In this document: positions 1-64,000 of the stretch, piece after piece
How the letters are laid out: every line of letters begins with the position of its first letter
How positions within the stretch are numbered: position 1 is the first letter of the stretch
Assembly: GCF_035917995.1 (NCBI RefSeq)
Contig: NZ_CP109131.1
Span: forward strand, 4,712,001-4,776,000
Direction of reading: 5' to 3'
Length of the DNA: 64,000 bases
DNA from: Streptosporangium sp. NBC_01755
GTDB lineage: Bacteria; Actinomycetota; Actinomycetes; Streptosporangiales; Streptosporangiaceae
The notes under the pieces: model-generated
Database searches by the model: none
The model's input: the letters and a program-made list of their open reading frames with translations, nothing else
Told to the model about the DNA's origin: nothing
Made by a program: the position numbers and the translations under genes

Positions 1-1
1 T

Positions 2-1390
2 TTGCTGGAGACCTCGCAGGGGGCACAGGTCGTGCTGGAGCATCACAGCGGGGTCAATCTGGACGAACCGTCCAACCGCTGGGCACGTCTGGCCGCGGAA
101 AACTGGGACGCTCCGTTCGTGGTGACGACCACCGTCCGGCTGTTCGAGGCTTTGTTCGACCGGAAACCCGCTGCCATGCGCCGACTGCACCGGCTGGCGG
201 GAGCGGTGATCGTGCTGGACGAAGTTCAATCACTACCGCACCAGATGCTGGTGCCGATTCTGGACGCCCTTCGAACGCTGGTCGACCACTTCGGGACGAC
301 CGTGCTCCTCACCTCGGCCACCCAGCCGGACTTCTGGCACCTGAGTCCTTTCGAAACCCTTCCGGCGACCGAGATCGTTGCTGATCCCGCCGCGCTGGTA
401 TCCCGGTTGCGGCGAGTCGAATTCGACTGGCGAATCGATCCCAGCCCCACCTTGGACGAACTCGCCGATGAGGCGGCCGCCCAGGAGCAGGCGCTGGTCG
501 TGGTCAACACCACCGCCGACGCCCGTACGGTGTTCAACATCTGGCGTACGCAGGTTCCCGAGGGTGTGGCCTGGCACCTGTCGACCCGGATGTGCGCCGC
601 ACATCGGCGCCGCGTGCTCGAAACGGTCCGTACTCGGTTAGCTGAGGGGATGCCGGTTCTTCTGGTGTCGACGCAGCTGATCGAGGCCGGGGTCGATGTC
701 GATTTTCCCCTCGTCTACCGGGTCATGGCGCCGGCGGATTCCTTGCTTCAGGCGGCGGGACGAGCCAACCGTGAAGGCAATCTGCTCGGCCTGGGAAAGG
801 TGGTCATTGTTGATCCCGAGGACGCCGGCCATCCACAGGCATACAAAACCCTGCTGGCTGCCACCCGCCTGTATTTCGGTCCAGGCAAGGCCGATCCCGA
901 CAATCTCGCTGCGCTACGCGGCTACTACCGGTCGGTGTACGGCGCACTGAACCTGGAGGATTCACGCAGCGCCGGTCAGCGAATTCAGGACGCCAGAGGC
1001 ATTCTGGACTTCCCCGCTGTGACCGACGGGCCGGCCGACCCTGTCACCGGTATCCGTGATCGCCGCTATGCCTTCCGTATGATCACCGATGACGGTGTCA
1101 GCGTGGTGACCTCACGAGGAGCGGTCGATGAGGAGCAGCGGGAACTCATCGATCAGGTCGTGGAACGGGTTCGTACCGCCGCCCGCCCCGACGGGGCCGA
1201 CCTGCGACTGCTTCAGCCGTACGTGACCACCGTGCACCCCTCCGCACTGCGAAAGCCCGGAGTGGTCGCCCTGATGAAACCAATCATTGGTGAGCCCGGA
1301 CGCGCCGGCTCTCTTGCCGAGTGGATCGGCGACTACGACTCTCACACCGGTATCGAACTCGACCCCCGCACCGAGGAGTTCATCTGTTGA
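2..1390 (+). CDS. cas3: CRISPR-associated helicase/nuclease Cas3, C-terminal part (type I-C)
   Basis: This is the C-terminal 462 residues of Cas3, the ATP-driven helicase-nuclease recruited by Cascade to unwind and degrade target DNA. The reading frame is open to the window edge, so the N-terminal HD nuclease domain and helicase motif I lie outside. Visible superfamily 2 helicase motifs are a DEVQ box (motif II, about residue 73 of the fragment), LLTSATQP (motif III), STQLIEAGVDVDF (motif V) and QAAGRANR (motif VI). The stop codon overlaps the TTG start of cas5c, as expected for one operon. The identity is secure from these motifs and from the complete I-C gene order downstream. Confidence 0.95.
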   Translation: MLETSQGAQVVLEHHSGVNLDEPSNRWARLAAENWDAPFVVTTTVRLFEALFDRKPAAMRRLHRLAGAVIVLDEVQSLPHQMLVPILDALRTLVDHFGTTVLLTSATQPDFWHLSPFETLPATEIVADPAALVSRLRRVEFDWRIDPSPTLDELADEAAAQEQALVVVNTTADARTVFNIWRTQVPEGVAWHLSTRMCAAHRRRVLETVRTRLAEGMPVLLVSTQLIEAGVDVDFPLVYRVMAPADSLLQAAGRANREGNLLGLGKVVIVDPEDAGHPQAYKTLLAATRLYFGPGKADPDNLAALRGYYRSVYGALNLEDSRSAGQRIQDARGILDFPAVTDGPADPVTGIRDRRYAFRMITDDGVSVVTSRGAVDEEQRELIDQVVERVRTAARPDGADLRLLQPYVTTVHPSALRKPGVVALMKPIIGEPGRAGSLAEWIGDYDSHTGIELDPRTEEFIC

Positions 1391-2070
1391 ACACGGTCAA
1401 ACCCTCATTACAGTTGCCGCGCTCCTCTGACGGTTCACCTCCGGTGGTGGTGCAGGTCGCGGGTGAGGCCGCGTTGTTCTCGCGGCCGGAGTTGAAGGCC
1501 GAGCGGCTGACCTATCCGGTGATGACACCGACTGCCGCCAGGGGAGTGCTGGAGGCGATCTTCTGGAAGCCGCAGATGCGCTACCGGGTGGTGGCCGTCG
1601 AAGTGCTCAAACCGATCAAACAGTTCACCATCCGGCGCAACGAGACCCATCAGGTGGTGTCGATGGCCGGGGCGCTGCGCGGGGATCGGGTGGACACCGC
1701 CGCCAATCGGGACCAACGCAACGCTGTGTGCCTGCGTGATGTGGCCTATCGGATCCACGCCCATATCGAGGCCGGTACGCAGGCCAACAAGAACGCCGCA
1801 GCCTACCGGGACCAGTTCCGGCGCAGGGTTACCCGAGGCTCCTGCTTCCACCAGCCGTTCCTGGGCACCAAGGAGTTCAGCGCGGACTTCGGCGATCCCG
1901 ACGACACACCGCCGATCAACCGGACCGAGGATCTGGGGGTGATGCTGCACACCATCCATTTCGGGCCACCGATCCAGATGGAGTGGTTCACCGCCCGACT
2001 CGACAATGGTGTGCTGTACGTGCCTGAACGCGGAATCCACGTCCCAGCGGTCTCGACCGGCGGTGGCTGA
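1387..2070 (+). CDS. cas5c: Cas5c (Cas5d), type I-C crRNA-processing endonuclease
   Basis: This is a 227-residue RAMP-fold protein. In type I-C systems, which lack Cas6, Cas5c cuts the repeat hairpin at its 3' base and stays bound to the crRNA 5' handle. Family hallmarks are LFSRPELKAERLTYPVMTP near residue 30, AIFWKP, the RRNE segment near residue 83, and GSCFHQPFLGTKEF in the C-terminal half. I place the start at TTG 1387. It overlaps the cas3 stop, has GAGGAG eight bases upstream, and gives the usual family length; the frame is open further upstream but overlaps cas3. The stop overlaps the cas8c ATG (TGATG), so translation is probably coupled. Confidence 0.93.
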   Translation: MNTVKPSLQLPRSSDGSPPVVVQVAGEAALFSRPELKAERLTYPVMTPTAARGVLEAIFWKPQMRYRVVAVEVLKPIKQFTIRRNETHQVVSMAGALRGDRVDTAANRDQRNAVCLRDVAYRIHAHIEAGTQANKNAAAYRDQFRRRVTRGSCFHQPFLGTKEFSADFGDPDDTPPINRTEDLGVMLHTIHFGPPIQMEWFTARLDNGVLYVPERGIHVPAVSTGGG

Positions 2071-3887
2071 TGCTGCTGGCACGCCTGGTGGAGTACGCCA
2101 GAGACCGCTTGATATCGCCACCGCCGTTCTACAGAGCACAGAAAGCCCAATGGATCCTGGAACTGCGGGCCGATGGTTCTCCGCTGTCGCCCACGCTGAC
2201 GCCCTTGGTCGACCCTGGCGATCCGCTGCGTAAGAACGGCGTCGAGTACGTGGTGCCCTCGATCACCAAAACTGTGGGCATCGAACCGAAGGTTGCCTTG
2301 GACAACCCGGAATACCTGCTGGGCTGGATCGCCAAAGTTGCCAAACCTGATCGGGTGGCCAAAGCCCATCAGGCATTCATCGACCTGACTGACCAGTGGG
2401 TGAAATCTGATCCTGACTCTCCCGCGCATACACTGCACCGCTTCCTGACCGAGGGACATGTTGAGCGGTTCACCGAGCAGGAAGGGTGGGGCCGGGGAGA
2501 CCTGATCTTGGTACGGATCCATGATGATTCGGTACCTGGGGGTGTCTTCCTGCACGAGACCGAATCGGCCCACCAGTTCTGGGACACGGTGGCTTATTCG
2601 CGAAAAGGTTTAGGAAACAGTGGGCTCTGCCTGGTCTGTGGCAGCATGGGGAAACTGCTGAAAACCATTCCCCAGCAGTTACCCGCGAGGCTGGTGCCAC
2701 AAGCAAGTCAGAGCGCGTCCCTGGTCAGCGTGAACAAGGCCACCCACGGCTTCGCCCTGCAGGAGCAACTCACCCACACTCCGATCTGCGTACAGTGCGG
2801 TCTGGCGGCGATGGGTGCGCTGGAAAGCCTGCTGGACCATCAGTGGAGAAGCGCGCTGACCGGGCAGAACACTCGCCTGGCCTGGTGGGTCACCGGAGAG
2901 AGCGACCTCACCTTGGATCCGCTGGACGACCCTCGTGCTCACCCCGAACAGGTGGCCCGCATCCTGGGCGCCGCAGCACGCGGCAGGCAGGCGGCCCCAC
3001 TGACTCAGGAGGACCTGAGCACCTTCTGCGCGGTCACCATCGGGGGCAACGTCTCACGGGTCATGGTCCGCGACTGGATCGAACTGCCCCTGGCTGATAT
3101 CCAGGACAACCTTGCGGCCTGGTTCACCGACCACGCGATCACCGATGCCTGGACCGGAGAGGTTCGCCACACCGGGCTTGGCAGGATGGCGTTGGCCGGT
3201 GGCCGCTGGCTGGGCGACCGCAAAATATATGCCGCCTTCGGTGCCTCCGGAGCCGATCGCCCCGACGGCCTGTATCAAGGACTGCTTCGCGCCGCCCTGC
3301 TGAACAAACCGTTGCCGCCCAAGCTGCTGGCCCACGTGGTCCACCGAATCCGAGCCGATGGCCGCCTGGACACCGAACGCGCGGCCCTGCTGCGCCTGGC
3401 ACTGGTCCGGCGACCCGGTATCTCCCATCCGGAGGCATACATGCCCTTGCTCAATCCCGATCATCATCAGCCGTCCTACCTGGCCGGTCGGCTCTTCGCC
3501 GTTCTCGAAGACGTGCAACTCTCGGCCTCTCGCGCGGGCGGTGACGACGCCCCCAACGTCACCTTCACCGACCGCTATTTCAGCCGAGCGGTGACCAGCC
3601 CCGCCGTCGCTCTGGTCGCCGGCCGAAAAGACGCGCGTGCCTGGCTCAAACGACTGCGCCGCGACCAGCCCGGTTGGGCCCAGCGCGCCCAAGAGACCCT
3701 GGACGATCTGTTCTCCCAGCTGGTAGTCGCCGGGGGCGTCCCGCACGGCGCAGTCCTGGCCGACCAGGCGGCCTTCATCCTGGGCTACCACCACCAGCGC
3801 GCCACCACCCGAGCCGAGCGTATCGCCAGCAAAGCAGCCAAAACCTCCAACCAGCAGCTCGACCCGCAAGAAGGAGCTCGCGCATGA
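2070..3887 (+). CDS. cas8c: Cas8c (Csd1), large subunit of the type I-C Cascade
   Basis: This is a 605-residue large subunit of the I-C effector, the component that reads the PAM and helps recruit Cas3. The length is typical of Csd1 proteins. Two CxxC pairs (CLVCG near residue 187 and CVQCG near residue 243) form the zinc-finger-like element seen in this family. The ATG overlaps the cas5c stop, and its own stop overlaps the cas7c ATG (ATGA). Assignment rests on length, the Cys pairs and its position between cas5c and cas7c; sequence conservation in this family is low. Confidence 0.9.
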   Translation: MLLARLVEYARDRLISPPPFYRAQKAQWILELRADGSPLSPTLTPLVDPGDPLRKNGVEYVVPSITKTVGIEPKVALDNPEYLLGWIAKVAKPDRVAKAHQAFIDLTDQWVKSDPDSPAHTLHRFLTEGHVERFTEQEGWGRGDLILVRIHDDSVPGGVFLHETESAHQFWDTVAYSRKGLGNSGLCLVCGSMGKLLKTIPQQLPARLVPQASQSASLVSVNKATHGFALQEQLTHTPICVQCGLAAMGALESLLDHQWRSALTGQNTRLAWWVTGESDLTLDPLDDPRAHPEQVARILGAAARGRQAAPLTQEDLSTFCAVTIGGNVSRVMVRDWIELPLADIQDNLAAWFTDHAITDAWTGEVRHTGLGRMALAGGRWLGDRKIYAAFGASGADRPDGLYQGLLRAALLNKPLPPKLLAHVVHRIRADGRLDTERAALLRLALVRRPGISHPEAYMPLLNPDHHQPSYLAGRLFAVLEDVQLSASRAGGDDAPNVTFTDRYFSRAVTSPAVALVAGRKDARAWLKRLRRDQPGWAQRAQETLDDLFSQLVVAGGVPHGAVLADQAAFILGYHHQRATTRAERIASKAAKTSNQQLDPQEGARA

Positions 3888-4762
3888 GCGCACACCTGGA
3901 CCCGGCCGTCCGGCACGACATCGTGTTGCTGTTTGACGTCACCGACGGCAACCCCAACGGCGACCCGGACGCGGGTAACCAGCCACGCACCGACGACGAG
4001 ACCGGCCAGGGCCTGGTCACCGATGTCGCGCTCAAGCGCAAGATCCGCGACGTCATTCCCCAGATCAAGCCCGCAGACGATCGCTACGGCATCTTCGTCG
4101 AAGCCGGACACGCCCTCAACCCGCGCATCGAGCAGGCCCGCACCATCACCAAGGGCACGACCGAGGAACAGCAGCGCTGGCTGTGTGACCGCTATGTTGA
4201 CATCCGCCTGTTCGGCGCGGTGCTCAGTACCGGCAAGAAGGAAGAGGGAAGCAAAACCGCCGGAGCGGGACAGGTACGCGGCCCCCTGCAGTTCACCTTC
4301 GCACGCAGTCTGGACCCGGTACTGCCCAGTGACAACGCCATCACCCGCGTCACCCCTACTCGGCAAGAAGACCTCGACTCGGGTAAGCGCACCGAGATGG
4401 GTTCCAAATGGACCCTTCCCTACGGGCTCTACCGAGCCCACGCCTTCTACTCCGCTGGACGCGCGGCCAAGACCGGCGTCACCGGCGAAGACCTGCAAAC
4501 CCTGTGGACGGCCCTGACCCTGATGTTCGACCATGACCGCTCCGCCGCACGCGGAGAGATGAGACTGTGCGGCCTGTACGTCTACAGCCACCCCAACGCC
4601 CTCGGCGTGGCACCCGCGGCGGCCCTTTCCAGCCGCATCCGGGTGGAGCGTTCCGACACTGAAAAGCCGCCGCGCCACTACACCGACTACCGGCGCGTCA
4701 TCGCCAACGACGACCTGCCAGAAGGCGTCACCTTCTGGACAGCAGTGGATCTGTGGCCCTGA
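3884..4762 (+). CDS. cas7c: Cas7c (Csd2), type I-C Cascade backbone subunit
   Basis: This is a 292-residue RAMP protein that multimerises along the crRNA spacer to form the Cascade backbone. The N-terminus is diagnostic: HDIVLLFDVTDGNPNGDPD followed by PRTDDETGQGLVTDVALKRKIRD. A later segment, KWTLPYGLYRAHAFYS, is also characteristic. I chose ATG 3884, which overlaps the cas8c stop and has AAGGAG eight bases upstream. A longer frame reaching back to 3674 lies inside cas8c and is not needed. The 3' end overlaps the cas4 start by 10 nt. Confidence 0.95.
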   Translation: MSAHLDPAVRHDIVLLFDVTDGNPNGDPDAGNQPRTDDETGQGLVTDVALKRKIRDVIPQIKPADDRYGIFVEAGHALNPRIEQARTITKGTTEEQQRWLCDRYVDIRLFGAVLSTGKKEEGSKTAGAGQVRGPLQFTFARSLDPVLPSDNAITRVTPTRQEDLDSGKRTEMGSKWTLPYGLYRAHAFYSAGRAAKTGVTGEDLQTLWTALTLMFDHDRSAARGEMRLCGLYVYSHPNALGVAPAAALSSRIRVERSDTEKPPRHYTDYRRVIANDDLPEGVTFWTAVDLWP

Positions 4763-5397
4763 CCACCGATGACGGGAGCGCGGAACTGGTCAGCATCCCG
4801 CTGTCGGCGCTGGAACACCTGACCTACTGCCGACGCCAGGCGGCCTTGATCCACGTCGAGGCCACCTGGACCGACAACGTCGACACCGTACGCGGCGAAC
4901 TCGCACACGCCGTCGTCGACCTACCGGGTACCCGTCGGCGGCGCAGTGTGGCCCTGGTGCGTTCTCTGCCGGTCCGCAGCCGTGTTCACGGCCTGCACGG
5001 TGTCTGCGACCTGGTGGAGATCGAAGGCGACCACGCCACACCCGTGGAGTACAAGGTCGGCCCCTACCATCCTCAGGGGCCGGCCGACCTCCAACTCGCA
5101 GGTCAGGCCGTCTGCCTGGCGGAAGCCGGCTACGCCGTACCCGAGGGCTACATCTACTCCGCCGCCGACCGTCGTCGCCACCAGATACCTATCACCCCTG
5201 AACTGATCACTCGTACCCTCGAAGCCACTGTCGCAATGCGTGATCTCCTGCTCCAGGACAGGCTCCCTCCCGCCCACAACGACCGCCGTTGCCGTCGCTG
5301 CTCGCTCCGCGATGACTGCATGCCCGAACTCACCCACACATCGCACCGGACCACCACCCCTTTTGAAATCCGTCCGTTGGGAACCTGGCGTGACTGA
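4753..5397 (+). CDS. cas4: Cas4, RecB-like exonuclease of CRISPR adaptation
   Basis: This is a 214-residue Cas4 that trims prespacers and helps choose PAM-adjacent ends together with Cas1-Cas2. It carries the expected single N-terminal Cys (YCRRQ, residue 26) and a C-terminal Cys triad (RRCRRCSLRDDC), the ligands of a 4Fe-4S cluster. The RecB nuclease core is visible as PVEYKVG and QLAGQAVCL. The start is GTG 4753 inside the end of cas7c. The stop overlaps cas1, so expression is coupled to the adaptation genes. Confidence 0.94.
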   Translation: MALTTDDGSAELVSIPLSALEHLTYCRRQAALIHVEATWTDNVDTVRGELAHAVVDLPGTRRRRSVALVRSLPVRSRVHGLHGVCDLVEIEGDHATPVEYKVGPYHPQGPADLQLAGQAVCLAEAGYAVPEGYIYSAADRRRHQIPITPELITRTLEATVAMRDLLLQDRLPPAHNDRRCRRCSLRDDCMPELTHTSHRTTTPFEIRPLGTWRD

Positions 5398-6412
5398 ACT
5401 CCTCAACACCCTGTACGTCCAGACGCCCGGTAGCAGCCTGCACCTGGAAAACGACACCCTCCGAGTGGTTCACCCCGACCAGCCCGGCCGTAAGATTCTG
5501 CCGCTCGCGCGCATCGACCATCTGGTGTTGTTCGGCGGCGTCACCATCACCGATGATCTGCTGCTGCGCTGCGCCGATGACCGTCGCAGTATCAGCTGGC
5601 TGACCGGCTTCGGACGTTTCCGCGCCCGCGTGTGTGGCCCCACAGCGGGGAACCCACTGCTGCGCCGCTCCCAACATCGTGCCCATGACGATGAAGCCTG
5701 GCGGCTTTCCATCGCTCAGCGCATGGTCGCCGGAAAGATCCACAACAGCCGGCAGGTGCTCCTCCGTGCCGCTCGGGACGCCAGCGGCGCCAAACAGAGC
5801 ACTCTTCGCGCAGCCGCCGAGCGCAACGCCGTCGCGCTGACCCAAACGGGCCAAGCCGATGACATCTCGGTCCTGATGGGTACCGAGGGCATGGCCGCCC
5901 GTGACTACTTCGCAGCCCTGCCCGCGATGTGTCCCAGCGCCGCCACGCCCTTCCAACGTACCCGCCGCCCTCCGGCCGACCCGGTCAACTGCCTGCTGTC
6001 ATTTCTGTACGGCATGTTGCGCGTCGCGGTCCATGGAGCCCTGGAACAGGCTGGACTTGATCCCTACATCGGGTTCCTGCACGGCGTACGGCCAGGAAAG
6101 CCCGCTCTGGCGCTGGACCTGATGGAGGAGTTCAGGCCGCTGCTGGCCGACAGGCTCGTCATGACCATGCTCAACCGCAAAGAGCTCAGCGAAGGCGACT
6201 TCGAACGCCTACCCGGGGACGTGGTCCGTCTCACCGACAACGCCCGGCGTACCGTCCTGAACGCCTGGCAGACCAGCCGCCAACGGACCTGGCCACATGC
6301 TCACCTGCAACGCGAGGTGCCCGCCGCACTTCTGCCCCTCATTCAGGCCCGGCTGCTGGCCCGACACCTGCGCGGTGATCTGGATGAATACCTCCCATGG
6401 ACTGTGAACTGA
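5390..6412 (+). CDS. cas1: Cas1 integrase, type I-C
   Basis: This is the 340-residue metal-dependent integrase that, with Cas2, inserts new spacers at the leader-repeat junction. The N-terminus (ELLNTLYVQTPGSSLHLENDTLRV) is typical of I-C Cas1. Predicted metal ligands are E166 in LMGTEGMAARDYF, H231 in FLHGVRPGKP and E246 in ALDLMEEF. The start is GTG 5390, overlapping the cas4 stop; an upstream ATG at 5240 in the same frame lies inside cas4 and would add unrelated residues. This protein is directly relevant to the shifted repeat register in the adjacent array. Confidence 0.95.
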   Translation: MTELLNTLYVQTPGSSLHLENDTLRVVHPDQPGRKILPLARIDHLVLFGGVTITDDLLLRCADDRRSISWLTGFGRFRARVCGPTAGNPLLRRSQHRAHDDEAWRLSIAQRMVAGKIHNSRQVLLRAARDASGAKQSTLRAAAERNAVALTQTGQADDISVLMGTEGMAARDYFAALPAMCPSAATPFQRTRRPPADPVNCLLSFLYGMLRVAVHGALEQAGLDPYIGFLHGVRPGKPALALDLMEEFRPLLADRLVMTMLNRKELSEGDFERLPGDVVRLTDNARRTVLNAWQTSRQRTWPHAHLQREVPAALLPLIQARLLARHLRGDLDEYLPWTVN

Positions 6413-6413
6413 C

Positions 6414-6704
6414 ATGGACTTGCTGGTGACCTACGACGTGGAGACCATCACAAAGGAGGGGCAGGCACGGCTGCGCCGGGTCGCGAAGATCTGCGAGGGT
6501 TACGGCCACCGCGTCCAGAAATCGGTCTTCGAAATCGTGTGCTCCGAGGCGGACAAGCTCCGCCTGGTCGCAGCTCTTACCCATACCATCGATCACAGCA
6601 GCGACACGGTGCGCATCTACCGCCTCCCCGCCCAGGCGCTGGACGACGTCGAACACCTGGGCATCAGACGGGCCATTGACCCCCGAGGCCCCTTGGTGAT
6701 CTAG
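6414..6704 (+). CDS. cas2: Cas2, adaptation-complex subunit
   Basis: This 96-residue ferredoxin-fold protein dimerises and bridges two Cas1 dimers; the complex measures spacer length and holds the repeat. The N-terminus MDLLVTYDVET has the conserved Asp near residue 8, followed by RLRRVAKICEGYGHRVQKSVFEI, which is diagnostic of the family. The ATG is one base after the cas1 stop. It is the last gene of the cas operon, and the array begins 125 bp downstream. Confidence 0.95.
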   Translation: MDLLVTYDVETITKEGQARLRRVAKICEGYGHRVQKSVFEIVCSEADKLRLVAALTHTIDHSSDTVRIYRLPAQALDDVEHLGIRRAIDPRGPLVI

Positions 6705-6829
6705 GAACCTCCGGTATGCCCGCGACACGCCACCTGTTCCGAACCGGAAATCAACACCAATCGGGCATTTCTCCCCACCTGTCGGATGCTTCTTCGTTGA
6801 GAAATGGTTAAAATCCCAGCTCAAGAACG
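6705..6829 (+). promoter_or_regulatory. CRISPR leader
   Basis: This is a 125 bp non-coding stretch between cas2 and the first repeat, more AT-rich than its surroundings, with GAAATGGTTAAAATC at 6801-6815. Its position next to cas2 and at the intact end of the array marks it as the leader; the opposite end of the array has a degenerate repeat. A TAAAAT element at 6809-6814 could serve as a -10 box for pre-crRNA transcription. The leader now ends at CAGCACCGC, an imperfect copy of the repeat's own first nine bases. Confidence 0.75.
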
Positions 6830-7836
6830 CAGCACCGCCAGCACCGGCCCTCCGGGGTCGGTGAGCCACCATCGCTGTCGCCTCTCTCCCGGCCCTTGCA
6901 GGGCAGCACCGCCAGCACCGGCCCTCCGGGGTCGGTGAGCCGGCCCCAAGGCCCGGATCCGCAACAACGTGCTCACCCAGCACCGCCAGCACCGGCCCTC
7001 CGGGGTCGGTGAGGCTCTTCACGCAGGACGGCACACCGCTGCCCCGCTCCCCAGCACCGCCAGCACCGGCCCTCCGGGGTCGGTGAGGACCCACAGCCAG
7101 GGGGTTGTGCCCCGGTAGAGCGGCCAGCACCGCCAGCACCGGCCCTCCGGGGTCGGTGAGGATCGCAACCAGGGACCGGACGGGGAGCCCATGGAGCAAT
7201 GCATGCCAGCACCGGCCCTCCGGGGTCGGTGAGGATCGCAACCTCGTCAGCGATGTGAGCGTGCAGCATGCTCTTGATCCAGCACCGGCCCTCCGGGGTC
7301 GGTGAGGATCGCAACCACCATGGAGGTCGTCATGCCGCTGGTGTCGATCACGGCCAGCACCGGCCCTCCGGGGTCGGTGAGGATCGCAACGCGGATGTTC
7401 CAGCCGTCGCCGCCTCCGAGGTCGTACCAGCACCGGCCCTCCGGGGTCGGTGAGGATCGCAACGGGTACTCGCCCTGGGCCTCGGGCAACGTGTCGTAGC
7501 CCAGCACCGGCCCTCCGGGGTCGGTGAGGATCGCAACCGCAACCACAGCGGCGAGCCCCGCACCGCTCGCGACTTCCAGCACCGGCCCTCCGGGGTCGGT
7601 GAGGATCGCAACAAGACAACGGAGGCAGTCAGGGTGTGGCAGCACACGACCAGCACCGGCCCTCCGGGGTCGGTGAGGATTGCAACCTGGTCGAAATCGG
7701 GGAAGTCGCGGTCGAGCTGGTCGGCCAGCACCGGCCCTCCGGGGTCGGTGAGGATCGCAACGTGGACTCATACAGGCGGTAGACGGCCTCGATCTGGTCC
7801 CAGCACCGGCCCTCCGGGGTCGGTGAGGGGCGCAGC
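6830..7836 (+). CRISPR. Type I-C CRISPR array, 14 repeats and 13 spacers, with shifted leader-proximal repeats
   Basis: The bulk repeat is 37 nt. It starts CCAGCACCGGCC, contains a 9 bp stem with a TCCG loop, and ends AGGATCGCAAC. It occurs at 7206, 7279, 7354, 7427, 7501, 7576, 7650 (one C-to-T change), 7725 and 7800; the last copy is degenerate at its 3' end. Repeats at 6830, 6904, 6978 and 7052 are 36 nt: they carry an extra CAGCACCGC at the 5' end and lack GATCGCAAC at the 3' end. The repeat at 7125-7169 has both extensions. Spacers are 36-38 nt, at 6866-6903, 6940-6977, 7014-7051, 7088-7124, 7170-7205, 7243-7278, 7316-7353, 7391-7426, 7464-7500, 7538-7575, 7613-7649, 7687-7724 and 7762-7799. 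The stem leaves exactly 11 nt at the 3' end, the handle length expected for Cas5c processing. Confidence 0.98.
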
Positions 7837-7894
7837 AATCAGGGCACTGAGTCGCCGCGTGTTCTTCGGCGAAACCGCCGGGCGGCGGGCACAG

Positions 7895-8080
7895 GCCATC
7901 CACTTCGTGTTCCTGGTCGCTGTGGTTGATCGCGAAGAGCCAGTCGCCGCGTCGTACGAACTTCCAGGCCCAGCAGGCGGGCGTAGGCGGCGTCGGACAG
8001 GTGGGTGGAGACGTACAGGACCGTTCCGGAGCCGTACGGGTGGTGGGTGATCGCGGGTTGGTCAGAGAGGGTATCGTCCC
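7895..8080 (-). pseudogene. Remnant of a GH42-type beta-galactosidase, C-terminal domain
   Basis: The minus strand encodes [22 protein letters not shown], typical of the C-terminal part of glycoside hydrolase family 42 enzymes. After a frame change near 7965 it continues with FVRRGDWLFAINHSDQEHEV, the next conserved block of the same domain. Roughly 20 residues expected between the two blocks are missing, and no catalytic domain is present. This is a decayed fragment beside the distal end of the array. The family assignment is by recognition of these two blocks only. Confidence 0.6.
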
Positions 8081-8227
8081 GACGCTCATCGGGCTCATCC
8101 TGGCCGCCACGGCCGTACGTGGTTGAAAGCGGTTTTCCGGGTACGGGCGCTGCAAGGGGAAGCATCGGCCCAGACGCCGCGGTGGCCGTTTCGAACCGTG
8201 ATTTTGATCAATTATGAGGAGAACACC

Positions 8228-9094
8228 ATGACGAGTACGGAACGTCCCGCCGAGGCGTCGGGCCAGTTCGCGATCGGGGGCGACCTCACGGTCAACCGCC
8301 TGGGGTACGGGGCGATGCAGCTCACCGGGAAAGGCGTGTGGGGAGAACCGAGCGACCCTGAGGAGGCGGTCCGCGTGCTGCGTCGCGCCGTCGAGTTGGG
8401 TGTTGACTTCATCGACACCGCCGACTCCTACGGCCCGTTCGTCTCCGAGCTGCTGATCAGGAAGGCGCTGCACCCCTACCCCGAGGACCTGGTCATCGCG
8501 ACCAAGGCGGGGCTCACCCGGTCGGGCCCCGACGACTGGCGCCCGGTCGGCCGCCCCGAGTACCTGCGCCAGCAGGCCGAGCTGAGCCTGCGCCACCTCG
8601 GCGTGGAGCGGATCGACCTGTTCCAGCTGCACCGCATCGACGCGAAGGCGCCCCTCGCCGACCAGGTCGGGGAGCTCGCCCTGCTGCAGCAGGAGGGCAA
8701 GATCCGGCACATCGGCCTCAGCGAGGTCAGCGTCGAGCAGGTCGAGGAGGCGAGCAGGTTCGCGAGGATCGTCTCGGTGCAGAACCTCTACAACCTCGCC
8801 CAGCGCGACGCCGAGCCGCTGCTGGAGTACTCCGAGGCCAACGGCATCGGCTTCATCCCGTGGTTCCCGCTCGCCACCGGCAAGCTGGCCGAGGAGGGCG
8901 GCCCGCTCGCCGAGGCGGCCAGGGCACACGGCGTCACCCCGTCGCAGCTGGCTCTGGCCTGGCTGCTGAAGCGCTCCCCGGTGATGCTCCCCATCCCCGG
9001 CACCTCGAAGGTCGCCCACCTGGAGGACAACGTCGCCGCCGCAGGCGTCGAACTGACCGACGAGGAGTTCGCGGCCCTGTCCAAGGGGGCCTGA
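8228..9094 (+). CDS. Aldo/keto reductase
   Basis: This is a 288-residue NADPH-dependent oxidoreductase with a TIM-barrel fold. The catalytic tetrad is visible: D63 and Y68 in [10 protein letters not shown]93 in ATKAG and H135 in FQLHRID. The C-terminal [14 protein letters not shown] is the usual cofactor-phosphate binding segment. I chose ATG 8228 with AGGAGA about six bases upstream; the frame extends further 5' but without a ribosome site. It is flanked by decayed genes and followed by a hairpin terminator, so it is probably transcribed alone. The substrate cannot be told from the sequence. Confidence 0.92.
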
Positions 9095-9108
9095 GAGAGG
9101 AGGACGGA

Positions 9109-9131
9109 CGCCGCCGGTCCTGCCGGCGGCG
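9109..9131 (+). terminator. Hairpin after the aldo/keto reductase
   Basis: A 9 bp GC-rich perfect inverted repeat (CGCCGCCGG / CCGGCGGCG) with a 5 nt loop lies 15 bp after the stop codon. There is no T-tract, as is common in actinobacteria. Confidence 0.6.
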
Positions 9132-9226
9132 ACGTTCCTCGCCCGCCGTGATGTCGATGTACGACCGGCTCGGTTCGCTCTGGAGATCCCCGGCCGGTGG
9201 TCGCCACCCGCTGGAAAGGTCTCATC

Positions 9227-9706
9227 GTGACGATCCAGATAGCGGTTTGCGGTCCGCGTGACTGCACCGGCGAGGACGAGTCCAATGCCCGCGAGATCGG
9301 CCGGCTGCTGGCGGAGCGCGGTGCGGTGGTGATCTGCGGTGGTTACACGGGAGTCATGGCCGCCGTGGCGTCCGGTGCCCGCTCGGCGGGCGGGACGGTG
9401 GTCGGCATCCTGTCCCGAGCGGACCGGGAGCACGCCAACCCGGACCTTTCCATCGTGATCCCGACCGGCGTCGGGGAGGCGCGAAACAACATCATCGTCA
9501 ACTCGGGTGATGCCGTGATCGTCGTCGGTGGATCGTGGGGCACCTTGTCGGAACTGGCGCTCGCGATGCGCCACGGCCGTGCCCCCGTGGTCCAGCTCGG
9601 CGGCTGGCGGCTGGTTGACCGTGCGGGGCATCAGGTCGCCGGTGTCAGGTACGTCTCGTCCCCGCAGGAGGCACTGGCGGCCACCGGGCTCTGGCCTGAC
9701 CACTGA
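9227..9706 (+). CDS. LOG/TIGR00725-family Rossmann-fold protein
   Basis: This 159-residue protein has the fold of lysine-decarboxylase-like (LOG) and molybdenum-cofactor-carrier-like proteins. Motifs are IAVCGPRDC at the N-terminus, VVICGGYTGVMAAVASGA, and GGSWGTLSELALA, which corresponds to the PGGxGT signature of LOG proteins but is altered. It may bind a nucleotide; its substrate is unknown. GTG 9227 is preferred because GGAAAGG lies seven bases upstream; GTG 9197 is an alternative that adds ten residues. A strong terminator follows directly. Confidence 0.75.
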   Translation: MTIQIAVCGPRDCTGEDESNAREIGRLLAERGAVVICGGYTGVMAAVASGARSAGGTVVGILSRADREHANPDLSIVIPTGVGEARNNIIVNSGDAVIVVGGSWGTLSELALAMRHGRAPVVQLGGWRLVDRAGHQVAGVRYVSSPQEALAATGLWPDH

Positions 9707-9713
9707 CTCCTTC

Positions 9714-9744
9714 GGCCATTGCCCGGCCCAGCCGGGCAATGGCC
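9714..9744 (+). terminator. Strong hairpin terminator
   Basis: A perfect 14 bp inverted repeat (GGCCATTGCCCGGC and its complement) with a 3 nt loop lies eight bases after the stop of the LOG-like gene. Confidence 0.75.
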
Positions 9745-10207
9745 GGCGGCAGGGGATTCCCATGTGCTCAGTCCGCGTCGTAGCCCCTGTCGGTACGGAA
9801 ACCGTGGACGAGGTCAGCCGCGGAACCGGATGAGCAGCCCGATCGCCGGCAGCGCCATCAGCAGCAGCTGCCAGTCACGTTTCAGACGCGATCCGAAGGG
9901 TTGCGGGCGCGCCCGGCTTGTCCTCGACCCCCCTTTACGGACATCCTTGGAGGTGCCGGTGCCGGCGGGTGAGGTCAGGTCACCCGCCGGTCCGGTCTTC
10001 GCGTGGTCGCTAAGCACGGCCGTTGTCCCGCAGGACCTTCAGGTAGGAGTCGCGGGCCTCGTCCCCGCGCGGAGGTCCTTTCCCGGCGCCGCCGGCACGG
10101 CCAACCTGGTCTATCTCATCGGCGAGATCGGGGTCGGGGCCGGGATCACCCTCGACGGCCGGCTGCGCAGGGGAGGCCGGGGATACGGCGGCGGGCTCCG
10201 GTGACAC
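9745..10207. other. Gene-poor decayed stretch
   Basis: Apart from the possible permease fragment at 9814-10017 and the hairpin at 9962-9990, no convincing gene is seen. A minus-strand frame just upstream of the fragment ends in SYLKVLRDNGRA; it may be the tail of another lost gene, but I do not recognise the family. Confidence 0.4.
9814..10017 (-). pseudogene. Possible N-terminal fragment of an ABC sugar permease
   Basis: A 67-codon minus-strand frame begins at GTG 10017, overlapping the end of an upstream frame (GTGCTTAG). It ends LKRDWQLLLMALPAIGLLIRFRG and then stops. That last segment resembles the cytoplasmic end and first membrane segment of LplB-type sugar permeases; the remaining ~250 residues are absent. 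A perfect 11 bp inverted repeat at 9962-9990 lies inside it. I treat this as a decayed gene start; it could also be a chance frame. It is on the same strand as the GH42 remnant. Confidence 0.3.
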
Positions 10208-10245
10208 CGATGGGCGCGCCCCCCGAAGGGGAAGCGCGCCCATCG
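10208..10245 (-). terminator. Hairpin terminator after the Gly-rich membrane protein gene
   Basis: A perfect 12 bp inverted repeat (CGATGGGCGCGC / GCGCGCCCATCG) with a 14 nt loop lies about 30 bp downstream of the minus-strand gene that ends at 10278. Confidence 0.7.
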
Positions 10246-10277
10246 TCGTGCGGCTCGGCGTACTGCCGTGGGTGGGG

Positions 10278-11621
10278 CTACCAGTCGCCCCCGCCGAAGT
10301 CTCCGCCGCCGAAGTCGCCTCCGCCACCGAAGTCACCCCAGCCGCCGCCGCCGAAGTCGCCGCCACCGCCGAAGTCGGTGCCGCTGTCGGCGCCGGCGCC
10401 GTAGCCGCCGTAGCCACCGAATCCGCCGCTCAGCATGCTGCCCATCATCGTGCCGACGAGCATGCCGGTCATGACGTCGCCGAAGCCGCCGTAGTAGCCG
10501 TAGGCGTAGGGCTGGTAGGCCGGTCCCGCGTCGTAGTACGGGCGGCGCTGGCCGTTGACCATGACCTCGCGGGTCTGGGGCTCGAAGCCGCGATCGACGG
10601 CCTCGGCGTCGGCCGCGCAGGCGGGCACGTCGCGCAGCGCGCCGCCGGGCGGGGCCCAGCGCACGTCACGGACGGAGGGACCGTGCTGCGGGTTGAAGAA
10701 GCACGGGGAGCGCCGCTCGGGCAGCGGCTGGTGGTTGACGCGCGCCTTCACACAGGCGAGGGCGTAGCGGCCCTCCTCCAGCGCGGTGGTCACGCCGCGG
10801 AACTCGTCGGGGCGCTTGACCGCCGCGAGCTCCACCTTGGCCCGCTCGTAGGAGTCCAGGGCGCGCTGCCAGTCCTCCAGGTGGTCGGCGCCGTCGCCGA
10901 GCAGCTTGACGTCGGTGTCGAGGTCGGTGATCTCCTCACCGAACTTGGTGACGTCCTCGTCCACGGTCTGCTTGACCGCGGCCAGCTCGGCGGCCTCACG
11001 GATCTCACGATCCTTCTTCTTCTTGCGGGAGTAGAGGAAGATGCCCGCACCACCGGCCAGGGCCAGCACCAGGATGCCGACCAGCACGCCGGTGCTGGAG
11101 CCGCTTGAGGAGCTGGAGCTGGAGGAGTTGGCGGGCACGCCGGCGCCCGACGCCGCGTCGTCCGCCAGCTTGACGAAGTTGATCACGCTGTCGGTCGGGC
11201 TGTTGGCCTTGGCCCGTCCGAGCAGCTCGTCGACGTCGACACCCTTGATGTTCGTGACGCCGAACGGGGTCCTGCCGTTCATCACCAGGACCGTCGACTT
11301 GGAACCGACGCCCTTCAGGAGCGAGCTCAGCAGGGTCCTCGCCTGGGACTGGCTGGTGACCGAGCCGTCGGGCAGCATCGCCACGTAGACGGAGGAAGTC
11401 TGCTCGGCCGCGCCGCGCATGGCATCGACGGCGTTGGCGGGCAGGCCCGCCGCGGGATCGGCGTAGAAGTGGTCCCCGTCCTTCAGTTCCGAGACGATCG
11501 CACTGGGGTCCGGCGCCGCGGCGTGGGCCGCCGGGGCGAGCATGAAAACGGCCAGCAGCCCGGCGAACAGTGCCATGAGCATGGCACCGAAACGGCCTGG
11601 CGCGGTTCTAATCGTGGTCAC
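10278..11621 (-). CDS. Exported membrane protein with Gly-rich tail, unknown function
   Basis: This 447-residue protein has a signal peptide (AMLMALFAGLLAVFMLAPAAHA), an extracytoplasmic domain of about 140 residues and a Ser-rich linker. One transmembrane helix (GVLVGILVLALAGGAGIFLYS, about residues 178-198) is followed by RKKKKDRE, then a helical cytoplasmic region and a tail rich in GGFGGYGGY and GGGDFGGG repeats. The first domain resembles the small TPM-type domain that precedes a helix and Gly-rich tail in many bacterial membrane proteins, but I cannot confirm the family. The start is GTG 11621 with AAGGAGG upstream. The 5' region carries a 57 bp duplication and a long CCG tract. Confidence 0.8.
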   Translation of the reverse strand: MTTIRTAPGRFGAMLMALFAGLLAVFMLAPAAHAAAPDPSAIVSELKDGDHFYADPAAGLPANAVDAMRGAAEQTSSVYVAMLPDGSVTSQSQARTLLSSLLKGVGSKSTVLVMNGRTPFGVTNIKGVDVDELLGRAKANSPTDSVINFVKLADDAASGAGVPANSSSSSSSSGSSTGVLVGILVLALAGGAGIFLYSRKKKKDREIREAAELAAVKQTVDEDVTKFGEEITDLDTDVKLLGDGADHLEDWQRALDSYERAKVELAAVKRPDEFRGVTTALEEGRYALACVKARVNHQPLPERRSPCFFNPQHGPSVRDVRWAPPGGALRDVPACAADAEAVDRGFEPQTREVMVNGQRRPYYDAGPAYQPYAYGYYGGFGDVMTGMLVGTMMGSMLSGGFGGYGGYGAGADSGTDFGGGGDFGGGGWGDFGGGGDFGGGDFGGGDW

Positions 11622-11689
11622 GGCAGAAAGCCTCCTTCGTCCTGAAGACGAATGAGCGGACGGCAGAGTTCCTACATCTTGACCGTATC

Positions 11690-11854
<165 letters not shown>

Positions 11855-11885
11855 TCGGCCGGGCGCGCGCCGGGCCGAACGAGCA

Positions 11886-11921
11886 GGCCCCCGAGCGCGT
11901 TCTGGGACGCGCTCGGGGGCC
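11886..11921 (-). terminator. Terminator of the biotin carboxylase gene
   Basis: A perfect 15 bp inverted repeat (GGCCCCCGAGCGCGT and complement) with a 6 nt loop lies downstream of the carboxylase gene on the minus strand, beyond the 33 bp tandem repeats. Confidence 0.75.
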
Positions 11922-11937
11922 GGGTGTCCTTGAAACC

Positions 11938-12066
11938 CGGATGCCCTTGATCTCGTAGATCGTGGGAACTCGGATGCCCTTGATCTCGTAGATCGTGGGA
12001 ACTCGGATGCCCTTGATCTCGTAGATCGTGGGAACTCAGACGTCCTTGATCTCGCAGATCGTGGCG
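11938..12066. repeat. 33 bp tandem repeat copied from the end of the carboxylase gene
   Basis: Copies start at 11938, 11971, 12004 and 12037. The last is the genuine 3' end of the carboxylase gene (encoding CEIKDV and the stop). The other three are downstream copies with changed bases, including at the stop codon position. The period of exactly 33 nt equals 11 codons. Confidence 0.9.
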
Positions 12067-13790
12067 CCCGCGGTGACGGTCTGGCCGACCTGCGCCGCCA
12101 GTCCCGTGATGGTGCCCGACTTGTGCGCGGCGAGCGGCTGCTCCATCTTCATCGCCTCCAGCACGACGATCGTGTCACCGGCCGCGACGGTGTCGCCGTC
12201 GGCGGCGACGACCTTGACGATCGTGCCCTGCATCGGGCTGACCAGGGAGTCGCCGCTCGCGGCCTTCTTGGCCACCCCGCCGCCGCCCCGGCGAGGCGCC
12301 TTCGACGCCGCGTTGCCCGCGCCGGCGTTCCCGACGGCGAACCCCGCGGGGAGCACCACCTCCAGCCGCTTGCCGCCCACCTCGACGGTGATCCGCTCCC
12401 GCTCGCCCGGCTCCCCGGCCTCGCCGGGCCCTCCGGCGTACGGCGCGATCGTGTTGTCGAACTCGGTCTCGATCCACCGGGTGTGCACCGAGAACGGCTC
12501 GCCGGTGAACGCGGGGTCGGCCACCACGGCCCGGTGGAAGGGCAGCACGGTCGGCATGCCGTCGATCTCGAACTCGGCCAGCGCCCTGCGCGAGCGCTCC
12601 AGGGCCTGCGCCCTGGTGGCTCCGGTCACGATCAGCTTGGCGACCAGGGAGTCGAAGGACTGCGGGACGGTCATGCCGGCCTCGTAACCGGCGTCCAGGC
12701 GCACCCCGGGACCGGAGGGGGCGCTCATACGCGTGATCGTGCCGGGGGCGGGCAGGAAGCCGCGCCCGGCGTCCTCGGCGTTGATCCGGAACTCGATCGA
12801 GTGGCCGCGCAGCACGGGGTCGCCGTAGCCCAGCTTCTCGCCGTCGGCGACGCGGAACATCTCCCGTACCAGGTCGACGCCGGCGACCTCCTCGGTCACC
12901 GGGTGCTCGACCTGCAGGCGGGTGTTGACCTCCAGGAAGGAGATCGTGCCGTCCTGGCCCACCAGGAACTCGCAGGTACCGGCCCCGACATAGCCCGCCT
13001 CACGCAGGATCGCCTTGGAACTGGTGTAGAGCAGGTCGAGCTGCTCGGGCGTCAGGAAGGGGGCGGGGGCCTCCTCGACCAGCTTCTGGTGGCGGCGTTG
13101 CAGCGAGCAGTCGCGGGTGGACACCACGACCACGTTGCCGTGGGCGTCGGCCAGGCACTGGGTCTCCACATGCCGGGGACGGTCCAGGTAGCGCTCGACG
13201 AAGCACTCGCCCCTGCCGAACGCGGTGACCGCCTCGCGGACCGCGCTGTCGTACAGCTCGGGGATCTCCTCTGCGTTGCGCGCCACCTTCAGCCCGCGCC
13301 CGCCGCCGCCGTAGGCGGCCTTGATCGCGATCGGCAGGCCGTGCTCGGCGGCGAAGGCGACGACCTCGTCGCTCCCGGAGACCGGGTCCTTGGTGCCGGC
13401 CACGAGCGGCGCGCCGACCTTCTGCGCGATGTGGCGGGCCTGCACCTTGTCGCCGAGCGCGGTGATCGCGGCCGGCGGCGGGCCGATCCAGGTCAGGCCG
13501 GCGTCGATCACGGCCTGGGCGAAGTCGGCGTTCTCGGCCAGGAAGCCGTAGCCGGGGTGCACGGCGTCCGCCCCGGTCTCGGCGGCGACCCGCAGCAGCT
13601 TGGTGATGTCGAGGTAGGTTTCCGCGGGGGTCTGGCCACCGAGCGCGTGCGCCTCGTCCGAGACCCGGACATGGAGCGCGTCCAAGTCCTGGTCGGAGTA
13701 GACGGCGACGCTGGTCAGCCCGGCGTCCTTGCACGCGCGGGCGATTCGCACCGCGATCTCACCACGGTTGGCGATCAGGACCTTATGCAC
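12036..13790 (-). CDS. accA: Acyl-CoA carboxylase alpha subunit (biotin carboxylase plus biotin carrier)
   Basis: This 584-residue protein carries out ATP-dependent carboxylation of its own biotin, for transfer to acetyl- or propionyl-CoA by a beta subunit. The N-terminus [22 protein letters not shown] is the biotin carboxylase start. The ATP-grasp core includes [12 protein letters not shown] and the conserved [16 protein letters not shown]. The C-terminal carrier domain has the biotinylation motif EAMKMEQP near residue 546. The start is GTG 13790. A beta and an epsilon subunit and the biotin ligase occur 22-31 kb downstream and are plausible partners. Confidence 0.93.
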
Positions 13791-13858
13791 CGACGTCGTT
13801 CCCTTCAGTACGTGCGAGCAGGGGGGCTGGCGGGCCTTTCACGGAGTGTAGGCGGCGC

Positions 13859-13931
13859 TTGATGGCCGGGGAGAGGTGGGTCCTACCTGCCCAGTTGATG
13901 GCCGGGGAGAGGATGGGTCCTACCTGCCTGG
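13859..13931. repeat. 36-37 bp tandem duplication at the 3' end of the SDR remnant
   Basis: Two copies start at 13859 and 13895. Both begin TTGATGGCCGGGGAGAGG and end in CCTACCTGCC; they differ by one inserted A and a few substitutions. The second copy contains the stop codon of the SDR remnant. Confidence 0.88.
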
Positions 13932-14042
13932 GTATGCGCCGCCGTTGACGTGCAGGACCTGCCCGGTCAGGTGGCGTGCCTCGGGAGCGGCGACGAACCT
14001 CACGATCCCGGTGCCTCCGCCCGTTACCACAATCTCACCCAC
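13920..14042 (-). pseudogene. Internally deleted short-chain dehydrogenase (SDR)
   Basis: A 40-codon minus-strand frame starts at GTG 14042, with AAGGAG upstream. It begins with the SDR cofactor motif VVTGGGTGI and jumps directly to the family's C-terminal signature APEARHLTGQVLHVNGGAYPGR and a stop. The catalytic Ser-Tyr-Lys core and about 200 residues are missing, and the deletion is in frame. The frame could still be translated as a mini-protein but cannot be an active reductase. Confidence 0.7.
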
Positions 14043-14215
14043 TGTCCATAGCTCCTTGAATCATGAAAAATCAAGACAATAAAGAACGTTAGCCTCTCGG
14101 TAGGTAGGGGAACGTCCATAGCCGCTCGGTATATCCCGGATACCCCTGTGATCCGTACGCCTATCGTGATTTCGTTTGGTGACCAACCCCCGACATCGAT
14201 CCGAAGGAGACTGGC

Positions 14216-14488
14216 ATGAGCCAGAACTTGCTCGGCGGCAACCCCGCGGAAATGCAGCAGATGGCCACCCAGTTCACCCAGCAGGCCGACCAGGTCAGAG
14301 CCACCGTGGCCGCCCTCGACAGGGAGGCGGCGAAGGTCGGAACCGCCTGGACGGGGCCCGGCGCCCAGCGTTTCAGCGAGGCATGGCAGAACTATCGCGC
14401 CGCTTTCCAGCGCATGTCCGAGGAGCTCGGTGAGGCTTCTCGGGTGATCAACACCTATCGCGGCAATATCGAGTCCGCCACGCGATAG
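14216..14488 (+). CDS. WXG100 family protein, type VII (ESX) secretion substrate
   Basis: This 90-residue helical-hairpin protein is of the ESAT-6/CFP-10 superfamily. The defining turn is W45-T46-G47 in AWTGPGAQRF, at the usual mid-point of a ~100-residue protein without a signal peptide. Start ATG 14216 has GAAGGAGA eight bases upstream. It is a single copy followed at once by a terminator, so it may form a homodimer rather than the paired EsxA/EsxB dimer. The likely export motor, the EccC-type ATPase, is encoded 1.2 kb away on the opposite strand. Confidence 0.93.
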   Translation: MSQNLLGGNPAEMQQMATQFTQQADQVRATVAALDREAAKVGTAWTGPGAQRFSEAWQNYRAAFQRMSEELGEASRVINTYRGNIESATR

Positions 14489-14502
14489 GAAACGGCCCGC
14501 CG

Positions 14503-14535
14503 AAATGCCCCGGTGCTTGACAGGCCGGGGCATTT
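14503..14535 (+). terminator. Rho-independent terminator of the WXG100 gene
   Basis: AAATGCCCCGG pairs with CCGGGGCATTT over 11 bp with a 10 nt loop, followed by TTTT. It lies 15 bp after the stop codon. Its right arm overlaps the start of the left direct repeat. Confidence 0.85.
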
Positions 14536-14567
14536 TCATGTGCTGGCGCCTGGGCCGGAGGTCACCC
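14528..14567. repeat. Left copy of a 40 bp imperfect direct repeat
   Basis: This copy starts GGGCATTTTCATGTG and continues with partial identity for about 25 bp, ending GGTCACC. The matching copy is at 15710-15749. The two bracket the AmiC-like gene and the GntR stub. Confidence 0.7.
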
Positions 14568-15563
14568 GGCCATCGCAGGTCCGTCAGACTTCCATCTGAT
14601 GAGCGCCGGTCGGTGGCCGAGCTGCATACCGGTGTGGGGGTCGATCTTGAAGGCGCCGAACAGCGTGGTTGTCTCCAACGACGCGGCAGCCGACCACAAG
14701 GCATCGCGTCCCGTGTCGCCGGCCGCCGTCACGCAGTGGGTCGCGATGATCGCGGCGGCCACCGCCTGAACGGCTGGATAGTCGGGGAGCACCCCGGCGC
14801 GGTCTTGATAGGCGGCGAGGAAGTCAGGTTCGCCGATGCCCACTTCGGCCGAGTCTCCGGTGCCGGGGAACCATTGGCCGACCCCGTAGATGCCGTGGGG
14901 GTCGTCGAGCGCCTGGCCGAACTCGCGGACGCCCGCCGCCACCGCGCACACCGCCCGTGGTGGCGTAGGCAGCGATCTGGCCCGCCTGATCGTCTCGATG
15001 TCCTCTTCGAAGGCGCCGGCACAGAGGAGAGCCCAAGCGCCTCCGGCTGTCTGCGGCAGGCCGTCCCCGGGGCCGAGCAGGACCGTATCGATGCCGAGGG
15101 AACGCGCGATCACCTCGGCGCCGGCGGCCACCTGCCGGCCGAAACCACCCTTGCCGCGGACGATCCATACGGGGAGCGCCTCGGTGCCGGCCAGATGCCA
15201 CAGGAACGGCTCTGCGTATCGGCTGGCAGGCGTCAGAACCGAGACGACATGTCCAGGGTGGGCCGCCTCGACATCGTCACCCGACCCGCCGTGATTCCAG
15301 ATCAGGCGGCCGAGCTCGGCGGCGAGGCGGCCTGCCCTGCGCATCAGCTGGGTCGAGTACGGACCGAGCAGGATGTCGCAGCGATCCGACAGCCCGCGGA
15401 GCGATGCCTGGAGGACTGCGGGGTCGCTCTGGTCGTCCCGGATCACCAGGTCCAGCGTGCTGTCTGAGGCGTGCCAGATCTCCAAACCGAGCCGGGCCTG
15501 CTTGCCGAAGCGGGCATGCTTGCCGGAGAGGGACAGGCAGGCGCCGATGGTGAGTGTCGCCAC
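14562..15563 (-). CDS. Cytosolic periplasmic-binding-protein-like sensor (Peripla_BP_6, AmiC-like)
   Basis: This 333-residue type I periplasmic-binding fold starts at once with LTIGACLSLSGKHARFGKQARLGLEI and has no signal peptide, so it should act in the cytoplasm. That architecture matches AmiC-type ligand sensors and the soluble amino-acid/amide binding family rather than ABC uptake proteins. The segment YPAVQAVAAAIIATHCV fits the C-terminal lobe. The start is GTG 15563, with GAGGTGA upstream lying in the end of a GntR stub. The pairing suggests a regulator plus co-sensor, but the regulator is truncated. The ligand is unknown. Confidence 0.75.
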   Translation of the reverse strand: MATLTIGACLSLSGKHARFGKQARLGLEIWHASDSTLDLVIRDDQSDPAVLQASLRGLSDRCDILLGPYSTQLMRRAGRLAAELGRLIWNHGGSGDDVEAAHPGHVVSVLTPASRYAEPFLWHLAGTEALPVWIVRGKGGFGRQVAAGAEVIARSLGIDTVLLGPGDGLPQTAGGAWALLCAGAFEEDIETIRRARSLPTPPRAVCAVAAGVREFGQALDDPHGIYGVGQWFPGTGDSAEVGIGEPDFLAAYQDRAGVLPDYPAVQAVAAAIIATHCVTAAGDTGRDALWSAAASLETTTLFGAFKIDPHTGMQLGHRPALIRWKSDGPAMAG

Positions 15564-15721
15564 CGCATCTTCACCTCGTATCGGAACTCGTGGCTGTCTG
15601 CGGCCACGATCGACTCTTGAACCTCCAGTGGCCGATTCTCGGAGTCGTAAACCGTCCGTAGAACTCGGACCACCGGCACGCCCGGCATGAGGTCGAGCTC
15701 GGCCGTTCTGGGCATTTTCAT
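15443..15721 (-). pseudogene. GntR-family regulator, C-terminal UTRA stub
   Basis: Only about 50 codons from 15721 downward are recognisable: ELDLMPGVPVVRVLRTVYDSENRPLEV followed by HEFRYEV, the closing strands of the UTRA ligand-binding domain. The DNA-binding domain and most of UTRA are absent, and the frame then runs into the next gene without homology. The 5' breakpoint falls at the ATGAAAATGCCC that is part of the 40 bp direct repeat and overlaps the end of eccC, so truncation and rearrangement are probably one event. Confidence 0.65.
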
Positions 15722-15749
15722 GTGATGGCGGCCTGGATGGGGGTCACCG
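15710..15749. repeat. Right copy of the 40 bp imperfect direct repeat
   Basis: This copy starts GGGCATTTTCATGTG, shares about three quarters of its bases with 14528-14567, and covers the last codons of eccC. Confidence 0.7.
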
Positions 15750-18700
15750 AGCCCAGGGTCACCAGCAGGCCGCGCCCCGGGGGGCCGCCGACCGCGCCGC
15801 GGGGCAGCCGGACCGTGAACAGATCGCCGTCGGCGGGGCTCTGCACCGAGAGCAGCAGGCCGGTGCGACCCTTGCGGGCCTCGGCCGCGAAACCTCGGTA
15901 GGCGGTGGTCAGGTCGCCCGTGCTACCACCGATGATCATGCCGTGCTCGCCGTCCCTGCCGCTCCGGAGCACCTGTTCGAGCGCGGTGCCCAGCGGGGAG
16001 TCGGCGGAGATCAGCTCGGCGTCGTCGACGATCACGACGTAGCGGTCCTGTCCCGCGACGGCCTCGTGCAGGTCGCCGTTCGCGTCCAGCACGGCCAGCA
16101 CGCCCGGGGTGTCCACCAGCGTGCACAGCGGGCTGCGCCGGGGAGTCACCAGGACCGTGGGGGTGCCCTGGGAGAGCAGCGAGTGGGTGGCGGTCAGCAG
16201 TGCCGTGGACCTGCCGGACCTGGGCGGCCCCGCGACGACCGCGCCGGGGCCGTGGGCGAGCAGGTCGACGCCGAGCGGGGCCAGCGAGTCGCCCCCGGCG
16301 CCGAACAGCGCCCACAGCGGCGACGGCGGCCGGAAGGAGGGCACCAGATCCAGGACCTGCGCCGCGGTGACGCGCATCGGCAGCGCGTCCACCCGCATCG
16401 GCGGGTCGGCGGTGATCTCCGGTGCCGAGCGGGCCAGCGCCTGGAGCGCGGCGACCTGCGCCGGTCCCGAGGGGTCGTCGCAGAGCAGCGCGATCTGGCT
16501 CTCGGTCATGCCGTGCTCGCCGGTGGACAGCGCGCGGCCAGGGGCGAGGGTCGTGGGCAGGTCCTTGACGGGCAGCCCGGCCAGGCCGTAGTCGGAAGGG
16601 TCGGCCAGCCGCAGGATCAGCCGGTCGTCGAAGACCGTGGAGATCTGCCCGAGCAGCACGGACCTGTCGCCGGTCACCACGGCCCGCAGCCCGACCGCGG
16701 GACCCTCCCGCAGCAACTGCATCAGCGAATCGATCAGCCGTCCGTAGTCGTAGCCCTCGAACGCGGCGACGAATCCCTCCCACCGGTCGAGCATCAGGAC
16801 CAGCCACGGCAGCCGAGGCCCGTCCGTGCCGGCGCGCAACTCGGCCAGCGAGGCGTACCCGGCCTCGGCGAGGAGCTGCTGGCGCCGCCCCACCTCCGCG
16901 CGGAGCCGGGCCAGCAGCCGCTCCACCCGGTCGAGCTGGTCGCGTGTCACCACGGCCCCGCAGTGCGGCATCGTCATCAGGGGCAGCAACGAACCCGAGC
17001 CGCAGTCGATCGCGTGCAGGTGCACGTCGTCGGGGGAGGTCTGGCCGGCGATCGCCCCCGCGAGCGTGCGCAGCGCCGTGGACCGCCCGCTCCGTGCGGC
17101 GCCCGCGACGAGCAGGTGCCCTCCCTGAGCGAGGTCGAGCGCCAGTGCCCGCCGGTCCTGTGCCCAGGGCATGTCGGTGACCCCGAAGGCCAGCGGCGGC
17201 ACCTCCTCGACCCCCGCCCGGTAGGGCAGGCCGCCGGACGCCGCGGAGAGGCCGGGGACGACCATGAGCTCGGGGAGCGGTTCGAGCCAGGGGCTCGGCT
17301 GCTCCGCGACTCCGGCGACGCGGGCCGCCTCGACGAGGGCGTCGGCGAGTATGGACAGGTCGGTGACGTGGCCCCCCTCGACCCCTGCGCGCGCCGGTCT
17401 GGGGCGCCCCAGGGCCTGCCACCCGATCTCCGTCACCCGCACCCTGGTCTCGCCGCCCGAGGCGCCGGGGCTCCGGCCGCCGATCCGCGCGGTCTGCACC
17501 GCCGTCGCCGCGCCCGCGCCCGACTTCACGTAGCACCGGCCGGGAGCGGACTTGGGAATGTACGAGGCGTCCGGGCGGTCGATGACGTCGGCGGACTCGG
17601 TGGCCTCGGTGACCCGCAGTGCGATCCGCAGGGACGTGTTGGCCTGGATGTCGGCGGTCACCACCCCGCCGGGGCGCTGGGTGGCGAGGATGAGGTGGAT
17701 GCCGAGCGAGCGCCCCCGCCTGGCGATGTCGACCAGTCCGGTCATGAAGTCGGGCAGCTCGCTGACCATGGCCGCGAACTCGTCGATGACCAGCACCAGC
17801 CGGGGCAGCGGGGCCGGAGGCTCGGCGCGCCCGCGCAGCGGCCTGACCGGCGCACCGCCCCCGGCGACGAGCAGGTCGCGGGAGGCGCGAGCCGTGCGGG
17901 CGTCGCGCAGTTCGTGGTAGTCCTCGATGTCCTTCGCCCCGGCCGCCAGCAGCAGGCGCTCGCGGCGGCGGATCTCGGCGGCCAGGGAGGCCAGTGCCCG
18001 CTGGGTCAGGTGACCGTCGAGGTCGCTGACCATGCCCACCGTGTGCGGCAGCCGCACGCACTCCTTGAACGCGGCGCCGCCCTTGTAGTCGATCAGCACG
18101 AACGTCATCTCGTCCGGCCTGTTGGCCACCGCCAGCGAGCAGATCAGGGTCTGCAACAGCTCCGACTTGCCCGCGCCGGTGGTGCCCGCGATGAGCGCGT
18201 GCGGCCCGTCCCTGCGCAGGTCGACGGAGAACGGCCCCTCGGGGCCCACCCCCACCGCGGCCTCGGTCGACCGGCCCCAGCGCTCGGCCAGGACCGTGCC
18301 CGAGACCGAGGGCAGCGCCAGCAGGTCGAGCAGTCGCGCGGAGCCCGGCAGGGCGAGGCCGGCGTCGTCCCGGCTGACGTCGCGGATCGGCGCCAGCGAG
18401 CGGGCCAGCCGGTCACACCAGGTGGCCGTCACCTGGTCGGCCAGGATCTCGCCGAGGTCGTCCAGGCCGCCGCCGCGCAGCCGCACGGTGCCGTCGGCCT
18501 CCATGGCGGCGACGGTGGCGCACTCCTCGGGCAGCAGCCGCTGGTCGCCGTCCACCGCCAGGGTGTAGACGCCCGCGCGGGGTCCCTGGCGCAGCACCTG
18601 GGGCATCCCCGGCAGCGCGCGCAGCACCTGCGCGCCGTCGAGCACCACCAGCACGTCGTAGGGGCGCTCGTCGTAGACGGGGGCGGCGTACGGCTGCTCG

Positions 18701-20265
18701 GAGCCGCCGCTTCCCAGGTCGCCCCAGCCGGCCGGAACGCGGCCGAGCTTGGCCGCGGGTCCTGCGGCGGCGTCGTCGCCGAGGCGCTCGTCGATCAGCG
18801 CGGCCAGCTCGCTCACCCGGTGGGCCGCGGCCTCGGGGTCGGCGCCGATCAGGGCCACGCAGTCCTCGCCGCCGCGCGGGGCGCAGTGCGGCAGCCACCG
18901 CACCCAACCCCAGCGTTCCTCGCCGTCGCCGTGCGCGGAGAGCACGACGATCGCCAGGTCGCGTGGGCTGTGCAGGGCGGCGGCCTGGGCGACCAGCCAG
19001 CGTGCCAGCCCGGCCGTCGTCTCCCTGGGCCCGGTCAGGCCGGCGACGCCCAGGCGGCGCATGGCCAGCGCCACCGGCACCGCCTGGCAGGTGGGCGGGG
19101 CGGGCATCGGGGCGTCGAGGGGCGCGGAGCGCTCGGGGGAGAACTCCAGGTCGGCGGGGAGATCGGCGAGGCCGACCCGCAGCCGCAGCGCGTCGGGGTC
19201 GTGATCGCGCCGCTCCCAGAGCCGCCGCCGGGGGCCCGTCACGGTGAGCAGCACCTCGGCGGGGTCGGGCGCGGCGGCGCGGCGGGCGGTCTCGTCGTCG
19301 GCGCGGGCGCGCTCCACCGCCGCCTCGAAGACCTTCAGCCGCTCCCGGTACTCCTTGACCTGCTGGCGGTACTGCTTGCGGCCGTGCCGCCGGTCGCTCC
19401 ACCACTGGCCGATCATGATCAGCGGTGTCATGAGCGCGAACAGCAGGAAGTACCACGTATTGAGTGCCCAGGCCATGCCGATCCCCAGCGCCGCGGGCAG
19501 GAACGCGGTCAGCAGTTGCAGCCGCATGGTCTCGGCACGCCTGGGCTCGGCCGGGACCTCGAAACGCCGCGCGCCGCCCGGCGGGCGGAACCTGGGCGGC
19601 CGGTTGTAGGCCAGGCCGCCGTCCGGCTGCGCGTCCAGGTGCGCGTCGGGCGGCTCCACCGCCTTGAGGGTCAGCACGGTGCCGCCGCAGCTCAGCAGGG
19701 CGTGCTCGGGCCAGGGCAGCGGACCTTCCAGGGGGTCGCGGTCGAGCAGGGCGCCGGCCACCTCCCCCGGTTCCACGGTGATGGCGTCCGGGGTGAGCCG
19801 CACCACGGCGGCCAGTGCGGGCAGCCGGGGGTCGGACACGGCCACCGAGCAGGCGGGGTCGGAGCCGATGGTGTGCACGCCCAGGCTGAGTCGGTGCACC
19901 GACCCGGCGGCGGGCCCGCCGACCACCCGGATCTCCACGATCCCGCCGGGTTCCTCGGCGAGGGTGGCCATGGCGAGGGAGCGCTCCAGGGTGACCAGGT
20001 CGCCGTCGCGGAGCAGGCCGAGCGCGGGGGCGGTGGGGTCGAGGGGACGGCCGTCCAGCCAGAGCGCCGGGGGGTCGGCCCCGGCCGAGTCGCGGCCCAG
20101 CCCGTACGGCGCCTTGCTGCGTGTCAGCCGCACCACGTTGCTCGGGCGCTCGCCGCCCTGGCCCGCGAGTGACTCCGCGAGCCGTGCCACTGTGGTCGTC
20201 TCGTCGCCCTCGACCACGACATCGCGGTCGGCGTGCTCGCTGAGCACGGTGAGCATGATCCGCAT
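15718..20265 (-). CDS. eccC: EccC-type FtsK/SpoIIIE ATPase with N-terminal FHA domain (type VII secretion motor)
   Basis: This 1515-residue membrane ATPase powers export of WXG100 proteins. The order is a ubiquitin-like N-terminus (to about residue 100), an FHA phosphothreonine-binding domain (about 110-205), two adjacent membrane helices (about 250-290), and then three FtsK/SpoIIIE ATPase modules. Module 1 has a canonical Walker A (GTTGAGKS, about residue 697) and Walker B LVLVIDEFAAMV. Modules 2 (GAARSGRS, about 1058) and 3 (GPPRSGRS, about 1350) have Arg in place of the Walker Lys, as in EccC proteins whose later modules are regulatory. The start is ATG 20265 with GAGGAG upstream; a longer frame to 20346 lacks a ribosome site. 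No EccB, EccD, EccE or mycosin gene is nearby. Confidence 0.92.
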   Translation of the reverse strand: MRIMLTVLSEHADRDVVVEGDETTTVARLAESLAGQGGERPSNVVRLTRSKAPYGLGRDSAGADPPALWLDGRPLDPTAPALGLLRDGDLVTLERSLAMATLAEEPGGIVEIRVVGGPAAGSVHRLSLGVHTIGSDPACSVAVSDPRLPALAAVVRLTPDAITVEPGEVAGALLDRDPLEGPLPWPEHALLSCGGTVLTLKAVEPPDAHLDAQPDGGLAYNRPPRFRPPGGARRFEVPAEPRRAETMRLQLLTAFLPAALGIGMAWALNTWYFLLFALMTPLIMIGQWWSDRRHGRKQYRQQVKEYRERLKVFEAAVERARADDETARRAAAPDPAEVLLTVTGPRRRLWERRDHDPDALRLRVGLADLPADLEFSPERSAPLDAPMPAPPTCQAVPVALAMRRLGVAGLTGPRETTAGLARWLVAQAAALHSPRDLAIVVLSAHGDGEERWGWVRWLPHCAPRGGEDCVALIGADPEAAAHRVSELAALIDERLGDDAAAGPAAKLGRVPAGWGDLGSGGSEQPYAAPVYDERPYDVLVVLDGAQVLRALPGMPQVLRQGPRAGVYTLAVDGDQRLLPEECATVAAMEADGTVRLRGGGLDDLGEILADQVTATWCDRLARSLAPIRDVSRDDAGLALPGSARLLDLLALPSVSGTVLAERWGRSTEAAVGVGPEGPFSVDLRRDGPHALIAGTTGAGKSELLQTLICSLAVANRPDEMTFVLIDYKGGAAFKECVRLPHTVGMVSDLDGHLTQRALASLAAEIRRRERLLLAAGAKDIEDYHELRDARTARASRDLLVAGGGAPVRPLRGRAEPPAPLPRLVLVIDEFAAMVSELPDFMTGLVDIARRGRSLGIHLILATQRPGGVVTADIQANTSLRIALRVTEATESADVIDRPDASYIPKSAPGRCYVKSGAGAATAVQTARIGGRSPGASGGETRVRVTEIGWQALGRPRPARAGVEGGHVTDLSILADALVEAARVAGVAEQPSPWLEPLPELMVVPGLSAASGGLPYRAGVEEVPPLAFGVTDMPWAQDRRALALDLAQGGHLLVAGAARSGRSTALRTLAGAIAGQTSPDDVHLHAIDCGSGSLLPLMTMPHCGAVVTRDQLDRVERLLARLRAEVGRRQQLLAEAGYASLAELRAGTDGPRLPWLVLMLDRWEGFVAAFEGYDYGRLIDSLMQLLREGPAVGLRAVVTGDRSVLLGQISTVFDDRLILRLADPSDYGLAGLPVKDLPTTLAPGRALSTGEHGMTESQIALLCDDPSGPAQVAALQALARSAPEITADPPMRVDALPMRVTAAQVLDLVPSFRPPSPLWALFGAGGDSLAPLGVDLLAHGPGAVVAGPPRSGRSTALLTATHSLLSQGTPTVLVTPRRSPLCTLVDTPGVLAVLDANGDLHEAVAGQDRYVVIVDDAELISADSPLGTALEQVLRSGRDGEHGMIIGGSTGDLTTAYRGFAAEARKGRTGLLLSVQSPADGDLFTVRLPRGAVGGPPGRGLLVTLGSVTPIQAAIT

Positions 20266-20896
20266 TGACGCTCTCCTCGGGTCAGGCCCCGGATCCACCG
20301 TACAGAGTGGAAACGGTCTCCGAGAGGGTGTTCGCGGCAATCTCATGGCTCGCGACCCGGTATGTGGAAAACATCCCAGCCTGTGGATAACTCCCCGGAA
20401 GTGGCGGCTACTTATGCCGTTTTATGGGGATATTTGATGATTTATCGGCTCCTGGGGTCGGCCTGCCTGTCGTGCGGGGCTGTGGAAAACCTGTTCGGAG
20501 AACCGGGGGGCGGCGGGCCGCGCCCGGATGATGTGGCCATCTTTCCAGGGTTCCACATTGTGAACAGGTCCAGGGCTAAGCGGGGCGCACACCCCCGCGA
20601 GCGGCGAAGTGAAGGAGGGGGTGGGGGCCGGAATGAGGTAGGTAGAGGTAGATAGAGGTAGGTAAACGCTGGGACGATTGGTGTAAGAGTTAATTACCGT
20701 CCTTATCACCTAGATAAGTGTTCCGTCATCTAGCGAAACCGCCATGTTCTTCTGAAGTGGCGTTGACAGACGTGTTCCTATCAAACGAGCATGGGTTCTG
20801 GTTTTTGTCCGGCAGCCCGTCGGCATGGTGCGCATAATGGCGTAAATTCGACCAGTAGTCCCCATACTTATGATCACTCTGGGAGTCCCCCTACCC
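20266..20896. promoter_or_regulatory. Divergent intergenic region with DnaA-box-like sites
   Basis: This 631 bp region between eccC and the Tad operon holds no convincing gene. It contains TGTGGAAAA at 20363-20371, TGTGGATAA (a perfect DnaA box on the minus strand) at 20382-20390, TGTGGAAAA at 20481-20489, and TTCCACA at 20551-20557. An AT-richer stretch follows at 20680-20730 with the inverted repeat CTTATC-GATAAG. Promoters for both flanking operons must lie here. Confidence 0.6.
20635..20664. repeat. Three 10 bp direct repeats (GAGGTAGGTA type)
   Basis: GAGGTAGGTA, GAGGTAGATA and GAGGTAGGTA follow one another without gaps. One repeat per helical turn would place three sites on the same DNA face, as for a cooperative regulator or iteron-like site. 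They lie about 230 bp upstream of the first Tad gene. Confidence 0.85.
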
Positions 20897-21598
20897 ATGA
20901 GGACCAGTGAGAAGCCAACGGGCCGTGTCCCGGTGAACGCCGAGCGCCAGTCGTCGGCGGGCACTCTGTCCGGGCCGGCGTCGCGCAAGCTTCCCGTGCC
21001 CCCACGCGAGCGCAAACCAGCTCTCGCCGCCCTCGCCGTCCTCCTCATCCTGGGCGGCGCCCTCGCCACCACCCTGCTCGTCCTGCGCAGCGGCGATCGT
21101 GTCTCGGCGATCGCCGTCTCCCAGCAGATCGGCGCCGGCCAGCAGTTCACCGAGGCGATGCTGAAGGAGGTCCAGATCGCCGACACCGGCATCGGCTACG
21201 TGGCCTGGTCCCAGCGCGCCCGCGTCGCGGAGAACTTCGCCCGCGTCACCCTCATCCCGGGAACGCTCCTGACCCGCGAGATGGTGGTCTCCTCCAGCAG
21301 GGAGCAGGGCCCCGGCAAGGCGCAGGTCGGTCTCGCCCTCAAACCCGGGCAGTCACCGGGCACCCTGGAGCGCGGAGACCGGGTCCAGGTCGTCTATGTG
21401 CCGAGCAGGGGTGGCGGCGTGGGCCAGGAGCGGCGGGTGCTGGCGCAGAGCGCCCTGGTCCACCAGATCGGAACGCCCGGCAGGAGCGGCGCGAACGGCC
21501 TGGTCACCATCATCGTGGACAGTTCCATCTCACCGGAGGTCGCCGCGTACGCCTCCACCGGTGAGATCGCGCTCGCCGAGTTGCCGGGAGCGCGCTGA
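20897..21598 (+). CDS. cpaB: SAF-domain protein, CpaB/RcpC-like Tad pilus assembly factor
   Basis: This is a 233-residue protein with a short cytoplasmic N-terminus, one membrane helix (ALAALAVLLILGGALATTLLVL) and an extracytoplasmic SAF domain (AIAVSQQIGAGQQFTEAMLKEV, then LIPGTLLTREMV). CpaB/RcpC proteins of this type act in Flp pilus assembly, in keeping with the downstream Tad genes. I prefer ATG 20897, preceded by GGGAG; ATG 20870 in the same frame adds nine residues but has no visible ribosome site. The stop is one base before the cpaE start. Confidence 0.82.
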   Translation: MRTSEKPTGRVPVNAERQSSAGTLSGPASRKLPVPPRERKPALAALAVLLILGGALATTLLVLRSGDRVSAIAVSQQIGAGQQFTEAMLKEVQIADTGIGYVAWSQRARVAENFARVTLIPGTLLTREMVVSSSREQGPGKAQVGLALKPGQSPGTLERGDRVQVVYVPSRGGGVGQERRVLAQSALVHQIGTPGRSGANGLVTIIVDSSISPEVAAYASTGEIALAELPGAR

Positions 21599-21599
21599 C

Positions 21600-22409
21600 G
21601 TGGCGCTCATCGTGCTGGCCGCGGACAAGGGCGCGCCCGGCGTGACCACGGCGGCCACCGCGCTCGGCGCCATCTGGCCGCGTCCGGTGCTGCTCGCCGA
21701 GTGCGACCCGGCGGGCGGCGATCTCGCCTACCGCCTGCCCGCGGCCGACGGCGGCGTGCTCAACCCGGCCAGAGGCCTGCTCACCCTGGGGGCCACGGCC
21801 CGGCGCGGCCTGCACCCCGAACAGATCCACGAGCACACCCAGAAGATCATCGGTGGTCTGGACATACTGGCGGGGCTGACCCACGGCGAGCAGGCGGCCG
21901 GGCTGACCTGGCTCTGGGGCCCGCTCGGCCGGGCACTGGCCACGATGCCGGGCGCCGACGTACTGGCCGACTGCGGACGCCTCGGCGGCCACCCGCAGCT
22001 GGCCGAACTGACCGCGGAGGCCTCGCTGGTGGTGCTGTTCACCAGGGCGAGCCTGGACCACGTCGCCCACCTGCGAGAACGCCTGCAGATCATGCCTCGC
22101 GAGCCGCAGGTGGGCGTGGTCGTGATCGCCGACCCCCGGCAGTACCGCACGACGATCGAGGAGGTCCGCAGGATCGTCGTGGGCACCGGCAGGAACCTCG
22201 CCTTCGTGAGCGGGCTCGCCCACGATCCCAAGGGCGCGGAGCTGCTGCGCGGCCAGTGGGGCGGGCGCCTGGACCGCTCCCTGCTGATCCGCACCGCCCG
22301 GGAGCTGGGCGGCCGCCTCGCCGCCCAGGTCAGCGCTCCCGCCCAGGTCGGCGCTCCCGAGCCGGTCGTGGGCGTGCCCGTCGAGCCGCCGAGCGGAGCC
22401 AGGCCGTGA
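21600..22409 (+). CDS. cpaE: CpaE-like MinD/ParA-family protein
   Basis: This 269-residue protein has the P-loop NTPase fold used to localise Tad machinery. The deviant Walker A region reads AADKGAPGVTTAATALGA, with Val where the catalytic Lys would be, so ATP hydrolysis is doubtful. LLAECDPAGGDLAYRL corresponds to the switch region. The start is GTG 21600, immediately after the cpaB stop; the 3' end overlaps the cpaF GTG. Confidence 0.82.
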   Translation: MALIVLAADKGAPGVTTAATALGAIWPRPVLLAECDPAGGDLAYRLPAADGGVLNPARGLLTLGATARRGLHPEQIHEHTQKIIGGLDILAGLTHGEQAAGLTWLWGPLGRALATMPGADVLADCGRLGGHPQLAELTAEASLVVLFTRASLDHVAHLRERLQIMPREPQVGVVVIADPRQYRTTIEEVRRIVVGTGRNLAFVSGLAHDPKGAELLRGQWGGRLDRSLLIRTARELGGRLAAQVSAPAQVGAPEPVVGVPVEPPSGARP

Positions 22410-23707
22410 CCATCGACCACACGCTGGTGAAGCGCTTCCGGCAGGACGTCGGAGACAGGCTGGCCCACCAGCGCCGCCTGGACCAGGCCAGCGGCCTGCA
22501 GCCGATGACCGGCGAGGACGAGCGCCAGTTCGCCCGCGCGCTGATCGCCCAGATCCTTGAGGAGTTCGCCCGTGGCGAGATCGGCGTCGGCAGGACCCCT
22601 CCCACCGCCGAGGAGGAGGAGGCGCTGGCCGCGGGAATCCACGCGGCCCTGTTCGGCGTCGGCCGCCTCCAGCCCCTGCTCGACGACCCCGAGGTCGAGA
22701 ACATCGACATCAACGGCTGCGACCGGGTGTTCGTCGGCTACGCCGACGGCCAGGAGCTCATGCGCGACCCCGTGGCCGAGTCCGACGATGAGCTGGTCGA
22801 GCTGATCCAGATTCTCGCCGCCTACAGCGGCCTGTCCAGCAGGCCGTTCGACACCGCCAACCCCCAGCTCGACCTGCGCCTTCCCGACGGCTCCCGGCTC
22901 TCGGCCGTGATGGACGTGACGGTCCGCCCGTCCATCTCCATCCGCCGCTCCCGGCTGGGCAAGGTCTTCATCAGCGACCTGGTGGGAAACGGCAGCCTGA
23001 CTCCGGAGCTGGGGCGTTTTCTGGCGGCGGCGGTGGCGGCCAGGAAGAACATCATGATTTCCGGTTCGACCAACGCCGGGAAGACGACGCTGCTGCGCGC
23101 CCTCGCCAACGAGATTCCGCCTTCCGAGCGGCTCATCACCGTCGAGCGCGCCCTCGAACTCGGCCTCGACCAATTTCCAGAACTACACCCCAACGTGGTC
23201 GCCTTCGAGCAGCGGCTCCCCAATTCCGAGGGCCAGGGCGAGATCACCATGGCGGAACTGGTCCGCCGCTCCCTGCGCATGAACCCGTCCAGGGTGATCG
23301 TCGGAGAGGTCCTCGGCGATGAGATCGTCACCATGCTCAACGCGATGACCCAGGGCAACGACGGCTCACTGTCGACGATTCACGCCAACTCCTCGATGGA
23401 GGTCTTCAACCGCATCGCCACCTACGCGCTCCAGGCCACGGAGCGCCTGCCGATCGAGGCCACCCACATGCTCATCGCGGGTGCGATCGACTTCGTGGTG
23501 TTCATCGAGAAGCGCAACGACTACGCGGTGGGAGGCAGGCTGCGGCGTTTCGTGTCGAGCGTGCGCGAGGTGGCCGGGGTGGACGGCAGGGTGCTCTCCT
23601 CGGAGGTGTTCGCCACGGCGCCCGACGGCCGGGTCGTGCCGCACGCGCCGCTGTCGTGCCTGGAGGAGCTCGTCCACTTCGGCTACGACCCGGGAGGCTG
23701 GACATGA
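22406..23707 (+). CDS. cpaF: CpaF/TadA secretion ATPase
   Basis: This is a 433-residue hexameric type II/IV secretion ATPase that drives Flp pilus assembly. Walker A is GSTNAGKTT. The Asp-box segment is RLITVERALELGL, Walker B lies around SRVIVGEVLGDE, and the His box includes GNDGSLSTIHANSS. The N-terminal domain contains EVENIDINGCDRVFV. The start is GTG 22406, overlapping the cpaE stop; the longer upstream frame is a shadow of cpaE. The stop overlaps the tadB ATG. Confidence 0.95.
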   Translation: MTIDHTLVKRFRQDVGDRLAHQRRLDQASGLQPMTGEDERQFARALIAQILEEFARGEIGVGRTPPTAEEEEALAAGIHAALFGVGRLQPLLDDPEVENIDINGCDRVFVGYADGQELMRDPVAESDDELVELIQILAAYSGLSSRPFDTANPQLDLRLPDGSRLSAVMDVTVRPSISIRRSRLGKVFISDLVGNGSLTPELGRFLAAAVAARKNIMISGSTNAGKTTLLRALANEIPPSERLITVERALELGLDQFPELHPNVVAFEQRLPNSEGQGEITMAELVRRSLRMNPSRVIVGEVLGDEIVTMLNAMTQGNDGSLSTIHANSSMEVFNRIATYALQATERLPIEATHMLIAGAIDFVVFIEKRNDYAVGGRLRRFVSSVREVAGVDGRVLSSEVFATAPDGRVVPHAPLSCLEELVHFGYDPGGWT

Positions 23708-24591
23708 CCTCCCTACCTCAGGGCCTGTTCGACCCGCTGGTGCTGCTGGCGGGCATCGCGGTCGGCGCAGGGCTGTTCCTGCTCGTCGTCGCCCTGTACG
23801 GGGTGCGCCCCCGCCCGTCGGCCCCCGGCAGGAAGGCGGGCAGGCGCAAGTTCCTCCGCGCCCTGTCCACCCGGACCGCGGTGGGGGCCATAGTCGGGGC
23901 GGTCGTGCTCGTGGTGACCGGGTGGCCGGTCATGGCGGTCGGAGCCGTGCTCCTCGCCCTGGCCTGGCGGGGCCTGTCCGGCGGCGCCGCGGAGGAGCGG
24001 ACCGCGATGCGACGGCTGGAGGCCCTGGCCGCCTGGACCGAGTCGCTCCGCGACACCATCGCCGGAGCGGCCGGACTGGAGCAGGCGATCCCGTCCTCGA
24101 TCCGGGCGGCGGCCCCCACGCTCCGCCCGCACCTGAGGTCGCTGGTCGACCGCCTGCACACCAGGATGGCGCTGCCCGACGCGCTCAGACGCTTCGCCGA
24201 CGAGCTCGACGACCCCTCCGCCGACCTGGTCGTGGCCGCCCTCATCCTCAACTCCAAGCTGCGCGGTCCCGGCCTGCGCGACGTGCTCGGCGCGCTGGCC
24301 GTCTCGGCCCGCGAGGAGCTCGACATGCGCCGCCGGGTCGAGGCCGAGCGCCGCTCCACCCGGCGGAGCGTGCAGATCGTGGTCGGCACGGCCATCGCCT
24401 TCGCCGTCATGCTCGTGGTGTTCAACCCCTCCTATGTCGAGGAGTACGACAACGCGCTCGGCCAGGCCGTGCTCGTGGTGGTCGCCGGGCTCTTCGGCGC
24501 CGGGTTCGCCTGGATGCGCCGCCTGGCCCGCTTCGACAAGCCCGCCCGCCTGCTGGGCCTGCCTTCCGGGGGTGAGGTGTCCGATGACTGA
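23704..24591 (+). CDS. tadB: TadB inner-membrane platform protein
   Basis: This is a 295-residue type II secretion F-domain protein. It has membrane helices near the N-terminus (LVLLAGIAVGAGLFLLVVALYG and AVGAIVGAVVLVVTGW) and C-terminus, and a cytoplasmic helical F domain with LRDTIAGAAGLEQAI and ALRRFADELDDPSADLV. It forms the membrane platform with TadC for CpaF. It overlaps its neighbours by 4 nt (ATGA) and 8 nt. Confidence 0.9.
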   Translation: MTSLPQGLFDPLVLLAGIAVGAGLFLLVVALYGVRPRPSAPGRKAGRRKFLRALSTRTAVGAIVGAVVLVVTGWPVMAVGAVLLALAWRGLSGGAAEERTAMRRLEALAAWTESLRDTIAGAAGLEQAIPSSIRAAAPTLRPHLRSLVDRLHTRMALPDALRRFADELDDPSADLVVAALILNSKLRGPGLRDVLGALAVSAREELDMRRRVEAERRSTRRSVQIVVGTAIAFAVMLVVFNPSYVEEYDNALGQAVLVVVAGLFGAGFAWMRRLARFDKPARLLGLPSGGEVSDD

Positions 24592-25519
24592 GGCACTGCT
24601 GGCGGGCTCCGTGCTTGGGATGGGCCTGTTCCTGCTGTTTCGAGCCCTGTTCCCCGCCCGCCCCGGGCTGGTGACGCGGCTGCTGGCGCTCGATGCCGCA
24701 CGCGAGGGCACCGACGCGCCTCGCGCCCGGCTCATCCTGCCCGACGAGGAGGTCAGCGCCTTCCGCCGCGGCCTGGGGGAGCGGATGGCCCGTTTCTACG
24801 CGGCCAGGGGCTGGGAGGCGCGCTCCGCCAGGGCCGACCTGGCGCTGCTCGGCAGGTCGTTCGAGGGTTTCCTGGCCACCAAGGTGCTGCTGGCGGTCTC
24901 CGGGCTGCTGGCCTTCCCGCTGCTGGTCGGCTGGCTGGTGCTGATGGACTGGGGCATCTCCGTCACCGTCCCGCTCTGGGCGGCGCTCGTGGTCGCCGGG
25001 GTCTTCTTCGTCCTGCCGGACCTGCAGGTCAAGCGGGACGCCGCGCGGATGCGCCGCGACTTCCGGCACGTCGTCGGCTCCTTCCTGGATCTCGTCGCGA
25101 TGAACCTGGCGGGCGGGCGAGGGGTGCCCGAGGCGCTGATGATGGCGGTCTCCGTGGGCAGCCCAGGACCCGACGAGGAGGGGGCCAACTGGGCGATGTC
25201 CCGCATCCGCCAGGCGCTCGGCAACGCCAGGATCGTCGGCATCACCCCCTGGCAGGCCCTCGGCCAGCTCGGTGACGAGATCAACGTCGACGAGTTGCGC
25301 GACCTGTCCGCGGCGCTCGGGCTGGTCGCCGACGACGGTGCCAAGGTCCGTTCCTCCCTCACCGCCCGCGCCGCGACCATGCGCCGCCGCGAGCTGGCCG
25401 AGATCGAGGGGCAGGCGGGTGAGCGTTCCCAGTCGATGCTCGTCGCCCAGCTCCTGCTCTGCGCGGGTTTCGTGATTTTCCTGAGTTTTCCGGCCGCTAT
25501 GAAGATGTTGGGGTCCTGA
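24584..25519 (+). CDS. tadC: TadC inner-membrane platform protein
   Basis: This is a 311-residue T2SS F-domain protein partnering TadB. It has membrane helices at the N-terminus and around VLLAVSGLLAFPLLVGWLVL and ALVVAGVFFVLP, an F domain with RDFRHVVGSFLDLVAMNLAGG, and a final helix LLLCAGFVIFLSFPAAMKML. ATG 24584 overlaps the tadB stop by 8 nt. Confidence 0.9.
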   Translation: MTEALLAGSVLGMGLFLLFRALFPARPGLVTRLLALDAAREGTDAPRARLILPDEEVSAFRRGLGERMARFYAARGWEARSARADLALLGRSFEGFLATKVLLAVSGLLAFPLLVGWLVLMDWGISVTVPLWAALVVAGVFFVLPDLQVKRDAARMRRDFRHVVGSFLDLVAMNLAGGRGVPEALMMAVSVGSPGPDEEGANWAMSRIRQALGNARIVGITPWQALGQLGDEINVDELRDLSAALGLVADDGAKVRSSLTARAATMRRRELAEIEGQAGERSQSMLVAQLLLCAGFVIFLSFPAAMKMLGS

Positions 25520-25521
25520 CC

Positions 25522-25764
25522 ATGCTGAGCCATCCGTGGATCACTTACGCGACCGCCGTTCTGAGCGTCCGGATCGAGAAGGCGCGCAACGCCCCTACTC
25601 GGGGGGCCTCCGCCGTCGAGTGGGTCATCATCACGGCCATCATCGCCGGGGTGGCGCTCGGCCTCGCCACGCTCATCAAGAGCCTCGTCGAGGGAAAGCA
25701 GGCGGAGATCTCCAGCCAGTTCGGCGGCGGGGGCGGCGGGGGCGGCGACCTTGGAGACCCGTGA
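25522..25764 (+). CDS. flp: Flp-type pilin-like small protein
   Basis: This 80-residue protein carries the Flp class III prepilin pattern: a basic leader ending RGASAVEWVIITAIIAGVALGL, with Gly/Ala, then Glu a few residues into the hydrophobic helix. Cleavage would be expected near the Gly of RGA. The tail ends in an unusual run of glycines. It is probably the major pilin of this Tad system. No prepilin peptidase gene is in the window. It overlaps the next gene. Confidence 0.82.
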   Translation: MLSHPWITYATAVLSVRIEKARNAPTRGASAVEWVIITAIIAGVALGLATLIKSLVEGKQAEISSQFGGGGGGGGDLGDP

Positions 25765-26314
25765 CCGTGAGCGGGGCCGCCCCGGGAACGGGGGGGCCGA
25801 GCCCGGCCGGGACGGCGGCCGGAGTGATGAACGCGGCGCCACAGGACGTGATGTCACGGGACGCGGTGCCACGGAACGCGGTGCGCGTTCGGCCACGCGC
25901 AGACGAGGCCGGGGCGGTGAGCGCGGCGCCACCGTGATCGAGCTGGCGATCATCATGCCGGTGGTACTGGTCGTCATCCTGCTCATCGTGCAGTCCGCCC
26001 TCTGGTTCCACGGGCGCCAGATCGCCGACGCCGCGGCCAGGGAGGGGGCGCGGCTGGCCCGGGTCGACACCGAGTCCTGGCAGCAGGACGCCGAGTCCCG
26101 CGCCCAGGAGGTGATCCGGACCGTCGGCCCGAAGCTCCTGGAGGGCGCCACGGTCACCGCCTGGGCGGAGGGCGACCAGCGGGGTGTCGAGGTGACCGCC
26201 TCGGCGGTCCAGGTCGTCCCGCTGCTGCCCTCCACCACGTTCACGGTCACCGCGCGCTTCGGCGGTCCCGTCGAGTGCTTCCGGCCCGACGACGGAAGCG
26301 AAGGATGCGAGTGA
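25751..26314 (+). CDS. tadE: TadE-family pseudopilin
   Basis: The C-terminal two thirds is a typical TadE-like protein: RGATVIELAIIMPVVLVVILLIVQSALWFHGRQIADAAAREGARLARV, then a periplasmic domain. The 60 residues before it are low complexity (Gly/Arg/Asp/Ala-rich) and may not be translated. TTG 25751 is the most upstream start in the frame, overlapping the flp gene; the true start is uncertain. It lies in the Tad operon. Confidence 0.8.
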   Translation: METRDRERGRPGNGGAEPGRDGGRSDERGATGRDVTGRGATERGARSATRRRGRGGERGATVIELAIIMPVVLVVILLIVQSALWFHGRQIADAAAREGARLARVDTESWQQDAESRAQEVIRTVGPKLLEGATVTAWAEGDQRGVEVTASAVQVVPLLPSTTFTVTARFGGPVECFRPDDGSEGCE

Positions 26315-26718
26315 ACCCTCGGATTCCCGCGGCCGGGGACGATCGAGGGTCGCTCAGTGCCGAGACGGTGCTGCTGGCCCCGGTCTTCCTGCTGTTCCTG
26401 CTGTTCCTGGTCGGCGCGGGAAGGGTGGTGGAGGCTCAGGGCGAGGTCAACGGCGCCGCGAGGGACGCCGCCAGGGCCGCCTCCGTCGAGCGCACGCTGG
26501 CCGACGCCGAGGACGCCGCGGCCGAGGTGGCCCGCGCCGCCCTGTCGGGCGAGTGTGAGCCGGAGGTCAGCCTGGCCGGTACGGACTGGCAGGAGGGCGG
26601 CCGGGTCCACGCCCAGGTGACCTGCTCCCTGGATCTGGAGTTCCTCGGTTTCGGCGCCGCCAAGGAGATGAAGGGCGACTCGGTGGTCCCGCTGGAACAG
26701 TTCCGGAGAGTCGAGTGA
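26311..26718 (+). CDS. TadE/TadF-like pseudopilin
   Basis: This is a 135-residue pseudopilin with RGSLSAETVLLAPVFLLFLLFLVGAGRVVEAQGEVNGAARDAARAAS at the N-terminus and two Cys in the extracytoplasmic domain. GTG 26311 overlaps the previous stop (GTGA) with AAGGA just upstream; ATG 26305 is an alternative. The stop overlaps the GTG of the next gene. Confidence 0.8.
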   Translation: MNPRIPAAGDDRGSLSAETVLLAPVFLLFLLFLVGAGRVVEAQGEVNGAARDAARAASVERTLADAEDAAAEVARAALSGECEPEVSLAGTDWQEGGRVHAQVTCSLDLEFLGFGAAKEMKGDSVVPLEQFRRVE

Positions 26719-27317
26719 ACCTCGTGAACCCACCCTCGCGGTGCCGGAGCCTCCCCCGCCCGACGATGGCATGCCCGACGATGGCATGCCCGACGTCCGG
26801 GCACTCGCACGCTCCGTGTCGCCTCGCACCCCTGCCCGTGGCGTACCGGACGTCCGGGCGTCCGGCGTGTTCGGGCGCGGGGAGAGGACGCCACGGCGAG
26901 CGGGGGTCGATGTCGATCTTCACGGTGATCTTCTCGGTGGTGGTGTTCCTGCTGGCCGGGCTGCTCGTGGACGGCGGGGCCGCCATCAACGCCCGGCTGC
27001 GGGCCGCCGACGTCGCCGAGCAGGCAGCCAGGGCCGCCGCGGACCAGATCGACGTCGAGCACCTGCGCGCCACCGGCCAGGCCCGGCTGCTGGGAGAGGG
27101 GGAGGTGTGCGCGAAGGCCGAGGAGATCGTCTCCGCCCACGGCTCCGGCGACGTACAGCTCACCCAGTGCGCGCTCGGCGGCGCCCAGGCCGAGGTCACC
27201 GTGAACGTCTCCGTCACCTGGAAGGCGTTCTTCCTGGCCGCGTTCGGCTTCCCCGGCTCGGACATGGAGGCCCTGGCCGCGGCGGGGCCGGACACCGGGG
27301 CAGACCAATTGCCGTGA
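26715..27317 (+). CDS. TadG-like / Tad-motif pseudopilin
   Basis: This protein of up to 200 residues has the motif ERGSMSIFTVIFSVVVFLLAGLLVDGG at about residues 63-89, the Flp/TadG N-terminal pattern, followed by ARLRAADVAEQAARAAAD and a small extracytoplasmic domain. GTG 26715 overlaps the preceding stop. The N-terminal 60 residues contain short duplicated segments (CCGACGATGGCATG twice at the DNA level) and may be poorly conserved. It belongs to the Tad operon. Confidence 0.78.
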   Translation: MNLVNPPSRCRSLPRPTMACPTMACPTSGHSHAPCRLAPLPVAYRTSGRPACSGAGRGRHGERGSMSIFTVIFSVVVFLLAGLLVDGGAAINARLRAADVAEQAARAAADQIDVEHLRATGQARLLGEGEVCAKAEEIVSAHGSGDVQLTQCALGGAQAEVTVNVSVTWKAFFLAAFGFPGSDMEALAAAGPDTGADQLP

Positions 27318-27369
27318 ATTGCCGGCCCACCGGTTGACCGACGACGAATCTGGACGAGGAGGGAGACGA

Positions 27370-30342
27370 ATGCCCACGCGACAGCCCGTGCGTATCAAGG
27401 ACAGGCGCACACCGGGAGACCTGCTGGCGGGCCTCGGTGCGCTGATCGTCCTGGTCGCGCTCATCGCGGGGGTCCCCTACGCCCTGTTCCGGCTGGCCGG
27501 GCCGCCGCTCCCGGCCGAGCTGCGCGACCTCGACCTGCTGACCAGCCAGGTGGGCACGAGCACGATCGTCGCGATCCTCGTGCTGCTGGTCTGGCTCGCC
27601 TGGCTGCAGATGGTGGTCTGCGTGCTGGTCGAGATCTACGCCGGGCTGCGCCGGGTCGGGATGCCGGCGCGGGTGCCGTTCTCCGGGGGCACCCAGATGT
27701 TCGCCAACCGGCTGGTCTCGGCGGCCATGTTGTTGTTCACCGTCTCGGCGGTGGCCCTGCCGATCGCGAAGCTGACCAGCCTGCCGCCCGCGACCTCCGC
27801 CATCGTCTCGACCGGGATGTCCACGGCGTCGGCCCCGACCGCCGCCGAGCGGGCGGAGCTGGAGCCGGTGCAGAAGGCCAAGAAGGTCTACGTGGTGCAG
27901 CCGCCGCACGGCCGCCACCACGAGAGCCTGTGGGAGATCGCGGAGAAGTGCCTCGGTGACGGACGGCGGTATCCGGAGATCTACCGGCTCAACCAGCACA
28001 GGGAGCAGCCGGACGGCAGCCGTCTGCGGATGGCCGACCTGATCAGGCCCGGCTGGGTCCTGGACATGCCGGACGACGCGCGCAACGTGCACATCGTCCC
28101 GGCGTCCCAGCCGCGCGACGACACCCTCAAGGACCACCCAGGCAAGCCCGCCGAGCTGGACGGCCGTACTCAGGCCCTCACCCCGGGCGACGCGGACCTT
28201 CCGGCGGAGCCCGCACCCGAGATCTCCACCCCCGGCGAGAGGTCGGACGCGGACCGGGCACGGGAGACCGGCCGGGGACAGCAGGGGCGCCACGATGCGG
28301 CCCAGCACCGTCCTGACACCGCCGCCGAGCGCGGCACCCACGACCCACGCCAGGTGCCCGCCCCCAGCCCGGCCGCCGAGCGCGGCCCGGACACGGCGGC
28401 CACCAACGCGCCGGGCACCGGCGGGGCCAGGGCCGAGCGGCAGGACCCCGGCGCGGCGGACCCGGGAGCGGCGGTGGCGGGGCCCGCGGAGAACGGGCAG
28501 AACACGGGGCAGAACACCGGCCTGGAGATGCTCGACTACCTGGCCGGGGCCTCGCTGGCCGCGGCGGGGCTGCTGGTGGCGCTCGGCCGCAGGCGCAGAC
28601 GGCAGCTCTGGCACCGGGCGTTCGGGCGTCGGATCACCCGGCCAAGGGACGACGCCGCCCAGGCCGAGCTGGCGCTCAGGCTCGGCGCGGACGCCCCCGG
28701 CAGCCGGATGCTCGACGTCGGGCTCCGGCTGCTGGGCAGGTCCCTGGCCGCCCAGAACCGCGTCCCGCCCACGGTCTACGCGGCCCACCTGTCGGCGCAG
28801 ACCCTCGACCTGTGGATCCACCCGCCGGACCCCGACGCGCCCGCGCCCTGGGCCGCCCACGACGGAGGCCAGGTCTGGCGGCTTCCCGCGCACGAGGGCC
28901 GGATGCTCGACGAGCAGGCGCTCGCCGACGCGCCCGCGCCGTACCCGGGGCTGGTCTCGCTCGGCTCCAGCGGTGAGGGCCGGGTGCTCGTCGACCTGGA
29001 GGCCGCCCACGGTCCGATCAGCATCGGGGGCACGCAGGCCACCGCCGCTCTGGCGGCGCTCGCCGTGGAGCTGGCGACCAACCGCTGGTCGGACCGGATG
29101 CGCGTCACGCTGGTCGGCTTCGGCGAGGAGCTGACCGTGATCGCCTCCGATCGGATCAGGTATGTGGGCAGCCTGGCGGAGATCCTGCCCGAGCTGGAGG
29201 CATCGGGAGGAGGCCGCGGTCACGGAGGCGAGGTGCTCACCGGCAGGATCCACGGACGCGCCGCCGACCCGGTCTGCACCCCGCACTACCTGCTGTCCGC
29301 GATCGCCCCCACCGAGGAGGAGGGCCGCCGTCTGGCGCTGCTCGCCAGGAAGGGCGTCAGGACCGCCGCCGGATACGTCATCGCGGGCGACGTCCCGCAC
29401 GCCACCTGGAACTGGACGATCACCGAGGAGGGCCGCGCCGAGGTGGACGCGCTCGGGTTCGACGTGGCCGCGCAGCTGCTGCCCCGGCGGCAGTACCGGG
29501 CGCTGATCGAGCTGTTCCTGGCGGCCGAGCGGCTGGAGGGCGAGCCGCTCGCCGACGAGCCGGAACCGGTCACCCAGACGCCCTCGGTCGAGGTGCGGAT
29601 CCTCGGCCCCGCCGAGGTCGCCGGCCCCTCGCCGATGGAGGAGGGGCGGGCGGTGATCGCCGTCGAGCTCGTCGTCTACCTGGCGACGCACCCCGGCGGC
29701 GTCCACCCCGTGGTGCTCGGCGGCATCCTCTGGCCGCGTGGTGTGCAGGCGGTCGTCAGGGACGCCACGATCGCCAGGGTCGTCGCGTGGCTGGGCACCG
29801 ACAGCCAGGGCCGGCCCAACCTCTGCACCGACGAGTCGGGGCGGCTGCGGCTCGGCCCCGAGGTGCGCACCGACTGGATGCTCTTCCGCGACCTCGTCCG
29901 GCAGTCGCACGCCAACCCCGGCGGCCGTGCCGCGCTGCTCGATCGGGCACTGGGCCTGGTACGGGGGCCGCTGCTGAACGGCCGCCCGCGGGGCCGCTAC
30001 GCCTGGCTGGCGGCCGACGACCTGGAGTACAACGTGACCGCGGGCGTCGCGGACGCCGCGCACCGGCTCTGCGAGGTGCGGCTGGCCCGCGGCGAGACCG
30101 ACCAGGCGGTGGCGGCGGTACGGGCCGGGCTGCTGCTGGCCGCCGACGACGAGGGGCTCTGGCGCGACCTGCTGCGGGCCACGCATCTCACCGACGACCC
30201 CGTCCGCCTGCGTGCGGTGGCCGACGCCCTGCACCGGCGGGCCGCCTCCCACCCCTACGGCGGCGGGATGGCGCCGGAGACCGAGGCCCTCATCGACGAG
30301 CTGCTGCCCTCGTGGCGGATGCGCTCGGCCCCGACGGCATGA
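27370..30342 (+). CDS. Membrane-anchored LysM and BTAD-domain protein
   Basis: This is a 990-residue protein. Membrane helices lie in the first 150 residues (LLAGLGALIVLVALIAGVPYAL, then two more). A LysM-like domain (ESLWEIAEKCLGDGRRYPEIYRLN) spans about residues 185-240, followed by a long Pro/Ala/Glu-rich linker and another helix near residue 400. The C-terminal half ends with a winged-helix-like segment (VEVRILGPAEVAG) and a bacterial transcriptional activator domain with TPR-like helices. I chose ATG 27370 with GAGGAGGGAGA just upstream. Large proteins of this type often follow actinobacterial Tad genes; a regulatory or structural role is inferred. Confidence 0.8.
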   Translation: MPTRQPVRIKDRRTPGDLLAGLGALIVLVALIAGVPYALFRLAGPPLPAELRDLDLLTSQVGTSTIVAILVLLVWLAWLQMVVCVLVEIYAGLRRVGMPARVPFSGGTQMFANRLVSAAMLLFTVSAVALPIAKLTSLPPATSAIVSTGMSTASAPTAAERAELEPVQKAKKVYVVQPPHGRHHESLWEIAEKCLGDGRRYPEIYRLNQHREQPDGSRLRMADLIRPGWVLDMPDDARNVHIVPASQPRDDTLKDHPGKPAELDGRTQALTPGDADLPAEPAPEISTPGERSDADRARETGRGQQGRHDAAQHRPDTAAERGTHDPRQVPAPSPAAERGPDTAATNAPGTGGARAERQDPGAADPGAAVAGPAENGQNTGQNTGLEMLDYLAGASLAAAGLLVALGRRRRRQLWHRAFGRRITRPRDDAAQAELALRLGADAPGSRMLDVGLRLLGRSLAAQNRVPPTVYAAHLSAQTLDLWIHPPDPDAPAPWAAHDGGQVWRLPAHEGRMLDEQALADAPAPYPGLVSLGSSGEGRVLVDLEAAHGPISIGGTQATAALAALAVELATNRWSDRMRVTLVGFGEELTVIASDRIRYVGSLAEILPELEASGGGRGHGGEVLTGRIHGRAADPVCTPHYLLSAIAPTEEEGRRLALLARKGVRTAAGYVIAGDVPHATWNWTITEEGRAEVDALGFDVAAQLLPRRQYRALIELFLAAERLEGEPLADEPEPVTQTPSVEVRILGPAEVAGPSPMEEGRAVIAVELVVYLATHPGGVHPVVLGGILWPRGVQAVVRDATIARVVAWLGTDSQGRPNLCTDESGRLRLGPEVRTDWMLFRDLVRQSHANPGGRAALLDRALGLVRGPLLNGRPRGRYAWLAADDLEYNVTAGVADAAHRLCEVRLARGETDQAVAAVRAGLLLAADDEGLWRDLLRATHLTDDPVRLRAVADALHRRAASHPYGGGMAPETEALIDELLPSWRMRSAPTA

Positions 30343-30503
30343 CGGGCCCGGCGGGCCCGGTCCGCGAGCCGGGGGTCACGCGGGGGCGCGGCGGGGCCGG
30401 TGCCGTGCCGGAGGGGCACCACGGGGGTGGTGGCGTGGCGGTCCGCGGTGGGAGCAGTGGCGTGGTGGGCCGCCGGGTGAGGGGCGAGGCCAGGAGGGGA
30501 GTC

Positions 30504-31181
30504 ATGCCGAATCGTGCATATCGGTGGTTTCGGCGGGCGGGTGCTCCTAGCGTGATCGGTGTGCGTGTTGTGATCGCGCTGGTCGTGCTCCTGTCGGCGG
30601 CCTGTGCCCCGTCGGAGGCTGAGCAGTTCACCCCCTCCGACCTTCCCGTCGAGACCTCCTCGCCGGCGCCCACGCAGACGGCGCCAAGGGCGGAGACCGT
30701 CCAGGTCGCTCCGGGGGTGCGGGTGGTGGTCGAGTGGCCGGCCACGGCCGACAGGGACGCCATCGGGATGATCAACACCTTCCGCGACTACCGGGCCGGA
30801 TCGTTCCGTGCGGTCGTCACCGGTGGCCAGGACACCGCGTATCACGCGACGGTCCAGGAGGGGGCGAGCACGGACGCGTACCTGTGGGTGAAGGAGTTCC
30901 TGAACCAGCGCCGCTCGGTGCGCGGGACCTCCCGGCTGTACGCGTTGAATATCGTCTCGGTCACCGGCAGGGGGGCCGAGCTGAACGCGTGCGTGGACGA
31001 GACCGGGATGCGGCTGCTGGACACGGAGACCGGAAAGGCGGTCCGCCGGCAACCCGACTGGACCAGGCACCCCTTCCTCCAGATCGCCGGGCTCCGGCGG
31101 GGTGACGACGGGATCTGGCGGATCAAGTTGCTCCAGCATGCCGAACCTCTCAGTGAGGCCTCGAAGGGATGTCTTCGATGA
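30504..31181 (+). CDS. Putative lipoprotein of the Tad locus, unknown function
   Basis: This is a 225-residue exported protein with a hydrophobic helix (VIGVRVVIALVVLLSAAC) ending in a lipobox-like LSAAC, then a Pro/Thr-rich linker and a domain I do not recognise. ATG 30504 has AGGAGGGG five bases upstream; the long open frame upstream is a shadow of the LysM-BTAD gene. It overlaps the next gene by 4 nt, so the two are probably translated together. Confidence 0.75.
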   Translation: MPNRAYRWFRRAGAPSVIGVRVVIALVVLLSAACAPSEAEQFTPSDLPVETSSPAPTQTAPRAETVQVAPGVRVVVEWPATADRDAIGMINTFRDYRAGSFRAVVTGGQDTAYHATVQEGASTDAYLWVKEFLNQRRSVRGTSRLYALNIVSVTGRGAELNACVDETGMRLLDTETGKAVRRQPDWTRHPFLQIAGLRRGDDGIWRIKLLQHAEPLSEASKGCLR

Positions 31182-32116
31182 TCATGAACATGGTGGTCGC
31201 CGGGCTGCTGCTGCTGAATCCGAATCCGAATCCGAACACCGCCGGCGGTGGCGGTGGGGTCTCCAGCGTCGAGGCCCGGGGCAGCCAGAGCGGGAGGAAA
31301 GCGGAGATCAGCCTGAAGAACTCCCAGATCATCATCAGCGGGAACGGCCGCGGGGGGAGGAGCGACGGCTATCGGCTCAAGCGTCCCTGCTGGTACGAAC
31401 CCAGCCAGAACGCCGAGGAGATGCTGGACTTCCAGCAGCGGTCGACCCGGGTGGACCCGGACGCGCCACAGTCCCGGCAGGAGACCCTCAAGCCGTTCGT
31501 GGAGAAGCTCGGCGAGGAGGGACGCTGGTGGACGGTCGCCCACGACTCGTCCGATCCCAACGGGGTGAGCTGCCAGATGGCGCTGGACACCTACGTGTTC
31601 GTGCCGCCCGGCACGACCCCGCCCGCCGGGATCACCATGGCCGAGCTGGTCGACATCGCCCGCGCCGCGCTGACCGTGCCCGAGCCGAAGATCGAGCTCA
31701 ACCCGGACGCCAAGAGTTACGTCAACCTGCCGACCTGGGTCTGGCTGAGCGGTATCGGCGAGACCACCAGGTCGGTGACGGCGACGCTGCCCGGGATCAT
31801 GAGCGCCACCGTGACCGCCACCCTTGAGGACATCCAGATCGACGCGGGCACCACCGCCGACCGGGCGGAGGTCAAGGAGGAGTGCGGCCCCGGCGGCAAG
31901 CCGTACGCGAAGGGCGCCGCGTTCACCTGCGGCGTGCGCTACCTGCGGGCCTCGATCGACCAGCCGCGTGACGCCTACGTGCTGACGGTCACCTCGGTCT
32001 GGCCCATCGAGATCGAGGACGACGTGGTCCCCTTCGCCTACGATCCGATCGAGGTCGGGGTCACCCGAGACGTCCCGGTGGGCGAGGTGCAGAGTACGGT
32101 CAGGAAGACCGGCTAG
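31178..32116 (+). CDS. Exported protein of the Tad locus, unknown function
   Basis: This is a 312-residue protein with a short hydrophobic N-terminus (MIMNMVVAGLLLL) followed by an NPNPNPN run and a Gly-rich linker, then a mainly beta domain (LPTWVWLSG, TATLPGIMSATVTATLEDI) with several Cys. ATG 31178 overlaps the preceding stop (ATGA) with GAAGGG nine bases upstream; ATG 31169 in the same frame is too close to that site. This is the last gene of the Tad-linked series. Function unknown. Confidence 0.75.
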   Translation: MIMNMVVAGLLLLNPNPNPNTAGGGGGVSSVEARGSQSGRKAEISLKNSQIIISGNGRGGRSDGYRLKRPCWYEPSQNAEEMLDFQQRSTRVDPDAPQSRQETLKPFVEKLGEEGRWWTVAHDSSDPNGVSCQMALDTYVFVPPGTTPPAGITMAELVDIARAALTVPEPKIELNPDAKSYVNLPTWVWLSGIGETTRSVTATLPGIMSATVTATLEDIQIDAGTTADRAEVKEECGPGGKPYAKGAAFTCGVRYLRASIDQPRDAYVLTVTSVWPIEIEDDVVPFAYDPIEVGVTRDVPVGEVQSTVRKTG

Positions 32117-32130
32117 GGCGGTGACCGCCC
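32116..32130 (+). terminator. Short hairpin at the end of the Tad operon
   Basis: GGGCGG-TGA-CCGCCC starts within the stop codon region. A related segment (CGGTGACCGCC.ATGTTC) recurs about 70 bp downstream. It is a weak terminator candidate. Confidence 0.4.
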
Positions 32131-32307
32131 ATGTTCACCCGGTCCGACCACCCGCACCATCCGGGCCGGCCTCGACGCCAACGTGCGGTGACCGCCGATG
32201 TTCGCCTGGTTCGACGGCAGGAGGCCGTCGGAGACGGCCCCGGCAGGGATTCCCGGGAAGCCGGTGAGGACTCCCGGTCGGCGCCTGGCCGGACACCTCC
32301 GCCCGCG

Positions 32308-32814
32308 CTACTCGCCGGCGATCGCCTTCTCGTGGGTGAGCAGCCACCGCTTGACCGGCGTGCCGTAGTAGTAGCCGCCGAACCCGCCGGTGGCCGGCAG
32401 GACGCGGTGGCAGGGGACGAACGGCGCGATCAGGTTCTGCGCGCACGCGCTCCCGGCCGCCCTGGCCGCCGTCCTCGGCAGGCCCGCCCGCTCGGCGAGC
32501 TCGGCGTAGCCGATCGTGATGCCCGGCGGGACCTCACGCAGGGCGGTGAGCAGCCGCTGCCGCGTGGGCGTGCCCGGCTGTTCCAGTGCCACGGAGTCGA
32601 GGGCTTTCAGGTCGCCGTCCAGGTAGTCGCGTACGGCCCGCGCCGGGTGGCCCAGGTCGTCGGTCAGGGCCAGGCCCTCCGACCGGAGGCCGGGGGAGAG
32701 CCGCGCGAACATCTCGTCCGGGGCGTCGGTGAAGCCCGCCGCGACCAGGACGCCCTCGCGGGCGAGCAGTGCCAGCGGACCGGTCGGGGTGGTGAGTACC
32801 TGTGCCTCTATCAT
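32308..32814 (-). CDS. ogt: Methylated-DNA--protein-cysteine methyltransferase
   Basis: This 168-residue suicide enzyme removes alkyl groups from O6-alkylguanine. The acceptor cysteine is C135 in PFVPCHRVLP. The helix-turn-helix segment RQRLLTALREVPPGITIGYAELAERAG and the C-terminal GGYYYGTPVKRWLLTHE fit the family. ATG 32814 overlaps the stop of the upstream ada-alkA gene (ATGA), so both alkylation-repair genes are one operon. Confidence 0.95.
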   Translation of the reverse strand: MIEAQVLTTPTGPLALLAREGVLVAAGFTDAPDEMFARLSPGLRSEGLALTDDLGHPARAVRDYLDGDLKALDSVALEQPGTPTRQRLLTALREVPPGITIGYAELAERAGLPRTAARAAGSACAQNLIAPFVPCHRVLPATGGFGGYYYGTPVKRWLLTHEKAIAGE

Positions 32815-34232
32815 TCCGAACTCCAAAGGTGCAGTGCGGCGTACGCCCGCCATGGACGCCACCGCTCGATGTGCTCTTCCGGGATGCCCAGGCAGGCCAT
32901 GGCCCGCCGCAGGCCGAGGTCTCCGCCCGGCCAGGCGTCCGGGTCACGCAGCGCCCGCAACGCGATGTAGCCCGAGGTCCACGGCCCGATCCCGGGAACC
33001 TCAAGCAGCCCGGCCACCGCCTGGGCGGGCTCCTGCGCCCCGTCCAGGTCGATCTCGCCGTCCGCCACCCTGGCGGCGAGTGCCTTCAGCGTGGCCACCC
33101 GCCGCCCGGTCAGGCCCAGCCCGCCCAGATCCGCCTCGTGGAGCTGCGCCGCGGTCGGGAACAGGTGGGCCGGCCCCTCGTCGCCGCCTGTTTCGAGATG
33201 CGGGCGGCCGGCTCGGGCGGCGACGCGTCCGAGGATGGTGCGGGCGCCCGCGACGGAGATCTGCTGGCCGATCACGGCGCGGACGGCCATTTCGAAGCCG
33301 TCCCACGCGCCGGGCACCCGCAGCCCGGGGCGGGCGGCGACGAGCGGTTCCAGCGAGGTCTCCCCGAGGGCGGCGGAGATGGCCTGGGGGTCCGCGTCGA
33401 GGTCGAGGAGGCGGCGGCAGCGGGCGACGATCCTGGCCAGGCGGCCGGTGTCGTCGACGCGCACGTCCAGCCGGACGTGGTCCACCTCGGGGGTGAGGGT
33501 GACCGTGCCGCCGGGGACGGCGCGGCTGTAGGACGTGCCGTCCGCGTGTTCCAGGCCGGGGATCGCCCGCGCGGCCAGGAACCGCATCAGGGTCGCGGCG
33601 TCGTACGGCTCCCTGTGGTGCAACCGCAGGGTCAGTGCGTCGCCCGGGACACCGGCCCTGTGCCGCGTGGTCGCCCGCAGCTCGCCCGGGGTGAAGCCGT
33701 AGGTGTCCTTCATGGTCGCGTTGAACTGCCGGACGCTGCCGAAACCCGACGCGAACGCCACGTCGACGATCGGCAGTCCGGTCTCCGTCAGCAGTTGCTT
33801 GGCCAGCAGCAGGCGCTTGGTCCTGGCCACGGCCAGCGGCCCCACGCCGATCTCCGTGGTGAACAGCCGGTGCAGATGCCGCCCGGTGATGTGCAGCCGC
33901 GCGGCCAGCCGGGCCATCCCGCCGTCGTCCGCCACGCCCTCGTCGATCAGCCGGAGGGCCCTGCCGACCAGGTCGCCCCGGTGGTCCCAGCCGGGATCGC
34001 CGGGGCTCAGCTCGGGCCGGCACCGCTTGCACGGCCGGAACCCGGCCGCCTCGGCGGAGGCCGCGTGGCGATAGAACCGCACGTTGCGGCTGGAAGGGGT
34101 GCGTGCCGGGCAGATCGGCCGGCAGTAGATGTGGGTGGAGGTGACCGCCGTGTAGAACCGCCCGTCGAACCGGGCGTCCCTGGCGGCCACCGCGCGGTAA
34201 CAGGCATCGAAGTCGAGCTCTCTCACGGACAT
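32811..34232 (-). CDS. alkA: Ada-AlkA fusion: methyl-phosphotriester sensor and 3-methyladenine DNA glycosylase
   Basis: This is a 473-residue fusion. Residues 1-80 are the Ada zinc domain with four Cys (IYCRPICPARTPSSRNVRFY and FRPCKRCRPE), where the first accepts a methyl group. Residues about 85-190 are an AraC-type helix-turn-helix (FASGFGSVRQFNATMKDTYGFTPGEL). The rest is AlkA with the helix-hairpin-helix LLEVPGIGPWTSGYIALRALRDPDAWPGGDLGLRRA carrying the catalytic Asp. The fusion should both repair DNA and activate the adaptive response, probably its own operon with ogt. I chose ATG 34232; a longer upstream frame is non-coding shadow. Confidence 0.93.
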   Translation of the reverse strand: MSVRELDFDACYRAVAARDARFDGRFYTAVTSTHIYCRPICPARTPSSRNVRFYRHAASAEAAGFRPCKRCRPELSPGDPGWDHRGDLVGRALRLIDEGVADDGGMARLAARLHITGRHLHRLFTTEIGVGPLAVARTKRLLLAKQLLTETGLPIVDVAFASGFGSVRQFNATMKDTYGFTPGELRATTRHRAGVPGDALTLRLHHREPYDAATLMRFLAARAIPGLEHADGTSYSRAVPGGTVTLTPEVDHVRLDVRVDDTGRLARIVARCRRLLDLDADPQAISAALGETSLEPLVAARPGLRVPGAWDGFEMAVRAVIGQQISVAGARTILGRVAARAGRPHLETGGDEGPAHLFPTAAQLHEADLGGLGLTGRRVATLKALAARVADGEIDLDGAQEPAQAVAGLLEVPGIGPWTSGYIALRALRDPDAWPGGDLGLRRAMACLGIPEEHIERWRPWRAYAALHLWSSE

Positions 34233-34449
34233 GCTGACGACGCTACTCGCAGCCCAAGTCATCCTGCTGGCGGGAATCGGACATGGTCGTGGTGGCCCGT
34301 CGCGGAGCGGGAACGGCCCGTGGAAGGGCCGTGACGGGCCGGGGCCGGGGAGCATGGGAAGTGCCTCACCGAAAGCGCGGCCGGGGGGAGGCGTCACCCA
34401 GGGGGCGTGCCGGACGTCTCGGGCGGCAGGGGACACGCGCGACGAGGTG

Positions 34450-35403
34450 TCACTTGGAGGAGACGCCGACCCCGATCTCGAACTCCCGGTAGACACGGGC
34501 CCAGAATCCGTCGCGCAGCCAGACGCGCGCCTCGGGGTAGGGGCGGAGGGAGTGACCCAGCTCCTTCTCCGCCTCGATGAGCAACTCGGTGTCGATGACC
34601 GTGGGAAGGATCGGCCCTGGCAGCAGGTCGCGGATGTTGTCGCGGCCGCGGGTGAGGATCCACTTCTGGGCCACGTGCTCGCCGACCTCCTCGACGCGAG
34701 GGCGGCTCGGGCCCAGCTTGGTGACCTGGCCCGCCGGGGACTTGGGCTTGGCGGTGGCGGTGGCGGCGGTGCGCCCGGCGAAGACCTGGGCGGGGGAGGG
34801 GGCGATCGGGGCGGCCGGCACCGGGACCGGCGCGGGGGCCCGGCTGAAGAAGGAGCGCAGGAAGTCGGCACTGATGATCTCGACGGTGTCGGACTCCCAG
34901 ACCAGGCGCTCGGCCTGGTTGGTGCCGTACGGCGGCTCCACCCCCCACAGGTGGATCCGCACACCGTAGGCCTGGGCGGCCTCGACGGCGGGGACCATGT
35001 CCTCGTCCCCGGCCAGCAGTATCGTGTCGCTCACCGCGTGGTGCCTGGCCAGCGCCTCCAGGTCGCTCCTGATCTGCGCGTCCACGCCCTTCTGCTGGCC
35101 CCTCGCGTTGAGGTTGCCCAGGCGGACCTTGACCCAGGGGAGCTGCGCGATGACCCGCTGGTCGACGGTCGGCACCCGGTCACGGGCGGCGTCGTACCAG
35201 TAGATCCTCAGCAGCTCGCCGTGGATCCGCTCCTCCGCGTGCTTCTGCAACGCCTGGATCAGTTCGTCCGCCGCCACCCGGTACTCCTTGCGCTCCTTGG
35301 CACTCAGAAGCACCTCCCCCGCCGCGGCGTACAGGTATCCGACGTCGACCAGGACGGCGTACTTCGCGGCGATGGGGTGTGACGTGAGGTCCAGGATGGT
35401 CAT
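34450..35403 (-). CDS. NYN-domain (PIN-like) putative RNase
   Basis: This 317-residue protein has an N-terminal NYN domain: AVLVDVGYLY carries the first acidic residue, and GVDAQIRSDLEAL and TILLAGDEDMVPAVEAAQAYG carry the others. All predicted metal ligands are present, so a metal-dependent nuclease activity is plausible. After a Pro/Ala linker the C-terminal ~100 residues (WILTRGRDNIRDLLPGPILP) form a conserved helical region. Start ATG 35403 is clear. The cellular target is unknown. Confidence 0.85.
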   Translation of the reverse strand: MTILDLTSHPIAAKYAVLVDVGYLYAAAGEVLLSAKERKEYRVAADELIQALQKHAEERIHGELLRIYWYDAARDRVPTVDQRVIAQLPWVKVRLGNLNARGQQKGVDAQIRSDLEALARHHAVSDTILLAGDEDMVPAVEAAQAYGVRIHLWGVEPPYGTNQAERLVWESDTVEIISADFLRSFFSRAPAPVPVPAAPIAPSPAQVFAGRTAATATAKPKSPAGQVTKLGPSRPRVEEVGEHVAQKWILTRGRDNIRDLLPGPILPTVIDTELLIEAEKELGHSLRPYPEARVWLRDGFWARVYREFEIGVGVSSK

Positions 35404-35504
35404 GTCGTCCTCCAGGCCTCGGAACTAGCTGATCGGCTGACTATATGCGCCCATTTCTTAGATGGTCCCAACTCTCGTGCAAGTTGACACCCCGTTCTGA
35501 GGAT

Positions 35505-35711
35505 CTATCTCGGCAGTGCGCTCGATCTCCACGCGCCTTGTCCGGTAGGCAGATGTTTTCGCATGCGATGTGAGTGATTGCTCCATGATTTCGGCGTTTG
35601 TGGGACTTTATGGCCCGAAGTCGCAGCCGCGGCATGGACGGAGAGGGCGATCACCACCGCGGCGATCTCCTCGGGTGTCGCGTCCCCTTTGATGATCTTC
35701 AGGTGTCTCAC
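35505..35711 (-). CDS. accE: Acyl-CoA carboxylase epsilon subunit
   Basis: This 68-residue protein matches the actinobacterial AccE pattern: [21 protein letters not shown] at the N-terminus, a short linker, and [10 protein letters not shown]...[10 protein letters not shown] at the C-terminus. Epsilon subunits bind the beta subunit and stabilise the holoenzyme. GTG 35711 overlaps the end of the beta-subunit gene (GTGA), so expression is coupled. Confidence 0.85.
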
Positions 35712-37312
35712 AGCGGGATGTTCCCATGCTTCTTCGGGGGCAGGGTCGCGCGCTTGTTGCGCAGGGCCCTGAGCGCCTTGACGATCTGAACCCGGGTGGC
35801 GGAAGGGCGAATCACCGCATCCACATACCCACGTTCGGCCGCGAGATACGGGTTGGCGAGCGTGTCCTCATATTCGGTGACGAACCGGGCCCGCTGGGCG
35901 TCCGGATCATCGGCCGAGGCGAGCTCGCGCCGATAGAGGACGTTGACCGCGCCCTGCGCCCCCATCACCGCGATCTGCGCGGTCGGCCAGGCCAGGTTGA
36001 TGTCGGCGCCCAGGTGCTTGGAACCCATGACGTCGTACGCTCCACCGTACGCCTTGCGTGTGATGACCGTGACCAGCGGCACCGTCGCCTCGGCGTAGGC
36101 GTAGAGCAGTTTGGCGCCGCGACGGATGATCCCGTTCCATTCCTGGTCGGTGCCGGGAAGGAATCCAGGGACATCGACGAATGTCAGCACCGGAATGTTA
36201 AAGGCATCGCAGGTACGTACGAATCTCGCGGCCTTCTCCGAGGCCGCGATGTCCAGCGTGCCGGCGAAACTCATCGGCTGGTTGGCGACGATTCCCACGG
36301 AGCGCCCTTCGACCCGGCCGAAACCCACCAGGATGTTGGGCGCGAATTGCGCGTGTACCTCCAGGAATTCACCGTCGTCCAAGATGTGTTCGAGAACCGA
36401 GTGCATGTCGTAGGGCTGGTTCGCCGAGTCGGGGATCAGCGTGTCGAGTTCGCGGTCGGAGTCGGTGGTCTCCAGCACCACCTCGGCGTCGAACACCGGG
36501 GTCTCGTCCATGTTGTTGGACGGCAGGTAGGAGAGCAGCGCCCTGGCGAACTCCAGGCAGTCGGCCTCGTCGGAGGCCTCGTAGTGGGCGACACCCGAGC
36601 GGGAGTTGTGCGTGTGTGCGCCGCCGAGCTCCTCGAACGTCACCTCCTCGCCGGTGACGGTCCTGATCACGTCGGGGCCGGTGATGAACATGTGCGACTT
36701 CTCCGACACCATCAGCACGAAGTCGGTGAGGGCCGGTGAGTAGACGGCACCGCCCGCGCACGGGCCCATGATCAGCGAGATCTGCGGGATCACCCCGGAG
36801 GAGTGGACGTTCCGCTTGAAGATCTCGGCGTACAGGCCCAGCGAGACGACGCCCTCCTGGATGCGCGCGCCGCCGGAGTCGTTGATGCCGATCATCGGGC
36901 AGCCGGTCTTCAGCGCGTGGTCCATGACCTTGACGATCTTCTCTCCGAAGACCTCGCCCAGGGAGCCGCCGAAGACCGTGAAGTCCTGGGAGAACACCGC
37001 CACGGGGCGGCCGTCGACGGTGCCGTGCCCGGTCACGACCCCGTCGCCGTACGGACGCGCACGCTCCATGCCGAAGCTCGTGGAGCGGTGCCTGGCGAGT
37101 TCGTCGAACTCCACGAAGCTGTCCTCGTCGAGGAAGGCGAGGACCCGCTCCCTGGCGGTCATCTTGCCCTTCGCGTGCTGTTTCTCGATGGCGCGTGCGG
37201 AACCGGCGTGGGTGGCCTCGTCCAGACGGCGTTCCAGGTCGGCCAGTCTGCCGGCCGTCGTACGGACGTCGGGTGCGGCGGCCGTGGTTTCGGCGCTCAG
37301 GGGCTCGCTCAT
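35708..37312 (-). CDS. accD: Acyl-CoA (propionyl/acetyl-CoA) carboxylase beta subunit
   Basis: This 534-residue carboxyltransferase moves CO2 from biotin to an acyl-CoA. Both crotonase-fold halves are seen: [21 protein letters not shown] (first oxyanion region) and [35 protein letters not shown] with [19 protein letters not shown] (second). The length and these blocks match the PccB/AccD5 type rather than the split AccA/AccD of other bacteria. ATG 37312. accE follows directly; the alpha subunit at 12036-13790 is a likely partner. Confidence 0.93.
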
Positions 37313-37419
37313 GCCAGCAGGGTAAACCGCCCTCTGACAGTGCGAACTATCGGGGGCGACCGTTCGTTTCCCGGGTGAGCCGGCTGATCGCCGGAGTCGT
37401 GATCCTGGAAGGGGGGAGC

Positions 37420-38202
37420 ATGCCGGACGCCATCGAGGCGGTGAGAACGCAGGGGCTGTTCAAGAGGTTCGGGCAGCAGGTGGCCGTGGGAGGCGTCGAC
37501 CTCGTGGTGCCCGGCGGCAGCTTCGCCGGGCTGGTCGGTCCCAACGGGGCGGGGAAGACCACAACGCTCAGCATGGTCACCGGCCTGCTGCGTCCCGACG
37601 GAGGCTCGATCCACATCGGCGGCCTCGACGTCTGGCGCGACCAGGTCGCGGTCAAGAGCCGCATCGGTGTGCTCCCCGAGGGGCTGCGCCTGTTCGAGCG
37701 GCTGTCGGGCAGGGAACTGCTGTCCTACAACGGCCAGCTCCGCGGCATCCCCAGGGCTGAGGTGGAGCAGCGGGCGGAAGGGCTGCTGAAGGTCATGGGC
37801 CTGACCGAGTCGGCGGACAAGCTCGTCGTCGACTACTCGACGGGCATGCGTAAGAAGATCGGCCTGGCGGCCGCGCTGCTGCACAACCCCGGTGTGCTCT
37901 TTCTCGACGAGCCGTTCGAGGGCGTCGACCCGGTAAGCGCCAACACGCTCGTCGAGGTGCTCAGGCGCTACACCGCCTCCGGCTCGACCGTGGTCTTCTC
38001 CAGCCACGTCATGGATCTCGTGGAACGCCTGTGCGACTGGGTCTCGGTGATGGACGGCGGGCGGATCGTCGCCCAGGGGCCGCTGGACGAGATCAGGGCG
38101 GGCCGCAGCCTCAACGAGGCGTTCCTGGGGCTGGTCGGCGTCCGTGGTGACGGCGCGAGTGGGCAGGAGGGCCTGTCGTGGCTGGGCACGACCCCGGCAT
38201 GA
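37420..38202 (+). CDS. ABC transporter ATP-binding protein
   Basis: This is a 260-residue ABC ATPase. Walker A is GPNGAGKTT (about residue 40), the signature is [12 protein letters not shown], Walker B is [12 protein letters not shown], and the H-loop is FSSHVMD. The sequence type is that of ABC-2 exporters (natA/ccmA-like). ATG 37420 has GAAGGGGGGAG upstream. Its stop overlaps the start of the membrane subunit gene. The substrate is unknown. Confidence 0.93.
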
Positions 38203-39809
38203 GCGCGGTGAACCGGGAGAACGCCGTGACCGGGGCGGTGCGGGTGGGGCCCTCGGTGTTCGTACGGCTCAAGCTCCGGCTCGTCGCCGGCAACCTGCGC
38301 GGCAGCGTCCAGCACCTGCTGGGGTTCGTCTTCACGGTGATCGCCGCGATCGTCTTCGCCGCCCTGGGCTTCCTCGCCATGAGCACGCTGCGTTTCATGC
38401 CCCCCGACGTCGCGGGTGACGTCGTCACCGTGCTGTTCGCCGCCTTCCTGGTGGGCTGGGCGGTCGTGCCGCTGCTCGCGTTCGGGCTGGACGACACGCT
38501 CGACCCGTCGCGGCTGGCGCTCTTCCCGCTGCGGACCGGCCGGCTCGCCACCGGCATGTTCGCCGCCTCGGTCACCGGCGTCTGGCCGGTCGCCACGCTG
38601 GTCGTCATGATCGGGGCCGTGGCCGGGCTGGCAGGCGGGGTCGGCGGAGTGCTCCTGGGGACGGTGGCGGTGCTGCTCCACTTCGCGCTCTGTGTCGTTC
38701 TCTCCCGGTTGGTCACCACGGCGCTGTCGGGCGTGCTGCGCACCCGCAGGGGCCGCGACGTGCTGGCCGTCTCGGTGATCTTCGTTGTGCTGGCGGCCCA
38801 GCTGCCCAACCTGCTGCTCAACGGTGGCCTGTCGGCCGACCCGGCGGCGATGCTGGCCGGCGTCGCCTCGGTGCTGCGCTGGACCCCGTCAGGCATGGCG
38901 GCGCACGCCGTCGCGACAGGAGGCGCGGCGGCCCTCCTGGCGATCGTCGTGCTCGCCGCCCTGGTCACCGGGGTGGGATGGCTGTGGATCGCGGCGCTGC
39001 GCCGCGCCCTGGTCTCCCCTGACGCCTCCACCCAGAGCTCCTCGGTGCGCAACTCCCGGGGCCTGCTGGCCTCCGTCCTGCCCGACGGCCCGCTCGCCGC
39101 GGTCGCGGGCAAGGAGCTCAGGTACGCCCGCCGAGACCCGCGCGGCAGGGTCGGCTGGTTCGCCGCCGTCGCGGTGGCCGGCATCATGTCCTTCTCGCTG
39201 AACCAGGACGGCGGCGGCCCGACCGGGGTCGCCCTGGCGGTCGTTCCGGCCTGCATCGGCGCCGCGCTGATCGGCATGCAGTGGTGCAACGCCTTCGGCA
39301 TCGACGGCCGCTCCCTGTGGATGAACGCCGTCGCCTACGGCACCGACCGCGACTGGCGCACGGACATGGCGGGGCGGCACCTGGCCGTGGCGACGATCGC
39401 GCTCCCGCTGCTGATCGCGCTCGCCACGGTCGCGGCCCTGCGGGCCGGAGACGTCGTCTGGGCGGTCCCGGCCACGCTGACCGCCTGGGGCGTCCTCGGG
39501 GTCGGGCTCGGGGTGGGCGCGCTGACCAGCGTGCAGCTGCCCTACAGCGTGCCCGAGCGTCTGAACGCCTTCACCGGCGCCGCCCCGGGGCAGGGCGGTA
39601 TCGCCTTCGTGGCGTCGTTCGGCGCGCTGATCGGCACCGGCCTGCTCGCGCTGCCGATCGTCCTGCCGATGCTGCTCGGCCTCACCTGGGTCGCCGCGCT
39701 GGCGGTGCCGTACGGAGTGCTGGTCTCCTGGGGCGGCCGAAGAATCGCAGGTAAAGCTGCTTTCGCCAGGTATCCAGAGCTGCTGCAGGCGACCTCCAGG
39801 GCCACCTGA
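38199..39809 (+). CDS. ABC transporter membrane subunit (ABC-2-like)
   Basis: This is a 536-residue protein with about twelve predicted membrane helices (for example LLGFVFTVIAAIVFAALGFLAM and FLVGWAVVPLLAFGL) and a cytoplasmic loop containing AGKELRYARRDPRGRVGWF, which resembles the coupling region of large ABC-2 permeases. ATG 38199 overlaps the ATPase stop. Together with the preceding gene it makes a complete exporter-like pair. Confidence 0.82.
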   Translation: MSAVNRENAVTGAVRVGPSVFVRLKLRLVAGNLRGSVQHLLGFVFTVIAAIVFAALGFLAMSTLRFMPPDVAGDVVTVLFAAFLVGWAVVPLLAFGLDDTLDPSRLALFPLRTGRLATGMFAASVTGVWPVATLVVMIGAVAGLAGGVGGVLLGTVAVLLHFALCVVLSRLVTTALSGVLRTRRGRDVLAVSVIFVVLAAQLPNLLLNGGLSADPAAMLAGVASVLRWTPSGMAAHAVATGGAAALLAIVVLAALVTGVGWLWIAALRRALVSPDASTQSSSVRNSRGLLASVLPDGPLAAVAGKELRYARRDPRGRVGWFAAVAVAGIMSFSLNQDGGGPTGVALAVVPACIGAALIGMQWCNAFGIDGRSLWMNAVAYGTDRDWRTDMAGRHLAVATIALPLLIALATVAALRAGDVVWAVPATLTAWGVLGVGLGVGALTSVQLPYSVPERLNAFTGAAPGQGGIAFVASFGALIGTGLLALPIVLPMLLGLTWVAALAVPYGVLVSWGGRRIAGKAAFARYPELLQATSRAT

Positions 39810-39874
39810 ATGGTCTAGTCCAATGGGTGAGACCGGTCTCCGCCGGAGAAAACGGACTGGGTACGCTGACGAAC

Positions 39875-42511
39875 ATGCCAGCCACCGTGTCTCATCAGGT
39901 AGAGCGCTCCTCCGCTGTCACCGAGATGCCCGACGAGCTGCGTGCGGACGTGCGACTGCTCGGTGAGCTTCTGGGGCAGGTCATCGCCGAGCATGGTGGC
40001 GACGACCTGCTCGCCGACGTCGAACGGCTGCGTAAGGCGGTCATCGGTGCCCGCCGCAGGCAGGTGTCGGTCGACGAGATCACCGCGATGGTGGCCGAGT
40101 GGCCCGTCGAGCGCGCGGTACAGATCGCCCGTGCGTTCACGTGCTACTTCCACCTGGCGAACCTGGCCGAGGAGCACTTCAGAATCCGCACGCTCAGGGT
40201 CCGCGACACCGGCGAGGAGCCGCTGCCGGAGTCCCTGGCCCAGGCGGTCCAGGAGCTCGGCGGCGAGAGGGTCGCCGACCTGGTCGAGGGCCTGCGCCTG
40301 CACCCGGTGCTGACCGCGCACCCCACCGAGGCCCGCAGGCGCGCCGTGGTCACCGCGATCCAGCGCATCAGCGGCCGGCTCGCCACGTACAACAGCCCCG
40401 AGCGGGGTGCCGCCGAGCGGGCGGAGACCCGCCGGCGGCTGCTGGAGGAGATCGACCTGCTCTGGCGAACCGCCCAGCTCAGATCCACCAAGCTGGACCC
40501 GCGAGACGAGGTCCGCACGGCCATGGCGGCCTTCGACGAGACCCTCTTCCGGGTGGTCCCGCAGGTCTACCGCGCCCTGGACGCCGCGCTCGGCGGGGGC
40601 GGCGGCACCGAGAAGCCCCGGGCCCGCGCCTTCGTCAGGTACGGCAGCTGGATCGGCGGCGACCGCGACGGCAACCCGAACGTCACGGCCAAGGTGACCA
40701 GGGACGCCGTGCTCATCCAGTCCGAGCACGTGCTGTTCGCCCTGGAGAACGCCGCCGGCCGGATCGGCCGCTCCCTGACCCTCGCCGCCGGCTACGCCCC
40801 CGCCTCGCCCGAGCTGCGGGCCAAGCTGTCCGCCGCGGTGAACGGCCACCCCGACCTGGTCTCGGAGCTGGCCACCCGCTCCCCGCAGGAGCCGCACCGG
40901 CAGTGGCTGATGTTCGTCGCCGCCCGCATCGCGGCCACCAGGCAGCGCGGCCTCGACCTGGCCTACCGCTCGCCCGAGCAGCTCTTGGAGGACCTGCGGA
41001 TCGCCCAGGACTCGCTGGTCGCGGCCGGGGCGAAGCGGCAGGCGTACGGGGAGCTGCAGCACCTCATCTGGCAGGCGGAGACGTTCGGCTTCCACCTGGC
41101 CGAGCTGGAGGTCCGGCAGCACTCGCAGGTCCACGCCGCCGCGCTGGAGGAGATCGCCGCCGGGCGAACCTCAGAGCGGACCGAGGAGGTCCTGGCCACG
41201 ATCCGCACGATCGCCTGGATCCAGGAGCGGTTCGGGGTGGGTGCCTGCTCCCGCTACGTCGTCTCCTTCACCCGCTCGGCCGACGACATCGCCGCCGTCC
41301 ACGCGCTGGCCGCGCACGCGCTGGGCGAGCGGGCGCCACGGCTCGACGTGGTCCCGCTGTTCGAGTCCGGAGCCGACCTGGCGGCCGCCCCCACCGTGCT
41401 GTCGGGGATGCTCCAGATCCCACAGGTCCAGGCCAGGCTGGCCGAGGACCGGCGCCTGGAGGTCATGCTCGGCTACTCCGACTCCGCCAAGGAGCTCGGC
41501 CCGGCCGCGGCGACACTGAAGCTCTACGAGGCCCAGGAGGCGCTGGCCGCCTGGTCGGCCGAGCACGATGTGCCGCTGACGCTCTTCCACGGCCGGGGCG
41601 GCGCCCTGGGCCGGGGCGGCGGTCCCGCCAACCGGGCGGTGCTCGCGCAGGCCCCGGGTTCGGTGGGAGGCAGGTTCAAGGTCACCGAGCAGGGCGAGGT
41701 CATCTTCGCCCGCTACGGCCACGACGCCATCGCCCGCCGTCACATGGAGCAGGTCACCTCCGCGGTGCTGCTCGCCTCCACCCCGTCCATCGAGGCGCGC
41801 ACGGCCGAGGCCGCGGGACGCTTCCGCGGGGTGGCCGAGCAGGTGGCCTCCGCCTCGGAGAAGGCGTACCGGCTGCTGACCGAGGCCCCCGGCTTCCCCG
41901 AGTGGTTCTCCCTGGTCAGCCCGCTGGAGGAGATCGGCTCGCTCCGCCTGGGCTCCCGCCCGGCCCGGCGCGGCCTCGGCGCGCCCCGGTCCCTGGACGA
42001 CCTGCGGGCCATCCCGTGGGTGTTCGCCTGGGCACAGACCAGGGTCAACCTGCCCGGCTGGTACGGCCTGGGCAGCGGCCTGGAGGCGGTCATCTCCGAG
42101 GCGGGCCTGGGTGAGCTGCGCGCCGCCTACCGGGAGTGGCCGCTGTTCGCCTCGCTGCTGGACAACGTGGAGATGTCGCTGGCCAAGACCGACCGCGACA
42201 TCGCCGCCCGCTACCTCGCGCTCGGCGCCAGGGACGACTTCGTCGAGCAGGTCCTGGCCGAGTACGACCTGACCCGCCGTCTGGTCCTGGAGATCACCGG
42301 CCACACCCGCCTGCTGGAGGACCGCAAGGTCCTGTCCCGCGCGGTGCAGCTCCGCGACCCGTACGTCGACGCGCTCTCCCACCTGCAGCTCCGCGCCCTG
42401 TCCACGCTCCGCGCGGACGAGGGGCTGTCGGAGGAGGAGCGCGAGCGCCTGTCCACGCTGCTGCTGCTCTCGGTCAACGGGGTCGCCGCCGGTCTGCAGA
42501 ACACGGGCTGA
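39875..42511 (+). CDS. ppc: Phosphoenolpyruvate carboxylase
   Basis: This 878-residue enzyme fixes bicarbonate onto PEP to give oxaloacetate. Catalytic signatures are present: VLTAHPTEARRR (active His near residue 145), GYSDSAKELGPAAA (near 532) and FHGRGGALGRGGGP (near 571), plus the C-terminal VNGVAAGLQNTG with the terminal Asn-Thr-Gly. ATG 39875 gives the usual family length; the frame extends 16 codons upstream without support. Single gene, convergent with fdhD. Confidence 0.97.
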   Translation: MPATVSHQVERSSAVTEMPDELRADVRLLGELLGQVIAEHGGDDLLADVERLRKAVIGARRRQVSVDEITAMVAEWPVERAVQIARAFTCYFHLANLAEEHFRIRTLRVRDTGEEPLPESLAQAVQELGGERVADLVEGLRLHPVLTAHPTEARRRAVVTAIQRISGRLATYNSPERGAAERAETRRRLLEEIDLLWRTAQLRSTKLDPRDEVRTAMAAFDETLFRVVPQVYRALDAALGGGGGTEKPRARAFVRYGSWIGGDRDGNPNVTAKVTRDAVLIQSEHVLFALENAAGRIGRSLTLAAGYAPASPELRAKLSAAVNGHPDLVSELATRSPQEPHRQWLMFVAARIAATRQRGLDLAYRSPEQLLEDLRIAQDSLVAAGAKRQAYGELQHLIWQAETFGFHLAELEVRQHSQVHAAALEEIAAGRTSERTEEVLATIRTIAWIQERFGVGACSRYVVSFTRSADDIAAVHALAAHALGERAPRLDVVPLFESGADLAAAPTVLSGMLQIPQVQARLAEDRRLEVMLGYSDSAKELGPAAATLKLYEAQEALAAWSAEHDVPLTLFHGRGGALGRGGGPANRAVLAQAPGSVGGRFKVTEQGEVIFARYGHDAIARRHMEQVTSAVLLASTPSIEARTAEAAGRFRGVAEQVASASEKAYRLLTEAPGFPEWFSLVSPLEEIGSLRLGSRPARRGLGAPRSLDDLRAIPWVFAWAQTRVNLPGWYGLGSGLEAVISEAGLGELRAAYREWPLFASLLDNVEMSLAKTDRDIAARYLALGARDDFVEQVLAEYDLTRRLVLEITGHTRLLEDRKVLSRAVQLRDPYVDALSHLQLRALSTLRADEGLSEEERERLSTLLLLSVNGVAAGLQNTG

Positions 42512-42523
42512 TCCGCCGCACCG

Positions 42524-42551
42524 CCACCCGCCACCCGCCACCCGCCACCCG
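42524..42551. repeat. Heptamer repeat (CCACCCG)x4 between convergent genes
   Basis: Four perfect CCACCCG units lie between ppc and fdhD. They run into an imperfect hairpin (CACCCGCCGG ... CCGGTGGGTG, to about 42582) that may terminate both genes. Confidence 0.8.
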
Positions 42552-42588
42552 CCGGTCCCCGGCACACAGGGGCCGGTGGGTGCGGTGT

Positions 42589-43476
42589 TCACGGGCCGAT
42601 GCGGTGCGCCCCCGCGTAGACGTTGAAGCGCTCCTCGCGCAGGAAGCCGACCAGCGTCATCCCGAACTCACCGGCCAGGTCGACGGCCAGGGAGGAGGGC
42701 GCGGAGACCGCGCAGACGACCGGCAGGCCCGCGGTGAGGGCCTTCTGCATGATCTCGTAGCTGGTCCGCCCGCTGACCATGAGCAGGTGCCCGCCCAGCG
42801 GCAGCCTCCCGGTCATCATGGCCCAGCCGATCAGCTTGTCCACCGCGTTGTGCCGCCCCACGTCCTCACGGACCGCGAGCGGCTCGCCCCCGGCGGTGAA
42901 CAGCCCGGCCGCGTGCAGCCCCCCGGTCTTGCCGAAGACCCCCTGAGCGCGCCTCAGCCGGTCAGGAAGGCCGTACAGGACCTCGGGGGAGACGCGCAGC
43001 AGGTCATCGGCGGCGGGCAGCGGCGAGCAGCGGCCACGCAGGGCGTCGAGGCTGGCGGTGCCGCAGACGCCGCACGCGCTCGACGTCATGAAATGCCGGT
43101 CGAGCGAGGGCAGATCAGGCAGGGTGCCGCCGCGCAGCCGCACGGTCACCGTGTTGTAGCGAGCCTCGGGGGAGACGTCGTCGTCCGTGCAGTAGGCGAT
43201 GGAGGCCACGTCGGCGGGGGCCACGACGCCCTCGCCGTACAGGAATCCGGCGGCCAGTTCGAAGTCGTGCCCCGGGGTGCGCATGGTGATCGCGACGGTG
43301 CGGCGCTCCTCGCCCGCCTGGATCCGGATCTCCAGTGGCTCCTCGGTGGCCAGGTCGTCCCTGCGCTCGTGGAGCGTCCCCGAGCGCATCTGCCCGATCC
43401 GCGCCCGCGTGGTGGGCCCGGGTCTGTGCACGGCCTCCACCTCGGTACCGTCTCGCGGGGCAAGGTGTCTGCTCAT
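42589..43476 (-). CDS. fdhD: FdhD, formate dehydrogenase sulfurtransferase
   Basis: This is a 295-residue accessory protein that transfers sulfur from the cysteine desulfurase to the molybdenum cofactor of formate dehydrogenase. The CxxC loop is SSACGVCGTAS (about residue 130) and the GDP-binding-like region includes REDVGRHNAVDKLIG and LMVSGRTSYEIMQKA. ATG 43476 has GGAAGA upstream; ten extra codons upstream are unlikely. No formate dehydrogenase gene is in the window. Confidence 0.95.
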   Translation of the reverse strand: MSRHLAPRDGTEVEAVHRPGPTTRARIGQMRSGTLHERRDDLATEEPLEIRIQAGEERRTVAITMRTPGHDFELAAGFLYGEGVVAPADVASIAYCTDDDVSPEARYNTVTVRLRGGTLPDLPSLDRHFMTSSACGVCGTASLDALRGRCSPLPAADDLLRVSPEVLYGLPDRLRRAQGVFGKTGGLHAAGLFTAGGEPLAVREDVGRHNAVDKLIGWAMMTGRLPLGGHLLMVSGRTSYEIMQKALTAGLPVVCAVSAPSSLAVDLAGEFGMTLVGFLREERFNVYAGAHRIGP

Positions 43477-43628
43477 GCGGGTATCTTCCTTTTCGCCACA
43501 TTCCAAACGGTTTCCTCCCCGGTTGGAAAGCCGGGCTTCGCCTGCGCACCCAGACTTCGTTAATAGTATTCCCTGGTCATTGCCCTAATTCGGTAACAGG
43601 GGGTCGTTAAGGGAGGCAAGATGGCTAA

Positions 43629-44453
43629 GTGCTCGACTCGCCCTTCACTGATCTCGACCGCCCGCCGCTCTCACAGGCGGCGCTCACCCGTGCGCTGGTC
43701 CGTCCCGGTGGCCTCTGGTCCGACATCGCCGTCGTCGCCAGGACCGGATCGACCAACGCCGATCTCGCGCAGGCCGTCCGCGACGGTGCGCGGCAGGGAG
43801 CCGTCGTCGTCGCAGAGGCCCAGTTCGCCGGGCGTGGCAGGCTCGGCAGGGTCTGGAGCGTGCCGCCGCGCTCCGGCCTGACCTTCTCCGTGCTCCTGCG
43901 TCCCGACCCGCCCCCGGCCAGGCAGAGCTGGCTGTCCCTGCTCGTCGCCCTCGCGGTCGCGTCGGCCGTGCGGAAGGTCGCGGAGGTCGACGTCCGGCTC
44001 AAGTGGCCCAACGACCTGCTGGTCGGCGGGCGCAAGCTCGCCGGGGTGCTCGCCGAGCGGATCGACAACGCGGTGATCGTGGGCGTCGGGCTCAACGTGA
44101 GCGTGCGAGCCGAGGAGCTGCCGGTGGAGACCGCCACCTCCCTGGCCATCGAGAAGGCCGCCTGCGTCGACCGCGACCCGATCCTGCGGGCGGCGCTTCG
44201 GGAGATCGAGCTCCACTACCGGGAGTGGTCGGAGGCGGACGGCGACGCCGAGGCGTGTGGCCTGCGGGCCGCCTACCTCGCGATCAGCGCCACGGTCGGA
44301 CAGGAGGTCCGGGTGGAGCTGCCCGGCGAGCGGGTGCTCACCGGCACGGCCACCGGTATCGACGGCGCCGGCCACCTGCTGGTCAGCTCCAAGGGACAGC
44401 AGCACGCGCTCAGCGCGGGAGACGTCGTGCATGTTCGTCCGCACAGCTCATGA
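43629..44453 (+). CDS. birA: Biotin--[acetyl-CoA-carboxylase] ligase
   Basis: This 274-residue enzyme attaches biotin to carrier domains such as that of the alpha subunit at 12036-13790. The biotinoyl-AMP loop is GRGRLGR, and KWPNDLLVGGRKLAGVL and AVIVGVGLNV are conserved. The N-terminal DNA-binding domain of E. coli BirA is missing, so it is a ligase only. The start is GTG 43629; GGGAGG lies eleven bases upstream. Group I type ligases of this length are usual in actinobacteria. Confidence 0.93.
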   Translation: MLDSPFTDLDRPPLSQAALTRALVRPGGLWSDIAVVARTGSTNADLAQAVRDGARQGAVVVAEAQFAGRGRLGRVWSVPPRSGLTFSVLLRPDPPPARQSWLSLLVALAVASAVRKVAEVDVRLKWPNDLLVGGRKLAGVLAERIDNAVIVGVGLNVSVRAEELPVETATSLAIEKAACVDRDPILRAALREIELHYREWSEADGDAEACGLRAAYLAISATVGQEVRVELPGERVLTGTATGIDGAGHLLVSSKGQQHALSAGDVVHVRPHSS

Positions 44454-44486
44454 CGTGGGGCACGAAGGCGTGTCACGATTTGCCAC

Positions 44487-45005
44487 ATGGGTCTACCCGA
44501 TCACCACATGACGGAGGGGGAGCGGCGAATCCGGTCGTTCCACCCGCACTGGAAGCGCCTGATCGGCCCGTTCCTCGCGATGATCCTGATCATCGCGGGG
44601 TCCGGTGCCGCCATTTTCTTCATGCCCGCCTTCGCCTACGACTCCTACGCGCGTATCGCGGTGGCCGTGCTCGCCGTCGGTCTGCTGACCGTCTGGTCGT
44701 TCGTGCCGTACCTCAGGTGGAAGAACACCTCGTACGTGCTCACCACGCACCGGTTCACCATCAGTACGGGGGTGCTGAACAAGTCCATAGACGACATCCC
44801 GATGGCCAAGGTCAACACGGTCAGCGCCGACCAGACCCTCATGGAGAGGATGCTCGGCTGCGGCACGCTCGTCGTCGAGTCGGCGGGCGACCACGGCCGG
44901 ATCACGCTGCGGGACATCCCGCGGATCCAGGAGGTGCGGGCTGAGGTGTTCCGCGCGCTCGACGACGCGATCGACGGGGAGCCCTCGGAACACGGCGGGC
45001 GGTGA
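44487..45005 (+). CDS. PH-domain (bPH2/YdbS-like) membrane protein
   Basis: This is a 172-residue protein with two membrane helices (LIGPFLAMILIIAGSGAAIFFM and IAVAVLAVGLLTVWSFVPYL), then a bacterial PH domain starting YVLTTHRFTISTGVLNKSIDDIPMAKVNTV. Proteins of this type sit at the membrane; no activity is known. It is 33 bp after birA and directly before the cyclase gene. Confidence 0.85.
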   Translation: MGLPDHHMTEGERRIRSFHPHWKRLIGPFLAMILIIAGSGAAIFFMPAFAYDSYARIAVAVLAVGLLTVWSFVPYLRWKNTSYVLTTHRFTISTGVLNKSIDDIPMAKVNTVSADQTLMERMLGCGTLVVESAGDHGRITLRDIPRIQEVRAEVFRALDDAIDGEPSEHGGR

Positions 45006-45008
45006 CCG

Positions 45009-46046
45009 GTGGGGCATGACCCTCTGGGCCAGGGGGAAGGCGTGGGCGGAGAGGAAGTCTTCACCGGACGCCCCACGGCCGAACAGATCGAGCACCTGTT
45101 CGTCGGCACCTCTCCCCGCTACACCCGGATCCAGGTGGCGAGCCTCGCCCGGCTCCCGCAGGAGCTCACCGAGCGGATCTGGCGTGCACTGGGGTTCGCC
45201 ACGCTTTCCGACGACGCCGTGGCCTTCACCGACGCGGACGTGGCGGCGCTCGAACAGGTCCGGACGATGATGGAGAGCGGTCTGCTGGACGACCGGACCG
45301 TCATCAAGATGGCCAGGGCACTCGGCCAGACAACGGCCAGGCTCGCGCATTGGCAGGCCGAGATCATAGTCAGCGCCCTGCTCGACCCCGGCCGCCGGCC
45401 CACGGACGAGGATCTGGCGGGGGTCATGGAGACCTCGCGCCGGCTGCTCCCCGGCTTCGAACGGGTCCTGATCCACGTCTGGCGCGCCCAGCTCGCGGCC
45501 GCGGGAACCCGCCTGCTGACGATCGCCGACATCACCGACGAGATCGTGCCGACCCGGCTCACCCTCACGGTGGGCTTCGCCGACCTGGTCTCCTTCACCC
45601 GGGTCTCCCGTGAGCTGGACGAGCGGGGCCTGGCCGAGCTCGTCGAGGGCTTCGAGACGCGAGCCTCCGACGTGGTCGCCGGGCACGGGGGACGGCTGGT
45701 CAAGACGCTCGGCGACGAGGTGCTCTTCACGGCGGCCGACCCGCGGGCCGCCGCCCTGATCGCCCTGGACCTGGTCAGCGCCATCCGCCGGTACGGGCCC
45801 GACGTGCGGATCGGGCTGGCGTACGGCCCGGTGCTGCCGATCATGGGCGACGTCTTCGGGACCACGGTCAACCTGGCGGCCAGGCTTACGGCCATCGCCC
45901 GCCCCGGCACCATCGTCGTCGACAGCGAGCTGGCCGAGGCGCTGGAGGGCGCGCCGGGCGTCGAGGTCGGCCGCATCCGGCGGCGGCCGGCCCGCGGTCT
46001 GGGGGTGGTGCAGCCGTACGTGCTGCGCCGGGCTGGTAATGATTGA
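45009..46046 (+). CDS. Class III adenylate/guanylate cyclase
   Basis: This is a 345-residue soluble cyclase. An N-terminal helical region of about 180 residues precedes the catalytic domain: [13 protein letters not shown] (first metal Asp), [11 protein letters not shown] (second metal Asp) and [14 protein letters not shown] (transition-state Asn/Arg). All key residues for catalysis are present. The N-terminal segment resembles the autoinhibitory part of pH-sensing mycobacterial cyclases, which is inference. The GTG start at 45009 lies a few bases after the PH-protein stop. Confidence 0.85.
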
Positions 46047-46081
46047 GGCGGGGGCCTCTCCAAGGCCGTTCAACCAGTAAG

Positions 46082-46100
46082 CCGAGCCCTGGGGGCTCGG
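46082..46100 (+). terminator. Hairpin between cyclase and mscR
   Basis: CCGAGCCC-TGG-GGGCTCGG, an 8 bp stem with a 3 nt loop, lies 35 bp after the cyclase stop and about 30 bp before the mscR ATG. It is a terminator for the upstream gene, or an attenuator in the mscR leader. Confidence 0.5.
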
Positions 46101-46129
46101 AGAGTTTCACAACAGATGAGGTGCAGGAC

Positions 46130-47215
46130 ATGCCGTACACCGTCCAAGGCGTGGTCGCGCGTGGCAAGGGCGAGCCCGTCTCGCTGGAGACCGTCATCGT
46201 GCCCGATCCGGGGCCGGGCGAGGCCGTGGTGACGGTACAGGCCTGTGGTGTCTGTCACACGGACCTGCACTACCGCGAGGGCGGCATCAACGACGACTTC
46301 CCGTTCCTGCTCGGCCACGAGGCCGCCGGAGTGGTCGAGGCCGTCGGTGAGGGGGTCACGGAGGTGGCGCCCGGTGACTTCGTGATCCTGAACTGGCGGG
46401 CCGTCTGCGGTAACTGCCGGGCCTGCCGGCGCGGCCGTCCCTGGTACTGCTTCAACACGCACAACGCCACCCAGAAGATGACCCTGGAGGACGGCACACC
46501 GCTCAGCCCCGCCCTGGGCGTCGGCGCCTTCATCGAGAAGACCCTGGTCGCGGCCGGGCAGTGCACCAAGGTCGACCCGTCGGCGCCGGCGCAGGTGGCC
46601 GGGCTGCTCGGCTGTGGCGTGATGGCGGGCCTGGGCGCCGCCATCAACACCGGCGGCGTGACCCGCGGCGACAGCGTGGCGGTCATCGGGTGCGGCGGCG
46701 TCGGCGACGCGGCCATCCTCGGCGCCAGGCTGGCGGGCGCCTCGAAGATCATCGCGGTGGACGTGGACGACCGCAAGCTCGGCTGGGCCAAGGAGTTCGG
46801 CGCCACCCACACGGTCAACTCCCGCACTTCGGACGTGGTCGAGACGGTCAGGGAGCTCACCGGAGGCAACGGCGCGGACGTGGTCATCGAGGCGGTTGGT
46901 CGCCCGGAGACCTACAAGCAGGCCTTCTACGCCCGTGACCTGGCCGGGACCGTGGTCCTGGTCGGGGTGCCCACCCCGGAGATGACGCTGGAGCTGCCGC
47001 TGCTCGACGTCTTCGGCCGCGGCGGCGCGCTGAAGTCCTCCTGGTACGGCGACTGCCTGCCCAGCCGCGACTTCCCCATGCTCATCGACCTCTACCTGCA
47101 GGGGCGGCTCGACCTCGACCGCTTCGTCTCCGAGACGATCGGCCTCGGCGACGTCGAGGAGGCCTTCACGAAGATGCACCGCGGTGAGGTGCTGCGCTCG
47201 GTGGTGATCCTGTGA
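46130..47215 (+). CDS. mscR: S-(hydroxymethyl)mycothiol dehydrogenase (formaldehyde detoxification)
   Basis: This is a 361-residue zinc alcohol dehydrogenase. The catalytic zinc site is [15 protein letters not shown] with GHEAAGVVE. The structural zinc Cys cluster is [15 protein letters not shown]. The NAD-binding motif is [15 protein letters not shown]. The sequence style matches the mycothiol-dependent formaldehyde dehydrogenases of actinobacteria, which oxidise the formaldehyde-mycothiol adduct. ATG 46130 has GTGCAGG upstream. It overlaps the MBL gene by 4 nt. Confidence 0.9.
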
Positions 47216-47829
47216 TCGACAAGGTGGTCACCTCCGGCACCTTCTCGCTGGACGGCGGGACGTGGGACGTCGACAACAACGTCTGGATCGTCGGCTCGGA
47301 CAGCGAGGTGGTCATCATCGACGCCGCGCACGACGCCGCCGCGATCGCCGAGCGGGTCGGTGACCGAGAGGTGAAGGCCATCGTCTGCACCCACGCGCAC
47401 AACGACCACATCGACGCGGCGGCAGACCTCGCCGCGCGGGTGGGCGCGCCGATCCTGCTCCACCCGGCAGACCGGGTGCTGTGGGAGATGGTCTACGCCG
47501 ACCTGCCGTACACCCCGCTGAAGGACGGTCAGATGATCTCGGCCGGAGGCGTCGATCTGACCGTGCTGCATACGCCGGGTCACGCTCCGGGCGCGGTCTG
47601 CCTGTACGGGGCGGAGATCGGCGCCCTCTTCAGCGGCGACACCCTCTTCCACGGCGGTCCCGGCGCGACGGGAAGGTCCTTCTCCTCCTTCGACACGATC
47701 ATCGAGTCGATCAAGGGGAGATTGCTGACCCTGCCGCCGGAGACGACGGTGTACACCGGCCACGGCGACTCCACCTCCATCGGCGAGGAGGCAGGGCACC
47801 TGGAGGAGTGGCTGGCCAGGGGACACTGA
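47212..47829 (+). CDS. MBL-fold metallo-hydrolase, partner of mscR
   Basis: This is a 205-residue metallo-beta-lactamase-fold protein with the metal motif [10 protein letters not shown], a further ligand in [13 protein letters not shown], Asp in [11 protein letters not shown] and the final His in YTGHGD. GTG 47212 overlaps the mscR stop (GTGA). Coupling to mscR suggests it hydrolyses S-formylmycothiol or a related thioester, completing formaldehyde oxidation to formate; this is inference from context. Confidence 0.88.
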
Positions 47830-47846
47830 CCGGCACGTCCGCCGCG

Positions 47847-47874
47847 ACGCGCCCCGGCCCGCGCCGGGGCGCGT
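47847..47874 (+). terminator. Terminator of the mscR-MBL operon
   Basis: A perfect 12 bp stem (ACGCGCCCCGGC / GCCGGGGCGCGT) with a 4 nt loop lies 18 bp after the MBL stop. Confidence 0.75.
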
Positions 47875-47950
47875 TCGCGTGTTCGGAGCCGTGTGAAATG
47901 GGTGCTTCGTAGCGATGACGATGAGGTTGGGGCTGTGTGCCGTACTTCAC

Positions 47951-47997
47951 ATAGGCAAGCCTAACCAAATGAGGTACTTTAGGTGTGCCTAACCTAT
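47951..47997 (+). promoter_or_regulatory. Two DtxR/IdeR-type iron boxes upstream of bfd-bfr
   Basis: Site 1 (47951-47969, ATAGGCAAGCCTAACCAAA) and site 2 (47979-47997, TTAGGTGTGCCTAACCTAT) match about 13 and 15 of 19 positions of the IdeR consensus palindrome. Their centres are 28 bp apart. They lie just upstream of the bacterioferritin-associated ferredoxin gene. IdeR-iron usually activates bacterioferritin genes when iron is ample, so one or both sites may be activating. Confidence 0.75.
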
Positions 47998-48024
47998 GCT
48001 ATGCTGCTGAAAGGTCGCACCCCC

Positions 48025-48204
48025 GTGTATGTATGCGTCTGCCGCGCGGTCACCGAGAACGAGGTGCACGACTGCATCTCGGCAGGGGCGAAGAGCGCGC
48101 GCCAGATTCGCGACGCTACGGGTGCCGGTGGCGACTGTGCTTCTTGCGTGCGCAAGATCTGTGCGATCCTGAAGCGGTCTGAAGACTTGATGCCGACCGC
48201 ATAG
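48025..48204 (+). CDS. bfd: Bacterioferritin-associated ferredoxin
   Basis: This 59-residue 2Fe-2S protein donates electrons to bacterioferritin to release stored iron. The four ligands C4, C6, C38 and C41 (VYVCVCRAVTE and GGDCASC) sit at the same positions as in E. coli Bfd, which supports the GTG 48025 start; GAAAGG lies ten bases upstream. Longer starts at 48001 or 47983 would overlap the iron box. bfr follows 15 bp downstream. Confidence 0.88.
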   Translation: MYVCVCRAVTENEVHDCISAGAKSARQIRDATGAGGDCASCVRKICAILKRSEDLMPTA

Positions 48205-48219
48205 CACGAGGAGCCCGCC

Positions 48220-48702
48220 ATGCAGGGCGACAAGAAAATCATCGAGCTGCTCAACGAGCAGCTGACCGCGGAACTGACCGCGATCAACCAGTACTTCCTG
48301 CACGCCAAGATGCAGGAGAACTGGGGATACACCAGGCTGGCGAAGTACACCCGCGAAGAGTCCATGGACGAGATGCGACACGCGGAGAAGCTCACCGACC
48401 GAATTCTCTTCCTCGAAGGACTGCCCAACTACCAGAAGCTGGGCATCCTGCATATCGGCCAGACCGTCGCGGAGCAGCTCCGCGCCGACCTGGACATCGA
48501 GCTTGAGGTGGTCACCCGCCTGAGGCCGGCCATCATCCTGATGCGCGAGAAGGGCGACGTCACCTCGGCCCGCATCTTCGAGGAGATCCTTGAGGACGAG
48601 GAGCACCACATCGACTACCTGGAGACCGAGCTGGGTCTCATGGACAGTCTCGGGGAGCAGCTCTACCTCGCCCGCTACGCCGAGCCGCCCTCGGCGTCTT
48701 GA
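48220..48702 (+). CDS. bfr: Bacterioferritin
   Basis: This is a 160-residue iron-storage subunit that forms a 24-mer cage. Ferroxidase ligands are present (E18, E51, H54, and the later E-E-H set in FEEILEDEEHHIDYLE), together with M52, the heme axial ligand typical of Bfr. ATG 48220 has GAGGAG upstream. It is co-transcribed with bfd under the iron boxes and is followed by a terminator. Confidence 0.97.
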   Translation: MQGDKKIIELLNEQLTAELTAINQYFLHAKMQENWGYTRLAKYTREESMDEMRHAEKLTDRILFLEGLPNYQKLGILHIGQTVAEQLRADLDIELEVVTRLRPAIILMREKGDVTSARIFEEILEDEEHHIDYLETELGLMDSLGEQLYLARYAEPPSAS

Positions 48703-48714
48703 GGTGAATTAAGA

Positions 48715-48754
48715 AGAACACGCCCACCAGATCCCCTCTGGTAGGGCGTGTTCT
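48715..48754 (+). terminator. Terminator of bfd-bfr
   Basis: AGAACACGCCC pairs with GGGCGTGTTCT over 11 bp, with an inner CCAG/CTGG extension, 12 bp after the bfr stop; GCTTTG follows. Confidence 0.8.
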
Positions 48755-48953
48755 GCTTTGCCGGTCAATCCTTTGGGGCTCCTGTGCTTTCGAGGGACTT
48801 CCAAGGCGGGAGACCTACTCCGGAACCCTCGGCCGTTGCGGGATGACTATCCGGGATTTATCAGTGTTTGCCCAGGTCAATGGATAGGTCAACGACGAGT
48901 CAAACCGCGCGCTGTACCCGGGAAACGATCCTCTAAGGTCCTACGATCGCAAC

Positions 48954-49622
48954 ATGACCTGTGTACTACTCGCCGAGGATGACACCTCGATTTCCGAGCC
49001 ACTGGCGCGAGCTCTGCGCCGCGAGGGTTATCAAGTAGAGGTGAGCCCTGACGGCCCGCAGGCTCTGGAGCGGGCTCTGTCGGGTGGCATCGACCTGATT
49101 GTTCTCGACCTGGGCCTGCCCGAGATGGACGGCCTGGAGGTGGCCAGGCGCATCCGCGCCGAAGGCCACGGAACTCCCGTGTTGATCCTCACCGCCCGTG
49201 TCGACGAGGTCGACACCGTGGTGGGCCTCGACGCCGGGGCCGACGACTACGTCACCAAACCGTTCCGCCTCGCCGAGCTGCTGGCGCGTGTCCGCGCCCT
49301 GCTGCGGCGCGGCACGTCCGAGACGCCCGTGGTCCAGGGCGTGCGCATCGACGCCGACTCCCGTCGGGCGTGGATGGGCGACAAGGAACTGCATCTGACC
49401 ACCAAGGAGTTCGACCTGCTGAGGGTCCTGGTCCGCGACGCCGGAAAGGTGGTCACTCGCGAGCAGATCATGCGCGAGGTGTGGGACACCAACTGGTGGG
49501 GTTCGACCAAGACCCTGGACATGCACATATCGTGGCTACGCCGGAAACTCGGTGACGACGCCGCCAAGCCCCGATACATCACAACGGTTCGAGGGGTCGG
49601 CTTCAGGTTCGAGCGCGAGTAG
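48954..49622 (+). CDS. OmpR-family response regulator
   Basis: This is a 222-residue two-component regulator. The receiver domain has the acidic pair EDD at residues 8-10, phospho-acceptor D52 in LIVLDLGLPEMDG, Thr in LILTARVD and Lys in VTKPFRLAELL. The C-terminal winged helix runs from about residue 130 (LHLTTKEFDLLRVLV to TTVRGVGFRFE). Start ATG 48954. The partner kinase follows after 3 bp. Its targets are unknown; the upstream region shows no obvious binding site. Confidence 0.95.
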   Translation: MTCVLLAEDDTSISEPLARALRREGYQVEVSPDGPQALERALSGGIDLIVLDLGLPEMDGLEVARRIRAEGHGTPVLILTARVDEVDTVVGLDAGADDYVTKPFRLAELLARVRALLRRGTSETPVVQGVRIDADSRRAWMGDKELHLTTKEFDLLRVLVRDAGKVVTREQIMREVWDTNWWGSTKTLDMHISWLRRKLGDDAAKPRYITTVRGVGFRFERE

Positions 49623-49625
49623 GAA

Positions 49626-50903
49626 ATGCGCCGACGCCTGCTCTCCTCAACCCTCCTTGTCGCGGTCATCGGGGTGTTGCTGCTTGGCATCCCCCTCGCC
49701 GTGGCGGTCAACAGGCTCATCGAGGAGGAGGCGACCCAGCAGCTCGCCTCCCATGCCAAGAGCCTGCTGGGGGAGGTCGAGTACGCCCGGATCCAGGACC
49801 AGCCCATTGACGAGCAGCAACTGGAACGTAAGTATTCCCATCTCTACATTCAGATCTACGCGAAGGGGACACCTCCCCAGGTGATAACGGTGGGCACCGA
49901 GCCCCCCGAGAGCCAGAAGATGACCGCGGACGCACAGTCGGAGAACGGCGTGTACGTCGCGGTCAGCCGGGACAGGACGGGGGTGGAGCGTGAGATCCAC
50001 GCATGGCTCTTTCTCATCCTGGGGCTCGCCGCGGCTGCTCTCGCGGTCGCGGTCGGGCTTGCCATCGTGCAGTCGCGCCGCCTGACGTTACCGCTCAGCG
50101 ACCTTGCGATGATCGCTGAGCGGCTCGGTTCCGGTGACGCGAGGCCGAGCAAGCACCGCTACGGCATCCAGGAGCTCGATCGGGTGGCCGAGGTGCTCGA
50201 CCGTAGCGCGACCCGCATCTCCGACCTCCTGGCGAGGGAACGGGAGTTCGCGACCGACGCCTCCCACCAGCTCCGCACCCCGCTCACCGGTCTGACCATG
50301 AGGCTTGAGGAGATCGTCGCCGCCGCGGACGAGCCGGGGATCGTCAAGGAGGAGGGCGAGGCCGCCATCGTGCAGGCCGAGCGGCTCACCGCGGTGATCG
50401 ACGAGTTGCTGGCCACCGCCAGGCGACAGCGTCAGGCGCAGGCCGAGAGCGTCAGGCTCGACGCACTGCTCGACCAGCAGTTCATCGAGTGGGGCCCGGC
50501 GTTCCGCAGGGCCGGGCGGCAGCTGAGGCTGGCCGGTACGCGTGAGCTCCAGGCGCTGGGCACCGCCGGCGGTATCAGCCAGGTGATCTCCACCCTGCTG
50601 GAGAACTCGCTGGAGCACGGCGGCGGCACGGTGATCGTGACCACCAGCGCCAAGGAGAGGTCCGTCGTGATCGAGGTGGCGGACCAGGGCAGGGGTATAC
50701 CCGACGACCTCGCCCCGAGGGTCTTCGAGCGCAACGTGAGCGGGGCCGGCGGTACGGGTCTCGGCCTGCCCCTCGCGAGAGCGCTGGCCGCCGCCGACGG
50801 AGGGCGCCTGGAGCTCGTACGGCCGCGTCCCGCGGCGTTCGCGTTCTTCCTGCGCCAGGTGGGCGAGACGGGCAGGAACCGTGTCGTCCGGGGGCCTGCC
50901 TGA
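49626..50903 (+). CDS. Sensor histidine kinase
   Basis: This is a 425-residue membrane kinase. The first membrane helix (LLVAVIGVLLLGIPLAVAVNRL) is followed by an extracytoplasmic sensor of about 90 residues and the second helix (LFLILGLAAAALAVAVGLAIV), then HAMP, the HisKA H-box DASHQLRTPLTGL, and the HATPase domain with LLENSLEHGG, VADQGRGIPDDL and GTGLGLPLARALA. It is paired with the response regulator directly upstream. Confidence 0.95.
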   Translation: MRRRLLSSTLLVAVIGVLLLGIPLAVAVNRLIEEEATQQLASHAKSLLGEVEYARIQDQPIDEQQLERKYSHLYIQIYAKGTPPQVITVGTEPPESQKMTADAQSENGVYVAVSRDRTGVEREIHAWLFLILGLAAAALAVAVGLAIVQSRRLTLPLSDLAMIAERLGSGDARPSKHRYGIQELDRVAEVLDRSATRISDLLAREREFATDASHQLRTPLTGLTMRLEEIVAAADEPGIVKEEGEAAIVQAERLTAVIDELLATARRQRQAQAESVRLDALLDQQFIEWGPAFRRAGRQLRLAGTRELQALGTAGGISQVISTLLENSLEHGGGTVIVTTSAKERSVVIEVADQGRGIPDDLAPRVFERNVSGAGGTGLGLPLARALAAADGGRLELVRPRPAAFAFFLRQVGETGRNRVVRGPA

Positions 50904-50932
50904 GTGTGCTCTCGCGGTGCCGGCGGGGCCGT

Positions 50933-51073
50933 GTCCTGGCGGGGCAGAGGCGGCGGCGAGATTCTCCCGTGTCCTGGTGAGGCAGGGGCGGCTGTCCTGG
51001 TGAGGCAGGGGCGGCGGCGAGATTCTCCTCCGGGTCCTAGCGAGGCAGGGGCGGTGGCGAGTTCTCCTCCGTG
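50933..51073. repeat. Tandem copies of the gtrA 3' end
   Basis: Related units start at 50933, 50971, 50994 and 51034 with GTCCTGG/GTCCTAG, then GGCAGGGGCGGC and GCGAGATTCTCC. The unit at 51034 is the true 3' end of gtrA (stop at 51037-51039); the others are downstream copies of about 38, 23 (truncated) and 40 bp. Confidence 0.88.
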
Positions 51074-51570
51074 CTCTTGTTCAGCAGGTACACGTGGCCG
51101 TTGACCTGGCTCTTCGACGCCATCGGCAGGTCCGCGTCGGCACCGGGCAGGAAGACCCACTTCTTGTACGACCAGAATCTGAACAGGGTCCCGAGGGCGG
51201 TGCCGGTGAGCATGGCGATGTTGTAGCTCAGCGCGTCCTGCAGGTCCAGGGTGTAGGTCACGAAGCCGATCACCAGCACTGAGATCAGCAGGCCGATGGC
51301 GTTGAGCACGAAGAACAGGAAGTATTCGCGGGCCAGACCGCTCTGCTCCCGGTGCCTGAACGTCCAGTAGCGGTTGCCGAGGTAGGCGAAGGTGGCCGCG
51401 ATGATCGTGGCGATGACCTTGGAGGTGAGCGGTCCCCAGTCGAGGCCGAACCGGAGCAGGTTGGTGCCGCCCGCGTCGATCACGAAGGCGACCGCCCCGA
51501 TCGTGCCGAACTTGGCCAGCTCTCGCGCCAGCTCGGCGAGCCGCCGGTAGGCGTGTCGGAGAAACTCCAC
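51037..51570 (-). CDS. GtrA-family membrane protein
   Basis: This 177-residue protein has four membrane helices starting LAKFGTIGAVAFVIDAGGTNLL, then AATFAYLGNRYWTFRHR (the GtrA signature) and FFVLNAIGLLISVLVIGFV. GtrA proteins are thought to move lipid-linked sugars or assist cell-wall glycosylation. GTG 51570 has AGGAAAC just upstream and gives a normal family N-terminus; GTG 51633 in the same frame would add 21 residues. The last ~20 residues are hydrophilic and end in the segment that is copied downstream. Confidence 0.88.
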   Translation of the reverse strand: MEFLRHAYRRLAELARELAKFGTIGAVAFVIDAGGTNLLRFGLDWGPLTSKVIATIIAATFAYLGNRYWTFRHREQSGLAREYFLFFVLNAIGLLISVLVIGFVTYTLDLQDALSYNIAMLTGTALGTLFRFWSYKKWVFLPGADADLPMASKSQVNGHVYLLNKSTEENSPPPLPR

Positions 51571-51856
51571 GTTTCCTGCACGGTCCTTTCGGGGGTCGGC
51601 CACTGATCCGCCACGGAGGAGGCCCTCGAACACTGTCGAGCCAGGTTACCGGTGCCCGGCCGCGATTCGCGCGACGTGGCTCCGGTGGTCCACATAGCCG
51701 CTATCAGGCGCTATTTCAATAAATATCGCATAACGTCGACTAAATCGGCGCGTCCGAGGTTACGCTAATCCGGTAGATCACGGAAAGCTTCTGGAAAATC
51801 GTGATCGGTCCTGACGGACTGCCGTACGCGTCGGCCACTACCCCGGGGATCAACCC

Positions 51857-52234
51857 TTGCGCCGCCGACTCCTCGCTCTGATCCTCGGTCTGTCGACGAT
51901 GACCGGTTGCGGCGCGCAGAGAGACATGCGGGGCACCGTCCCCGAGGCGGAACCCTCACCAGCCGCTCCCGGTCCCTCCTCCTGTCATCCGGCGGCCGTC
52001 CCCGTATCGCGTGACGGTAAACTCAACCCCCGTGAGCAGCCCTTCCTTGGCCAGTCCCATCGGACCCGTCGTCGGCGTGATCGGAGCGGGCCAGCTGGCC
52101 CGGATGACCCAGCAGGCGGCCATCGCCCTCGGCGTCGAGCTTCGGGTCCTGGCCAACTCCTCGGACGAGAGCGCCGCCCGCGTGATCGCCGACGTGCGCC
52201 TGGGCGACTACCGGTCCCTGGCGGACCTGCGTGA
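51857..52234 (+). pseudogene. Possible truncated lipoprotein gene
   Basis: A TTG-started frame begins RRRLLALILGLSTMTGCGAQ, a convincing lipoprotein signal with a lipobox-like MTGC. After about 50 residues the frame runs into purK in another frame and continues with Arg/Pro-rich sequence to 52234. A 200 bp overlap with purK is implausible for an intact gene, so this is a gene start joined to unrelated DNA, or a chance frame. Confidence 0.3.
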
Positions 52235-53189
52235 CCTCGCCAAGGGGTGCGACGCGATCACCTTCGATCACGAGCACGTGCCCACCGAGCACATCCGTGC
52301 CCTGGTCGAGGACGGCTTCGCCGTGCACCCCGGCGCCGACGCGCTCGTACACGCCCAGGACAAGGCGGTGATGCGCGAGCGGCTGACCGAGATCGGCGCC
52401 CCGTGCCCGCCCTGGCGGCGGGTCGGGACGGCCGCCGACGTCGAGGAGTTCGCCGCGGAGAACGGCTGGCCGGTCGTGCTCAAGGCGATCAGGGGTGGGT
52501 ACGACGGGCGCGGCGTCTGGATCTGCCGCTCCGCGGGCGATGCGGCCGAACCCCTGGCCTCCGGGGTGCCGCTGATGGCCGAGGGGTTCGTGCCGTTCGA
52601 GCGGGAACTCGCCGTGCTGGTCGCCAGGTCGCCGCACGGCCAGGGCGTCAGCTACCCGGTGGTGGAGACCGTCCAGCGTGACGGCATCTGCGTCGAGGTC
52701 CTCGCCCCCGCCCCCGGCCTCGATCCCGAGCAGGCCGCGGTGGCCCAGCGGATCGCCCTGAACATCGCCAAGGAACTGGGCGTGACCGGGCTGCTGGCCG
52801 TGGAGATGTTCGCCACCTCCTCGGGCCTGGTGGTCAACGAGCTGGCCATGCGCCCGCACAACAGCGGTCACTGGACGATCGAGGGGGCCCGCACCTCCCA
52901 GTACGAGCAGCACCTGCGCGCGGTCCTCGACCTCCCGCTCGGCTCGCCCGCGCCGGCCGCCCCCGTTGTGGTGATGGCCAACCTCCTGGGTGGCGACGAC
53001 TCCGACATCTTCTCCCGGTACGAGCACGTGATGGCCCACGACCCGGGGATCAAGATTCACTTCTACGGCAAGGAAGTGCGGCCGGGGCGCAAGATCGGCC
53101 ACGTCACCGCGCTCGGCACCGACCTGGAGGAGGTCCGCGCGCGCGCCCGGCACGCCGCCGTCTACCTCACCGAGGGAAGATACACCTGA
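52032..53189 (+). CDS. purK: N5-carboxyaminoimidazole ribonucleotide synthase
   Basis: This ATP-grasp enzyme of about 385 residues carboxylates AIR in purine synthesis. The N-terminus VVGVIGAGQLARMTQQAAIALG is diagnostic; VLKAIRGGYDGRGVW and VNELAMRPHNSGHWTIEG are ATP-grasp blocks. No ribosome site is seen. A TAAACT box at 52018-52023 ends eight bases before GTG 52032, so the message may be leaderless; GTG 52011 is an alternative that would add seven residues. purE follows. Confidence 0.95.
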   Translation: MSSPSLASPIGPVVGVIGAGQLARMTQQAAIALGVELRVLANSSDESAARVIADVRLGDYRSLADLRDLAKGCDAITFDHEHVPTEHIRALVEDGFAVHPGADALVHAQDKAVMRERLTEIGAPCPPWRRVGTAADVEEFAAENGWPVVLKAIRGGYDGRGVWICRSAGDAAEPLASGVPLMAEGFVPFERELAVLVARSPHGQGVSYPVVETVQRDGICVEVLAPAPGLDPEQAAVAQRIALNIAKELGVTGLLAVEMFATSSGLVVNELAMRPHNSGHWTIEGARTSQYEQHLRAVLDLPLGSPAPAAPVVVMANLLGGDDSDIFSRYEHVMAHDPGIKIHFYGKEVRPGRKIGHVTALGTDLEEVRARARHAAVYLTEGRYT

Positions 53190-53264
53190 GCCACCGTACC
53201 GGCGGCGGGCCACGGCACCACCAAGAACGCGTGCGGCCTTCTGGCCGCGAGGCAGGGAGAGAAG

Positions 53265-53768
53265 ATGACCACCGTTGGCATCGTCATGGGCAGCGACTCC
53301 GACTGGCCGGTGATGAGACTCGCCGCCGAGGCGCTGGCCGAGTTCGGGGTGGAGTTCGAGGCCGACGTGGTCTCCGCGCACCGAATGCCCGAGGAGATGA
53401 TCGCCTACGGCGCGCAGGCAGCCGGGCGCGGGCTGAAGGTGATCATCGCGGGCGCCGGGGGAGCCGCCCACCTGCCGGGCATGCTCGCCTCGGTGACCCC
53501 CCTGCCGGTGATCGGTGTCCCGGTCCCGCTGAAGTACCTCGACGGCATGGACTCCCTGCTCTCGATAGTCCAGATGCCCGCCGGGGTCCCGGTCGCGACG
53601 GTCGCCGTCGGCGGCGCCCGCAACGCGGGACTGCTGGCCGTACGGATCCTCGCCACCGCCGACGAGGAACTGCGGACGAAAATGGAGGCGTTCCAGCTCG
53701 CCCTTAAAGATCAGGCCCACGCCAAGGGCGCCAGACTCCGCGCCGAGGCCGCCCAGCTAGGTGCCTGA
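53265..53768 (+). CDS. purE: N5-CAIR mutase
   Basis: This 167-residue enzyme rearranges N5-CAIR to CAIR, the step after PurK. Family blocks are [25 protein letters not shown] (active His), [14 protein letters not shown] and [17 protein letters not shown] 53265 has AGGGAGAGAAG upstream. It is probably co-transcribed with purK (75 bp gap). Confidence 0.96.
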
Positions 53769-53882
53769 TATCGCGATCTTTGCCCGATAGCTTGAGACGT
53801 GGTGGAGGGCACCCCGGTGCCGGACATCAGGCTCTGCCCGCGCGGATTCGGGCAGCGTGGGACTGTGCGGGCCTGGCCTCGA

Positions 53883-54185
53883 TCACCCCACCGGGAGGTA
53901 TCGCAGGTCGACGGCAGGCGGTGCGTGCGACCTGGCCGGGACCGGCTCCCCGGGGGCGATGCGCGACTGGTCCTGGTACTGGTTCAGTGCCCACAGCCCC
54001 ACGATGTCGGCGATCGTGAGGACGAGCACCACGAGGATGGCCAGGATGATCCGGCGTCTGCGCTCGCGCCGCCGCCATTCGCCCTGGACCCGGCGGTAGG
54101 CGTCCGGGGCCGGCTGGACGCCGTTGGCGAGTTTGTCGAGAACCTCACGCAACTGATCCTCGGTGCTGGCGGGGCCGGTCGTCAT
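53883..54185 (-). CDS. Small single-helix membrane protein coupled to the sigma factor
   Basis: This 100-residue protein has an N-terminal cytoplasmic segment (DQLREVLDKLANGVQPAPDAYRRVQGEWRRRERRRR), one membrane helix (IILAILVVLVLTIADIVGLWAL) and a short outer tail. ATG 54185 overlaps the sigma-factor stop. Its size, topology and position suggest an anti-sigma factor or sensor, but no zinc-binding anti-sigma motif is visible. Function is inferred from context only. Confidence 0.7.
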   Translation of the reverse strand: MTTGPASTEDQLREVLDKLANGVQPAPDAYRRVQGEWRRRERRRRIILAILVVLVLTIADIVGLWALNQYQDQSRIAPGEPVPARSHAPPAVDLRYLPVG

Positions 54186-54799
54186 CGTCGCTCCTGCATG
54201 ATCTTGGTGAGAGTGGCCATGCCCCGGCTGGTGTGCGCCTTGACCGCACCGCAGGAGATGCTCATGGCCTCGGCTATGTCACTTTCGCGTAGACCGAGCC
54301 AGTAGCGTAGGACAAGGGCCTCTCGCTGCCGAGTCGAGAGCCGCTGCAGGGCCTCGGTGAGCGCCTTCTGATCGTCGTGGAGCAGGGCGACGCTCTCAGC
54401 CGACCGTTCCAGGCCCGTGGTCCAATCCGTGTGCTTGCGGATGACCTGCAGGTGGCGAAGTCTCATGCGGGTCAGGTTGCAGACCACCGAGCGCAGGTAC
54501 GGCAGGGCGGCCTCGGCCGAGCGCAGCCGGTTCCAGCGGCGGTGCAGCTGACAGAACGCCTCGGCGACGATGTCCTCCGCGTCGTCGGCGCCGAGCAACA
54601 CGGCCAGCCGGAGCAGACCGGTGTAGTGCGTCTCGAACAGCTGGGTCAGGGCGGCCTCACGTCCCGTGTCCGGCGAGCCGGGTGCCTGCGGTCCCTCGGC
54701 GGACGGCCCGTCCATCCGTGCCGGGGGCGGCATGTCAACCGATACGGAGCCGGATTCGACGAACGTCGTTAATGGTGCATGTGGCCGGATTCCGGTCAT
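54182..54799 (-). CDS. SigE-family (ECF-like) RNA polymerase sigma factor
   Basis: This is a 205-residue sigma-70 family protein. An N-terminal extension of about 45 residues precedes region 2 (LTQLFETHYTGLLRLAVLLGADDAEDIVAEAFCQLHRRWNRL with ALPYLRSVVCNLTRMRLRH). Region 4 follows as LSTRQREALVLRYWLGLRESDIAEAMSISCGAVKAHTSRGMATL. ATG 54799 overlaps the symporter stop (ATGA), and its own stop overlaps the small membrane gene. It may control this uptake island. Confidence 0.9.
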   Translation of the reverse strand: MTGIRPHAPLTTFVESGSVSVDMPPPARMDGPSAEGPQAPGSPDTGREAALTQLFETHYTGLLRLAVLLGADDAEDIVAEAFCQLHRRWNRLRSAEAALPYLRSVVCNLTRMRLRHLQVIRKHTDWTTGLERSAESVALLHDDQKALTEALQRLSTRQREALVLRYWLGLRESDIAEAMSISCGAVKAHTSRGMATLTKIMQERR

Positions 54800-56340
54800 A
54801 TGATCGTCTCCGCTTCGGGGGGGATGGGGACCGGAGAGCTCGGTTTCGGAACGTGTGATCTGCCCACTCGGTTGAAGAGCGGGGTCAGCGTCACGACGAC
54901 GGCGAGATTCAGTGTCATGGCGACCACCGCGGCGTATGCCTGCACCTCTTGGCCGCCCACGCCCAAGGGCACCAACGAGGAGAATCCGCTGTGTACCACC
55001 AGGAGGGTGCCCGCGGCCATGCCGCTCATCCACCCGACCAGTAATGCTCGGGGATGCAGGCGGCGGGTGAACACCCCGAGGGCCACGGCGGGGAAGGTCT
55101 GCAGGATCCAGACGCCGCCCAGCAGCTGAAGATTGATGGCGTCCTGGTTGCGCAGTCCGAACACGAAGACGACCGCCCCGACCTTGGTGCTGAGCGAGAC
55201 CATCTGGGCGATCCGTGTCTGGTGCTTGGGCGTGGCGGTCGGATGGAAGTACTCGACGTAGATGTTGCGGACGAACGAGGTCGCCACCGCGATCGACATG
55301 ACCGCCGCCGGTACGAGCGCGCCCACGACGAGAGCGCCGAAGACCAGACCGGTGAGGGCGGCGGGCATCAGGTCCTTGACGAGCAGGGGGACGGCGGTCT
55401 CCGCGCCGGTGGACGGGGCCTGGATGCCCGCCGCGAGCGCCGCGACGCCGAGCATGGCGAACAGCCCGAGCACCGCCGTCCACAGGGGCAGCGCCACCAC
55501 CGCGCGGCGCAGCGTGTCCGGGCCGGACGCGGCGAAGGCGGCCGTCAGCACGTGGGGGTACATCAGCAGGGCGAGGGCCGAGCCGAGAGCCAGGGTGGCG
55601 TAAACGGGGAACTGGCTCGGATCGAGCGTCAACGTGGCCTGGGTCGTCTCCCCGCCGGACAGCGCGCGCTCCGCGCTGTCGAACATCGGCCCGGGCCCGC
55701 CGAACCGGTCGAGGACGAGGAAGGAGACGGCCAGGATCGAGCAGAAGACGGCCGCGCCCTTCATCAGCGAGATGATCGCCGGCGCGCGCAGCCCGTGCCG
55801 GTAGGTCGACACGGCGAGGACCGCGAACACGGCGACCAGCGCGAGGTCGCCGAGCACCCCCCTCGGATACAGGCCGACGGCGGCCAGGATCGAACGGATG
55901 CCCACCAGCTGCAGCGCGATGTAGGGCATGGTCGCCAGCACACCGGTCGCCGCGACGACCAGGGCGAGGGTGGGGGAGCCGTAGTGTCCCCGGACGAAGT
56001 CGGCGGGGGTGATGTACCCGTGCCGGCGTGCCACCGACCAGAGCCGGGGCAGCAGCACGAACGCCAGCGGGCACATGATCACGGTGTACTGCAGGGCGAA
56101 GAACCCGAGCGCACCCGTGCCGTACACCAGGCCCGGTACGGCGGCGAATGTGTAGGCCGTGTATATCGTCCCGCCGAGCAGGAACCACGTCGTCGGGGTG
56201 CCGAACTGGCGGTGCGCCAGCGCCCAGTCCTCCAGGGTGGGCAGTTCGGGAGCAGGCCGGAACCAGCGCGCGGCGACCGCGAGCAGAGAGGTGCTGCCGA
56301 GCACGACGAGGAACGTCGCCGTACTCATCGGATCGATCAT
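54796..56340 (-). CDS. Sodium:solute symporter (monocarboxylate-type)
   Basis: This is a 514-residue SSS-family transporter with about 13 helices. Blocks shared with the second symporter at 59862 include WFLLGGTIYTAYTFAAVPGLVYG, RLWSVARRHGYITPADFVRG, LPYIALQLVGI-type (here MPYIALQLVGIRSIL) and LGGVWILQTFPAVALGVFTR. It is likely to import small monocarboxylates with Na+. Start ATG 56340 (or 56328). It is divergent from a DUF3311 gene and is followed by the coupled sigma gene. Confidence 0.9.
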   Translation of the reverse strand: MIDPMSTATFLVVLGSTSLLAVAARWFRPAPELPTLEDWALAHRQFGTPTTWFLLGGTIYTAYTFAAVPGLVYGTGALGFFALQYTVIMCPLAFVLLPRLWSVARRHGYITPADFVRGHYGSPTLALVVAATGVLATMPYIALQLVGIRSILAAVGLYPRGVLGDLALVAVFAVLAVSTYRHGLRAPAIISLMKGAAVFCSILAVSFLVLDRFGGPGPMFDSAERALSGGETTQATLTLDPSQFPVYATLALGSALALLMYPHVLTAAFAASGPDTLRRAVVALPLWTAVLGLFAMLGVAALAAGIQAPSTGAETAVPLLVKDLMPAALTGLVFGALVVGALVPAAVMSIAVATSFVRNIYVEYFHPTATPKHQTRIAQMVSLSTKVGAVVFVFGLRNQDAINLQLLGGVWILQTFPAVALGVFTRRLHPRALLVGWMSGMAAGTLLVVHSGFSSLVPLGVGGQEVQAYAAVVAMTLNLAVVVTLTPLFNRVGRSHVPKPSSPVPIPPEAETII

Positions 56341-56490
56341 CGGCCACCGTCCACTACGCCGGGCAGTACCCCTAGGTTGCGTAGTCCGCACAATCGGTTG
56401 ACACGAAACCTCCCCGAAATCTGTGTAAACCAGACCGGACCTGTCGACAACCCTTGCAACAAGAACGCGGGAACATTCCGGAGGACAACG

Positions 56491-56745
56491 ATGGTGAAGC
56501 CGACACGGCGGGCGCGACGTTTCGCGGCCGGTATCTGTCTGGCCCTGCCCATCGTGGCACTCCTATGGGTGCCCTGGTATTCCCATGACGCGCCGCAGCT
56601 GGCCGGGATGAAATTCTTTTTCTGGTACCAGCTCATCTGGGTGCCGGGGAGCGTGGTGTTCATGGCCATCGCCTACGTCCTGAGACGTGGCGCGGATCGC
56701 CCGCCTCGCGATCGTCATCCCACCTGCGACCGGCATCGCCGGTAG
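56491..56745 (+). CDS. DUF3311 small membrane protein
   Basis: This 84-residue protein has two helices: AAGICLALPIVALLWVPWYS and FFFWYQLIWVPGSVVFMAIAYVLRRG. The KFFFWYQLIWVP motif is the DUF3311 hallmark. Such proteins usually accompany SSS symporters; here the partner is probably the divergent symporter at 56340. ATG 56491 has GGAGG upstream. Confidence 0.85.
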   Translation: MVKPTRRARRFAAGICLALPIVALLWVPWYSHDAPQLAGMKFFFWYQLIWVPGSVVFMAIAYVLRRGADRPPRDRHPTCDRHRR

Positions 56746-56792
56746 TACCGACCACGTCACTCCGTTCGGATCTCCGGGCGACTTTTCCCCTC

Positions 56793-56842
56793 GTAGTACC
56801 GAGCTGTTCTGCCATGTGTAGTACCGAGCTGTTCTGCCATGC
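56793..56842 (+). repeat. 25 bp tandem repeat in the cstA upstream region
   Basis: Two adjacent copies (56793-56817, 56818-56842) share GTAGTACCGAGCTGTTCTGC and the next four bases. A shorter match, GTAGTACCGA, occurs at 56742-56751, 51 bp before the first copy. They end 24 bp before the cstA ATG, within its 5' region. Confidence 0.9.
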
Positions 56843-56866
56843 CCTGAGTTCAGGAGGATCACACCC

Positions 56867-59044
56867 ATGTCCGAAACCGGCACCACGAAATCGAGGTCGA
56901 CTCCCAAGTCGATACTCATATGGACGACGGTCGCCCTGGTGGGCGCGGCCGCCTGGGGGGTCATCGCCCTGTCCCAAGGAGAGGAGATCTCGGCGATCTG
57001 GCTGGTGGCCGCCGCCCTCGGTTCGTACGCGATCGCCTACCGGTTCTACTCCCGGTTCATCGCCCGCCGGGTGCTCGGCGTCGACGACCGCCGCGCGACT
57101 CCCGGCGAACGGCTGGACAACGGGATCGACTACCAACCGACCGACCGGCGGGTGCTGCTCGGCCACCACTTCGCCGCCATCGCCGGTGCCGGGCCGCTGG
57201 TGGGCCCGGTCCTCGCCGCGCAGATGGGATACCTGCCGGGGACCATCTGGATCATCGTCGGGGTCATCGTGGCCGGGGCGGTCCAGGACATGGTCACCCT
57301 GTTCTTCTCGATGCGCCGCGACGGCAAGAGCCTCGGCCAGATGGTCCGGGACGAGATCGGCCCGATCGGCGGCGCCGCCGCGCTGATCGCGGTGTTCGCC
57401 ATCATGATCATCCTGCTCGCGGTCCTCGCCCTGGTCGTGGTCAGCGCCCTCGCGCAGTCGCCCTGGGGCACGTTCTCCATCGCGATGACCATCCCCATCG
57501 CCCTTTTCATGGGCTTCTACCAGCGCGTTCTGCGGCCGGGGCGGGTCATGGAGACCACGGTCATCGGGGTCGTGCTCCTGCTGCTGGCCATCGTGGGCGG
57601 CAGCTGGGTCCAGGAGTCGGCCTGGGCGGACGCCTTCACCCTCAGCCCGCAGACCCTTGTCATCTGCCTGGTGATCTACGGGTTCCTGGCCTCCGTCCTG
57701 CCGGTGTGGATGCTGTTGGCCCCACGTGACTACCTGTCGACGTTCATGAAGGTCGGGACGATCGGGTTGCTCGCGGTCGGTGTGATCATCGTGGCGCCCC
57801 CGTTGCAGAACGAGGCGATCACCAAGTTCGCCGTCAGCGGTACCGGACCGGTGTTCGCCGGGTCGCTGTTCCCGTTCCTCTTCATCACCATCGCGTGCGG
57901 CGCCCTCTCGGGCTTCCACTCGCTCATCGCCTCCGGTACCACCCCGAAGATGATCCAGAAGGAGTCGCAGGTCCGTCTGATCGGCTACGGTGCGATGCTC
58001 ATGGAGTCGTTCGTCGCCATCATGGCGCTGATCGCCGCCTGCGTGCTGGACCCCGGTCTGTACTACGCGATGAACGCTCCCGCGGGTCTGCTCGGCACCT
58101 CGCCGGAAAGCGCCGCCGCCGCCGTGGCGAAACTGGGCTTCACCATCACCCCGGACGATCTGCGCGCCGCGGCGGCGGCGGTCCAGGAGAGCAGCGTGAT
58201 CGCTCGTACGGGCGGGGCACCCACGTTCGCCGTGGGGATCTCGGAGATCCTGTCCGGAGTCTTCGGCGGCGCGGCCCTCAAGGCCTTCTGGTACCACTTC
58301 GCGATCATGTTTGAGGCGCTGTTCATCCTGACCACCGTGGACGCGGGCACGCGTGTCGGACGTTTCATGTTGCAGGACATGCTCGGCAACATCTGGAAGC
58401 CGATCGGGCGTGTCAGCTGGAAGCCCGGCCTGTGGGGCACCAGCGCGGCGGTCGTGCTGGCCTGGGGCTACTTCCTTTACACCGGTGTCACCAACCCGCT
58501 GGGTGGCATCAACCAGCTCTTCCCGCTGTTCGGCATCGCCAACCAGTTGCTGGCCGCGATCGCGCTGACCCTCTGCACCACGCTCCTGATCAAGTCAGGC
58601 AAGCTCAAGTGGGCGTGGGTCACCGGCATACCGCTGGCCTGGGACCTGGCGGTGACGCTGACCGCCAGCTGGCAGAAGGTATTCCACGATGACCCCAAGA
58701 TCGGCTTCTTCGCCCAGCGGGAGCGGTACGCCGACGCGCTGGCCGAGGGGAAGGTGATCGCGCCCGCCAAGAACCTCGACGACATGCAGGCGGTCGTCGT
58801 CAACTCCACCGTAGACGGCGTGCTGGCGGCGATGTTCGCGCTGCTGGTCATCATCGTCCTCGTCAACGCCGTGGTCGTGTGCCGGCGCGCGATACGGTCC
58901 CGTGACCTCCTGTCGACGGCAGAGGCGCCCTACGTCGAATCCAGCATCGTGGCACCCGCAGGGTTGTTCGCCACCGCGGCGGAACGGCGCGAGCTGGCCG
59001 AGGTGGGGGCGGGGAACAACGGAGCGGACAGCGAGCGATCATGA
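56867..59044 (+). CDS. cstA: CstA-type carbon starvation / pyruvate transporter
   Basis: This is a 725-residue polytopic membrane protein. CstA signatures include YRFYSRFIARRVLGVDDRRATP, GHHFAAIAGAGPLVGPVLAAQMGYLPG, CGALSGFHSLIASGTTPKM, and LFILTTVDAGTRVGRFMLQDMLG. Homologues BtsT and CstA of E. coli take up pyruvate and peptides. ATG 56867 has AGGAGG upstream. ybdD overlaps its stop. The C-terminal ~60 residues are cytoplasmic and Ala/Glu-rich. Confidence 0.95.
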   Translation: MSETGTTKSRSTPKSILIWTTVALVGAAAWGVIALSQGEEISAIWLVAAALGSYAIAYRFYSRFIARRVLGVDDRRATPGERLDNGIDYQPTDRRVLLGHHFAAIAGAGPLVGPVLAAQMGYLPGTIWIIVGVIVAGAVQDMVTLFFSMRRDGKSLGQMVRDEIGPIGGAAALIAVFAIMIILLAVLALVVVSALAQSPWGTFSIAMTIPIALFMGFYQRVLRPGRVMETTVIGVVLLLLAIVGGSWVQESAWADAFTLSPQTLVICLVIYGFLASVLPVWMLLAPRDYLSTFMKVGTIGLLAVGVIIVAPPLQNEAITKFAVSGTGPVFAGSLFPFLFITIACGALSGFHSLIASGTTPKMIQKESQVRLIGYGAMLMESFVAIMALIAACVLDPGLYYAMNAPAGLLGTSPESAAAAVAKLGFTITPDDLRAAAAAVQESSVIARTGGAPTFAVGISEILSGVFGGAALKAFWYHFAIMFEALFILTTVDAGTRVGRFMLQDMLGNIWKPIGRVSWKPGLWGTSAAVVLAWGYFLYTGVTNPLGGINQLFPLFGIANQLLAAIALTLCTTLLIKSGKLKWAWVTGIPLAWDLAVTLTASWQKVFHDDPKIGFFAQRERYADALAEGKVIAPAKNLDDMQAVVVNSTVDGVLAAMFALLVIIVLVNAVVVCRRAIRSRDLLSTAEAPYVESSIVAPAGLFATAAERRELAEVGAGNNGADSERS

Positions 59045-59226
59045 CCGTGGCTGCACTGCTGCGCTTCGCCCGCTGGTACCTGCGCGAACTCACCGGTTCC
59101 GGTGAATACGACCGGTACCTCGCCCAGCACCGATCCCATTCGCACTCGCCGCCGCCATCACGGCGGGAGTTCGAGCGGCGCCGATCCGACCTGCGGGAGA
59201 AGAGTCCCGGCATCCGGTGCTGCTGA
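59041..59226 (+). CDS. YbdD/YjiX-family small protein, CstA partner
   Basis: This 61-residue protein begins LLRFARWYLRELTGSGEYDRYLAQHR, close to the conserved start of YbdD/YjiX proteins that are encoded directly after cstA/btsT. It lacks membrane helices. It ends GIRCC, and the family typically ends in a Cys-containing tail. ATG 59041 overlaps the cstA stop (ATGA). It is needed for CstA-type uptake in E. coli, so a helper role is likely. Confidence 0.85.
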   Translation: MTVAALLRFARWYLRELTGSGEYDRYLAQHRSHSHSPPPSRREFERRRSDLREKSPGIRCC

Positions 59227-59295
59227 GGCGGGATCCGTCACCGTATCCGCGCCATCCTCGCCGGCCCCTCCCGCCCGTTCGCCCACCACATTAGG

Positions 59296-59865
59296 GTGAG
59301 CGGGCTGGAGGGGGCCGGCGTCCTGTCCTACCTCGGGGGAGACGACGACACTTCAGGAGACGACGTGGCAGCTCCATCGTCACCGCCGGCCCGGCCGGTC
59401 AGGTCCAGGACCTCAAGCCCCTGGGCGAAGCTGAGCACCGTGGCGCTGTGGATGCCCTTCCCGGCGCTGCTCTGGGTCGGAGGTTACGCGGGTGCGGAGC
59501 CACGGCTGCTCGGCTTCCCATTCTTCTACTGGTACCAGTTCCTGTGGGTTTTCCTGTCCGCCGGCCTCACCTGGTGTGCCTACCTCCATACGACCCCCAC
59601 CCGCCCCACCCGCCCCACCCGCCCGGCGCGCACCGGCGCGCACCGGCCCGCCGATCGCGGAGAGCACGCCGACCGCGGAGACCACGCCGATCACGGAGGC
59701 CGCGCTGATCGGGGAGGCCGCGCCGATCACGGAGACCACGCCGACCGCGGAGGCCGCGCCGATCACGGAGGCCGCGCTGATCGGGGAGGCCGCGCCGATC
59801 ACGGAGACCACGCCGACCGCGGAGGCCGCGCCGATCGGGGAGAGCGCGGAGAGAGACTCCGATGA
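59296..59865 (+). CDS. DUF3311 membrane protein with a repeat-derived tail
   Basis: This is a 189-residue frame. The N-terminal ~40 residues are hydrophilic, and residues about 45-100 form the DUF3311 region with FPFFYWYQFLWVFLSAGLTW. The C-terminal ~75 residues are eleven hexapeptide units of the type ADHGGR/ADRGGR/ADHGDH. The frame ends with TGA overlapping the symporter ATG, which favours it. In the tail, however, a neighbouring frame has GC at every third position, so a frameshift or frame-exchanged repeat is possible. The start is GTG 59296. Confidence 0.75.
   Translation: MSGLEGAGVLSYLGGDDDTSGDDVAAPSSPPARPVRSRTSSPWAKLSTVALWMPFPALLWVGGYAGAEPRLLGFPFFYWYQFLWVFLSAGLTWCAYLHTTPTRPTRPTRPARTGAHRPADRGEHADRGDHADHGGRADRGGRADHGDHADRGGRADHGGRADRGGRADHGDHADRGGRADRGERGERLR
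59649..59840. repeat. 18 bp / 72 bp nested tandem repeat inside the DUF3311 gene
   Basis: Units of 18 bp (such as GCCGATCACGGAGGCCGC) are arranged in a larger 72 bp period; for example CGCGCTGATCGGGGAGGC occurs at 59701 and 59773. It encodes His/Asp/Arg/Gly hexapeptides in the annotated frame and Ala/Thr/Pro/Glu/Ile hexapeptides in the next frame. Confidence 0.9.
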
Positions 59866-61511
59866 ACCGAGACGACATCGACATGACCGCTCTCACGGTC
59901 CTCGTGATCTTCTTTCTGATCGTCACTTTCATGGGGTTCGCCGCGGTCCAGGGCAGGAAGGGCCGCCACATCACGGGCACCGTGAACGCGCTGGACCAGT
60001 GGGGGCTGGCCGACCGGGGCTTCGGCACCCTCTCCTCGTGGCTGCTCCTGGGCGGCAACATCTACACGGCCTACACGTTCATCGCGATACCGGCGGCGAT
60101 GTTCGCCTCGGGCGCGGTGAGCGGCTTCTTCGCCGTCCCCTACACCATCATCGTGTATCCGTTGATCTTCATTGTCATGCCACGCCTGTGGTCGGTGGCC
60201 CATCGTCACGGCTATGTCACTCCCGCCGACTTCGTGCGCGGCCGCTACCGGAGCAGGGGGCTCGCGCTGGCGGTGGCCCTGACCGGACTGCTGGCCACCC
60301 TGCCCTACATCGCGCTGCAACTGGTGGGGATCCAGGCCGTGTTCGAGGTGCTCGGCCTCGGGAGCAGCAACCCCCTCATCAACGACCTGCCTCTCGCCGT
60401 CGCCTTCACCGTGCTGGCCGCCTTCACCTACGTCAGCGGGCTCCGGGCACCCGCGCTCATCGCGGTCCTGAAGGCATTTCTGCTGTGCCTCGTCGTGACG
60501 GCCGCGTTCGTCGTGCTGCTCCATCGGCTGGGCGGCTTCGAGGCGATCTTCGCCTCGGCCCAGGAGAAGATGGCGGCGCCCGACCCGAAGACGGGGCGGC
60601 CCACCGGGGTCTTCATTCCGGGAGAGAGCGGCTTCTGGCCGTACGCCACGCTGGCTCTCGGGTCGGCGATGGCACTGGTGGTGTACCCCCACACGGTCAC
60701 CACCGTGCTCGCGACAAGAAGCCGCGACGTCGTGCGCCGCAACGCCGCACTTCTGCCGGCCTTCACGCTGGTTCTCGGCCTGTTCGCCCTGCTCGGCTTC
60801 TTCGCGATCGCGGCCGGTACGCGCCCTGTCGGCGTGGACGGTCAGTTCAACCCCCAACTCGTGATCCCGCAGCTCTTCGCGGACCTGTTCCCGAGCTGGT
60901 TCACCGGCATCGCCCTGGCCACCATAGTCATCAGCGCACTCGTACCCGCCGCGATCATGTCCATCGCCGCCGCCAACCTCTTCAGCCGTAACGTCTATCG
61001 CGAATTCATCAGGCCGGGCGCGAGCTCCCAGGAGGAGCTGCGCGTCTCCAAGGTAGCCTCCCTTCTCGTCAAGTTCGGGGCGCTGGTCTTCGTGCTGTTC
61101 CTCGACAGGAAGTTCGCGCTGGACTTCCAGCTCCTCGGCGGAATCTGGATCCTGCAGACCTTCCCGGCGATCGTGGTCGGGCTCTACACCCGCTGGTTCC
61201 ACCCCGGAGCGCTGCTCATCGGCTGGGCGTTCGGCATGGCATACGGCACCGTCACCGCCTACGGCATCGTCAACCCCGGAACCGGCAGGCACTTCAGTGG
61301 ATCGCTCGCGGAGATCCCGGTCATAGGCGACGGCCGTCTCGGCTACATCGCCCTGACCGCCTGCGTACTGAACGCGGTCGTCAGCGTGGCCGCCACCTTC
61401 GCGTTCCGCGCGGCGAAACGGCCGGCGGGTCGCGACGAGACCTCGGCCGACGACTACCACGCGGACGTCGACGACCCGAGCGTCGAACCCCTCCGGGAGC
61501 TCATCCGGTGA
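59862..61511 (+). CDS. Sodium:solute symporter, MctP-like monocarboxylate permease
   Basis: This is a 549-residue SSS transporter with about 13 helices: TALTVLVIFFLIVTFMGFAAV first, then SSWLLLGGNIYTAYTFIAIPA, LWSVAHRHGYVTPADFVRGRY, LATLPYIALQLVGIQAVFEVL and LGGIWILQTFPAIVVGLYTRW. It matches the monocarboxylate (pyruvate, lactate, acetate) permease group whose small DUF3311 partner is encoded just upstream with a 4 nt overlap. It is probably in one operon with cstA. Confidence 0.92.
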   Translation: MNRDDIDMTALTVLVIFFLIVTFMGFAAVQGRKGRHITGTVNALDQWGLADRGFGTLSSWLLLGGNIYTAYTFIAIPAAMFASGAVSGFFAVPYTIIVYPLIFIVMPRLWSVAHRHGYVTPADFVRGRYRSRGLALAVALTGLLATLPYIALQLVGIQAVFEVLGLGSSNPLINDLPLAVAFTVLAAFTYVSGLRAPALIAVLKAFLLCLVVTAAFVVLLHRLGGFEAIFASAQEKMAAPDPKTGRPTGVFIPGESGFWPYATLALGSAMALVVYPHTVTTVLATRSRDVVRRNAALLPAFTLVLGLFALLGFFAIAAGTRPVGVDGQFNPQLVIPQLFADLFPSWFTGIALATIVISALVPAAIMSIAAANLFSRNVYREFIRPGASSQEELRVSKVASLLVKFGALVFVLFLDRKFALDFQLLGGIWILQTFPAIVVGLYTRWFHPGALLIGWAFGMAYGTVTAYGIVNPGTGRHFSGSLAEIPVIGDGRLGYIALTACVLNAVVSVAATFAFRAAKRPAGRDETSADDYHADVDDPSVEPLRELIR

Positions 61512-61611
61512 CGGGGACTCCTGGCTGCCGGCGGGCTGTCCGAAGGCTCTCCGGCCGTCCAGGCGAGGCTTTCCACGCGTTTTTATACGAGGTCTGGGAG
61601 CGGTACCGATA

Positions 61612-61800
61612 TTGGAGACCTGCCGGGGCGGTCCGGATACTGTGTATGTGGACCGCGCCGTCGAAGGGCATGTCACCGACCATCCCCGAGACGTCGCTTG
61701 GATCTGCACCCGTTTTGAAGAGCTCCGCACGGAGGCCCTGCCCCCGCGAGCGGGCATCGACCTCTTGACGAAGGTGATGGACACATGGACGCGGACCTGA
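61612..61800 (+). pseudogene. C-terminal remnant of an XRE/DUF5753 regulator
   Basis: The frame PDTVYVDRAVEGHVTDHPRDVAWICTRFEELRTEALPPRAGIDLLTKVM matches the last ~50 residues of DUF5753 regulators. The N-terminal helix-turn-helix and most of DUF5753 are missing; upstream DNA is unrelated. These regulators normally precede DUF397 genes, and this remnant overlaps the start of the DUF397 gene at 61785, so the pair was once complete. Confidence 0.65.
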
Positions 61801-62021
61801 GCAATGCCGTCTGGCGCAAGGCGGCTCCGGGGGGCGACAGCGGTGAGGACTGTGTCGAGGTGGCCGTGATCGACGACCTCGACGAGGGGCACAAGGCCGG
61901 AGCCGGTCCGCTCTACGTGCTGCGCGACTCCAGGAACCCGGACGGCCCGAAGCTGTTCTTCACCCGCTCGGAGTGGGACGCCTTCGTCGGCGGCGTGAAG
62001 CTCGGCGAGTTCGACAACTGA
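61785..62021 (+). CDS. DUF397 domain-containing protein
   Basis: This 78-residue protein ends in the DUF397 signature: EVAVIDDL, VLRDSRNPDGPKLFFTRSEWDAFVGGVKLGEFDN. In actinobacteria such proteins partner XRE/DUF5753 regulators in developmental (BldB/WhiJ-like) control, possibly as toxin-antitoxin-like pairs. Its regulator is truncated here. ATG 61785 overlaps the remnant. Confidence 0.88.
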   Translation: MDADLSNAVWRKAAPGGDSGEDCVEVAVIDDLDEGHKAGAGPLYVLRDSRNPDGPKLFFTRSEWDAFVGGVKLGEFDN

Positions 62022-62058
62022 CAGAGCCGGGAGCCGGGGGCCTCGGCTCCCGGCTCTG
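62022..62058 (+). terminator. Terminator of the DUF397 gene
   Basis: A perfect 15 bp stem (CAGAGCCGGGAGCCG and complement) with a 7 nt loop lies immediately after the DUF397 stop. Confidence 0.8.
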
Positions 62059-62126
62059 AGGGATGTCCGGGGCTTGATCGGACATATTCCGGGTGCCTCC
62101 TGGTGGCCCAGAGGAAGCATTCAGAG

Positions 62127-62174
62127 CCGGTGCGATGTGTGTCGTCATCGTGGTGAAGACACACATCGCACCGG
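62127..62174 (-). terminator. Long hairpin downstream of the methyltransferase gene
   Basis: A perfect 17 bp stem (CCGGTGCGATGTGTGTC and complement) with a 14 nt loop lies 8 bp from the methyltransferase stop, between the two convergent genes. Confidence 0.75.
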
Positions 62175-62181
62175 AAAACGC

Positions 62182-64000
62182 TCAGACTCCGATGTCCAGC
62201 GTGCCCTGGTCGTCCCGGGAGCCGAACGGCTCGTACGGGCGCTGACCGGTGGCGATCTCCTTGTTGAGCTGGAGCAGTCGGCTGACGATCTCGTCAGGAT
62301 TTTGGGCCACGTTCTTCGGCCAGCCGTACGCGGTGGCAACAGCCTCGTCCAGCTCCCGATGAAGCGCCTTGAGGTCGGCGTAGGCACCTTCATCGACCAG
62401 GTTGTAGAGCCGTGTCAGCCCGAAGTTCTCCGCCGCGCAGATCTCCTGCCGCCGCTTGACCATTTTCTGCGCCGCCTGCGCGATCCGTTCCCTGATCTCC
62501 CCACTGATCGGATCCGGCCAGGGAAAGGTCATGAACACCGTGGTCGGGGTGTAGCGGATGTCGCCTTTCAGCGTCGATGATCTAGCCCATGCCCATGCGG
62601 CATGCGCAGATGATGAGAGAATTCCCATTGTGCAGTCATCATCGAAGGCGAACACATTCGTGAGATCGCTGGGGCAAGTCCATGCGTCTGTCCATGAGAA
62701 CAGCGGCCGCTTACCCACGCGAATACCTGTTATGTAGCGGCTCTTGCCGTCCAGTGAATTGCGCATGTCGACGCGGGGACGCTCGAACTGCCACCACAGC
62801 TCGCGAAGGCGCTTGTCAGTTTTGGTTTCCCGAAAAGATTTTACTCGCTCGCGAACGATTTTTTCGGCAGAGGGGTACTTGAGCACCTGCTCCAGAGGGC
62901 GTTGTCCGAAGTCAATGATCCAACGGCGGGGGTGCTGCTTGGGGTCATGGGCGATGTCGTCGCCAATAAGGTACGGGCGAACAACTTCCCGATAGTCGGC
63001 CTTTTTGTCAGAAAGAATTGTTTCTGCCTCATGGTCCGAAAGAATAAAGTCCCCATTGGGGATCGGTCCTTGGAAACAGTAGCCTTTGCTTGAGGCAAGT
63101 ATTTGTGCCTCCCCAGTGGAATCTTCCGTCGAACGCAACTCGGCGGTGATCCCCGACACCGGCTGACCATCAAGCAAAAATTCGGCCGGTGGGGACTGCG
63201 GGCGCTTGACCCAGGAGGCCAGGCTGACATGGACCTTGGCCTCGCCTGGCCATTTCTGGGTCGAGACCGCATCGGTGATCACGCCGCCATGAGCGGTGAT
63301 GTATTCCAGGCTGGCCGATCGCGCCCGGTTCTGGGAGATCGAGTTGGTGCCGACGAGGCCCGCGCGCTGGCCCGGCTTCAGATGGTCGTGGGTCTTACGG
63401 AACCAGTAGACGCAGTAGTCCTTGATGCCGGTCTTGAAGGTCCGTTGCAGCCACTTCATCGTCTCGTCGCCCAGCGAGGCGCGGAGCTGCTGAGAGCCCA
63501 GGAACGGTGGGTTGCCGATCACACAGTCGGCCTCCGGCCAGGTCACGCGCAATGCGTCGTTGCGCTGGATACCGGGAAGCTCGGGCAGCGGCAGGGGATT
63601 CTCAGCATGGCCGAATCTCTCGATCATCTGCCGCTGGCCCATCCACAGGGTGAGGCGGGCGATCTGGACGGCGACGCCGTTCACCTCGATGCCAAGCATG
63701 TTGCGCAGCGGAACATACGGCGGAACGCCAGGTGGCACCGGAAGCCCGGTCTCGTCGGCCAGGCGCACCATCCGCTGCTTGAGCTCGTACTCCAGGGCGC
63801 GCAGCTCACGGTAGGCGACGTAGAGGAAATTGCCGCAGCCACAGGCGGGATCGAGGATTCGGAACTCGCACAGCTCGTCGAGCACCTGCCGGGCCTCGGC
63901 CGGGGTCGTCGTCGCCTCGATCCGCTCGGTCCACGGCCGTACGATCACAGGGCGGACGATCTTCATGATGTCCGACTCGTGGGTGTAGTGCGCACCGAGC
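62182..64000 (-). CDS. MmeI-like N6-adenine DNA methyltransferase, C-terminal part
   Basis: The frame is open to the right window edge and gives about 605 residues. The visible part starts GAHYTHESDIMKIVRPVIV, followed by the SAM-binding motif RILDPACGCGNFLYVAYREL and catalytic motif CVIGNPPFLGSQQL (NPPF). Next come a target-recognition-like region and the C-terminal helical part (FMTFPWPDPISGEIRERIAQAAQ). This is the arrangement of MmeI/type IIG-like methyltransferases; whether a nuclease domain precedes it is outside the window. It may be part of a restriction or other phage-defence system. Its bases are slightly less GC-rich than its neighbours, hinting at transfer. Confidence 0.9.
   Translation of the reverse strand, partial: LGAHYTHESDIMKIVRPVIVRPWTERIEATTTPAEARQVLDELCEFRILDPACGCGNFLYVAYRELRALEYELKQRMVRLADETGLPVPPGVPPYVPLRNMLGIEVNGVAVQIARLTLWMGQRQMIERFGHAENPLPLPELPGIQRNDALRVTWPEADCVIGNPPFLGSQQLRASLGDETMKWLQRTFKTGIKDYCVYWFRKTHDHLKPGQRAGLVGTNSISQNRARSASLEYITAHGGVITDAVSTQKWPGEAKVHVSLASWVKRPQSPPAEFLLDGQPVSGITAELRSTEDSTGEAQILASSKGYCFQGPIPNGDFILSDHEAETILSDKKADYREVVRPYLIGDDIAHDPKQHPRRWIIDFGQRPLEQVLKYPSAEKIVRERVKSFRETKTDKRLRELWWQFERPRVDMRNSLDGKSRYITGIRVGKRPLFSWTDAWTCPSDLTNVFAFDDDCTMGILSSSAHAAWAWARSSTLKGDIRYTPTTVFMTFPWPDPISGEIRERIAQAAQKMVKRRQEICAAENFGLTRLYNLVDEGAYADLKALHRELDEAVATAYGWPKNVAQNPDEIVSRLLQLNKEIATGQRPYEPFGSRDDQGTLDIGV

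Follow-up and report, generated by a model that had tools for sequence, protein, structure and literature searches.

The four newest repeats of the CRISPR array that follows cas2 (array B) begin nine bases earlier than the older repeats and lack nine bases at their 3' end. Judging from the sequence, this shift is very probably explained by a duplication of the nine-base start of the repeat, a leader-side cut that did not move and a second cut fixed 37 nt away.

The type I-C operon and the structure of array B

The analyzed window (64,000 nt) corresponds to positions 4712001-4776000 of an 8.15-Mb single-contig genome. Its first 6.7 kb contain a type I-C operon on the forward strand, in which all seven genes of the type occur in the order cas3, cas5c, cas8c, cas7c, cas4, cas1c and cas2; array B is located 3' of cas2, on the same strand. 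The 3' part of cas3 extends from position 2 to 1390 (the whole gene, L009:5139-7391, is open over 750 aa), followed by the reading frame of cas5c at 1321-2070 (TIGR01876, E 4.6e-39), cas8c/csd1 at 2070-3887 (TIGR01863, E 1e-71), cas7c/csd2 at 3884-4762 (TIGR02589, E 2.6e-81), cas4 at 4753-5397 (TIGR00372, 95.3 bits against a cut-off of 65), the reading frame of cas1c at 5381-6412 (TIGR03640, E 1.7e-126) and cas2 at 6414-6704 (TIGR01573, E 2.5e-17); the starts given for cas5c, cas7c and cas1c are approximate. The curated model cut-offs were passed by Cas5c, Cas8c, Cas7c, Cas4, Cas1c and Cas2. With a score of 89.8 for the part scanned, cas3 stayed under its cut-off of 102.45, which likely reflects that the window holds just the 3' part of the gene. 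The lowest E-value for cas4 was obtained with a Cas4g/Cas1g fusion model, yet the score was far under the cut-off of that model. Type I-C systems have no cas6, and their pre-crRNA is processed by Cas5c; within the operon, all seven genes were assigned to families other than cas6. The closest named relatives of the Cas1 protein (72-80% identity) were found in Acrocarpospora, Thermoactinospora, Rhodococcus and an Actinomycetes bacterium.

Array B (6830-7836) consists of 14 repeats in units of 73-75 nt, which have the 27-nt core CAGCACCGGCCCTCCGGGGTCGGTGAG in common. Cores 6-13 are preceded by C and followed by GAT[C/T]GCAAC, giving the 37-nt repeat CCAGCACCGGCCCTCCGGGGTCGGTGAGGATCGCAAC with a single C-to-T change in one copy. 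The part of the array in this old register (CCAGCACCGG...GATCGCAAC), repeats 6-14 with their spacers, occupies positions 7206-7836; repeat 14 is a degenerate terminal copy and therefore marks the old end of the array. CAGCACCGC precedes cores 1-5, and GATCGCAAC is absent from cores 1-4 and present at core 5; repeats 1-4 have gained 9 nt at the 5' end and lost the 3' GATCGCAAC, and repeat 5 has both and measures 46 nt. Repeats 3 (6977-7013), 4 (7051-7087) and 5 (7124-7169) begin one base earlier than repeats 1 and 2, with a C, and their added segment repeats the first nine bases, CCAGCACCG, exactly and in tandem, the start reading (CCAGCACCG)(CCAGCACCG)GCCC. Repeats 3 and 4 are 37 nt long and lack GATCGCAAC, and repeat 5, the hinge between the two registers, is composed of the tandem copy and the full old 37-nt repeat. 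The C is missing from repeats 1 (6830-6866) and 2 (6904-6940), both of which are preceded by G; repeat 1 comprises the 36 nt common to repeats 2-5 plus a C common to repeat 2. The newest spacer, spacer 1, is placed at 6867-6903 on the assumption of leader anchoring. The leader (6705-6829) lies between cas2 and repeat 1 and ends in ..CAGCTCAAGAACG. New spacers measure 36-37 nt and old ones 36-38 nt, lengths that are uninformative on the ruler.

The initial annotation had reported the early start of repeats 1-4 with its 5' gain and 3' loss, and an unchanged spacing of 73-75 nt per unit; both descriptions hold for array B. It also rightly gave repeat 5 both ends, but its start at 7125 has to be corrected to 7124 to include the leading C. 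The segment at the leader end, which it had called an imperfect copy of the repeat start, is indeed a copy, for which 'imperfect' is too weak a word: it is perfect in repeats 3-5 and one C short in repeats 1-2.

A chance origin of the doubled start is ruled out by comparison of the copies, as 36 nt are identical across five successive repeats (1-5) and a doubled start of this kind is seen at one junction among 35 arrays, that of array B. Repetitive DNA is difficult to assemble and the analysis used the assembled sequence, so that an error of assembly or a collapse of repeats next to the leader may be considered; given a single contig with 99.47% completeness and 1.87% contamination, and given that a collapse would not make four different spacers and a coherent series of steps, this is extremely unlikely.

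The sister array and arrays of relatives

A second array in the same genome (array A, 18 repeats) is located upstream of cas3, and its leader is homologous to that of array B. Apart from the end copy, its repeats are full 37-nt repeats in the old register. In leader A, ..AATCCCAGCTCAAGAACG is followed directly by CCAGCACCGA, the junction lying between ..CAGCTCAAGAACG and CCAGCACCGA; in leader B, ..AATCCCAGCTCAAGAACG is followed by CAGCACCG and then CCAGCACCGG, the junction lying between ..CAGCTCAAGAACG and CAGCACCG-CCAGCACCGG. The alignment of the two leaders shows 8 extra nt in B at the junction and, some 30 nt further upstream, a single other gap, of 1 nt. An origin of the array B repeats by gene conversion from array A is not favored, position 10 being A in the repeats of array A and G in all repeats of array B. 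One spacer of array A is present twice, two units apart (L009:3770-3805 and 3916-3951, after repeats 6 and 8), which suggests a product of recombination or repeated acquisition.

Relatives were surveyed in samples of one genome per species; array A and the arrays of other species thus served to reconstruct the ancestral state. Cas1c-positive genomes numbered 29 of 345 in the order sample, 13 of 394 in the class sample and 23 of 396 in the phylum sample (own genome and overlaps counted); regions were taken from all 56 other positive genomes, together with the loci of the named Cas1 relatives, and 52 of the 62 loci scanned held an array passing the criteria. The close-check set comprised 40 distinct arrays with 818 repeats, 35 of them with upstream sequence, after removal of L068 and L069, which come from the genomes already represented by L064 and L065, a second view of array B in L009, and eight arrays with an automatic consensus outside 36-39 nt. 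Removal of nine arrays with a consensus under 24 nt left a larger collection, 68 arrays with 1,814 repeats, the majority of these arrays beside Cas1c-like genes. Whatever sequence stands upstream of an array was assumed to be its leader, and some of the phylum-level arrays may belong to other subtypes because the adjoining Cas1 is just 38-47% identical. Two loci stood apart: L030:8364-12131, in a genome of the same genus (G001), has about 51 repeats of the same family in a genome with no Cas1c match at E 1e-60, and is possibly an orphan array; L096 (genome G056) has four arrays with strongly diverged repeats, for which the automatic consensus was only 19 nt.

Every consensus repeat of the close-check set ends in GAGGATCGCAAC (35 of 40) or a form of it (GAGCATCGCAAC in four, GAGCATCGAAAC in one), and in all 40 the last 12 nt read GAG[GC]ATCG[CA]AAC. 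Among 166 leader-end repeats of 35 arrays (the first five of each array, with the last repeat left out), only four, repeats 1-4 of array B, have at least three mismatches among their final nine bases. Other repeats with at least four mismatches in this segment were terminal, next to terminal in one case (L083), or single internal copies with small indels (L078 repeat 8, L088 repeat 18, L090 repeat 14), and none of these changes was inherited. A test for register shifts between neighboring repeats, using the first six pairs per array in one orientation, picked out array B as well as a single pair in L079. As a few arrays, L105, L106 and L123 among them, may be misoriented in that test, a second one covered all pairs in both directions, and among the 68 arrays a run of shifted neighbors was found in array B only (four consecutive flagged pairs); isolated flagged pairs occurred in five others (two each in L064 and L078, one each in L075, L079 and L102). 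At the leader end of L070 the first 14 repeats, out of 40, have a 1-nt variant, and in L083 the first 10, out of 28, likewise have one.

Duplicated repeat start and the position of the two cuts

The preferred reading starts from an ordinary array, the first repeat of which would have had its nine initial bases duplicated, presumably by replication slippage, to become a 46-nt repeat. Cas1-Cas2 would have kept cutting at the unchanged leader-repeat junction, with the second cut 37 nt further on, and spacers 4, 3 and 2 would have been inserted with exactly 37 nt copied from the leader junction each time, so that each later repeat would keep the doubled start and end nine bases short of the old end. 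The junction would then have lost one C, after which the insertion of spacer 1 would have followed the 37-nt rule as before. When computed, one duplication, one 1-nt deletion and the 37-nt rule rebuild the observed array exactly, and a distance of 37 nt between the two cuts, irrespective of the bases at positions 10-37, fits four of four insertions. The support comes from one array in one genome. For the type I-C system of B. halodurans, the available part of one report describes integration at the leader end first (PMC6519985).

None of the 34 other leaders, leader A included, carries a copy of its own repeat start at its end, and of the 35 arrays with upstream sequence array B is the only one in which the 9 nt directly ahead of the repeat resemble its first 9 nt (at most three mismatches). 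The extra stretch CAGCACCGC is therefore repeat sequence and not leader DNA, being absent from the sister leader and from relatives and present as a tandem copy in repeats 3-5. A T[CT][AG] triplet at -9 to -7, six bases before the repeat, was found in 30 of the 34 other leaders (all 35: TCA 19, TCG 9, TTG 2, other 5); array B falls among the others only with the junction at the old repeat start, and has TCA when the junction is set at the doubled start. Since the TCA-N6 point coincides with the start of the extra bases in B, the leader-side cut appears to have stayed in place while the repeat body was pushed away. A pre-existing leader end of CAGCACCGC, at which the integrase slipped once to an upstream pseudo-junction, would give an identical final sequence, and the leader end does mimic the repeat start; it is improbable, however, in view of the 34 leaders without such a copy, the exact tandem match of the added bases in repeats 3-5 to the repeat start, and a TCA-N6 distance that fits the unmoved cut only. 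Two proposals of the initial annotation fall with it, namely that the integration site had moved 9 nt into the leader, against which the leader A junction also speaks, and that the leader's own sequence supplied a second junction upstream, as the extra bases are a duplication of the repeat. Its idea of a ruler that moved both cuts together survives for the distance rule but not for the movement of the leader-side cut. A one-time change inherited by all later insertions, with repeat 5 as the hinge, is what the model rebuilds, and array B can be read, as had been proposed, as a record of adaptation before and after it. What was expected of an unchanged relative, a single CAGCACCG at the leader junction and complete repeats of 37 nt, is seen in array A, where the end copy is the exception, and in relatives from other species.

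With regard to the second cut, the neighbors 1/2, 2/3, 3/4 and 4/5 have 2, 0, 1 and 2 nt in common after GGTGAG, against 10 nt for 5/6. As neighbors share at most 2 nt, neither the 3' arm nor the loop nor the 3' end placed the second cut in these four insertions. A 3'-anchored ruler (cut 11 nt past the hairpin) was rejected, since it predicts either 46-nt repeats keeping GATCGCAAC or a common spacer start of at least 9 nt per insertion, and neither was observed. The comparison of copies makes it highly likely that the second cut is located by distance, counted either from the leader junction or from the nine bases with which the repeat begins. Both anchors fit array B, and the 5'-arm motif could be the true one because the duplicated segment contains the 5' arm CACCG. 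Were this arm to set the ruler within the duplication scheme, the cut after the loss of the C would fall 1 nt into the leader and repeats 1-2 would begin with G; a G does precede repeat 2 and this model, too, rebuilds the array exactly, but the C after GGTGAG in repeats 1 and 2 is what leader anchoring predicts, and the CACCG anchor is accordingly given a real though minor chance. The loss of the C thus agrees with the predictions of both anchors, and one of the two agreements is a coincidence, for which the odds are in each case about one in three or four (a rough estimate, not computed). A duplication at the start of the repeat, followed by newer repeats short of nine bases at the other end, suggests that the enzyme inserting the spacers takes its measure of repeat length from the side of the leader.

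Array B resembles known type I-C systems in gene content and order, in 37-nt repeats with the 3' end of its relatives, in its homologous leader and in a hairpin followed by 11 nt, and differs from them in its four newest repeats, which lack the 3' nine bases and have the 5' nine bases doubled. It shares with the rulers of types I-E, I-B and II-A that distance keeps the repeat length and that indels alter which bases are copied. In the available text of PMC6895254, these rulers lie inside the repeat, so that insertions upstream shift the second cut by the inserted length and the 3' end is kept; the II-A insertions described there are of 1-3 nt. The natural 9-nt upstream insertion in array B, unlike these internal rulers, led to loss of the 3' end: repeats 1-4 are without GATCGCAAC. 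A reach of 46 nt may be sterically impossible, as the same text regards the second cut as probably limited sterically to a range of distances, and a motif ruler might have failed merely for this reason. The ruler work of Goren 2016 and Wang 2016 is considered here as summarized in PMC6895254 and PMC5382924. The I-B second cut, in the summary of PMC5382924 ruler-based and independent of repeat sequence, comes closer to the behavior of array B. As in inherited leader-proximal variants (L070, L083, the ordinary form), a change in the first repeat was copied into newer repeats; unlike these 1-nt variants, the change in array B alters length, so that the copied window shifts. Among the papers listed in searches of the open-licence literature there was engineered work but no natural case of a register shift, nor, there or in the portions of text available, a ruler test for type I-C.

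Predicted handles and implications for CRISPR memory

Type I-C Cas5c (Cas5d) leaves an 11-nt 5' handle on the crRNA, according to the available part of PMC5965380. A hairpin was predicted in six of six folds (old repeats, shifted repeats and three whole units), although two of the three whole repeat-spacer units were overall no more stable than shuffled sequence. In these predictions the hairpin is followed by the 11 nt AGGATCGCAAC in the old repeats and in repeat 5, of which repeats 1-4 retain just AG. The predicted handles of spacers 1-4 are AGCCACCATCG, AGCCGGCCCCA, AGGCTCTTCAC and AGGACCCACAG, all mutually different, and that of spacer 5 is AGGATCGCAAC. If Cas5c still cuts at the base of the stem, crRNAs 1-4 would carry handle bases derived from the spacer, and their guides would begin 8-9 nt into the protospacer, at a distance from its PAM side. 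Since the lost bases make up 9 of the 11 nt of the predicted handle, spacers 1-4 should not interfere and are probably inert. The shifted repeats could still function, for example if Cas5c tolerated any handle, and the shift would then be neutral; the array did grow by four more spacers and the predicted hairpin is intact, but the complete conservation of the last 12 nt among the 40 consensus repeats and guides lying 8-9 nt off the PAM side make this unlikely. With inert spacers, the newest immune memories may be unusable, and current immunity would rest with array A and its normal repeats. Two phage searches for protospacers, which covered both arrays, gave weak matches only (one and two records, E 0.1-0.4), and a plasmid search with array B gave eight weak records (best E 2e-3, six of eight under 80% identity), none of which was accepted as a protospacer; exact 20-nt pieces of spacers 1-4 had no match in viral_contigs in any of four scans. 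Chances are about even that the integrase places its second cut purely by distance, counted from the junction or the nine initial bases, with no regard to the remaining repeat sequence, a single 9-nt stutter having permanently turned a working array into one that still records invaders but in an unreadable register, beside a functional sister array.

Array B is a natural experiment on how Cas1-Cas2 sets the repeat length in a Cas4-containing type I-C system, whereas published ruler tests, as far as the available texts go, use engineered length changes in types I-E, I-B, II-A and V-A. Its outcome points to a ruler with a leader-side anchor, in contrast to those inside the repeat that have been described for types I-E, I-B and II-A. 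The event belongs to a single genome, yet it is a clean and testable natural experiment. If the explanation is true, adaptation would have been uncoupled from interference through a mutation of the repeat register, a predicted failure mode of CRISPR memory in which insertion continues and crRNAs are misread, and which array-finding software could detect by comparing the newest with the oldest repeats.
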